Positions 1 through 35,613 of a stretch of DNA of 35,613 nucleotides are shown here, piece by piece. Made by a program: the position numbers and the translations under genes. The notes beneath the pieces were generated by a model. That model made no database searches and was not told where the DNA came from. It saw only the letters and a list, made by a program, of their open reading frames with translations. This stretch comes from Bacteroidales bacterium (GTDB lineage: Bacteria > Bacteroidota > Bacteroidia > Bacteroidales > P3): assembly GCA_017530105.1 (NCBI GenBank), contig JAFXMW010000135.1, forward strand, positions 1 to 35,613, given 5' to 3'. Numbering within the stretch: the first letter of the stretch is position 1; each line of letters starts with the position of its first letter.

Positions 1-447
1 CGCTACTACAAAACAAAACTCCTGCCTCGCCAACGCACTAACCGCAACATGCACGACCTAATGAACGCTGCTACCGACCTCCTCTGCATCAAAGAAAACA
101 TCTACGAAGAGCAAACCATCAAAGACCTTGCCATCAAAAACATCTCTCGGTATGTACGCCTTTTCAGCAATGGCAACCGCTACATGCTCGTCATCTACAA
201 CGAAGAGGCTATCCCAAGGGTAGTTCCATGGATAGCCACAAGCGACTCCCTGCCCAAAGAGCGCATCAAAGTCTACACCTTTTCCTACAACAACTACGCC
301 TACGACGACGACTTTGCCGAAGTAGAAGACCGCGTGCAACTCTGTGCCTTGCCCGCCGCCATCTACGAAGCCTACCGCCGCGTGCTGCCCAAAGAAAACC
401 GCTACTACGATGACGAACCCATCGACAGAAAGGAGGACGTGGCATGA
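1..447 (+). CDS. C-terminal part of probable DNA methyltransferase (5' truncated by window)
   Basis: The reading frame is open from the first base, so the ATG at 49 is probably internal and only the last 148 codons of a longer gene are visible. The fragment contains a run around LLCIKENIYEE, then an alternating hydrophobic/charged stretch (YMLVIYNEEA, IKVYTFSYNNYAYDDDF) and ends near IYEAYRRVLP. I recall this tail style from site-specific adenine methyltransferases of type III-like loci, but no catalytic motif (DPPY or FxGxG) lies inside the window. The TGA overlaps the ATG of the next gene (ATGA at 444-447), which implies translational coupling with the Res-like protein. The methyltransferase identity is mainly inferred from this tail and the neighbour; it could be another subunit. 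Confidence 0.5.
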   Translation, partial: RYYKTKLLPRQRTNRNMHDLMNAATDLLCIKENIYEEQTIKDLAIKNISRYVRLFSNGNRYMLVIYNEEAIPRVVPWIATSDSLPKERIKVYTFSYNNYAYDDDFAEVEDRVQLCALPAAIYEAYRRVLPKENRYYDDEPIDRKEDVA

Positions 448-2747
448 AGACTTTCGACTACCAGCAAGAGGCCGTCCGAGACCTGCTGCGCCACACCATG
501 CAGATGCTCACCCTCAACGGCACTCGTCACACCCTTGTCTTCCGAGCCCCCACAGGCAGCGGCAAAACCGTGATGACCACCATGGCCTTGGAGCAAATAA
601 CCCTGCAAACCCGTGGCAATGGGCACGAGCTTGTCATGATATGGATTGCCCCTAATGCCCTACACGAGCAGAGCTACTTCAAGATGAAGAGCTACTTCAG
701 CGAAACTCGCGAACTGCGTCCCGTAATGTACGACGAACTGGACCACACTGAGGGACTGCTGCACCCAGGAGAAGTGCTGTTCGTCAACTGGGAAAGCATC
801 AACAAGGAGAAGAACATCATGGTACGCGAAACAGAGCAGGGATATACGCTCTTCGAGATAACCCGCCGCACCCGCGAAGCCGGACACCCCATCATCGTTG
901 TCATCGACGAAGAGCATGACTTCTGGTCCGCTACTGCCGACAAGAGCAAACAGGTGTTGGACAAGATAGACCCCAAGATAGAGCTTCGTGTCAGTGCCAC
1001 CCCACGCACTACAGGCGAACAGTTGGTTAACATACCCCGCGAACGAGTGGTGGAGGAAGAGATGATTAAAGAGGGCATTGTCCTCAACGAGGAGGTACGC
1101 AAAGACATCAACGACGAGAGGAGCCTGACGCAACACCTTCTCGAGCTGTCATTGCGCAAGCGGCAGGAAATTGCCGAGGCCTACCGTCAACTGGAGGTAA
1201 ACATCAACCCCCTGTTGCTCATCCAGCTGCCCAACGACAACAACGACAAATTAACCGACGACGACAACCGTTTGATAGAGTCCATCAAGAACTATCTTGA
1301 GTTGACCAACTGGAGCATGACCATCGACAACGGCCGCCTGGCCGTATGGCTCAGCAAGGAGAAAGAAAACCTCAACGGCATAGAGCAGCCCGACAGCATG
1401 GTCAATGTGTTGCTTTTCAAACAGGCAATAGCCAAAGGCTGGGATTGTCCGCGTGCCGCCGTCCTTCTTATCTTCCGCCGTCTGAACAGTTCGGAATTCA
1501 CCATGCAGACCGTTGGACGTATCCTGCGTATGCCCGAACAGCACTTCTACCCCACCCCGCTGCTCAACAAAGGTTATGTCTATACCGATGTCAGCAGCGA
1601 CCGCATCGAGATTGTACAAGACGGCATAGGCTACATAAGCCGACTGGTAGCCAAGCGGCGAGACGACATCACCCTTATCTCCCTTGATGGGAAAGCCTCA
1701 AGCCGTCTCAGCGAGACCCGCAACCGTCTGGGCAGCGACTTCAAACAAACCCTGCGACAAACCTTCATCGACCACTGGGGATTGGCACAAACCAGACTTA
1801 ACTTCGACGACGACCCCTTCCCCTGCGGCGACGAAAGCCCTTATGCCGTCAACCGACGCAGTGCCGAACTCAAAGCACACGTCACCTTCGACGTGAAGCA
1901 AGTGCAGGTGGAGATTCCCGAAAATGTAGATTTAAACCTCGAAGGGGTTACCGAACTTGCAGGACATAAAGTGGGCTTTGCCCGACGGGGCAGCGAGTTG
2001 CGTCAACTATTCGGGATATTCTGCACCAGTCATATAGGGCCTTTCGAGAAACTCTCAGCTGCCACTTTGGGACGCTGTCTGTTAGAACTGATGGAAGAGT
2101 TGTTTGAATGTTATGAGAACGAAGCCGTGAAAATCATCCTCAGCACCAAGAACGACAACAACCGGAAATATGCCGACATCGTGAACAAAGCCATCTCAAC
2201 TTATGCACGACACCACGACGAACGCAAACGCAAGGCCGCCGAACGTGCCATAAACGACATACATTGGGAACTGCCAGCCGATAGGCTCTACGAAGAGGAG
2301 ACCAATGAAGCCATCAACGGTATGGACAGCCACGCCCTGCTCCCCTTCATCCGTCAACGAGGAGCCTCCAGTCCCGAAAAGCGGTTTGAAACTTTCCTCG
2401 AAGAGCATAAGGAGTATCTAGACTGGTGGTACAAGAACGGTGACAAAGGCCGTGACCACTACGCCATTGCCTATACCAAAAGCGACGGCAGCAAAAGCCT
2501 CTTCTATGTGGACTTCATCATCAGGATGAAAAGCGGGCGCATCTTGCTGTTCGACACCAAGAGCGCCAACTCTGACTCCGAAGCACCCGCCAAGCACAAC
2601 GCCTTGATAGACTATGTGCGCGCACACCAAGACATGGGCGGTGGCATAATCGTAGAGAACAGCGGCAACTGGCTGTACAGCGACACCTATATCAACAACA
2701 CCACCGACCTCAGTGGCTGGAAAGCCTTCTTCCCCGACCAAGAATAG
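444..2747 (+). CDS. Type III restriction Res-like DEAD/DEAH helicase-nuclease
   Basis: A 767-residue superfamily 2 helicase with a C-terminal nuclease-like segment. Visible motifs are Walker A APTGSGKT (35-42), DEEH (155-158), SAT (184-186) and motif VI QTVGRILRMPE (355-365). Near the C-terminus, VDFIIRMKSGRILLFDTKS (689-707) fits a PD-(D/E)XK core with D690 and D704-x-K706, in which aspartate replaces the more usual glutamate of ExK. In type III systems Res translocates on DNA and cuts when its partner methyltransferase finds unmodified sites. The gene starts inside the stop of the upstream gene. An AGGAGG at 431-436, 7 bases before the ATG, is unusually strong for Bacteroidota. Helicase identity is very likely; nuclease activity is inferred from the motif. 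Confidence 0.85.
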   Translation: MKTFDYQQEAVRDLLRHTMQMLTLNGTRHTLVFRAPTGSGKTVMTTMALEQITLQTRGNGHELVMIWIAPNALHEQSYFKMKSYFSETRELRPVMYDELDHTEGLLHPGEVLFVNWESINKEKNIMVRETEQGYTLFEITRRTREAGHPIIVVIDEEHDFWSATADKSKQVLDKIDPKIELRVSATPRTTGEQLVNIPRERVVEEEMIKEGIVLNEEVRKDINDERSLTQHLLELSLRKRQEIAEAYRQLEVNINPLLLIQLPNDNNDKLTDDDNRLIESIKNYLELTNWSMTIDNGRLAVWLSKEKENLNGIEQPDSMVNVLLFKQAIAKGWDCPRAAVLLIFRRLNSSEFTMQTVGRILRMPEQHFYPTPLLNKGYVYTDVSSDRIEIVQDGIGYISRLVAKRRDDITLISLDGKASSRLSETRNRLGSDFKQTLRQTFIDHWGLAQTRLNFDDDPFPCGDESPYAVNRRSAELKAHVTFDVKQVQVEIPENVDLNLEGVTELAGHKVGFARRGSELRQLFGIFCTSHIGPFEKLSAATLGRCLLELMEELFECYENEAVKIILSTKNDNNRKYADIVNKAISTYARHHDERKRKAAERAINDIHWELPADRLYEEETNEAINGMDSHALLPFIRQRGASSPEKRFETFLEEHKEYLDWWYKNGDKGRDHYAIAYTKSDGSKSLFYVDFIIRMKSGRILLFDTKSANSDSEAPAKHNALIDYVRAHQDMGGGIIVENSGNWLYSDTYINNTTDLSGWKAFFPDQE

Positions 2748-2764
2748 ACAAAAAAGCAAACACC

Positions 2765-2986
2765 ATGAATAAAGGAATCGACACCACCTTTGTACACTAC
2801 GGCATCCGCCGCGAAGACCTCGACACTATCGAACAGATTTGCCAACGCCACGAGGTGGACTTTGAATGGCTGAAAGAAGAGCTGCTACGAGCCTACCACA
2901 CCCACCGTGCCGAAAGCATTGAGATGAGCGATGACGAGACATCCAATATTATCGAAGCCGCCATCATGAAAATAAAACAGAGCTAA
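2765..2986 (+). CDS. Small DNA-modification-system-associated protein, 73 aa
   Basis: A short, acidic, predicted helical protein with no signal peptide or membrane segment. It begins 17 bases after the helicase stop and ends 3 bases before the SMC-like ATPase start, so it is embedded in the operon. The segment REDLDTIEQICQRHEVDFEW looks like two helices around a turn, followed by a charged helix. Very small genes at this position are, as far as I recall, annotated as associated with DNA modification systems, but no biochemical role is known to me. It may be an adaptor between the Res-like protein and the DndD-like ATPase; that is inference. Its gene spacing and codon usage support a real gene despite its size. 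Confidence 0.75.
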   Translation: MNKGIDTTFVHYGIRREDLDTIEQICQRHEVDFEWLKEELLRAYHTHRAESIEMSDDETSNIIEAAIMKIKQS

Positions 2987-2989
2987 GCC

Positions 2990-4993
2990 ATGATAATACA
3001 ACGCATCAAAATCAGGAACTACAAGACATACCTGTCGCTCGACCTCGACCTTAGCGTCGACGACGAACGCAGCATAGTACTGATAGGCGGGCAGAACGGC
3101 GGTGGCAAGACCACCCTGTTCGAAGCCATCTGCGGTGTCCTCTACGGACTCAAAATCCAAAACCGCGACCAGTTCACCGAACTGCTCAACGACGGGGCAC
3201 GAGGACGTGAGACACCCAAGATTGAACTGGAGCTCTCTTTCTCGGGGCAGGTGCTGTCGTCCACAAAGCGATATGTGATGCGTCGCACCTATATTCTCAA
3301 CAACAGCGGCAAACCCGTGGAGAGTGTCATGCTGAACATGGACGGCACGATGTTCACCTACGGCAGTGCCTCGTCAGCCCGCGACCGTGCCGAAGGAGAA
3401 CAGCAGGTGAACAAAATCATACGTGCCAACCTGCCCGAAGAGCTAAGCAAATACTTCCTCTTCGACGCCATGCAGACCAGCGAGTTGATGAAGAAAAACG
3501 TCTTTGCCCAAATCATACAGGATAACATTGAGAATGTGATGGGCTTTAAGAAGTTTGTCCAACTGCGCGACTGCTCGGAGCGGGTGCAGCAGCAATGGGC
3601 TCAACGCCGCCTCGAAGCCCAGCAGGAGGCCGAAGCCTACGACCGCTTGTGCGAAGAGAAGAAAACCCTACAAAAACAATTGGAGCAGAATGCCGCCGAC
3701 CAAGACGCCATCTACCGCTATCTTGCCGACATACAGGAACTGTACAACGCCGCCAAGAACGGTGCCGCAGAAGCCGAGGCACAGCGCAACAAACTCCTGC
3801 AAATCACAAACCAGATAAAGACCATCGGCGACCGTGCAGGTAACTACTGCGAGGAACTGAAAGCCTTTGTGGACGAGATAGAGCAGAATGTCTTCCTCTC
3901 TCACTTAGCCTACTCGATGAAAGAAGAGATAGAACAAATCGTCCACCTACGCGAGACCGTGCGCAAAGAACAGGAGAACAGTTATACTGCCGACATGCTG
4001 CGCGACATAACCCACCGCCTGATGCAATATTTGCAAAGCCTCTCGCTCTGCGTGCCGAACATCGATGAACAGAACATTGTGGACCATCTCGTTGCCGAAC
4101 AACAGTCGATGCAAACGGGCGACCCCTACAGCTATTTAGACAACAACGAAGTGGAGAACCTTGCCACGTTGCAGAAAACCAACTCCTACAACGGCTTCCC
4201 GTCGCTTGACCGGATGAGACAGGATATCAACGACCAACTTGACGACCTGGAGAACCTCAACCGACAAAAAGCATCGCTTGAATCGTCGTTGCAACAAGGC
4301 AACGAAGAGCTGATTAAGGACTATGAGCATCGCAAGCACCTGATAGAACAGTTGAAAAACGAAGCGCACGAACTGGAAACCAAGATAAAAACCATCGACA
4401 ACAAGATTCATAAATTCGACATCCAAATTCAGCAGGAACCCGACCCACGTTTCGACACCCTTGTGAAACTGAAACCCATCTTCACCGAAATCAGCAGTGC
4501 ACTATTGAAGCGCAAAAAGACACAAATCGAGGCCGAAATGAAGCAACAACTCAACAAACTGCTGTTGGCCTACGAAGGGTGTATAGAGCGCGTGGAGCTG
4601 AGCGACACATTGGAGCAATTCAACATCCGCCTGTTCCACACCCATGGCAACGAAATAAGCCTCACCAACCTCAACGCCGCCTCGAAACAGATTTTCATCC
4701 AAGTGTTGCTGAAGGTGCTACGCAACCTGGGCGACTACAACCCGCCAGTGATGATAGACACTGTGATGGGTGTGCTGGACGAAGCCAGCCGCGATGCACT
4801 GATGGAAAACTATTTTCCAAGGCTCTCATCCCAAACAATCCTGCTGTGTACCACATCTGAAATACGAAAGGATAGGGACTATGAACGCTTAGAACCCTTC
4901 ATCGCCAAGACCTACACCCTAATACGTAACGTTGAAGAGCAATGCACCACAGTAGAGGAGGGCTATTTCGGTGTTCCCCTTGACCTAACCTAA
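2990..4993 (+). CDS. DndD-like SMC/Rad50-type ATPase
   Basis: A 667-residue ABC-type ATPase split by a long coiled-coil region. The N-terminal head has Walker A GGQNGGGKTT (33-42). The middle (about 190-490) is rich in Glu, Gln, Lys and Leu heptads and lacks a CxxC zinc hook. The C-terminal head has a degenerate signature LNAASKQ (561-567) and a Walker B region VMIDTVMGVLD (587-597) followed by YFPRLSSQTILLCTTSEI. The latter closely resembles the IDTPLGRLD...YFP...QVILLSTD pattern of DndD from phosphorothioation systems, where DndD acts as an ATPase with DndC and DndE. No DndA, DndB or DndC gene is visible here. The next gene carries a DndE-like segment, which strengthens the DndD assignment. 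General SMC-like ATPase is certain; the Dnd family link is strong but judged by eye. Confidence 0.85.
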   Translation: MIIQRIKIRNYKTYLSLDLDLSVDDERSIVLIGGQNGGGKTTLFEAICGVLYGLKIQNRDQFTELLNDGARGRETPKIELELSFSGQVLSSTKRYVMRRTYILNNSGKPVESVMLNMDGTMFTYGSASSARDRAEGEQQVNKIIRANLPEELSKYFLFDAMQTSELMKKNVFAQIIQDNIENVMGFKKFVQLRDCSERVQQQWAQRRLEAQQEAEAYDRLCEEKKTLQKQLEQNAADQDAIYRYLADIQELYNAAKNGAAEAEAQRNKLLQITNQIKTIGDRAGNYCEELKAFVDEIEQNVFLSHLAYSMKEEIEQIVHLRETVRKEQENSYTADMLRDITHRLMQYLQSLSLCVPNIDEQNIVDHLVAEQQSMQTGDPYSYLDNNEVENLATLQKTNSYNGFPSLDRMRQDINDQLDDLENLNRQKASLESSLQQGNEELIKDYEHRKHLIEQLKNEAHELETKIKTIDNKIHKFDIQIQQEPDPRFDTLVKLKPIFTEISSALLKRKKTQIEAEMKQQLNKLLLAYEGCIERVELSDTLEQFNIRLFHTHGNEISLTNLNAASKQIFIQVLLKVLRNLGDYNPPVMIDTVMGVLDEASRDALMENYFPRLSSQTILLCTTSEIRKDRDYERLEPFIAKTYTLIRNVEEQCTTVEEGYFGVPLDLT

Positions 4994-5009
4994 TAAAGAC
5001 TCGACCGCC

Positions 5010-6587
5010 ATGAACATAGAATTTTCAAACCTGAGACAAGCCGAAGGCATAGTTGACGAACTACTGGAATTGAAAAACAGGATAGAGCAGCGCATCAACC
5101 TGAAACAGAATTCCGGCAAAAAGAGCGTGCCGCTGAACAACAACATGGTGATGCGCATCTGTTTCCTCACCGGCTTGAGTCTGCGTGCCAAACGTGACAT
5201 GAAAGCCGTGGAAGCTGTTGTCCTATCGAAAAACGGCCTTCGCATAGTACCCAGTTTCTTTACCAAGAACGACCTTGGCAAGATTTACTCGCCGCTGCTG
5301 AAGCTACGCTATGCCGACTGCAACGTGAACTGGGAAGAGCCCGCCACCCTCTCACGCATAGTGGCGCATGAAATACTCTGCGGACGTAACTATCTGATGG
5401 ACAGCAACCACCTGGAAGAATGTCTTATGGCACAATATGGCAGCCGCAAGGCAACGGTGGGAATACCACGTCTTGACATCGCTATAGGCACCTATGACGG
5501 CGAGATGGAGGCCACCCTCGACCTAAACGGACGCAATGTGAACAACACACAGATACTCATCGCAGGCAGCACTGGTAGCGGCAAGACCAACCTACTTGCC
5601 CTCTTGGTCAACCGCCTGCGCCAAGAGACAGCGGACACCAATTACCCTGTCAACTTCCTGCTCTTCGACTACAAAGGCGAATTCTCCGATCCCAAAAACC
5701 GTAATTGGCTCAATTATCTCGAGGTCGATGAAACATGCATCCTCGACCCCATGCAACATCCTCTGCCCTTCACCCCTTTCCGTGACTTTACAAACAGTAA
5801 CATCAACGAGGTAAACCTCTACTCGACGGCACTGGCTACGGCACTGACCGCCTTGGACAACACCAAAATCAGTGCCAACATGGCAAACCGCCTCAGCGAG
5901 GCCATCATGGATGCCTACAGTCAGACAAACTACAGACCCATCTCCTTCCAACGGCTGCTCAATTGCTATCAGTCAAAACTAAAAGACCCCGACACGATGG
6001 ACAGCATCAGCTCGGTGCTAAGTCAGATTGTGCGAGGCAACATCTTTTCCGACAGAGACGAAACCCCGCTGGTCGAGAACAGTTTCATCGTGAAACTGGA
6101 CAGCTACCCCAAAGAGGGAGTGATAGCCAAAGCCATCGTATATTTCCTAATTTCGAAACTAAACACCATCTACGAACAATTGCCGCCACAGCACGTCACG
6201 GAAGAGTGCGTCGAACTACGGCACTTCACCATTATCGACGAAGCTCACTATATGCTCGGCTTCGATAACCAGCCATTGAGGAACCTCATAGCCGTGGGGC
6301 GGAACAAAGGCATGAGTATCATCCTTGCCACCCAAAGCATGGACAGCTACCGCAGTAAATACTTCGACTTCTACACCAATGCCCAGTACCCACTCATCAT
6401 GAAACAACAAAGCATCAACGACAGCGTACTGCGCGACCTCTATGGCCTAAATCAACGCGAGATGCAGGAACTACGGCAAGACATCGCCGCCCTCGGCAAA
6501 GGCGAACTACTCATCAAGAACCAAGATGCCTACCTCCTTGGCATGGGTAAGAAATGGAAGAAAATCAACGTAACACGATTGATATAA
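5010..6587 (+). CDS. HerA-type ATPase with DndE-like N-terminal domain
   Basis: A 525-residue protein. Residues 150-525 form a HerA/FtsK-like motor: Walker A GSTGSGKT (186-193), LLFDYKGEF (217-225), Walker B IIDEAH (408-413), a GRNKG motif (430-434) and ATQS (440-443). HerA proteins are hexameric DNA pumps that usually work with a nuclease. Residues about 10-130 have no motor motif but resemble DndE in layout: a helix, a hydrophobic helix (MRICFLTGLSL), then IYSPLLKLRY and a helix ending GRNYL. DndE binds DNA in phosphorothioation complexes. The gene follows the DndD-like ATPase by 16 bases and closes the operon. The motor is certain; the DndE-like part is a by-eye assignment. Confidence 0.85.
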   Translation: MNIEFSNLRQAEGIVDELLELKNRIEQRINLKQNSGKKSVPLNNNMVMRICFLTGLSLRAKRDMKAVEAVVLSKNGLRIVPSFFTKNDLGKIYSPLLKLRYADCNVNWEEPATLSRIVAHEILCGRNYLMDSNHLEECLMAQYGSRKATVGIPRLDIAIGTYDGEMEATLDLNGRNVNNTQILIAGSTGSGKTNLLALLVNRLRQETADTNYPVNFLLFDYKGEFSDPKNRNWLNYLEVDETCILDPMQHPLPFTPFRDFTNSNINEVNLYSTALATALTALDNTKISANMANRLSEAIMDAYSQTNYRPISFQRLLNCYQSKLKDPDTMDSISSVLSQIVRGNIFSDRDETPLVENSFIVKLDSYPKEGVIAKAIVYFLISKLNTIYEQLPPQHVTEECVELRHFTIIDEAHYMLGFDNQPLRNLIAVGRNKGMSIILATQSMDSYRSKYFDFYTNAQYPLIMKQQSINDSVLRDLYGLNQREMQELRQDIAALGKGELLIKNQDAYLLGMGKKWKKINVTRLI

Positions 6588-6602
6588 TTACACCGAGGGA
6601 AA

Positions 6603-6636
6603 AGGAAGGGGAATTGCCAAAGCACTCCCCCTTCCT
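6603..6636. terminator. Putative bidirectional terminator between convergent genes
   Basis: AGGAAGGGG (6603-6611) pairs with CCCCTTCCT (6628-6636) across a 16-base loop. It sits 16 bases after the HerA stop and about 45 bases from the stop of the opposing small membrane protein gene. No long T tract follows on the plus strand, so it may be inefficient. Confidence 0.5.
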
Positions 6637-6681
6637 AAATTGACATTGTCAATAAACACTTTCCGACAACTCCAGCTTGAA

Positions 6682-6927
6682 TTATTTCTTCTTTATCAGA
6701 GAGATAATCCACAGCAGCAGGCAGGCACCTATCACCGAAGTGACAAGGCAACCAATAATGGTCGTTCCCCAATGAATACCAATCCATGCAAGGACATTTC
6801 CTCCGATGAAACCGCCTACAATTCCGACGAGAAGATTAACAATAAAGCCGAAGCCAGAACCTTTCATAAGCCTGCCAGCCAGAAAGCCGGCCAAAGCACC
6901 GATAATGATACTAACAATAATATTCAT
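6682..6927 (-). CDS. GlsB/YeaQ/YmgE family small membrane protein
   Basis: An 81-residue, Gly-rich, very hydrophobic protein with three likely membrane helices. The opening IIIGALAGFLAGRLMKGSGF and the middle VGIVGGFIGGNVLAW match the repeated GxxxG-rich pattern of the transglycosylase-associated/GlsB-YeaQ family, which is stress-induced in several bacteria and of unknown molecular function. The length equals the family norm of about 80-90 residues. It stands alone: the defence operon converges on it from one side, and the LytTR gene upstream is separated by 338 bases containing a large inverted repeat. A -7-like box lies about 85 bases upstream. The family assignment is confident; the role in this organism is unknown. 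Confidence 0.85.
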   Translation of the reverse strand: MNIIVSIIIGALAGFLAGRLMKGSGFGFIVNLLVGIVGGFIGGNVLAWIGIHWGTTIIGCLVTSVIGACLLLWIISLIKKK

Positions 6928-7011
6928 AATTTAACAATTTAGAATTAAAACAAACACATAACGCAGAATATGCCAAAATGTTGCAGCGTCTCTAAATTTT
7001 AACATTTCAAG

Positions 7012-7019
7012 CAAAAATA
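7012..7019 (-). promoter_or_regulatory. Possible -7 promoter box for the GlsB-like gene
   Basis: On the minus strand the bases read TATTTTTG followed by C, matching the Bacteroidota -7 consensus TAnnTTTG. A TTG lies 16 bases upstream, shorter than the usual 19-21, so the -33 part is weak. It would give a leader of about 80 bases. Confidence 0.4.
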
Positions 7020-7127
7020 CACCATATTTAACATTCAATATGAAAAGAGCACCAACAATGGATATTCTGCCAGAAGCAACAACATCCCCTTTCAAAGGTC
7101 ATTGGTCACAGCAAAAAAAGGTGCAGG

Positions 7128-7232
7128 TTCGCTCGTTATGCGGTAGTACAGGGTCAGTTCTCCCATATTTCTCCCATACAGCATGGGAGAAATATGGGAG
7201 AAATATGGGAGAACTGAGGCCGAACGAGCGAA
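7128..7232. repeat. 105-base composite inverted repeat with 11-base internal tandem unit
   Basis: Outer arms 7128-7137 and 7223-7232 (TTCGCTCGTT/AACGAGCGAA) and inner arms 7155-7177 and 7194-7216 (23 base pairs, perfect) form one long stem. The right arm contains an ATGGGAGAAAT unit at 7183-7193 and 7194-7204, with a partial third copy, so an alternative perfect 18-base-pair hairpin 7160-7177/7183-7200 with a 5-base loop is also possible. It starts 33 bases past the stop of the LytTR gene. It could act as a terminator, an mRNA-stabilising structure, or a MITE-like element. Confidence 0.8.
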
Positions 7233-7265
7233 GGTGGGCAGGAAAAAACGGGAGGACGGCGTGGA

Positions 7266-8138
7266 CTATTTGGCGAACTGCCTCACGACATCCTCGGCGT
7301 AGGTTTTGGATACGGGGATGAGTCGGTCGCAATAAGCAATTTCGAGCACCAACCCGTCCTTCTCCTTACGCAAATACCTGACATTCTCGAGATTGACGAG
7401 ATAGCCTCGATGGCAGCGCACCATGCCCTGCGAGGAGAACGTTTCGGAGATGTTTTTGAGCGAGTTATGGAGAACCAGCGAGTCCTCTTTATCGCCACTG
7501 AGATAATGAATTACCGTATAGTTGTCGGCTGCCTCGATATAGAGAACATTGCTGCGTTTTGTTACAAAAACAAGACGTTCACCCTTGTCGAAAAACTGAA
7601 TAACATCGTCGCGAGACTCTTCTTCGGCCTGGGTTTGTGTTTCGAGCAACTGGTTGGTGAGGGAAGCTATTTCGAGACGTTTCTGCTGAAGGAGAAAAAC
7701 GAGAGCGGTGACGATGTAAGGGACTGTCAGCAGTGCAATAATATCGACAAAGACACGACCCACAAGGTCGGGAAGCCCAACCGAGTCGTTTTCGTTGAGA
7801 AGCCAAGCAGCGGTTGAGAGGGAAGCCACCAGCACGAACAGTTCAACGCCAATCCAAACGAGATAGGAACCGAGCTTCATACTGATACGTTTCTGCGTGT
7901 TGAAGAGAAGCCAGCGGCTGACAGAGAAGACAACAAGCCCGATGAGGACAAGGATGATGGAGTACAGCCGATAGTCGAGGGAGCTGAGCAGTCCGGTGGG
8001 TTTTAACAATCCGATAGGCCTATAAACAGCGACAAAAAAGATACAAAAAAGCACCACAAGGGCAAAAAAGAGCATGATGGTCTTTTTCTGTGTCAGGAAC
8101 TTCGGAATATATATTTTTAACTGATTTACAAGTGTCAT
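7266..8138 (-). CDS. Membrane-anchored LytTR-family transcriptional regulator
   Basis: A 290-residue protein with four predicted membrane helices (about 21-39, 58-77, 91-114, 128-150), a short coiled coil (150-175) and a C-terminal LytTR DNA-binding domain (about 187-288). The domain shows LYIEAADNYTVI, MVRCHRGYLVNLENV and IPVSKTY, all typical of LytTR. There is no receiver domain, so the membrane part probably replaces it as the input module. A related protein is encoded at 27319-28164. A pair of 16-base direct repeats with 20-base period sits just upstream of the start and is a candidate autoregulatory site. The gene reads away from the divergent fab run. The domain call is secure; targets are unknown. 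Confidence 0.85.
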   Translation of the reverse strand: MTLVNQLKIYIPKFLTQKKTIMLFFALVVLFCIFFVAVYRPIGLLKPTGLLSSLDYRLYSIILVLIGLVVFSVSRWLLFNTQKRISMKLGSYLVWIGVELFVLVASLSTAAWLLNENDSVGLPDLVGRVFVDIIALLTVPYIVTALVFLLQQKRLEIASLTNQLLETQTQAEEESRDDVIQFFDKGERLVFVTKRSNVLYIEAADNYTVIHYLSGDKEDSLVLHNSLKNISETFSSQGMVRCHRGYLVNLENVRYLRKEKDGLVLEIAYCDRLIPVSKTYAEDVVRQFAK

Positions 8139-8157
8139 CCAGTGTATTTATTTAACA

Positions 8158-8193
8158 TTTTTCACCCAATATAGGTGTTTTTCGCCCAAAATA
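8158..8193. promoter_or_regulatory. Direct repeat pair, candidate LytTR binding site
   Basis: TTTTTCACCCAATATA (8158-8173) and TTTTTCGCCCAAAATA (8178-8193) match at 14 of 16 positions with a 20-base period, about two helical turns. LytTR proteins are known to bind paired direct repeats with about that spacing. The pair lies 20 bases upstream of the LytTR start and 140 bases upstream of fabH. Confidence 0.45.
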
Positions 8194-8332
8194 ACGCCAT
8201 TTAGTCAACATTATTGCGCAAAATGCTAAATTTAACATTAAGGAATGAAACTTTCGTCGTTTCTTTGCAATTTGATTCAAAGAAAAAAAAGGCCGAAAAA
8301 ACCTTTTTAATTAAAGAAACTAAAACTAATTT

Positions 8333-9283
8333 ATGAAGATTATTGGAACCGGTAGCGCTTTGCCTAAGAAAGTCGTGACAAACGACATGCTTACAGAGTT
8401 CTACGACACCAGCGACGAGTGGATACAGGCCCGTACAGGCATTGTAACACGTCGCATCATGACTGACGAAAGCTTATTAGATTTAGCCATCACAGCCGCT
8501 CAACGCGCATTGGAAGCCTCCGGACTGAAGGCGGAGGAGCTTGACTACATTCTTTGTTCGAATGTGAACAACAATTATGTGTTTCCCTCGCTGAGCAGCA
8601 TGGTTCAGGGAAAAATAGGAGCCACCTGCCCCTGTATGGACATTAGGAATGCCTGCGCAGGGTTTGTATATGTGATGGACTTGGCCGACATGTACATAAA
8701 GACCGGCCGTGCAAAGAGAATTCTTCTGCTCACGGCAGAAGAGCCCACCCGTTTCTGCAGCTGGAAACAGAGAGAGACCAGCGTGCTGTTTGGCGACGGA
8801 GCCGCCGCCGCAGTGGTGGAAGAAGGCGGGGAGTATCTGGGCGCCCGAGTGACCACCATCTGCAACACAGAGGTCTTGTACCAACGCAGACGTTTGGAGC
8901 CGACCCCGTTTGAGGTGGAAGGCGTATACATCGACCAGCCCATGGTGATGCAGGGACGCGAAGTGTTCCGCATGGCGGTTACCAATTGCTCGAAAGAGAT
9001 CAGCACCCTGTTGGAAGACACAGGCTACAAGATTGAGGACGTGAAGTTCTTCCTGCTGCACCAAGCCAACATGCGTATCATCAAAGGCATTGAGCAATAT
9101 TTGGGTGGCAAGCCCGAACAGTTCCCGACGACGGTACAGAAATACGGCAACACTTCGTCGGCGAGCATGGCCATATTGCTCGACGAGCTGGTGAGGGAGA
9201 ACCGGATAGAGCGCGACGACCTGCTGGTGATGAGCGGGTTCGGCGCCGGGTTCACCACTGGTAGCTGTATGTTAAAGTATTAA
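8333..9283 (+). CDS. fabH: 3-oxoacyl-ACP synthase III (KAS III)
   Basis: A 316-residue thiolase-fold condensing enzyme. It catalyses the first condensation of an acyl-CoA starter with malonyl-ACP in type II fatty acid synthesis. The FabH triad is visible: Cys108 in RNACAGF, His243 in LLHQAN and Asn273 in YGNTSSAS. The N-terminal DEWIQARTGI motif and the C-terminal GFGAGFTTG are also typical. It opens a run of five fatty-acid synthesis genes on the plus strand. The 194-base region upstream is shared with the divergent LytTR gene; it holds a TTTCTTTGC at 8260-8268 that resembles a weak -7 box. A paralogue in a specialised lipid pathway is possible, since other fabH copies may exist outside the window. 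Confidence 0.9.
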   Translation: MKIIGTGSALPKKVVTNDMLTEFYDTSDEWIQARTGIVTRRIMTDESLLDLAITAAQRALEASGLKAEELDYILCSNVNNNYVFPSLSSMVQGKIGATCPCMDIRNACAGFVYVMDLADMYIKTGRAKRILLLTAEEPTRFCSWKQRETSVLFGDGAAAAVVEEGGEYLGARVTTICNTEVLYQRRRLEPTPFEVEGVYIDQPMVMQGREVFRMAVTNCSKEISTLLEDTGYKIEDVKFFLLHQANMRIIKGIEQYLGGKPEQFPTTVQKYGNTSSASMAILLDELVRENRIERDDLLVMSGFGAGFTTGSCMLKY

Positions 9284-9307
9284 TACCTTATAAAAGGCAT
9301 ACCAAGA

Positions 9308-9323
9308 CGCCGTAGATACGGCG
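9308..9323 (+). other. Stem-loop in fabH-fabF spacer
   Basis: CGCCGT-AGAT-ACGGCG, a perfect 6-base-pair stem with a tetraloop. No T tract follows, so it is unlikely to be a terminator. Confidence 0.6.
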
Positions 9324-9362
9324 AGAATAAAACAAGTTTTATCAACCAAAAAAGAGAACATC

Positions 9363-10604
9363 ATGAATAGAGTATACATCACCGGCCTGGGATGCGTTAC
9401 CCCCCTGGGCAACAACATCGAGGCTTTGTGGAACGGTCTTATCGAAGGCCGCTGCGGAATAGCCCCCATTGCCGCACCTCATAGCGAGGCGCTGCCAATA
9501 CATGTGGCTGCGGAAGTGAAAGATTTCAACCCGGAGGATTTTGACATAGACAAAGGAACCGTGCGCCGCAACGACATGTACACCCTTTTTGCCCTTGCCG
9601 CTGCACATCAAGCTATGACTGACAGCGGGTTGCAGGTAGGGAAGGATGTCGACCCGATGCGCATTGGCTGCACTGTAAGTTCCGGTATCGGAGGCATCAA
9701 GACCTTCAACAACGAGCATACCAAACTGATGGAAGAAGGCACCCGCCGCGTGTCGCCGCATTTCATCCCGATGATGATTGCCAACATTGGTTCGGCCAAT
9801 GTGGCCATTAAGTATAACTGCCAAGGACCTAACCTGCCCGTGGTGACGGCCTGTGCCACCGGCACCAATGCCGTGGGCGAGGCTTACCGCCTGATACGCG
9901 AGGGTCGTGCCGACGCAATGATTTGCGGTGGTGCCGAGAGTGCCATCTGCGACATTGCTCTTGCCGGTTTCAACAACATGAAAGCGTTGACCCAGAACCC
10001 CGACCCGCTGTCGGCATCGGTGCCTTTCGACGCCCGCCGCAAGGGTTTCGTGATGGGCGAAGGCGCCGGCGTGCTGGTGCTGGAGAGCGAAGAGTGCGCC
10101 CGTAAACGCGGAGCCAAGATATACTGCGAGGTGAGCGGATACGGCAACACTTGTGACGCCCACCACTACACAGCTCCCCATCCCGAAGGACGCAACGCCG
10201 CCGAGGCCATCCGTCTGGCCGCCGAGGAGGCAGGGTTCCAGCCTAATGAAAAGATGTATATCAACGCCCACGGCACGAGCACACCACTGAACGACGCCAG
10301 CGAGACAATGGCTATTAAAAAGGCATTGGGCGAGGAGATTGCCCGCAAAGTGGAAATCAGCTCGACCAAATCGATGCTGGGCCACATGCTGGGAGCCGCC
10401 GGAGCTGTAGAACTGATTATCTGCGCCCTGGCCATCAAGAACGGCATTCTGCCCCCGACCATCGGCTACAAGGAGCCCGACCCAGTCTGCGACCTTGACT
10501 ATATTCCCAACACGGCACGCAAGAGCCAAGTAGACATCACGCTGTCGAACTCTTTCGGCTTTGGCGGACAGAACGCCTGCGTGGCACTGAGAAGAGTAAA
10601 ATAA
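9363..10604 (+). CDS. fabF: 3-oxoacyl-ACP synthase II (KAS II)
   Basis: A 413-residue elongating condensing enzyme; the length is normal for FabF. The Cys-His-His set is present: Cys164 in VTACATGTNA, His303 in NAHGTSTPLND and His341 in STKSMLGHMLGAAGAVE, with Lys336. FabF adds two carbons from malonyl-ACP to a growing acyl-ACP. It lies 79 bases after fabH and 78 bases before the FabZ-type gene. The sequence is a standard single-domain FabF without acyltransferase or ACP fusion, so a modular polyketide synthase is ruled out, although a FabF-like polyene enzyme is not excluded. Confidence 0.92.
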   Translation: MNRVYITGLGCVTPLGNNIEALWNGLIEGRCGIAPIAAPHSEALPIHVAAEVKDFNPEDFDIDKGTVRRNDMYTLFALAAAHQAMTDSGLQVGKDVDPMRIGCTVSSGIGGIKTFNNEHTKLMEEGTRRVSPHFIPMMIANIGSANVAIKYNCQGPNLPVVTACATGTNAVGEAYRLIREGRADAMICGGAESAICDIALAGFNNMKALTQNPDPLSASVPFDARRKGFVMGEGAGVLVLESEECARKRGAKIYCEVSGYGNTCDAHHYTAPHPEGRNAAEAIRLAAEEAGFQPNEKMYINAHGTSTPLNDASETMAIKKALGEEIARKVEISSTKSMLGHMLGAAGAVELIICALAIKNGILPPTIGYKEPDPVCDLDYIPNTARKSQVDITLSNSFGFGGQNACVALRRVK

Positions 10605-10612
10605 ACTGTGAA

Positions 10613-10641
10613 GGGTTGCCCCGGAGCCCCCGAGGCAACCC
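10613..10641 (+). other. Stem-loop in fabF-fabZ spacer
   Basis: GGGTTGCC (10613-10620) pairs perfectly with GGCAACCC (10634-10641), with a further CGG/CCG pairing inside the loop. It lies 8 bases after the fabF stop and could attenuate or protect the transcript. Confidence 0.65.
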
Positions 10642-10682
10642 CATAAAAACCCATTGCACACACAAACAAAAAGCGAATAATC

Positions 10683-11102
10683 ATGATGACAAGAGAAGAA
10701 ATAAAAGAATTCCTGCCCCACCGCGAGCCGATGCTGTTGGTGGATGACATGGAGATGGAAGGCGACATGGCCATATCTCACTACCACGTGCGTGGAGACG
10801 AGTTTTTCCTGCAAGGGCATTTCCCCGGCAACCCGATAGTGCCGGGAGTCATCCTGTGCGAAATTATGGGACAGTCGTCGGCCATTTTGGTGCTTGACGA
10901 TCTGAAGAACCGACTGACACTGTACAGCGGACTGAACGACGTGCGTTTCCGCCAGCCTGTACATCCGGGCGACACCATCACCGTGAAAGCCCGCATCACC
11001 GCCCGCAAAGGCCTTATCTTCTTTGTAGATGCCACCGCTTACGTAGACGACAAAGTGGCTTGCAAAGGGAAACTGTCGTTTGTGCTGGTAGACAAAGAAT
11101 AA
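10683..11102 (+). CDS. fabZ: 3-hydroxyacyl-ACP dehydratase, FabZ type
   Basis: A 139-residue hot-dog-fold dehydratase that removes water from 3-hydroxyacyl-ACP. The catalytic motif is clear: GHFPGNPIVPGVILCEIMGQ with His45 and Glu59 (numbered from the second ATG). The opening FLPHREPMLLVDDM is the usual FabZ start. Two ATGs stand in tandem at 10683 and 10686 and either could be used. The size fits FabZ rather than FabA (about 170 residues), so isomerase activity is not expected. It lies between the KAS II gene and the reductase gene, consistent with one elongation-cycle operon. Confidence 0.88.
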   Translation: MMTREEIKEFLPHREPMLLVDDMEMEGDMAISHYHVRGDEFFLQGHFPGNPIVPGVILCEIMGQSSAILVLDDLKNRLTLYSGLNDVRFRQPVHPGDTITVKARITARKGLIFFVDATAYVDDKVACKGKLSFVLVDKE

Positions 11103-11113
11103 ATGCAACAAAG

Positions 11114-11139
11114 CGCACAATAAAAAAGGACTTTGTGCG
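11114..11139 (+). other. First stem-loop in fabZ-fabG spacer
   Basis: CGCACAA (11114-11120) pairs with TTGTGCG (11133-11139) across a 12-base A-rich loop, 11 bases after the fabZ stop. Confidence 0.5.
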
Positions 11140-11153
11140 TTGTGAAAAATAAT

Positions 11154-11181
11154 ATGGAAAAGCCAAAGTGGCTTTATCCAT
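11154..11181 (+). other. Second stem-loop in fabZ-fabG spacer
   Basis: ATGGAAAAGCCA (11154-11165) pairs with TGGCTTTATCCAT (11169-11181) with one bulged base and a 3-base loop. It lies 28 bases before the chosen fabG start, where it could affect initiation. Confidence 0.6.
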
Positions 11182-11209
11182 ACAACAATTAACGAACAAC
11201 ACTGTAAAA

Positions 11210-11956
11210 ATGAATCTGTTAGAAAACAAAATAGCCCTTATTACAGGTGCAGCGCGCGGCATAGGCCGCCGCACGGCAGAACTTTTTGCCGAAGAGGGAG
11301 CCACAGTGATAGTGACTGACTTGAAAGAGACCGAAAGCAGCATAGAGCTGATGAAGAAACTGAAGGACATCAATCCGAATTGTGCCTTCTACACCGCCAA
11401 TGCCGCCGACTGGGAGCAGACCGAGGCTTTAGCCAAGACAGTTATTGACACCTTCGGCCGCGTGGACGCCATTGTGAACAATGCCGGTATCACCCGCGAC
11501 AACTTGTTGCTGCGCATGACCCCCGAAGACTGGGATTTGGTTATCCAGATAAACCTGCGCTCGGTGTTCAACTACTGCAAGGCTTTCATCCCCTACATGA
11601 TGAAGAAACGCAGCGGTAGCATTATCAACACCAGTTCGGTGGTGGGAGTGAACGGCAATGGTGGCCAGTGCAACTATTCGGCAGCCAAGGCCGGCATTAT
11701 CGGTTTCACCAAATCGTTTGCCCAGGAGTTTGGTTCGCGCAACATCCGTTGCAACGCCATTGCTCCCGGTTTCATCCAGACAGCAATGACCGATGCCATT
11801 CCCGACGAAGCACGCAAGAAATGGCTTGATGACATACCCATGCACCGTGCAGGCACCGAACTGGATGTGGCCCGAGTGAGCCTCTTCCTCGCCTCTGACT
11901 TGTCGGAATATGTCACCGGACAGGTAATCTGCATTGACGGAGGTATCAGCTTATAA
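11210..11956 (+). CDS. fabG: 3-oxoacyl-ACP reductase
   Basis: A 248-residue short-chain dehydrogenase that reduces 3-oxoacyl-ACP with NADPH. It shows the TGAARGIG cofactor motif (12-19), NNAG (90-93), and the catalytic Ser143, Tyr156 and Lys160 in SVVGVNGNGGQCNYSAAK. The ATG at 11210 was chosen because it gives the normal FabG N-terminus (NKIALITGAARGIG). An in-frame ATG at 11168 would add 14 residues with no counterpart in the family and would place the start inside the spacer hairpin. It follows the dehydratase gene and precedes the malonyltransferase gene on the same strand. Confidence 0.92.
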   Translation: MNLLENKIALITGAARGIGRRTAELFAEEGATVIVTDLKETESSIELMKKLKDINPNCAFYTANAADWEQTEALAKTVIDTFGRVDAIVNNAGITRDNLLLRMTPEDWDLVIQINLRSVFNYCKAFIPYMMKKRSGSIINTSSVVGVNGNGGQCNYSAAKAGIIGFTKSFAQEFGSRNIRCNAIAPGFIQTAMTDAIPDEARKKWLDDIPMHRAGTELDVARVSLFLASDLSEYVTGQVICIDGGISL

Positions 11957-11967
11957 TCGACACAAAA

Positions 11968-11995
11968 AGCGTATGCCCTGCAGAGGCAATACGCT
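11968..11995 (+). other. Stem-loop in fabG-fabD spacer
   Basis: AGCGTATGCC (11968-11977) pairs with GGCAATACGCT (11985-11995) with one bulged A and a 7-base loop. No T tract follows. Confidence 0.6.
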
Positions 11996-12016
11996 GAGAA
12001 CTAAAAACAACTATAC

Positions 12017-12901
12017 ATGAAAGCATACGTATTTCCCGGACAGGGAGCCCAGTTTGTGGGCATGGGAAAGGATTTATACGAAAACAACGAACACTGCCGC
12101 GATCTTTTTGAACGCGCCAACGAGATAATAGGGTTCCGAATCACCGACATGATGTTTGCCGGCACTCCCGAGGATTTGAAGCAGACCAAAGTCACACAGC
12201 CCGCTATATTTCTTCATTCCGTAATTCTTGCCACCTATATGGGCAGTGAATTCATGCCCGACATGGTGGGAGGCCACTCGCTGGGAGAGTTCAGCGCATT
12301 GGTGGCCACGGGAGCCATGGACTTTGAAGACGGCTTGAGACTGGTGATAGCCCGTGCCAACGCCATGCAGCGTTGTTGCGAGATGCAACCGTCGACCATG
12401 GCTGCCATCCTGAAACTGGACGACAAGACAGTGGAGGATGTGTGCGCCGAGGTTACCGCAGGGGGCAACGTGGTGGTTGCCGCCAACTACAACACTCCCG
12501 GCCAGCTGGTAATCAGCGGCACCATGGAAGGTGTGGCACAAGCCTGCGAAAAGGTGAAAGAACTGAAAGGCCGTGCCGTACCCCTGGCAGTGGGCGGAGC
12601 ATTCCACAGTCCCTTGATGGAACCCGCCCGCGTGGAACTGGCCGAAGCCATTGAGCGTACCCAATTCCATACGCCCATCTGTCCGTGCTATCAGAACGTG
12701 TGTGCCACGCCTGTGGACAATCCCGACCAGATAAAACGCAATCTGGTGTTGCAGCTCACCTCGCCGGTGCGCTGGACCGCCACAGTGCAGAACATGATAG
12801 CCAACGGCGCCACCGAATTTATCGAGGTGGGACCGGGAACGGCCTTGCAGGGAATGGTGAAGCGCATCAGCCCCGAGACCGACGCCCATTCGGCCTATTG
12901 A
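12017..12901 (+). CDS. fabD: Malonyl-CoA:ACP transacylase
   Basis: A 294-residue acyltransferase that loads malonyl groups onto acyl carrier protein. It shows the start YVFPGQGAQFVGMGKDLY, the nucleophile Ser88 in GGHSLGEFSAL, and His197 in GAFHSPLM. The length is close to E. coli FabD (309 residues). Its presence implies that the run works on ACP-bound, malonyl-extended chains and not only on CoA esters. A hairpin with a T/C-rich tail follows and probably marks the end of the fab portion of the transcript. Confidence 0.92.
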   Translation: MKAYVFPGQGAQFVGMGKDLYENNEHCRDLFERANEIIGFRITDMMFAGTPEDLKQTKVTQPAIFLHSVILATYMGSEFMPDMVGGHSLGEFSALVATGAMDFEDGLRLVIARANAMQRCCEMQPSTMAAILKLDDKTVEDVCAEVTAGGNVVVAANYNTPGQLVISGTMEGVAQACEKVKELKGRAVPLAVGGAFHSPLMEPARVELAEAIERTQFHTPICPCYQNVCATPVDNPDQIKRNLVLQLTSPVRWTATVQNMIANGATEFIEVGPGTALQGMVKRISPETDAHSAY

Positions 12902-12966
12902 AAGCAGAAAAAAGCATTGCCGTCTACTCATCGATGCACAATGCAACACATTGATACACTGCGGTG

Positions 12967-13000
12967 AAGGGAAACGCAACCACTGCGTTTTCCTTCCCTT
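12967..13000 (+). terminator. Possible terminator or attenuator between fabD and etfB
   Basis: GGGAAACGCA (12969-12978) pairs with TGCGTTTTCC (12984-12993) through one G-T pair, with a 5-base loop and a T/C-rich tail. The 143-base fabD-etfB spacer is the longest in the run, so a separate etfB promoter is possible, but I see no clear TAnnTTTG box there. Confidence 0.5.
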
Positions 13001-13044
13001 AGTTAAAAAGACACCAAAAAATTGAAATATAAAAGAATATAAAT

Positions 13045-13848
13045 ATGAGTATAAAAATCGTTGTATTGGCCAAGCAGGTACCCGACACCCGCAATGTCGG
13101 TCCCGAGGCCATGACCCCCGAGGGGACAATCAACCGTTCTGCCCTACCCGCAGTATACAATCCCGAAGATCTCAATGCCCTTGAGATGGCACTGAGAGTG
13201 AAGGAGCTGCTGCCGGGTTCCACCGTCACGGTGGTTACCATGGGACCTCCCCGCGCCGAGGAGATCATCCGCGAAGCCATCTACCGCGGAGCCGACGACG
13301 GCTTTGTGCTGTCCGACCGCCGCTTTGCAGGTGCCGACACACTGGCCACCTCCTACGCCATTTCGTGCGCCGTGAAGCGTCTCGGACACGTTGACATCGT
13401 TTTCGGCGGTCGTCAGGCCATCGACGGCGACACCGCACAGGTGGGACCCCAAGTGGCCGAAAAAATGGACATTCCGCAAATCACCTATGCCGAAGAACTG
13501 GTGAGCGTTAGCGAAAAAGAAATCCGCATCAAACGTCGCCTGTCCAACGGCACCGAAGTGGTGGAAGCCCCCCTGCCCGTATTGGTAACCGTGTGCGGAA
13601 GCGCCCCACGTCCCCGTTTCCGTCATGCACACCTGCTGCTGCAGAACCGTCACCTTGAAATACCCGTGTGGACTGCCGACGATGTAAATCCCGACTTCGA
13701 CCGTCTCGGACTCTCCGGCTCCCCCACCAAGGTGAAAAAAGTGGACAGCGTGGTGCTGACCCAGAAAGACAACATCTGCGTCGAGAACACACAGGAAGCC
13801 CTCAACAGCCTCATTTCAAATCTTGTTACCAACCATATCATCGGATAA
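13045..13848 (+). CDS. etfB: Electron transfer flavoprotein beta subunit
   Basis: A 267-residue ETF beta subunit (family usually 250-265). It opens IKIVVLAKQVPDT, then NPEDLNALEMALRVKE and the nucleotide-binding GRQAIDGDTAQVGPQ. The last two motifs resemble those of ETFs paired with butyryl-CoA dehydrogenase in anaerobes, where beta can bind NADH; whether this protein bifurcates electrons cannot be decided by eye. It is followed after 3 bases by etfA and then by an acyl-CoA dehydrogenase, the standard partner, so the three gene products probably form one redox unit in the cytoplasm. Confidence 0.9.
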   Translation: MSIKIVVLAKQVPDTRNVGPEAMTPEGTINRSALPAVYNPEDLNALEMALRVKELLPGSTVTVVTMGPPRAEEIIREAIYRGADDGFVLSDRRFAGADTLATSYAISCAVKRLGHVDIVFGGRQAIDGDTAQVGPQVAEKMDIPQITYAEELVSVSEKEIRIKRRLSNGTEVVEAPLPVLVTVCGSAPRPRFRHAHLLLQNRHLEIPVWTADDVNPDFDRLGLSGSPTKVKKVDSVVLTQKDNICVENTQEALNSLISNLVTNHIIG

Positions 13849-13851
13849 GAC

Positions 13852-14874
13852 ATGAACAGCATACTTGTATACATAGAAATCAACGAATCAGGCCGAGTGG
13901 CCGATGTGAGCCTTGAACTCTGTTCGAAAGGCCGTCGCTTGGCCGACCGACTGGGAGGCGAGCTCGAAGCCATCGTGGCAGGAAGCAACCTTGCCGACCT
14001 CGAGCAACAGTTATACCCTTATGGTGTCGATACCATCTTATATGCCAACGACCCGCGACTGTCGCCCTACCGCACACTGCCTCATTTCAGCATTGTGGAC
14101 GGCATCATCCGCGAGCGTCAGCCCGAGGTGGTACTTTACGGAGCCACCAGTGTGGGACGCGACCTTGCACCCCGCATTGCATCGCATCTGCGCTGCGGTC
14201 TCACCGCCGACTGCACAGCCCTTGAAATCGGCGACCACACCGACGCCAAAACAGGCAAAGACTATCACGACATCCTCTATCAGATACGTCCTGCCTTCGG
14301 TGGCAACATTGTGGCCACCATTGTCAGCCCCGAGACCCGTCCCCAGATGGCCACCGTGCGCGAAGGCGTGATGCGCAAAGAGGTAATCGACGAGAACCGC
14401 AAAGGTACCGTTGTCAACCTCGACGCCAACAAATACCTGCGCAACGAAGACGACTGCCTGAAAGTAATCAGCCGTCAGATTGACCCGCAGGGCGTGGACA
14501 TCAAGGGAGCCTCCATCATTGTTGCCGGAGGCTACGGCATGGGCAGCCGCGAGAACTTCGAGATGCTCTACAAGTTCGCCAACATGATTGGTGGCGAAGT
14601 GGGAGCCAGCCGTGCCGCCGTCGACGCCGGTTTCTGCGACAACGATCGCCAGATTGGCCAGACCGGTGTTACCGTACGTCCCAAACTCTACATAGCCTGT
14701 GGCATTTCGGGTGCCGTTCAGCACCGCGTGGGCATGGAGCAGTCGGGTCAAATCATCTCCATCAACACCGACCCCGACGCACCCATCAACGCCATAGCCG
14801 ACTACACCATCATTGGTGACGTCTGCGAGGTAATCCCCCGTCTGATGAACGCCTACCAGTCGTGCAAGCAATAA
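13852..14874 (+). CDS. etfA: Electron transfer flavoprotein alpha subunit
   Basis: A 340-residue ETF alpha subunit. The C-terminal FAD-binding domain is clear: GGEVGASRAAVDAGF, QIGQTGVTVRPKLYIACGIS, GAVQHRVGM and INTDPDAPINAIADYTIIGD. The gene begins 3 bases after etfB, so translation is probably coupled. ETF shuttles electrons between acyl-CoA dehydrogenases and other carriers. No extra N-terminal ferredoxin domain is present. The 75-base spacer after it is AT-rich and holds two copies of TTTTTAGTTT. Confidence 0.92.
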   Translation: MNSILVYIEINESGRVADVSLELCSKGRRLADRLGGELEAIVAGSNLADLEQQLYPYGVDTILYANDPRLSPYRTLPHFSIVDGIIRERQPEVVLYGATSVGRDLAPRIASHLRCGLTADCTALEIGDHTDAKTGKDYHDILYQIRPAFGGNIVATIVSPETRPQMATVREGVMRKEVIDENRKGTVVNLDANKYLRNEDDCLKVISRQIDPQGVDIKGASIIVAGGYGMGSRENFEMLYKFANMIGGEVGASRAAVDAGFCDNDRQIGQTGVTVRPKLYIACGISGAVQHRVGMEQSGQIISINTDPDAPINAIADYTIIGDVCEVIPRLMNAYQSCKQ

Positions 14875-14949
14875 CGGATAAGTAAATTGAAAAATTGAAG
14901 TGTCAACTATTTCAGTTTTTAGTTTATAGTTTTTTAGTTTAAAAGAACC

Positions 14950-16623
14950 ATGAATTATTACAGCGATAACGAAAGCTTGAAGTTCTACCTTCAGCACCCC
15001 GACATAGAAAAGATAGCCACCCTCCGCGAGAACAACTTCGAAGAGGCCGGCCAATACCCCGACGCCCCCGCCAACGTGCAGGAAGCTGTGGAAGGCTACC
15101 AGCATGTTATGGACCTGATAGGCGAAATTGCCGGTGAAGTGATTGCCCCCAATGCCGCCGAGGTCGACGCCGAAGGTCCCCAAGTGGTGAACGGCCGCGT
15201 GGTCTATGCAAAAGGCACCCAGCAAAACCACGACACCCTCACCCAGTCCGGACTATACGGCATCAAACAACGCCGCAAATACAACGGACTCAACATGCCC
15301 GGCACCGTAACCACCATGGCCGGCGAAATCGTCGCCCGTGCCGATGTCGGCTTTGCAACCATTTGGATGCTTCAGGACTGCGCCGACACCATCGAGGACT
15401 TTGCCTCCGAAGCCATCAAGGACAAATACCTCCCCCGCATCTATCAGGGAGCCACCTGCAGCATGGACCTCACCGAACCCGACGCCGGTTCCGACCTCCA
15501 GTCCGTGCGTTTGAAAGCCACATTCGATGAAACTGCCAACTGCTGGCGGCTGAACGGTGTGAAACGATTCATCACCAACGGCGACGCCGACATCCACCTG
15601 GTCCTGGCCCGCTCCGAAGAGGGCACCACCGACGGACGCGGACTCTCCTACTTCGTCTACGACCGTGCCGACGGAGGTCTCACCGTGCGCCGCATCGAGC
15701 ACAAAATGGGCATCATCGGCTCCCCCACCGCCGAACTGGTCTTCACCAACGCCCCCTGCCAACTGGTGGGCGAACGCCGCCTGGGACTCATCAAATACAC
15801 CATGTCGCTCATGAACGGAGCCCGTCTCGGAGTGGGAGCACAGGCTGTGGGTCTTTGCGAAGCGGCCTGCCGCGAAGCTGTGGACTATGCCGCCGCCCGC
15901 GAACAGTTCGGCAAGACCATCGACCAGATGATTCCCGTCCAGGACATCCTCCACACCATGCGCGCACGCACCGACGCCGTGCGGTCGCTCCTCTACGAAA
16001 CCGCCCGACAGGTCGACCTCGCCAACTGCTACGACCGTCTCTCCAAAATCCGTCCTCTCAGCGGCGACGAACGTCAAGCCATGAAGACAGCCCTGCGCAA
16101 CGCCGACTGCCTCACCCCCATCACCAAACTCATGGCCAGCGAATACTCCAACCAAAACGCCTACGACTGCATCCAGGTGCACGGCGGCAGCGGATTCATG
16201 AAAGAATACACCTGCGAACGGCTCTACCGCGACGCCCGAATCCTCAGCATTTACGAAGGCACCTCACAGCTCCAAGTGGTGGCCGCCACCAAAGGCATTA
16301 GCAACGGCAACTATCTGAAACGAATAGCCGACTACGACGCCATGCCCATCAGCGAAGAACTTACGCCCCTGCGCGAAGTCCTGCGCCAGATGACCACCGA
16401 CTACCAAGCCATGCACACCCAGCTCACCGTCGACGGTGCGGGCGAGGCCTTCGAACACCATGTGCGCCGCTTAGCGGAAAGTCTTGCCTACATAATCATG
16501 AGCTACCTGCTGCTGCTCGATGCCGAACGAGACCGCAAATACCTCGACTCCTGCCGCCGCATCATCGCCATCGGACGTGCCGAAATGGCCAAACACCAAT
16601 GCGCAATCAACTGCACATTGTAA
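14950..16623 (+). CDS. Acyl-CoA dehydrogenase family protein
   Basis: A 557-residue flavoenzyme, longer than the 380-residue core family because of an N-terminal extension of about 40 residues and a C-terminal extension of about 100. FAD and substrate motifs are visible: MDLTEPDAGSDL (172-183), RFITNGD (206-212), AREQFGKTI (316-324), HGGSGFMKEY (411-420) and the catalytic Glu436 in IYEGTSQ. It interconverts saturated and 2,3-unsaturated acyl thioesters with ETF as partner. The run has no enoyl-ACP reductase gene, so it may act in the reducing direction; that is inference. Butyryl-CoA dehydrogenase in fermentation is the main alternative. Confidence 0.88.
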   Translation: MNYYSDNESLKFYLQHPDIEKIATLRENNFEEAGQYPDAPANVQEAVEGYQHVMDLIGEIAGEVIAPNAAEVDAEGPQVVNGRVVYAKGTQQNHDTLTQSGLYGIKQRRKYNGLNMPGTVTTMAGEIVARADVGFATIWMLQDCADTIEDFASEAIKDKYLPRIYQGATCSMDLTEPDAGSDLQSVRLKATFDETANCWRLNGVKRFITNGDADIHLVLARSEEGTTDGRGLSYFVYDRADGGLTVRRIEHKMGIIGSPTAELVFTNAPCQLVGERRLGLIKYTMSLMNGARLGVGAQAVGLCEAACREAVDYAAAREQFGKTIDQMIPVQDILHTMRARTDAVRSLLYETARQVDLANCYDRLSKIRPLSGDERQAMKTALRNADCLTPITKLMASEYSNQNAYDCIQVHGGSGFMKEYTCERLYRDARILSIYEGTSQLQVVAATKGISNGNYLKRIADYDAMPISEELTPLREVLRQMTTDYQAMHTQLTVDGAGEAFEHHVRRLAESLAYIIMSYLLLLDAERDRKYLDSCRRIIAIGRAEMAKHQCAINCTL

Positions 16624-16627
16624 CTTT

Positions 16628-16658
16628 TTTGTAGATATAAAAAAAATTAGTATTTTTG
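16628..16658 (+). promoter_or_regulatory. Canonical Bacteroidota promoter
   Basis: TTTG (16628-16631), 19 bases, then TATTTTTG (16651-16658): a full match to the -33/-7 consensus of Bacteroidota. It lies 25 bases before the barrel protein ATG and immediately after the dehydrogenase stop. Confidence 0.8.
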
Positions 16659-16683
16659 TATCATAAACAAAAAACACAACATC

Positions 16684-17397
16684 ATGAATAAGAGTAAATA
16701 TTTCAAATCGTTATGTGTGGGCATAGCCCTGCTTTGCGCAGGCTATACTGTGAAAGCCCAACAAATCGAAACTTCGGTTTTCTTGAACGGAACACTTCCC
16801 GTGGCACAATTCAACGACAATGTCAACCTCGAACCCTTTGGCTCATTCCAGGTGATGAACCGTAGCGACATCGGCAAAGGAGCCGCCTGCGGATTGGGAG
16901 CCACTGCCCGTTTCGGACTCTGGTTCGACGTAGGTGTCGGCGAACTCCAGCCCTTTGTCGAAGTAAGTTTTCTGTGGAACAACTCCGGTCCATCCATACG
17001 CAAAGCCTACGACAACAACAAAGACTCGCTGAATCAGTACCCCACGGCACCGCAGTACCTTAACCTGCCCGTCATGTTAGGTCTGAAATACCGCTACAAA
17101 CTGATGCCCGACCTGCAGCCCTTTGCCGAGCTGGGCATAGGCTACGACTTCCTCTTCATCACCAAAAACGGCTACCCCGCCCACACCTACTACTACAAAC
17201 CCAGCGGCGGGCTGGCATGGATGGTTGGTCTCGGCACATACCTCGGCGAGCATGTTTCCGTCAGTCTCAACTTCACCGGACTGGGCAACCATCTCATCGA
17301 TCCCACCTCCAAGTCGGCCGACGACCCCAACGAGTACACCGAACGCACCCGTTCCTCCATCGGAACCCTGGGGCTCCGTGTAGGATTCCACTTCTAA
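16684..17397 (+). CDS. Outer membrane beta-barrel protein (PorT-like family)
   Basis: A 237-residue protein with a signal peptide (Lys-rich start, hydrophobic core, cleavage near VKAQQ). The mature part alternates hydrophobic and polar residues, is rich in aromatic residues and Gly, and ends in a terminal Phe (LRVGFHF), the usual outer-membrane insertion signal. Strand-like segments include LQPFVEVSFLW, PVMLGLKYRYKL and LQPFAELGIGYDFLF. It resembles the PF13568-type outer membrane proteins common in Bacteroidota. It is monocistronic: it has its own canonical promoter and is closed by a strong terminator. The cargo or role is unknown. Confidence 0.8.
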   Translation: MNKSKYFKSLCVGIALLCAGYTVKAQQIETSVFLNGTLPVAQFNDNVNLEPFGSFQVMNRSDIGKGAACGLGATARFGLWFDVGVGELQPFVEVSFLWNNSGPSIRKAYDNNKDSLNQYPTAPQYLNLPVMLGLKYRYKLMPDLQPFAELGIGYDFLFITKNGYPAHTYYYKPSGGLAWMVGLGTYLGEHVSVSLNFTGLGNHLIDPTSKSADDPNEYTERTRSSIGTLGLRVGFHF

Positions 17398-17422
17398 ACT
17401 ATTAAAAGAAACTAAAACGATA

Positions 17423-17456
17423 GCGGGCGGCCATCCAGTCGCCCGCTTATTTTTTA
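17423..17456. terminator. Bidirectional intrinsic terminator
   Basis: GCGGGCG (17423-17429) and CGCCCGC (17440-17446) form a perfect GC-rich stem followed on the plus strand by TTATTTTTT. The minus-strand gene ends at 17454, so the same stem probably stops the opposing transcript too. Confidence 0.85.
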
Positions 17457-18296
17457 GTACACCACCCTGTCAATCAATCCAGGCATAGTGCCAAGGCTGT
17501 CGAATTTCAACTTAGGCGTAATAAATGATTGATACAACGGCTCGGAACTATTCGAAGCCGTAGTGTCGTCGCGGGAATCGGCAAAACGGATTACCTCCTC
17601 TTCAGTAACACCGATGAGGTCCATGCTTTTCAAATTAGAATAACGAAAACTGGCAGCCATAAAACGCAAGTAACATATCCACCCGTGTATTTCACCGATA
17701 TTGTCTCTAAACTCATTGTCTTGCATACACTTCATGCAAATATCACTGCCTGGGAAATCCTTCGCGTGCCTTTTTATCCATTCCACATGCCTGGCAGCTC
17801 CCAATACAAATTCGTTATACTGGTTTTCGCAATCATTTATCTCGGCAAAACACTGACCCACCCTGTCAATGAAATTGAAATTGCCCATGTTTTTCCACGT
17901 TTCAATCGAATTTGAAAAAATATTTTCCGCAGTGCGGTCATGGCTAAGTTGCGGAATGGTAATTACCGCGTTTATTGCTTCAACCATCTGGTCGTGGGGA
18001 ATCCTTTCAAGCGAATCCAACGACAACCCCAGCAGCCACGCCGAGATGGTGTCGCGTTGAGTCAAGTCGTCTGCCAGACCGTCAAGCACACGGGCAAAAC
18101 GTTCCACATTGCCGGTTACCATCAACGCCGACATTTTACGGTCCCGGTTTCTTTGCCGTATATCCAGCAAATGTGCTGTACCAAACGTTAACACAATAGA
18201 AATAGTGGTTCCAAGGAAAGTGAGCAGAAGTTCTTTCCACATGCTCTTATTCGTCAGCGTACGACGGAACTTTGGCATCTTAAACTTTATATTCAT
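17454..18296 (-). CDS. Unknown membrane-anchored protein
   Basis: A 280-residue protein that I do not recognise as a named family. It has a basic N-terminus (MNIKFKMPKFRR), one membrane helix (about 20-42, LLLTFLGTTISIVLTFGTAH), then a mainly helical soluble domain with many charged residues and a CMKCMQD motif. The topology suggests a single-pass anchor with the bulk outside the cytoplasm or at the membrane surface. It is the last gene of the apparent minus-strand operon starting at tsaD, 35 bases after the FAH-family gene, and ends at a shared terminator. A short run of seven G bases (plus strand, 18318-18324) lies in its leader. Confidence 0.65.
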   Translation of the reverse strand: MNIKFKMPKFRRTLTNKSMWKELLLTFLGTTISIVLTFGTAHLLDIRQRNRDRKMSALMVTGNVERFARVLDGLADDLTQRDTISAWLLGLSLDSLERIPHDQMVEAINAVITIPQLSHDRTAENIFSNSIETWKNMGNFNFIDRVGQCFAEINDCENQYNEFVLGAARHVEWIKRHAKDFPGSDICMKCMQDNEFRDNIGEIHGWICYLRFMAASFRYSNLKSMDLIGVTEEEVIRFADSRDDTTASNSSEPLYQSFITPKLKFDSLGTMPGLIDRVVY

Positions 18297-18331
18297 GGCT
18301 TGACAGTAATACTTTTTGGGGGGGTAAAATA

Positions 18332-18946
18332 TTATTTGATGGCCAACGACAAAGCGGCACGGCCGCAGAGGGTGCCCTGAAGGGTATCGCCAATGGCTAC
18401 CGGACCAACGCCGGCGGGAGTGCCGGTGAAAATCAAATCGCCGGTACGCAATGTCATAAAACGTGAAATATGGGCTATCAGACTATCCACCGGGAAAATC
18501 ATATCTCGAGTGTTGCCATGCTGCACCGTCTCGCCATTGCGACTGAGCGAAAAATCCAACTCATCAATCCTACATCCAAGTTCCTCCAACTCAAAGAAAG
18601 GTCCCACCACAGCGCTACCGTCGAAGCCTTTCGAAACAAGCCACGGCAGCCCCGAAGCCTTGGCCTTGCGCTGAAGGTCACGGGCGGTGAAATCAATGCC
18701 CAACGCCACCGAATGGTAATATTTATGTGCAAAACGGGGCTGGATGCATTTGCCAAGCCTTTCGATACGTACAACAACCTCCGCCTCATGCTGCAGGTCT
18801 TGGGTAAAATCAGGATAAAACAAAGGCAGTTGCTTAGGGTTCAAAGCACTGTCGGGTTTCATAAAGAAAGTGGGTTCTTCCGGAACCGCGGCTTTCATCT
18901 CTCCAGCATGGGGAGCATAATTACGTACCACACAAAGAATTTTCAT
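18332..18946 (-). CDS. Fumarylacetoacetate hydrolase family protein
   Basis: A 204-residue FAH-fold enzyme. Motifs seen are ILCVVRNYAPHAGEM at the start, HEAEVVVRIERLG with the metal-binding His and Glu, FTARDLQRKAKASGLPW, and the C-terminal GDLIFTGTPAGVGPV typical of this family. Members hydrolyse C-C bonds or decarboxylate small keto acids with a divalent metal. The start at 18946 was chosen because it gives the family N-terminus and leaves 7 bases to the upstream stop; a further upstream in-frame ATG at 19009 would overlap the previous gene. The substrate is unknown, and its linkage to envelope genes does not suggest one. Confidence 0.88.
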   Translation of the reverse strand: MKILCVVRNYAPHAGEMKAAVPEEPTFFMKPDSALNPKQLPLFYPDFTQDLQHEAEVVVRIERLGKCIQPRFAHKYYHSVALGIDFTARDLQRKAKASGLPWLVSKGFDGSAVVGPFFELEELGCRIDELDFSLSRNGETVQHGNTRDMIFPVDSLIAHISRFMTLRTGDLIFTGTPAGVGPVAIGDTLQGTLCGRAALSLAIK

Positions 18947-18953
18947 AGCCTCA

Positions 18954-20585
18954 TCAATCCATAAAATGATAATCCACAATGTCGATTCTGCGGGCGCGGG
19001 CAGCTTCAAGGCTGTATACAGACTTCAAGCTATGCGGATTGCGCAAAGGACTGGACGGTGCAACCTCGTTGGTGTCTGCAGCCCCGTGTGCCACCTGAGT
19101 CAATTTAAGGCTCCCGTTGTTCAAAAATGGGAGCAACGCCTGGTCGTTCCAACGGAGCAATTGGTTGCGGAAACTATCTATACGGCGCTTGGAAAGATTG
19201 ACATTATACACACTTTCAAACAGGGGGCTTGCAAATCCGTCAATCGTAACACACACCTTTCTGCCCGCCTTCAAATCCTCATACATCAGTTCAATGAAAG
19301 TCATCATATCATTGTATCCCCTCTTCAGTTCATATTCAAAAAACATATCAACCGCCCCTTGTATCGAATCCCATTTGCGTTTATCCACCGGACTGGGTTG
19401 GGCACCCTTGTATTCATCAATCATTTGATAGTAACGCTTGAAAGTGGCGGCATAATCAAGTTTTGTCACCGTGTCGAGAGTACAAGGAGTGGGCTCGTCG
19501 TTATGAAAATAGAGACTCAGCGGCAACAAATCCAAAGCACTGCGTACGTATGGCGTTTCGGGATGCACCGGGACTACATCCTCAGGGCGATACAACCTGC
19601 GCCAGCGAAACAAATCGTTACAGCAATTACTGTCCGACTCGAACAACGACCCTGGACGGTTGGAAGAAAAGAAACCGCACGCCATCACCTTGAAAGTGGT
19701 GTCAACAACCTTCTTGCCCGAAGGCGACTCCACCATAGGGGGTTCCGTGGAGCATCTGCACCGGCAAGGCTGTTGGGTAAAAAACAAATCGTCATAGGGA
19801 CTATTGATTTCTCTCCCCAAAGTGCGAGGCATCTGCCAGCTGTTGCGGAATCCCTCAGCCTGGTAAATATCAAAACCGCCCATACCGCCTGACCTGTTGC
19901 TCGAAAAATACAAACAACCCTCCTCATTCGAATAGAACGGCGTGATATCATTGCTGTCGCTGTTCACAGGCATACCCAAATTGGTGCAATTGCCCGGCTT
20001 CCCCTCGCCAATAAGCACCGTATACCAGATGTCCATTCCACCCATACCGCCCGGACGGTCGGAACTGAAATAAAGAATGGTCTTGCCGTCGGGCAGATAG
20101 CCCACCGCGGGATGGGTGCTGGAATACCCTTTCAGATTCACATCGCCGCCGAGAGGCTGGGCTTTACGCCACCGCTTGTTGACCCGTTTGGTATAGTAAA
20201 TATGGTTCACATTCTCCTTGCCGAACTCTCCGCGGGTGAAATAGATGATGTCGTTCTTAGCGTCATAAGTGACATTCCCGCAATTCATACCGCTGGTATT
20301 CAAACCCCACTGGTTAACCTTGCTCCCGCTCAAAGAGCCGTCCGCAGCCACATCTGCCTGAAACACCTGTGTCAGGATGGGAGTGAAATCAACCAAATAA
20401 AGCCTGTTGGCCTCCTGGCTCTGCATAGTAGTATAAAGCAGCACGCTGTCATCCACCATCACACCGCCCGTCTCGCTTCCCGTGGTGTTAATCGGTGGAG
20501 CCACATGCGTTACCTCATAACGAACCTGCCCCTGTGCCACAGCGAGCAAAGGAATCAAAGAAAGAACAATAGCAAAATATCTCAT
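18954..20585 (-). CDS. PD40 beta-propeller protein with OmpA-like C-terminus (PorE-like)
   Basis: A 543-residue exported protein with a signal peptide (MRYFAIVLSLIPLLAVAQGQ). Propeller blades of PD40 type repeat the motif YFSSDRPGGMGGMDIW (172-187), YFSSNRSGGMGGFDIY (226-241) and FFSSNRPG (305-312). An OmpA-like region at about 440-480 contains VTIDGFASPLFESVYNVNLS followed by KRRIDSFR, as in peptidoglycan-binding domains. A Cys cluster (PCRCRC at 273-278, Cys303, Cys321-322) interrupts the propeller. Proteins of this architecture, such as PorE/SprE-associated factors, work with PorP/SprF in type IX secretion or gliding, and a PorP-like gene lies 25 bases upstream. It lacks the N-terminal TPR reported for PorE, so it is a relative, not necessarily the core component. 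Confidence 0.75.
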   Translation of the reverse strand: MRYFAIVLSLIPLLAVAQGQVRYEVTHVAPPINTTGSETGGVMVDDSVLLYTTMQSQEANRLYLVDFTPILTQVFQADVAADGSLSGSKVNQWGLNTSGMNCGNVTYDAKNDIIYFTRGEFGKENVNHIYYTKRVNKRWRKAQPLGGDVNLKGYSSTHPAVGYLPDGKTILYFSSDRPGGMGGMDIWYTVLIGEGKPGNCTNLGMPVNSDSNDITPFYSNEEGCLYFSSNRSGGMGGFDIYQAEGFRNSWQMPRTLGREINSPYDDLFFTQQPCRCRCSTEPPMVESPSGKKVVDTTFKVMACGFFSSNRPGSLFESDSNCCNDLFRWRRLYRPEDVVPVHPETPYVRSALDLLPLSLYFHNDEPTPCTLDTVTKLDYAATFKRYYQMIDEYKGAQPSPVDKRKWDSIQGAVDMFFEYELKRGYNDMMTFIELMYEDLKAGRKVCVTIDGFASPLFESVYNVNLSKRRIDSFRNQLLRWNDQALLPFLNNGSLKLTQVAHGAADTNEVAPSSPLRNPHSLKSVYSLEAARARRIDIVDYHFMD

Positions 20586-20610
20586 TTTATTATGAATTAA
20601 CTGTCAATTT

Positions 20611-21582
20611 TCAATATTGGGGGCATTTGATACGTTTGGTTTTCTTGCTGTCGTGCACAAAGCGGTAAACCAGTCCCAATTCAAACGCACCGAAACCCTT
20701 GCTGGCCGCTGAAAGTCCCGACACATTGGCATCGTAGCTGAACGAAAATAGAAACGCATCGTACTCCATCATCATATTGGCCACAACCGCGTCGGCATGT
20801 CGCACGGCCAGACCCGCCCGCAGACTCACCTCCCGTGACCCTCCTTCCTCAATATACCACTTAATATCGGCACCATACAGCAGCTCCCTGTACTCGCCCT
20901 GCATCTGCCATGTAGCAACAGGCAGCAGCGAAACATTCTGCCAGCAACGATATTCAGCCCGTGCAAAAAGGCTCAACCTACGTTCCATAAACGTATTGTC
21001 CAGACCCATATAAGAGATATTGGGACGGTTGATATTACGGGCCGACAGTCCTGCCTTCAAATGAAAGTCGGCCGTGGGTTGCCAATACCAAGCCAACCCG
21101 GCGGCAAACAACGGATAGTTCACCTTCTGCATGGCGAAACTCTCCGACCCGTCCTCCATCTCGGCACGCGAAGGGTCGAAGCCGCTCTGTGCCCATCCCC
21201 CGTCCACACCCACCGACAGGATGCTCGTGCCCGCGCGGTTAAGCGCACAGTAATAAGCCAACGACAAATGTCCCGACACAGTGCCGTAATGCAACGTACC
21301 CGCATGGTCGTTAAAAAACGACACACCCGCACTCAGTCCCTTTCTGCTGCCGCCGCGCCACAGAGCCATCTCGCCCGTCAAAGCCAACGTCTGGTAAGGG
21401 ATACTCACACTGGCCCACTGATTACGATACAACACACCGAAACGCCCGTCACCCTGATAGAAACCCGAGTAAGCCGGATTCAGCAGGACAGGGTCGGCGT
21501 CAACCTGCGAAAAATGGATATCCTGCCCTACGCCCGACAGCATCGGCAACACCAAGCACAATATGGCAAACACCCGTTTCAT
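20611..21582 (-). CDS. PorP/SprF family type IX secretion membrane protein
   Basis: A 323-residue outer-membrane protein with a signal peptide (MKRVFAILCLVLPMLSGVGQ). The stretch DIHFSQVDADPVLLNPAYSG followed by GVLYRNQWASV is the hallmark of the PorP/SprF family, and barrel-like strands follow to the C-terminus. PorP is part of the type IX secretion apparatus; many Bacteroidota have several paralogues tied to specific secreted proteins. The start at 21582 gives the signal peptide and follows the tsaD stop by one base; the longer in-frame start at 21783 lies inside tsaD and is rejected. It is paired with the PD40/OmpA-like gene downstream. Confidence 0.85.
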   Translation of the reverse strand: MKRVFAILCLVLPMLSGVGQDIHFSQVDADPVLLNPAYSGFYQGDGRFGVLYRNQWASVSIPYQTLALTGEMALWRGGSRKGLSAGVSFFNDHAGTLHYGTVSGHLSLAYYCALNRAGTSILSVGVDGGWAQSGFDPSRAEMEDGSESFAMQKVNYPLFAAGLAWYWQPTADFHLKAGLSARNINRPNISYMGLDNTFMERRLSLFARAEYRCWQNVSLLPVATWQMQGEYRELLYGADIKWYIEEGGSREVSLRAGLAVRHADAVVANMMMEYDAFLFSFSYDANVSGLSAASKGFGAFELGLVYRFVHDSKKTKRIKCPQY

Positions 21583-21583
21583 A

Positions 21584-22627
21584 TCAATTCTCCCTGGCGT
21601 AAGGTGGCAGCGAAATATCGGCAAAATCCCCCTGCAAAAATTTAAAGTAACCCGCAATCCCCACCATAGCGGCATTGTCGGTACAGAACTGCATCTTGGG
21701 GATAAACACCTGCAAGTGCCTCCTCCTCCCCAACCGTTCCACCTCGCCCCGCAACAGACTGTTGGCCGACACGCCGCCGGCAATAGCCACCTGCCTCACC
21801 CCCGTCTCCTTCACGGCACGCTCCAGTTTCTTTACCAGAAAGCCGACAATGCACCGTTGAATCGAAGCACACAAGTCAGCTTTATTCTTCTCGATAAAAT
21901 CCGGATCCTCGGCCAGACGGTCACGCAGAAAATATAGGAAAGATGTCTTCAGGCCGCTGAAACTATAGTCCAGCCCCGGGATGTTAGGCGTGGCGAAATG
22001 GAATGCATCCGCATTGCCCTCTTTTGCCAGCCGGTCAATAACGGGGCCACCCGGATAACCCAAATCCATAATCTTGGCGGCCTTGTCAATGGCTTCCCCT
22101 GCAGCGTCGTCAATAGTCTGCCCCAGCACCTCCATATCGAAATGGCTCCGCAGCAGCAGAATCTGTGTATGCCCACCGCTGACGAGCAGGCAGATGAACG
22201 GGAACTGCGGCACCGCGCTCTCGTCCGACTCCTTGATGAAATGTGACAAAACATGAGCCTGCAGGTGGTTCACCTCCACCAGCGGGACACCCAACGACTG
22301 GGCGAAGCCCTTGGCAAACGACACCCCCACCATCAGCGACCCCAGCAGACCCGGGCCGCGGGTGAAAGCCACCGCATCCACCTCTCTCCTGTCGACACCT
22401 GCCCCGTGGAGGGCAGCGTCCACCACCGGGACGATATTCTGCTGATGGGCGCGCGAAGCCAGCTCAGGCACCACGCCCCCATACTGCTCATGCACCTTCT
22501 GCGACGCAATCACATTCGACAGAATCCGGTCACCCCGCAGCACCGCTGCGGAAGTGTCGTCGCACGACGACTCTATCGACAGAATCAGCGGGGACACCCC
22601 CCTGCAATTATTTCCTACAGACATCAT
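21584..22627 (-). CDS. tsaD: tRNA N6-threonylcarbamoyladenosine synthase subunit
   Basis: A 347-residue Kae1/TsaD protein that transfers the threonylcarbamoyl group to A37 of ANN-decoding tRNAs. It shows ILSIESSCDDTSAAV, the metal-binding GGVVPELASRAHQQN, FTRGPGLLGSLMVG, LVSGGHTQI, GEAIDKAAK and VAIAGGVSANSLLR. Tandem ATGs stand at 22627 and 22624; the ATG at 22666 overlaps a likely -7 promoter box and is rejected. The gene heads a five-gene minus-strand operon, and its stop is one base from the PorP-like start. Placing an essential tRNA gene ahead of envelope genes would give them constant expression. Confidence 0.92.
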   Translation of the reverse strand: MMSVGNNCRGVSPLILSIESSCDDTSAAVLRGDRILSNVIASQKVHEQYGGVVPELASRAHQQNIVPVVDAALHGAGVDRREVDAVAFTRGPGLLGSLMVGVSFAKGFAQSLGVPLVEVNHLQAHVLSHFIKESDESAVPQFPFICLLVSGGHTQILLLRSHFDMEVLGQTIDDAAGEAIDKAAKIMDLGYPGGPVIDRLAKEGNADAFHFATPNIPGLDYSFSGLKTSFLYFLRDRLAEDPDFIEKNKADLCASIQRCIVGFLVKKLERAVKETGVRQVAIAGGVSANSLLRGEVERLGRRRHLQVFIPKMQFCTDNAAMVGIAGYFKFLQGDFADISLPPYAREN

Positions 22628-22662
22628 AGTTTTTACCGAAAACCCCCGTGGGGTTTTGAAAT

Positions 22663-22671
22663 GCAAAAATA
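22663..22671 (-). promoter_or_regulatory. -7 promoter box for the tsaD operon
   Basis: The minus strand reads TATTTTTGC, an exact TAnnTTTG match, giving a leader of about 30 bases to the ATG at 22627. No clean TTTG lies at the usual -33 distance. Confidence 0.55.
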
Positions 22672-22802
22672 CAAATAAATTCCCATATATCAGAAAAAAA
22701 ACAAAAAAGTGTTCCTCTCAGCTAATAACCAAGAAAAAGTTTCAGGTGCAATAAAATATTTTCGGGCATGGGACGTTATAAAATAACTTATCGTAAAAAA
22801 CC

Positions 22803-25800
22803 TTGAAAGGCAAGGCGGCAAAATACTCTGTGCGGCGCGTCCTCGGTGCCGTCTTTACGGCGGTGTATATCTTCGTTGCGTTGCTCAACAGCACTGTGGT
22901 ACAATCATATATCGGTGCTGCTGTGGGGTATTATTTCTCTAAGGAGTGGGGCGGCAAGGTCCGCATCGGCGCCCTCCACGCCAGCCCTTTCAGCCATGTC
23001 ATCCTCGACAAGATAGAACTTATCTCCCCCACGAACGACACGATTTATTGCGGCGACCGCATCACGTGCCGCTTCAAGCGTTTCCCCTTCCACGGCGACG
23101 GCCTGAGTTTCGACCGCGTGTCGCTGCGCAACGGCCGCTACCATCTGCAGACCTTTCGCAACGAGGAGGGCAGGGGCGGCATCAATCTCGACTTTATCAT
23201 CCGCTATTTCGCCGAGCGTTCCACGCCCGACACCACCTCGGCCCCGAGTCCTTTCACCGTGGAGGTGGGTGAACTGAGGCTGCACCATGTTGACTATATC
23301 CAGGACTTGCCCGAGCCTCCCGGGCGTAGAACCTTCCCTCACGGGGTGGATATCCCCCACATGCGTTTCAGAAACATCTGCGGGGTGTTGCGCAACATCT
23401 ATGTGTTGAACGACCATGTGAGGGTGAGAATCGTTTCGCTTTCCACCACCGAGGCATCTGGCTTGCATATCGTCGACCTTTCGATGGATGCCGAGGTGTC
23501 GCCCCACGGCATCCGTGCCACGAACATGGACCTGCAGACCGACGACAGCCGCGTCTTTATGGATGCCCGGCTGGATTTCGACGGTTGGGACGAGATGGGC
23601 GACTATTGCAACACGGTAGTTCACGACGTGGTGCTGAAGGAGGGCACAGAGGTGAACCTGTACGACGCCGCCTACTGGGCCCCCACGCTGTGGGGAATAA
23701 ACAGCAGGGTGGCTGTGCAGGGTCATCTATACGGCCCGGTGGCCGACATGAGAGCCGAACACCTCACAGCGTCGTTCGGCGAAAGCAGCAATCTGTTTAT
23801 GGACGCCCGTATCACAGGTCTCCCCGACATCAACCATACCCGGCTCGATGTGGTCATTCACCGGCTGCATACCACCTATGGCGACCTTGCCGCCGTGCAA
23901 CATCCCGAGCCTATCAAGATGCATGCCCCCGACCTTGTCCGCCAGATGGCCATCATCGACCTGAACGGCTCGGTGACGGGTGGCTTGAGGGATTGCGAGG
24001 CGTGGCTGAACGTCAATTCCCTGGCCGGGGACGTGGAAACCCACGCAAGGCTCGCCTACGACACGGTGAAGGGGGAGTATGCCTACTGGGGCGATGTGGA
24101 CTCGCGGTGGATAGGTCTCCACGCCTTGCTGCCCAACGAGTGGGTGTCGCGTACGGGGATGCATCTCTCGTTCCAGGGCTCGGGACTGAACCCCGAGCAG
24201 ATGGAAGCTACCGTGGAGGGGCGGTTGTACAACACTGTGTTCCGCGGCCACACCCTGGGGCGCGCCACTTTTTCGGCCGAGGTTGCCAACGGCATTCTGG
24301 CTGCTGAGGTGGGACTGAACGACTCTCTCATAGGTCTCGACCTTTCGGCCTCGGCCAATCTGGCCGACAACAGTTACCAGGCCGACCTCCTCCTGGACGA
24401 TGCCCATCTCACCACTCTGAACCTTGTGAAATCGGATTCGTCGCTAAGACTTTCAACCCGTCTGCACGCCCACGTGAGGGGCAAGGATGCCGAGCATCTG
24501 ACGGGCTCGCTGAGCATGGACAACACCCTGTTGCAAATAGGGAGGCGCGAGGTGGAGATGAAGAGTCTGCAACTGGTCGCCAACGAGGCCATGGGAAAGA
24601 AACAACTTGCGATGGACTGCGACTGGATGCATTTTGCAGCAGAGGGGTGGTTTGCATATAAGGACTTCCCCCTGATGGTGCAGGATTTCTGCCGCCGTTT
24701 CTTGCCCACCTATTACAACCCATACCGTCACCCTGTGGGGAGCGAAACAGGGTATGGAAGGAAACCCGCAACAGGGGAGATGCTTCCAGCGCCCGACGCC
24801 AGCCTGAGCCTTGAGATGGTCTGGCACGACGAGGGGGGCACGTTTGCCAACCTTTTCCCCAATATGGGCATAGCCGACGGCACCCGTATCCTGGGCAACT
24901 ACAATCCCGCCGAGAGCCTGAAGATGGTGCTTACGTCCGACTCGTTGAGAGTAAACAGCATCACCATGCACGACGTGGGGGTAGACGCCGGCACGGTGGG
25001 CGAGAGCTACCGCATGAACCTTCACTCCAACAGTCTCACGGTGGGCACCGTCCCCCTGATGAACAACATGAACCTTACCGCCGGAATGGGACGCGCCATC
25101 TCCACCATGGCCCTGAAATGGGGCGACAGGCAGGCTCCTCTGCCCCCAGGCGACCGAAGCAACTGCGGCGACCTGGAGCTGGTGATGACCAGCACGACCG
25201 TGGACAACCGCATCATGATCACCCAACCCAATTTCTATGTGCTGGGCGGGAGATGGAGCGTAGTGTGCCCGTCGGGCTTGATGGTCAACAATGAGCGTCT
25301 CCAACTCAACGAATTGAAGGTCTACGGCATGAACCAGTCGGTGACGGTGAACGCCTACGTGGCCCATGATGAGAACGACTATGTCTCGGCTCTGTTTAAA
25401 GACTTCTCGATGGGGCAGGTCTGCACCCTGCTGCTGGCCGACAAACCCATCGGCATCGAAGGCACCCTCGACGGGCAGCTTTCGGTGAAGGGGCTGAACC
25501 AAACGCCCCGACTGGACGCCAACCTGTCGGTTGATAATTTTGTGTTCAACGGACAGCCCCTCGGCGACATGACCCTCGACACCCGCTATTCCATAGCCGA
25601 CGCCCGCATCGACGCCGACATCGTTTCGCGGCTGGAGGGCTACAACCCTATCGAACTGCACGGCTACCTTTCGACCGTGGGAAAACAGCCCAAGATGGAT
25701 TTCCTGCTGCAGGCCACCGCGCTCCCGCTGCGCGCCGCACGGCCGTTCCTTTCCTCGGTGGCCGAAAACATCAATGGGACTGTGGACGCAACCATCCATG

Positions 25801-27278
25801 CAGGGGGTACGCTCGAAAAACCCGACATCGAAGGCACCCTCGCCCTCCATCAGGCACAGATGCAGATTGCCCCCACGGGGGTCACCTATTTCATCAACGA
25901 CTCAGTAACCCTGCAAGGGCGTTCGCTTCGTCTCGACAACCTCTGCATCAACGACAGCGAAAAGAACCAAGCGCGGGTCAACGGAATATTGAACATGGAC
26001 ACACCGGGAGGATTTCTCGATCTTCAAATTCACACCGACCGACTCATGATGCTGAACAAGCCCGCAGGGAGTGAGTCCTTCTACGGCAAACTCATGACCA
26101 GAGCCGACGGCACGGTGTCGGGACCCCTCGACAAGCTGCTGGTTGCCGTGCAGGCCACCGCCGTGGAGGGCAGCGACCTATACGTGCCTATCAGCAACCG
26201 GAAACAGGTGAGCGAGAACGAATTCATAGTCTTCATCTCCCCGACTCCCTCGCAACGCCGCCGAGCCACACCGCGCAACAACACCCCGACGGGAAAATTC
26301 TCGCTCCAAGCCAACGTCAGCGTCACCCCCGGGGTCACCGTCCACCTGCCCATGGACTTCGAGCAACTGACGGCCTACGTCACCGCCGTGGGACGCGGCG
26401 ACATCCAAGTGACCATGCAGGGTGGGAAAGAACCCAACATACTGGGCAACTACGAATTCACCTCGGGCAACTTCTCCCTGTCGCTGCTGCAGCTCATCAA
26501 CAAGAACTTCGACATCGAAGAGGGCAGCACACTCAACTTCCCCGGCAACATCGACGACGCCCGTTTCAACATCAACGCCGTCTACAACCAACGCGTCAAC
26601 CTTGCCTCGCTCACTGGCAACCAATCCACTTCGGGCGACACCTACGTGCAGGTGCAGGATGTCATCACCCTCGCCGGAACCCTCCGCGACCCCGCCATAC
26701 GCTTCGACATCCGCCTGCCCTACGCCGAACAGAGCGTCAACGACCAAGTGTTCTCCTATATCGACCGCACCAACGAGCGCGACATCCTCAATCAGTCCAT
26801 CTCGCTCCTGCTGCTGGGGCGTTTCTCGCCTGCCGGCACCGCCGAGGGCAACGACAACCCCCTCAGCGACGGCAGCAGCATCAACCTCCTCACCTCCTCG
26901 GCCAGCAGTCTCGTGTCCAATCTGGTGAAAGTGGTGGACGTCAACTTTAAATACCAAGCCGGGACAGGCTCGAACATGGGGCAGATAGACGTGGGCATCA
27001 GCAAACAATGGGAGAAATTCTACTTCGAATCCACCTTCGGCTACGGCAACACCCCCGGCGCCCTCGACAACAACACCGCCAACGTGCTGGTGGGCGACGT
27101 CGAAGTGGGCTACAAATTCAACCCCTTCTTCCATTTCTACGGTTTCCACCGCTCCAACACCAGCTACTACACCCGCACCGAAATGCCCTACAAACAGGGT
27201 GTGGGAATCAAACTGTCGAAAGACTTCGACAACATCAGCGAACTTTTCCCCTGGCTCAGGAGAAGGAAAAAGATGTAA
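22803..27278 (+). CDS. TamB-like translocation/assembly module protein (DUF490), 5' end uncertain
   Basis: A 1491-residue envelope protein. It has an N-terminal anchor helix (about 13-32), a very long beta-rich region typical of AsmA/TamB lipid-bridge proteins, and a C-terminal TamB domain with QDVITLAGTLRDPAIRFDI, DILNQSISLLLLGRF and a final barrel-like KFNPFFHFYGFHR. TamB-type proteins span the periplasm and aid outer-membrane protein or phospholipid transport. The only in-frame early start is TTG at 22803 (or GTG at 22830), because a stop lies at 22794. A better N-terminus begins at ATG 22768 in another frame, joined by a -1 shift on an A6 run; see findings. It heads an operon with the second LytTR gene and the glycosidase gene. 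Confidence 0.85.
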   Translation: MKGKAAKYSVRRVLGAVFTAVYIFVALLNSTVVQSYIGAAVGYYFSKEWGGKVRIGALHASPFSHVILDKIELISPTNDTIYCGDRITCRFKRFPFHGDGLSFDRVSLRNGRYHLQTFRNEEGRGGINLDFIIRYFAERSTPDTTSAPSPFTVEVGELRLHHVDYIQDLPEPPGRRTFPHGVDIPHMRFRNICGVLRNIYVLNDHVRVRIVSLSTTEASGLHIVDLSMDAEVSPHGIRATNMDLQTDDSRVFMDARLDFDGWDEMGDYCNTVVHDVVLKEGTEVNLYDAAYWAPTLWGINSRVAVQGHLYGPVADMRAEHLTASFGESSNLFMDARITGLPDINHTRLDVVIHRLHTTYGDLAAVQHPEPIKMHAPDLVRQMAIIDLNGSVTGGLRDCEAWLNVNSLAGDVETHARLAYDTVKGEYAYWGDVDSRWIGLHALLPNEWVSRTGMHLSFQGSGLNPEQMEATVEGRLYNTVFRGHTLGRATFSAEVANGILAAEVGLNDSLIGLDLSASANLADNSYQADLLLDDAHLTTLNLVKSDSSLRLSTRLHAHVRGKDAEHLTGSLSMDNTLLQIGRREVEMKSLQLVANEAMGKKQLAMDCDWMHFAAEGWFAYKDFPLMVQDFCRRFLPTYYNPYRHPVGSETGYGRKPATGEMLPAPDASLSLEMVWHDEGGTFANLFPNMGIADGTRILGNYNPAESLKMVLTSDSLRVNSITMHDVGVDAGTVGESYRMNLHSNSLTVGTVPLMNNMNLTAGMGRAISTMALKWGDRQAPLPPGDRSNCGDLELVMTSTTVDNRIMITQPNFYVLGGRWSVVCPSGLMVNNERLQLNELKVYGMNQSVTVNAYVAHDENDYVSALFKDFSMGQVCTLLLADKPIGIEGTLDGQLSVKGLNQTPRLDANLSVDNFVFNGQPLGDMTLDTRYSIADARIDADIVSRLEGYNPIELHGYLSTVGKQPKMDFLLQATALPLRAARPFLSSVAENINGTVDATIHAGGTLEKPDIEGTLALHQAQMQIAPTGVTYFINDSVTLQGRSLRLDNLCINDSEKNQARVNGILNMDTPGGFLDLQIHTDRLMMLNKPAGSESFYGKLMTRADGTVSGPLDKLLVAVQATAVEGSDLYVPISNRKQVSENEFIVFISPTPSQRRRATPRNNTPTGKFSLQANVSVTPGVTVHLPMDFEQLTAYVTAVGRGDIQVTMQGGKEPNILGNYEFTSGNFSLSLLQLINKNFDIEEGSTLNFPGNIDDARFNINAVYNQRVNLASLTGNQSTSGDTYVQVQDVITLAGTLRDPAIRFDIRLPYAEQSVNDQVFSYIDRTNERDILNQSISLLLLGRFSPAGTAEGNDNPLSDGSSINLLTSSASSLVSNLVKVVDVNFKYQAGTGSNMGQIDVGISKQWEKFYFESTFGYGNTPGALDNNTANVLVGDVEVGYKFNPFFHFYGFHRSNTSYYTRTEMPYKQGVGIKLSKDFDNISELFPWLRRRKKM

Positions 27279-27318
27279 GACATTTTACCCACACATAACA
27301 TATCAGTAATAATATAAA

Positions 27319-28164
27319 ATGAGAATTCCCGAACAATACTACTCTGTCAAAAGCAACATCCTGTTCTGCATAGCGGTGCCGCTGTTCATGATGCTCTTCA
27401 TGGTCATTTACCAGCCCCGGTTCTTCGGCAACGAACCCATTCTCCGAGCCGAATGGGAAGAGAACGACGGTTTCTGCCTGCCCATAGTCTGCGCCATCAC
27501 CCTGGGGGTGCTCACCCTCAGCCGCGCCATCCTCTGCTATGCTTTGGTGCGGCACAACCTCTCGCGCAGGGAATGGATTCTCTGGCAAGCCACCGAATGG
27601 GTTGTGGCGTGTCTTTTTGCCGACCTCTTCCTCTCGCTCTTCTTCCACATGGGCTACTTCACGCTGCTCCCCCGCATACTCCTCACCGGTTTCGGCCTCG
27701 TCGTCATTCCCTACGTCATCTACTGGCTTGCCATCGAATACACCGACCGCGACAACCGCCTTCGCCAAGCCGAAGAGCTGATTCAAGACCTCCGCAAGGG
27801 AGTGGAACGCAACGAGACAGGCATGGTGCGCTTTGCCGACGACAAGGGCAACGTGAAACTCGTCGTGGGAGCCGAGCGGGTCATCTCGCTCGAATCGGCC
27901 GGCAACTACGTCACCATCCTCTACGACGACGACGGGAAACTGGTGCGCTACAGCCTGCGCAACACCCTCAAAGCCATGGAGACCCTGGCAGGCTCAAGCG
28001 GACTGGTGCGCTGCCACCGCTCCTTCTTCGTCAACCTCAGTCACGTCCGCACCCTTCGGCGCACCCCCCAAGGGCTCTACGCCGAGATAGGGCATCCCGG
28101 AGTCGACGACATCCCCGTCTCCAAATCCTACACCTCCGACCTGCTGCACCTTTTCGGCAACTAA
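27319..28164 (+). CDS. Membrane-anchored LytTR-family transcriptional regulator (second copy)
   Basis: A 281-residue protein with four predicted membrane helices (about 13-31, 53-77, 87-109, 117-138), a linker and a LytTR domain (about 176-279) showing ISLESAGNYVTILY, LVRCHRSFFVNLSHVRTL and DDIPVSKSYTSD. The layout is the same as the regulator at 7266-8138, although the sequences are clearly diverged, so both belong to one Bacteroidota family of receiver-less membrane LytTR proteins. It starts 40 bases after the TamB-like gene and ends 13 bases before the glycosidase gene, so it is probably co-transcribed and may respond to envelope state. Targets are unknown. Confidence 0.85.
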   Translation: MRIPEQYYSVKSNILFCIAVPLFMMLFMVIYQPRFFGNEPILRAEWEENDGFCLPIVCAITLGVLTLSRAILCYALVRHNLSRREWILWQATEWVVACLFADLFLSLFFHMGYFTLLPRILLTGFGLVVIPYVIYWLAIEYTDRDNRLRQAEELIQDLRKGVERNETGMVRFADDKGNVKLVVGAERVISLESAGNYVTILYDDDGKLVRYSLRNTLKAMETLAGSSGLVRCHRSFFVNLSHVRTLRRTPQGLYAEIGHPGVDDIPVSKSYTSDLLHLFGN

Positions 28165-28177
28165 AACCACCCCGCCC

Positions 28178-29071
28178 ATGAACCCACGACTGCTGACAAC
28201 CCTCGCCCTCCTCCTGCTCCTTACCCTGCCGACACGTCATGTCGCAGCCCAGCGCGACTACACCGCCGACTCCATCGCCTTCGTCAACGCCGACTGGCAC
28301 ACCGACACCCTCGACGGCTTCCGCTTCATGCACCACCACTTCATGCAACGCCAAGTGTTCAACTCCAACCAATATTTCAGCATCATCGAGATACCCTCGG
28401 GTTCCAGCTCGCGACTGGCCTTTGTAGCCGACAGCCTGCTCACCACCGTCGCCTCCTTCGCCACCCGCGACAGCGCACTTGCCGCCATCAACGGCTCCTA
28501 TTTCGACATGCGCACCGGAGTCCCCGTATGCTACCTTCGTATAGCGGGTCGGGAACTGGGCGAAAACACCCCTGCCCAGCACGACAGTCTCCACCGCAAA
28601 TACTATCAATACGCCACCATACGCCTGCTCCCCTCCCGCCGACCCCGCTTCGTGGTGCCCGACAGCCTACGCACCTTCGAGCGCACCATGCCCGACAGCA
28701 ACATCATGACCGCAGGCCCCATGCTCATACGCAAAGGCATGGACATCCCACAACGACTCGACCGCCGATTCGTCTATGCCCGCCATCCCCGCACTGCTAT
28801 CGGTCTCAAGCCCGACGGCACCGTGGTGATGCTTGTGGCCGACGGGCGGCACAGAGGTGAAGCCGAAGGGCTCAGCCTGCCCGAACTCACCCGCATCCTC
28901 CACTGGATAGGGTGCTGCGATGCCGTCAACCTCGACGGAGGCGGCTCCTCGACCATGTACATCAAAGAACACGGCACCGGAGGCATCGTCAACCACCCCG
29001 CCGACAACGGCCGTTTCGACACCGGGGGACAACGCCGAGTGGCCAACGCCATCCTCGTAACCAAACGCTGA
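28178..29071 (+). CDS. Phosphodiester glycosidase family protein (NAGPA-like)
   Basis: A 297-residue exported protein with a signal peptide (LLTTLALLLLLTLPTRHVAA then Q). It carries the NAGPA/DUF2233 motifs AAINGSYFDM, RHPRTAIGLKPDGTVVMLVA and the active-site-like AVNLDGGGSSTMY, ending RRVANAILV. The mammalian relative removes N-acetylglucosamine from phosphodiester-linked mannose; bacterial members are thought to act on phosphodiester bonds in cell-wall or envelope glycopolymers. It lies 13 bases downstream of the LytTR gene and ends the operon. The periplasmic location is inferred from the signal peptide; the substrate is unknown. Confidence 0.85.
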   Translation: MNPRLLTTLALLLLLTLPTRHVAAQRDYTADSIAFVNADWHTDTLDGFRFMHHHFMQRQVFNSNQYFSIIEIPSGSSSRLAFVADSLLTTVASFATRDSALAAINGSYFDMRTGVPVCYLRIAGRELGENTPAQHDSLHRKYYQYATIRLLPSRRPRFVVPDSLRTFERTMPDSNIMTAGPMLIRKGMDIPQRLDRRFVYARHPRTAIGLKPDGTVVMLVADGRHRGEAEGLSLPELTRILHWIGCCDAVNLDGGGSSTMYIKEHGTGGIVNHPADNGRFDTGGQRRVANAILVTKR

Positions 29072-29230
29072 CAACCCCGACACCACACCCGAATGTAATA
29101 AAGTAATCTCCTACGTCGGTCGCAACAGCATCCCCTCTCGAGGGAGCGGCAGGGGTGGTCTGCGGGGATTTGTGCGGACATTTGACTTCCCGCCCACACT
29201 CGGGTTGCTCGCAAAAGGGGGACAATATAG

Positions 29231-29271
29231 TAAAACCGATGTGAAGCAGGTATCGTTTCACACCGGTTTTA
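29231..29271 (+). terminator. Likely terminator of the TamB-LytTR-glycosidase operon
   Basis: TAAAACCGATGTGAA (29231-29245) pairs with TTCACACCGGTTTTA (29257-29271) with one mismatch and an 11-base loop. The right arm ends in a T run, as expected of an intrinsic terminator. Confidence 0.6.
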
Positions 29272-29273
29272 CT

Positions 29274-29337
29274 CTTGTTTTACACTTGCTTCCCACTTGT
29301 TTTACACTTTAAAAGTGTAAAACAAGTGTAATACAAG
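29274..29337. repeat. Nested direct and inverted 14-base units
   Basis: CTTGTTTTACACTT occurs at 29274-29287 and 29296-29309. Its reverse complement occurs at 29313-29326, and again with one mismatch at 29324-29337. The central pair forms a 17-base-pair perfect palindrome (29294-29310/29312-29328). Function unknown. Confidence 0.8.
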
Positions 29338-29340
29338 TTC

Positions 29341-29389
29341 AAAAAAACCGCCATTCCTTCGCCTTCAGGCTGGCTTAGCCGCATGGCGG
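29341..29389 (-). terminator. Intrinsic terminator of the ROK-GH92-lipoprotein operon
   Basis: On the minus strand CCGCCAT (29389-29383) pairs with ATGGCGG (29354-29348) and is followed by seven T residues. The loop contains two smaller hairpins (GGCTAAGCC and GCCTGAAGGC), giving a branched structure. Confidence 0.75.
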
Positions 29390-29408
29390 CGGGAAGGGCA
29401 GCGGAGGG

Positions 29409-29645
29409 TTACTTTTTCTTGTAGTCTACGCCTATGTCGTCGGGGTTGATGATGGGTTCGTCCATCTCGATGCACAGACGGGAACGGTTGTTGAGCGTGT
29501 TGCAACGGGTGCCCTCGGAAGCATACGTGGTGGTGGGACCCGTCCAGCGGTCATTGACACGTTCATAGCAGCGGCAGTTCTTACCGCCGCACGATGCCAA
29601 GCTCATGAGGCTTAAGGCGGCTAATGCTATAAGGAGTTTTTTCAT
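29409..29645 (-). CDS. Small Cys-rich lipoprotein
   Basis: A 78-residue predicted lipoprotein. The signal peptide MKKLLIALAALSLMSLASC ends in a lipobox (LASC, Cys19). The mature part has four further Cys (in KNCRCYERV, TRCNTL and SRLCIEMD), enough for two disulfides in the periplasm, and ends in a Lys-rich tail. I do not recognise a named family. It follows the GH92 gene by 6 bases and precedes the operon terminator, so it is probably co-expressed with the mannosidase. It may be anchored in the outer membrane, but no function can be assigned. Confidence 0.75.
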   Translation of the reverse strand: MKKLLIALAALSLMSLASCGGKNCRCYERVNDRWTGPTTTYASEGTRCNTLNNRSRLCIEMDEPIINPDDIGVDYKKK

Positions 29646-29651
29646 GGTTAA

Positions 29652-32600
29652 TTATTCTGTTTCGTTGGTTGAACTTTCGGATGAAAAGGAGGAGACAAAG
29701 GTTGCCAAATGGCTGCCCACCTCAATCTCGTCGACAAAGAGCCATGCCTGTTCGCCGGCACTGATGTGCCAGTCGGGCATGGTGCCATAGTTGACGGCTT
29801 TGATTTTGAGGTAGCGCGCCGTGGCATAGGGACCGTGGCAGGTGAAGGGATGTTGGACACTCTCTTCCTGCCGCTCGCGAACAACGGGGAATTCGGTGTT
29901 GTCGACCGAAGCCCACGGCCTGTAGGTCTTTCCGTCGCTGGAGATGCTGACTTCTATACGTCGGGGGAAGAAAATCCAGGCACGCATGTTGTCGAGACAG
30001 TCGACGGTGACGGAGGTGAGGGTCTTGGACTGCAGGAGGTCCACCACCACGACCATGTCGCTCTGCCATCCCTGCCAGCCGCCGATGCGGTAGTTGGGTG
30101 TGCCATAGAGTCGGTCGATGAGGCCGTCGGGGCCGTTCTCGCTGTATTGGGGTGCGGGCTGGGTGATGTAGCGCAGCTGCTTGTCGGCAATGAAGCGGGT
30201 GAGGGTCTGGCTCACCACAGGGCTGTAAACGCCGGTGGCGGGGTTGTAGGAGACGGCCTTGAGTGTGATGTCGCGGTTGACCAATATGGGCTGGACATAG
30301 CGGAAGGAGTTGGTGTCGGGGGTGCGACCGTCGGTGGTGTAGTAGATGCGGGGCTGGACATTGGCAGAGTTGTTGTTGTCGGGCTGTCCACAGACGGGCT
30401 GGCGGGCACTGAGGGTGACAAAGAGAGAGTCTTTGAAACATTGCTGCCAGTTGCTGAACCAGGGTGCCGGCGGGTAGCGAAGCTCGTCGGGGAAGGACTG
30501 GCGCGACTGAGCCGTGAAGCTCTTGCCATCCCAAAAACGGCCAGGTTCCCAGTCGGTTTTGTTTATCACAATGTCCTCTTTGCCAGTGTGGATGGTGACG
30601 CGGTCGAAGAGGGGTGTGACGGTTACATACTCGCCGCTGCCCGGGCATACGGGATAGAATCCCATGGCACTCATGACATACCAAGCACTCATTTGTCCGC
30701 AGTCCTCGTTGCCGCAGAGACCATCGGGATGGGGTGTGTAGAGGTCGGAGAGGATGCGGTGGACCACATCGTCCAGTTTGTCGGTGGCGCCGAGGTAGGC
30801 ATAGAGGTAGGCGGCATGGTGAGAGGGTTCGTTGCCGTGGGCATATTGGCCAATCATGCCGGTGATGTCGCTTTGGTCGCGGCCGGTGGTTTCGCTGCTG
30901 GTGTTGAAGAGCGAGTCGAGGAAGGCCTCGGCTTTGGTGCTGCCGCCCAGTTGGGCAATCCACCCCGCCACATCGTGCGGCACGTAGGAGCTGTATTGCC
31001 AGCTGTTGGCCTCGGTGTAGTGGTTATTGACCTCGGTGGGGTTGAAGGGGGTGACAAAGCCGCCGTTGCGACGGGCGTGCATGAAGCCTTCGGGGTCCAT
31101 GATATTCTGCCACGACTGGGCACGGCGCATGTAGGTGTCGTAGACCTGACGGAGATAGAGGCGGCGCGACGTGGTGTCGGTGGCAGCATTGCGGTTCATC
31201 TCGTTCAACGCATATTGGGCTATGCACCAATCGTCGTAGGAGTATTCGAGGGTCTTGGAGACCGTCTCGTTGTCCAACTGACTGTCGAGGTAGCCCTGCT
31301 GGGCGTAGGCCTGATGGGCTTCGGTGCGGTTGGAAGTGGCAATCATGGCCTCGAGGAGTGCCAGACGGCGCGCGGGAGTCCATTTGTCGAGGATGCCGGC
31401 ACGCTGGGCTTCGAGGATGACGGGCACGCTGTGGTAGCCAATCATGCAGTGGGTTTCGTGGGCGGCGAGTTCCCACATGGTGAGTTCGCCACCCGACTCG
31501 TATTGGCGGAGCATGGTATTGATCCACGCCTCGGTGGTTTCGGGTTCGATGATGGTCATGAGGGGATGCAGGGCACGATAGGTGTCCCAGAGGGAGAAGA
31601 CGGTGTAGATGGGTTTGTCGGAGGTGTAGATGGTGTCGTTCATGGCACGGTAGCGGCCATCGACATCGCTCCAGAGATAGGGAGAGGTGTAGCAGTGGTA
31701 GAGGGCGGTGTAGAAATTGCGGCGCTCGGCACGGGAGCCGCCTTCCACTTGAATCTTGCCGAGAGCCTCTTCCCAACGCTGGTGAGCGGCGGAACGGATG
31801 GCATCGAAACCGGCACCGTTGCGGGTGGCAAGGTTTTTGCGAGCCCCTTGGCTGTCCACTCCCGATATGGAGACGTAGACTTCGACCTGCTTACATTCGT
31901 CTGGCAGGATGACAAGGGCTTTCTTGCCAGCATCGAAAAATTTTAAATCCTTTATTGGCTGACTACATTCCAATGCAAAGAAGCACTTTTGGTCGGGATT
32001 CCAGGCATTGCTTTCGCGCCAGCCGCTGATGGTGCTGTCTTCGCTTTGGTCGAAGCCGGCACTGATGACTTTGTCGCGGTGGCGCAAGTCGACAACAAAG
32101 CCCTTGGCACCTTTGCTGGGGAAGGTGTAGCGGTGGCAGGCCACACGCTCGGTGGTGGTGAGTTCAACCATGACGCGATTGCGGTCGAGCACCACACGGT
32201 AGTAGCCGGGGACGGCTTTCTCGCCACGATGGCTGAAACGGGAGCAGAACTCCTCCTGAGGCATGGTGGGGGTGAAGCCCCATTGACCGCCCCTGCCCAC
32301 GACAGGCATGAGGAGGATGTCGCCATAGTCCTCACAGCCAGTGCCGCTGAGATGGGTATGGCTGAAGCCATAGACGGTGTCGTCGCTGTAGTGATAGGCA
32401 CTGCAGCCGTCCCAGCCCTCAAGACGGGTGTCGGGCGAAGGCTGAATCTGCCCGAAGGGGACAATGGCACCGGGATAGGTGTGGCCGTGGAAGTCGGTAC
32501 CCACCAAGGGGTTGACATAACGTGAATAGCCGTTCTGACACCCTGTGGCTACGGCAGCCAACAACAGGCCACACAAAATGAGAGAAAGATGTTTTTTCAT
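29652..32600 (-). CDS. GH92 family alpha-mannosidase lipoprotein
   Basis: A 982-residue lipoprotein (lipobox ATGC, Cys21). The GH92 body starts at about residue 25 with YVNPLVGTDFHGHTYPGAIV and contains SGTGCEDYGDILLMPV, WDTYRALHPL and the acidic active-site stretch NEDCGQMSAWYVMSAMGFYP. GH92 enzymes are calcium-dependent exo-mannosidases that act on N-glycan or mannan alpha-linkages. Two accessory parts follow: a chitobiase C-terminal-like module (about 760-815, YYTTDGRTPD) and an F5/8 type C-like module (about 827-960). The cell location is probably the outer membrane or periplasm. Upstream is a ROK sugar kinase; no SusC/SusD pair is in the window. Confidence 0.92.
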   Translation of the reverse strand: MKKHLSLILCGLLLAAVATGCQNGYSRYVNPLVGTDFHGHTYPGAIVPFGQIQPSPDTRLEGWDGCSAYHYSDDTVYGFSHTHLSGTGCEDYGDILLMPVVGRGGQWGFTPTMPQEEFCSRFSHRGEKAVPGYYRVVLDRNRVMVELTTTERVACHRYTFPSKGAKGFVVDLRHRDKVISAGFDQSEDSTISGWRESNAWNPDQKCFFALECSQPIKDLKFFDAGKKALVILPDECKQVEVYVSISGVDSQGARKNLATRNGAGFDAIRSAAHQRWEEALGKIQVEGGSRAERRNFYTALYHCYTSPYLWSDVDGRYRAMNDTIYTSDKPIYTVFSLWDTYRALHPLMTIIEPETTEAWINTMLRQYESGGELTMWELAAHETHCMIGYHSVPVILEAQRAGILDKWTPARRLALLEAMIATSNRTEAHQAYAQQGYLDSQLDNETVSKTLEYSYDDWCIAQYALNEMNRNAATDTTSRRLYLRQVYDTYMRRAQSWQNIMDPEGFMHARRNGGFVTPFNPTEVNNHYTEANSWQYSSYVPHDVAGWIAQLGGSTKAEAFLDSLFNTSSETTGRDQSDITGMIGQYAHGNEPSHHAAYLYAYLGATDKLDDVVHRILSDLYTPHPDGLCGNEDCGQMSAWYVMSAMGFYPVCPGSGEYVTVTPLFDRVTIHTGKEDIVINKTDWEPGRFWDGKSFTAQSRQSFPDELRYPPAPWFSNWQQCFKDSLFVTLSARQPVCGQPDNNNSANVQPRIYYTTDGRTPDTNSFRYVQPILVNRDITLKAVSYNPATGVYSPVVSQTLTRFIADKQLRYITQPAPQYSENGPDGLIDRLYGTPNYRIGGWQGWQSDMVVVVDLLQSKTLTSVTVDCLDNMRAWIFFPRRIEVSISSDGKTYRPWASVDNTEFPVVRERQEESVQHPFTCHGPYATARYLKIKAVNYGTMPDWHISAGEQAWLFVDEIEVGSHLATFVSSFSSESSTNETE

Positions 32601-32630
32601 AAACAGAAAATGGATTTCGCGATTAACGTA

Positions 32631-33632
32631 TTATTTAAGCTTTATCAACGCCGCAGCACCAAGGATGGCGACTTCGTTGGCCGCAAGCTGAGACATGATG
32701 ATTTCGCACTTGCCTTTGTAAATGTTCAGCAGATTGGCTTCGAACGACTCGCGCAGGGGGCCGAGCAGGGGTTCGCCCACCTTGGTAGGACCGCCCATAA
32801 GGAAGATGGCCTGGGGGGCAGAGAATGTGCAGGCGTTGGCGCAAGCCAGACCCAGCCATTCGCCTACGCGGCGATAGGTCTCCTTGGCAAGGGTGTCGCC
32901 GGCGTTGGCGGCATCGCCTATCATTTTGCATGTAACATCTTTGTCCTCGATATCGGGGGAAATCCAGCCAGCCATGTGGCTTGCCTCCTGTGGAACACCC
33001 ATTTCTTTGCGCAGTTCGTTATAGGTCTGCACAATGCCACGAGCCGAGGTGTAAGCCTCCAGACAGCCTCTGCGGCCACAGCTGCAACGGCGTCCATTGG
33101 GGATGAGTATGTTGTGTCCCAGTTCGCCGGCAGTACCGGTGGAACCGTGAACAAGGCGGCCGTCAACCACTATGCCGCTTCCCACACCGGTGCCGAGGGT
33201 TATCATGATGAAATGGTTCATGCCCTTGGCTCCGCCATAGACATATTCGCCGTAAGCGGCAGCATTGGCATCGTTGCTCAGAACCACGGGGATGTCGACA
33301 TATTTGTGGAACTCCTCTTCGAAATTCAACAGACCTTTGATGGTCAGATTGGGAGCCCATTCGACACATCCGGTATAGAAATTGCCGTTGGGGGCACCCA
33401 TACCGATGCCCGTCAGCTCGCTAATCGGGATAGCTGCCAACCCTTTCTCGGGGTCGCCCTTTTCCGTCATGGCTTTAATCTGTTCCATAATGTCGGCCAC
33501 GTATGGCTCAAGCAAGGAGTAATTGCCCGTGGGCAAACTGCACCGTGAGATTATTTTTGAATCATCCCTGACAAGTCCGATGTCGGTATTTGTGCCTCCG
33601 ACATCGATTCCGATAGCATAAGTGTTCTGCAT
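32631..33632 (-). CDS. ROK family sugar kinase
   Basis: A 333-residue ROK protein. Seen are the ATP-binding AIGIDVGGTNTDIGLV, the catalytic Asp121 in LSNDANAAAYGE, TLGTGVGSGIV, the zinc ligands His173 in GELGHN and Cys183, Cys185, Cys190 in CSCGRRGCLEAYTS. There is no N-terminal helix-turn-helix, so it is a kinase and not a ROK repressor. ROK kinases phosphorylate glucose, fructose, mannose or N-acetyl sugars. Being first in an operon with a GH92 mannosidase (30-base gap) makes mannose a reasonable substrate guess, but the sequence alone does not decide this. Confidence 0.9.
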   Translation of the reverse strand: MQNTYAIGIDVGGTNTDIGLVRDDSKIISRCSLPTGNYSLLEPYVADIMEQIKAMTEKGDPEKGLAAIPISELTGIGMGAPNGNFYTGCVEWAPNLTIKGLLNFEEEFHKYVDIPVVLSNDANAAAYGEYVYGGAKGMNHFIMITLGTGVGSGIVVDGRLVHGSTGTAGELGHNILIPNGRRCSCGRRGCLEAYTSARGIVQTYNELRKEMGVPQEASHMAGWISPDIEDKDVTCKMIGDAANAGDTLAKETYRRVGEWLGLACANACTFSAPQAIFLMGGPTKVGEPLLGPLRESFEANLLNIYKGKCEIIMSQLAANEVAILGAAALIKLK

Positions 33633-33663
33633 GATATAATGATTTTATGTTCTATATTGAAAT

Positions 33664-33672
33664 GCAAAAATA
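33664..33672 (-). promoter_or_regulatory. -7 promoter box for the ROK-GH92 operon
   Basis: The minus strand reads TATTTTTGC, matching TAnnTTTG, 32 bases before the ROK ATG. The -33 element is not clear. The 95-base gap is shared with the divergent phoH promoter. Confidence 0.5.
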
Positions 33673-33715
33673 CACATTTTTTCTCAATTAATATGTACAT
33701 GTCGGTTTTCTTTTG

Positions 33716-33723
33716 TAACTTTG
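33716..33723 (+). promoter_or_regulatory. -7 promoter box for phoH
   Basis: TAACTTTG followed by C is an exact TAnnTTTG match. The phoH ATG begins only 4 bases after the box, so the message would have almost no leader. A weak -33 candidate (TATG, 33692-33695) lies 20 bases upstream. Confidence 0.6.
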
Positions 33724-33727
33724 CATC

Positions 33728-34714
33728 ATGGAAGAACCTATCACAGAAAAGATATTCTCTCTCGAAGAGATTGACTACACACGCTTTTGGGGCGATAACG
33801 ACAAGATTCTCGACTTTGTGAGAATTCTTTTCCCCAAGTTGAAACTCATTGCCCGCGGCGACATGTTGAAGGTGGTGGGGAGCATGGAGGACATCGACCA
33901 TTTTGACGGCAAACTGCAAGCCATGAAGACTTACTATGACAAAGTGGGCCGCCTGAATGAAAATGTCATTATGCAGATTTTTGAAAACGGGGGTTCCTCT
34001 CCCGAGGCGGAGACCAACGAGGAGATTCTTGTGCACGGGCGCAACGGGCTGCTGGTAAAGGCCCGCACCCCCAACCAGCGGCGACTGGTGGAGGCCGTGA
34101 AAGAGAACGACATGGTCTTCGCCATCGGCCCTGCAGGCACCGGAAAGACCTACACCGCCGTGGCCCTTGCCGTGAGAGCATTGAAGAATAAAGAAATACG
34201 ACGTATCATCCTCACCCGCCCGGCAGTGGAGGCGGGCGAAAACCTCGGTTTCCTGCCCGGCGACCTGCGCGACAAACTCGACCCCTACCTGCAACCCCTC
34301 TACGATGCCCTGCGCGACATGATACCGCAGCAGAAACTCCTCTCCTACTGGGAGGACAACACTATCGAGATTGCCCCGCTGGCTTTTATGCGCGGGCGCA
34401 CCCTCGACAACGCCTTCGTCATCCTCGACGAGGCACAAAACTCCACCTCGGCACAGCTGAAGATGTTCCTCACCCGCATGGGCAGGAACGCCAAATTCGT
34501 CATCACCGGCGACATCACCCAGATTGACCTGCCCCGCCACCAGCAGAGCGGTTTGGTACAGGCCATGCGCATCCTCGACGGCATCAACGGCATCAGCATC
34601 ATCCACCTCGACAACAGCGACGTGATACGCCACAAACTGGTCACCAAGATTATCCGAGCCTACGAACGCAACACCGACACACCCCATGAAGAGCCACCCC
34701 AATTGCAAGATTAA
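33728..34714 (+). CDS. phoH: PhoH-like ATPase
   Basis: A 328-residue PhoH-family protein. The N-terminal part (about 1-110) is the KH-like domain common in bacterial PhoH; the ATPase shows Walker A GPAGTGKT (134-141), [19 protein letters not shown], Walker B VILDEAQN (231-238) and [14 protein letters not shown]. PhoH proteins are predicted RNA helicase-like ATPases linked to RNA metabolism and stress; their exact role is unsettled. The last 29 bases overlap the ispE gene in another frame. The start chosen is the first ATG after the promoter box and gives the normal length. Confidence 0.9.
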
Positions 34715-35453
34715 CCTCGGCCTGCACGTTGTGGGCAAACGCCCTGACGGCTACCACAACCTGGAGACCATTTTCCTGCCCGTTCGCGACCTGTGCGACG
34801 AGCTGGAAATCACCCCTTCCGAGGCTTCTGCCACCGTTGTGAGGCAGGAGGGTATAGTGCTTGATAATGCCCCTGACGATAACCTCTGCATGAAAGCCTA
34901 CCGCCTGCTGCAGGAGGAGTTCGGCATCCCGCCGGTGGAGATATTGCTGCGCAAGCACATCCCCTTCGGAGCCGGGCTGGGCGGCGGCAGTAGCGATGCC
35001 GCCTTCACCCTCAAGATGCTCAACGAGATGTTCTCGCTGGGGCTTGCAACCGCCGACCTTGAGCAACGGGCTGCACGGATAGGTGCCGACTGCGCCTTCT
35101 TTATCCAGAACCGCCCCGCCTACGCCACCGGCATTGGCGACCAACTGGAACCCATCCACCTCGACCTGTCGGCATACCACATAGCCATAGAGATACCCCC
35201 CGACGAGCATGTCAGCACCCGCGAGGCATACGCAGGACTGCATCTGCAAGGCGGCAGCCGTCCCGACCTGCTGCAAGCAGTGCGCCAACCTATAGAGCAA
35301 TGGCGGGAAACTATCGTCAACGACTTCGAGGTCTCCGTTTTCCCAGCCCACCCCGCCATCGCCGCGCTGAAAGACGACATGTACCGCCGTGGCGCACTCT
35401 ACGCAGCCATGACTGGAAGCGGCGCCGCTGTGTTCGGGCTGTTGCCCCTCTGA
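34686..35453 (+). CDS. ispE: 4-diphosphocytidyl-2-C-methyl-D-erythritol kinase
   Basis: A 255-residue GHMP kinase of the MEP isoprenoid pathway; it phosphorylates the 2-hydroxyl of CDP-methylerythritol. It shows [10 protein letters not shown] with the substrate Lys8, [13 protein letters not shown], and the GHMP loop [14 protein letters not shown] (93-106), ending GSGAAVFGL. The start at 34686 gives the family N-terminus, so the 29-base overlap with phoH is real and suggests translational coupling. It is slightly shorter than E. coli IspE (283 residues) but all motifs are present. Confidence 0.92.
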
Positions 35454-35515
35454 TTTTCTTACCACCTGTCAGAGCCACCTCCGGCAGGGGCTTTGCCTTT
35501 ATCCCCAAAAAATAA

Positions 35516-35547
35516 TTTGTCCATACGAAAAAAAGTTAGTATCTTTG
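35516..35547 (+). promoter_or_regulatory. Canonical Bacteroidota promoter
   Basis: TTTG (35516-35519), 20 bases, then TATCTTTG (35540-35547) followed by C. It lies 22 bases before an ATG at 35570. Confidence 0.75.
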
Positions 35548-35569
35548 CAAATTCAAACATTGGCAAATC

Positions 35570-35613
35570 ATGGACAATAACGACCCCACACTCTTGGCAT
35601 CCAGCGGTGATTA
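35570..35613 (+). CDS. Start of an unidentified gene (cut by window end)
   Basis: Fourteen complete codons are visible (MDNNDPTLLASSGD) behind a canonical promoter and with an open frame to the window end. No signal peptide is evident in the visible part. This is too short to assign a function. Confidence 0.5.
   Translation, partial: MDNNDPTLLASSGD

Follow-up and report, generated by a model that had tools for sequence, protein, structure and literature searches.

A five-gene operon at a contig end

The stretch of DNA analysed here (the window, 35,613 nucleotides) starts at the first base of contig C131 and belongs to a 2.75-Mb MAG that is 82.7% complete. Five genes on one strand lie at its start, and the first of them is incomplete because the window begins at the contig end. 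The following features were assigned:

1-447, + strand: ORF 1, C-terminal part of a predicted type III Mod, open at the contig start
444-2747, + strand: ORF 2, Res-like SF2 helicase with a C-terminal PD-(D/E)xK-type nuclease, 767 aa
2376-2561, + strand: Res nuclease core, E645, D690 and D704-x-K706, conserved without exception in 41 sequences, that of the window among them
2765-2986, + strand: ORF 3, small protein of the Sp-DndD family (PF20306), 73 aa
2990-4993, + strand: ORF 4, DndD-like ABC ATPase without Zn-hook motif, 667 aa
5010-5444, + strand: predicted DndE-fold domain of gene 5, residues 1-145 (AlphaFold2 and Foldseek)
5466-6587, + strand: HerA/FtsK-type motor of gene 5, fused to DndE and closest to DndH (PF01935, 7es4)

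The Mod and Res reading frames share a 4-base ATGA overlap and the next gaps measure 17, 3 and 16 bases, in agreement with a preliminary description of this DNA, which had given gaps of 3-17 bases and one ATGA overlap. Gene 5 as a whole spans 5010-6587 on the + strand and encodes 525 aa. In positions 1-7300, 4 promoter-like and 7 terminator-like matches were obtained, which is not above the number in shuffled sequences, and neither tRNA genes nor Rfam families were detected in the window. Three genes follow 3' of the operon (window 6682-9283; 81, 290 and 316 aa). Their homologues are also located downstream in loci L018 and L019, the homology of the 81-aa gene being a 26-residue match only, and the right flank is therefore stable in those loci.

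Families, motifs and folds of the gene products

The 148 residues of gene 1 share 78% identity with the C-terminal end of the complete 597-aa Mod of locus L018. Four full-length Mod relatives that were scanned all contain the N6_N4_Mtase domain (PF01555, Pfam), and the PADLOC model MTase_III matched two full-length relatives (309 bits for L018). The profile of the Mod family hit the solved type III Mods with high significance (6k0w, 1.1e-79; Mbo45V, 1.4e-74; EcoP15I Mod, 8.8e-68). Type III Mods carry a target-recognition region between the DPPY and an FxGxG-type motif, and enzymes of this kind make N6-methyladenine. The corresponding features, in the order DPPY, variable region and FAGSGT, were seen in the relatives, the window itself holding the C-terminus only. 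In 32 complete Mods, mean pairwise identity is 0.21 for the stretch from DPPY to FAGSGT and 0.70 and 0.66 for its flanks; such low identity between the motifs is expected if specificity changes. With regard to phase-variable repeats, a run of nine equal bases is present in 7 of 56 Mod genes (200 bases 5' included), and locus L096 has two Mods in tandem. Judged by its sequence, gene 1 is a member of the type III Mod family; the preliminary description had named it a probable methyltransferase.

Gene 2 matched ResIII (PF04851, 57.6 bits, Pfam) and the PADLOC model REase_III (67 bits). The helicase motifs (Walker A T-G-x-G-K-T, D-E-x-H, the A-T of SAT and Q-x-x-G-R-I-x-R) do not vary in any of the 41 sequences, and the DTK nuclease motif noticed earlier corresponds to D704-T-K706, whose D and K are invariant in the same set (41/41, window included). 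A Pfam scan found no HKD/PLD domain in gene 2, and the PbeA models of PADLOC cover its helicase part only. EcoP15I Res was absent, up to E=1, from the PDB matches of the profile made from the 41 Res sequences, which indicates that gene 2 is a distant kind of Res. Upon scoring the 190 genomes of the window's family for Res of this cassette type, 13 genomes reached at least 945 bits, G101 reached 409 bits and the remaining 21 matches stayed below 70 bits. This score gap shows cassette-type Res to be sharply distinct from other Res.

The product of gene 3 matched the Sp-DndD family (PF20306) with E=2.8e-8 and 34.2 bits (Pfam cut-off 27.2). For gene 4, DndD was the top PADLOC match with 216.9 bits, PbeC reaching 193 bits. 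Its earlier naming as a DndD-like ATPase can hence be kept, although the protein stays below the curated DndD equivalog cut-off (TIGR03185, 197.2 bits versus 245.85). Membership of gene 4 in the Zn-hook CxC clade was considered and rejected, CxC or CxxC occurring in 2 of 39 DndD-like ATPases. None of 34 small proteins and 65 N-terminal domains matched PbeB, PbeD or DndE in PADLOC, a library that may hold no PbeB/PbeD models.

The motor of gene 5 had been recognized as HerA from the outset and gave 42.2 bits with PF01935 (Pfam cut-off 23.2). Its nearest structure by sequence and by fold is the C-domain of DptH/DndH (7es4; motor profile E=2.3e-14, Foldseek TM by target length 0.83; the model of the whole protein has a pLDDT of 85.7). 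The DndH models of PADLOC match gene 5 with their C-terminal part only, e.g. with positions 1339-1701 of 1715. The front of the protein had been described as DndE-like. Residues 1-145 were modelled with a pLDDT of 90.0 and a pTM of 0.87 (AlphaFold2), and all of the best 16 PDB matches in Foldseek were DndE (4lrv, 5wtu, 7x4e), with probabilities of 0.66-1.00, TM by target length of 0.58-0.73 and E-values of 0.038-1.1; no match was obtained at E<=0.001. DndE sequence models yielded no match with the window's gene 5. PF08870 was found in 5 of 65 N-terminal sequences (best E 0.00048), with DUF2703 ahead of it (9 of 65), and the hhalign comparison of 25 N-termini with 4 DndE-HerA N-termini was non-significant (probability 0.45%). 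The call as DndE was thus carried by the fold search and not by sequence comparison, and it is by fold only that the front of gene 5 is predicted to be DndE, with two ribbon-helix-helix units.

Conservation of the cassette and separate occurrence of its modules

Loci were picked by likeness to gene 5, and the best 80 of 159 were analysed. They were searched first with the proteins of the window itself; the counts reported here are those of a second search with profiles. Since the profiles were built from the same loci, their scores are partly given by construction, but the positions of the genes are not. Every one of the 80 loci has DndD; the small protein was detected in 73 of them, Res in 70 and Mod in 64. 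Some of the genes counted are split or truncated at a contig end (e.g. Mod of L021 and L033, DndD of L030 and L067 and Res of L094). The complete set, running from Mod through the Res-like gene, the small protein and the DndD-like gene to DndE-HerA, was found in 64 of the 80 loci, which speaks against a chance arrangement. Among the remaining 16, 15 stop at a contig end no more than 700 bases from the last gene seen, and L051 is a remnant with a DndD fragment and HerA only. According to their record titles, 76 loci have Bacteroidota names, the exceptions being L069, L076, L084 and L087. Carriers include the isolates Phocaeicola coprophilus DSM 18228 (L031) and Xylanibacter ruminicola D31d (L039). 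Two 21.6-kb cassette stretches on one Pontibacter arcticus contig, L091 and L093, do not differ at a single base, owing either to recent duplication or to an assembly artefact.

Median gaps between successive genes were 3, 5, 11 and 4 bases (starts of the longest ORFs). The gap did not exceed 30 bases between Mod and Res in 48 of 64 loci, between Res and the small protein in 54 of 70, between the small protein and DndD in 63 of 73 and between DndD and HerA in 77 of 80. Wider gaps were often filled, and 23 inserted ORFs of at least 100 aa were located between cassette genes. Ten of these were scanned and eight could be named: RhuM (twice), Abi_2, a YhcG/DUF1016 nuclease, SLFN_AlbA_2, PIN, ParE and a MqsA/SocA-like protein. 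Insertions of defence or toxin type are present in L023, L026, L029, L037, L038, L040, L055 and L057. Mantel correlations amounted to r=0.93 for DndD-HerA, 0.75 for Res-DndD, 0.74 for Res-HerA and 0.67 for Mod-Res, and to 0.57 for Mod with both DndD and HerA (50 loci including the identical pair, 0 of 999 permutations as high, host phylogeny uncontrolled); this correlation may reflect nothing more than co-inheritance.

Of the 190 genomes in the window's family, 10 (own included, one in two pieces) encode gene 5 at an identity of at least 52%, and 4 more genomes have a homologue at 24-25% identity. An even draw of 392 genomes of the phylum gave two gene 5 matches besides the window's own, both without a cassette around them. 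These two are of a dispersed kind, and the full cassette is therefore rare. Its distribution is patchy, as is often the case with defence genes. Spread by plasmids or phages was considered and rejected: none of 7 matching plasmid records covered 80% of gene 5, and of 3 phage records one did so, a 15.6-kb metagenomic 'Bacteriophage sp.' record. This record, from human faeces (MT835906.1:1295-2872), contains a full-length gene 5 homologue of 56% identity and may be a bacterial contig.

DndE-HerA accompanies cassette-type Res (at least 409 bits) in 10 of 14 family genomes. In G080, G156, G169 and G101, Mod-Res stands without the other three genes and is followed by unrelated genes; the contig end truncates Mod in G156 and G169, G080 has an incomplete Mod no more than 190 bases from a contig end, and the Mod of G101 is complete. 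As Res occurs without DndE-HerA in 4 of 14 genomes, the two modules, Mod-Res on the one hand and the small protein, DndD and DndE-HerA on the other, are not obliged to work as a single machine. In G080 (L177:8098-11490), Res is 96% identical to that of the window and the match to the small protein ends after 11 codons. The remnant is followed by 196 bases that match neither the window nor L018 nor L019, and then by an operon-flanking gene; no DndD or HerA match was found in this stretch, and the window's next two flanking genes were not found in it either. A deletion may account for this arrangement, which is seen on one MAG contig where misassembly is possible.

These genomes bear on the possibility of a single obligate, Pbe-like machine, in which Res, the small protein, DndD and DndE/HerA would assemble into a single effector that prevents DNA unmarked by Mod from replicating, with Mod as marker only. 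Such a machine would account for a gene order equal to PbeA-B-C-D (PMC6459918), for the tight spacing of the genes and for the correlation of Res with DndD (r=0.75) and HerA (r=0.74). However, Mod-Res occurs without the other three genes in the four genomes named above, and in G080 the small-protein gene is broken after a Res 96% identical to that of the window, with the flanking gene as the next gene, if this single contig is correctly assembled. We regard the obligate machine as unlikely.

In a distant genus (8 genomes), DndE-HerA was found in 4 and DndD in 5 genomes, and the small protein in 4 of 6 genomes searched, there below the Pfam cut-off (86-96 aa, profile 89-92 bits). All three genes of the second module are present in G502, G633 and G634, mostly on separate contigs, and DndD and HerA are adjacent in G634 only. 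Cassette-type Res was detected only in G632, without DndD or DndE-HerA and on a contig that ends about 200 bases past Res. G633 has a cassette-type Mod (705 bits) on a contig ending soon after, and because the contig stops near Mod, Res may simply be unassembled there. It looks as if the second module were dispersed or domesticated in this genus, and assembly gaps may explain part of the pattern (G633, G635). Genomes and loci recorded from the genus are G502, G494, G633, G634 and G635 (L101, L102, L124, L125, L141-L145 and L155-L158).

Two further loci, L133:3750-9798 and L135:3688-9522, encode a sigma-70 region 4 HTH protein, a small protein (Sp-DndD, 2e-10 and 1.2e-6, respectively), DndD and DndE-HerA (DndE front PF08870, 3.3e-8 and 5.3e-14); the large protein at these loci, of 734 or 666 aa, is without PADLOC match. 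The search for modification genes relied on the Mod profile, which matched no ORF in 14 kb. The five genes had initially been viewed as one unit, a view that is not supported: G080, G156, G169, G101 and the distant genus reveal two separable modules.

The finding that each module occurs apart, along with the loci L133 and L135 that are free of Mod-profile matches in 14 kb, would also fit two neighbouring independent systems, i.e. an ordinary type III pair beside a self-sufficient Dnd-type set. However, the genes hold to one order and strand in 64 of the 80 loci, at median distances of 3-11 bases, which is beyond expectation for mere neighbours and makes such independence quite improbable.

The DndC model TIGR03183 was used to search 40 carrier genomes, namely the 10 from the family and those that contain 30 of the 80 loci. 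A match above cut-off was obtained in one of them, G211, where DndC sits in a separate DndC-DndD-DndE-like locus, and one further match was below cut-off; in the window's own genome (82.7% complete) no match above cut-off was found. In control searches, true DndC gave 9e-126 and 5 of 14 control genomes matched below cut-off. Hence a phosphorothioate system that recruits its sulfur genes from elsewhere in the genome, which the best-known role of DndD and DndE in sulfur modification and the DndC of G211 would favour, can be set aside as extremely improbable, DndC being above cut-off in 1 of 40 carriers, some of which are incomplete MAGs.

More distant cousins in the same family (L103-L106, 24-25% identity) have a gene of 445-491 aa followed by DndD and then by DndE-HerA. 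This gene scores as DndC in L103 (433 bits) and L104 (429 bits); those of L105 and L106, left unscored, look alike. The DndE model TIGR03184 matched the N-terminus of the fusion in L103 (6.2e-8) and L105 (6.8e-10), below cut-off in both cases. Since a type III Mod occupies the place of the sulfur genes in the operon studied here, it is natural to suppose that methylation replaces the sulfur chemistry. This had been put forward in the preliminary description, and we infer the same from the position of Mod and the near-absence of DndC. The description had further made its case depend on five-gene synteny, on missing sulfur genes and on ATPases of the Dnd families; the order is indeed conserved (64 of 80 loci, with 15 others cut by contig ends) and DndC is nearly absent, whereas the DndD-like ATPase falls short of the TIGR03185 cut-off (197 versus 245.85).

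Proposed working of the operon and comparison with known systems

We consider it probable that the operon encodes a methylation-marked restriction system, in which a Dnd-type scanning motor is appended to Mod-Res, as two modules in one operon. In such a system, presumably one of defence, Mod would recognise a short site via its hypervariable target-recognition region and methylate host DNA, most likely at N6 of adenine. The Res-like SF2 translocase would move on DNA and cut through its PD-(D/E)xK nuclease. A dimeric DndD-like ABC ATPase and the DndE DNA-binding domain would scan DNA, while the fused HerA/DndH-type motor would grip and pump it. DNA that lacks the Mod mark would be retained, translocated or presented to Res, and would be prevented from replicating or entering. 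The system would then work as PbeABCD does, with Mod replacing the sulfur genes. The second module would act downstream of marking by Mod, and the two modules may be in contact.

More tentatively, the small protein, DndD and DndE/HerA may constitute a pluggable scanning and pumping module that is joined to different readers of self and non-self: DndC for sulfur, type III Mod-Res for methylation and a sigma-region-4-type HTH protein that has no Mod next to it. We put this forward as a possibility that stops somewhat short of being probable. If it is true, one motor enforces different marks.

The question touched by this operon is the role of DndD and DndE outside sulfur chemistry. The pair has been retained in dozens of loci, nearly all of them from Bacteroidota, with a methyltransferase next to it and in most cases no DndC, which allows this role to be studied independently of sulfur. 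Natural minus variants are available in the form of genomes with Mod-Res only and of genomes with the small protein, DndD and DndE/HerA in which no cassette Res was detected. The operon suggests that bacteria mix and match a methylation and cutting pair with the scanning and pumping parts of sulfur systems.

The closest parallel in gene order is PbeABCD, a cassette of helicase-nuclease, small protein, ABC ATPase and DndE that exerts a mark-dependent block of viral DNA replication without visible cleavage (PMC6459918). In the same source, Xiong et al. suggested a pairing of Pbe with methyltransferases, as 155 of 320 solitary pbeAC lie near such genes. CxC-centred systems are treated in PMC10853773, which describes DndE/CxC cores with cytosine methylases (section 16) and proposes that two-RHH DndE, beside its ABC ATPase, scans DNA (sections 13 and 14). 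The operon resembles these systems in that its four non-Mod genes follow the Pbe order and in that methyltransferase genes are often near Pbe (PMC6459918). It differs from them in having a type III Mod, a PD-(D/E)xK nuclease instead of the HKD nuclease of Pbe, no CxC hook and a DndE fused to a HerA motor (PMC6459918, PMC10853773).

A DndE-HerA fusion adjoining a DndD-related ATPase has already been published (PMC10853773, section 22, citing Krishnan et al. 2020), and it is this arrangement, also present in L103-L106, that the operon shares, along with a DndH-like motor. The cousins carry DndC, as scored for L103 and L104, and L103 has a DGQHR gene as well; Mod, Res and the small protein are found here instead. 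With respect to type III restriction-modification (EcoP15I, Mbo45V), Mod is a clear member by sequence and Res has the ResIII helicase and nuclease motifs, but Res is short (767 aa) and distant and three extra Dnd-type genes are present in 64 of 80 loci. The motor is nearest to the C-domain of DndH/DptH (7es4) of DndFGH; however, gene 5 encodes 525 aa with a DndE front compared with some 1,700 positions in DndH (PADLOC model length), and none of the five operon genes is DndF or DndG.

The mixture of parts had seemed to be without precedent, which is not supported, given that the Pbe order (PMC6459918) and both DndD with DndE-HerA and methylase-linked DndE/CxC cores (PMC10853773) are already published. 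The literature searched, including parts of PMC10853773, PMC6459918, PMC12707154 and PMC5608340, contained no description of DndD and DndE-HerA coupled to a type III Mod-Res. Hence DndD adjoining DndE-HerA is already known, and what appears new, within the parts of the literature covered, is the coupling of this pair to a type III Mod-Res.
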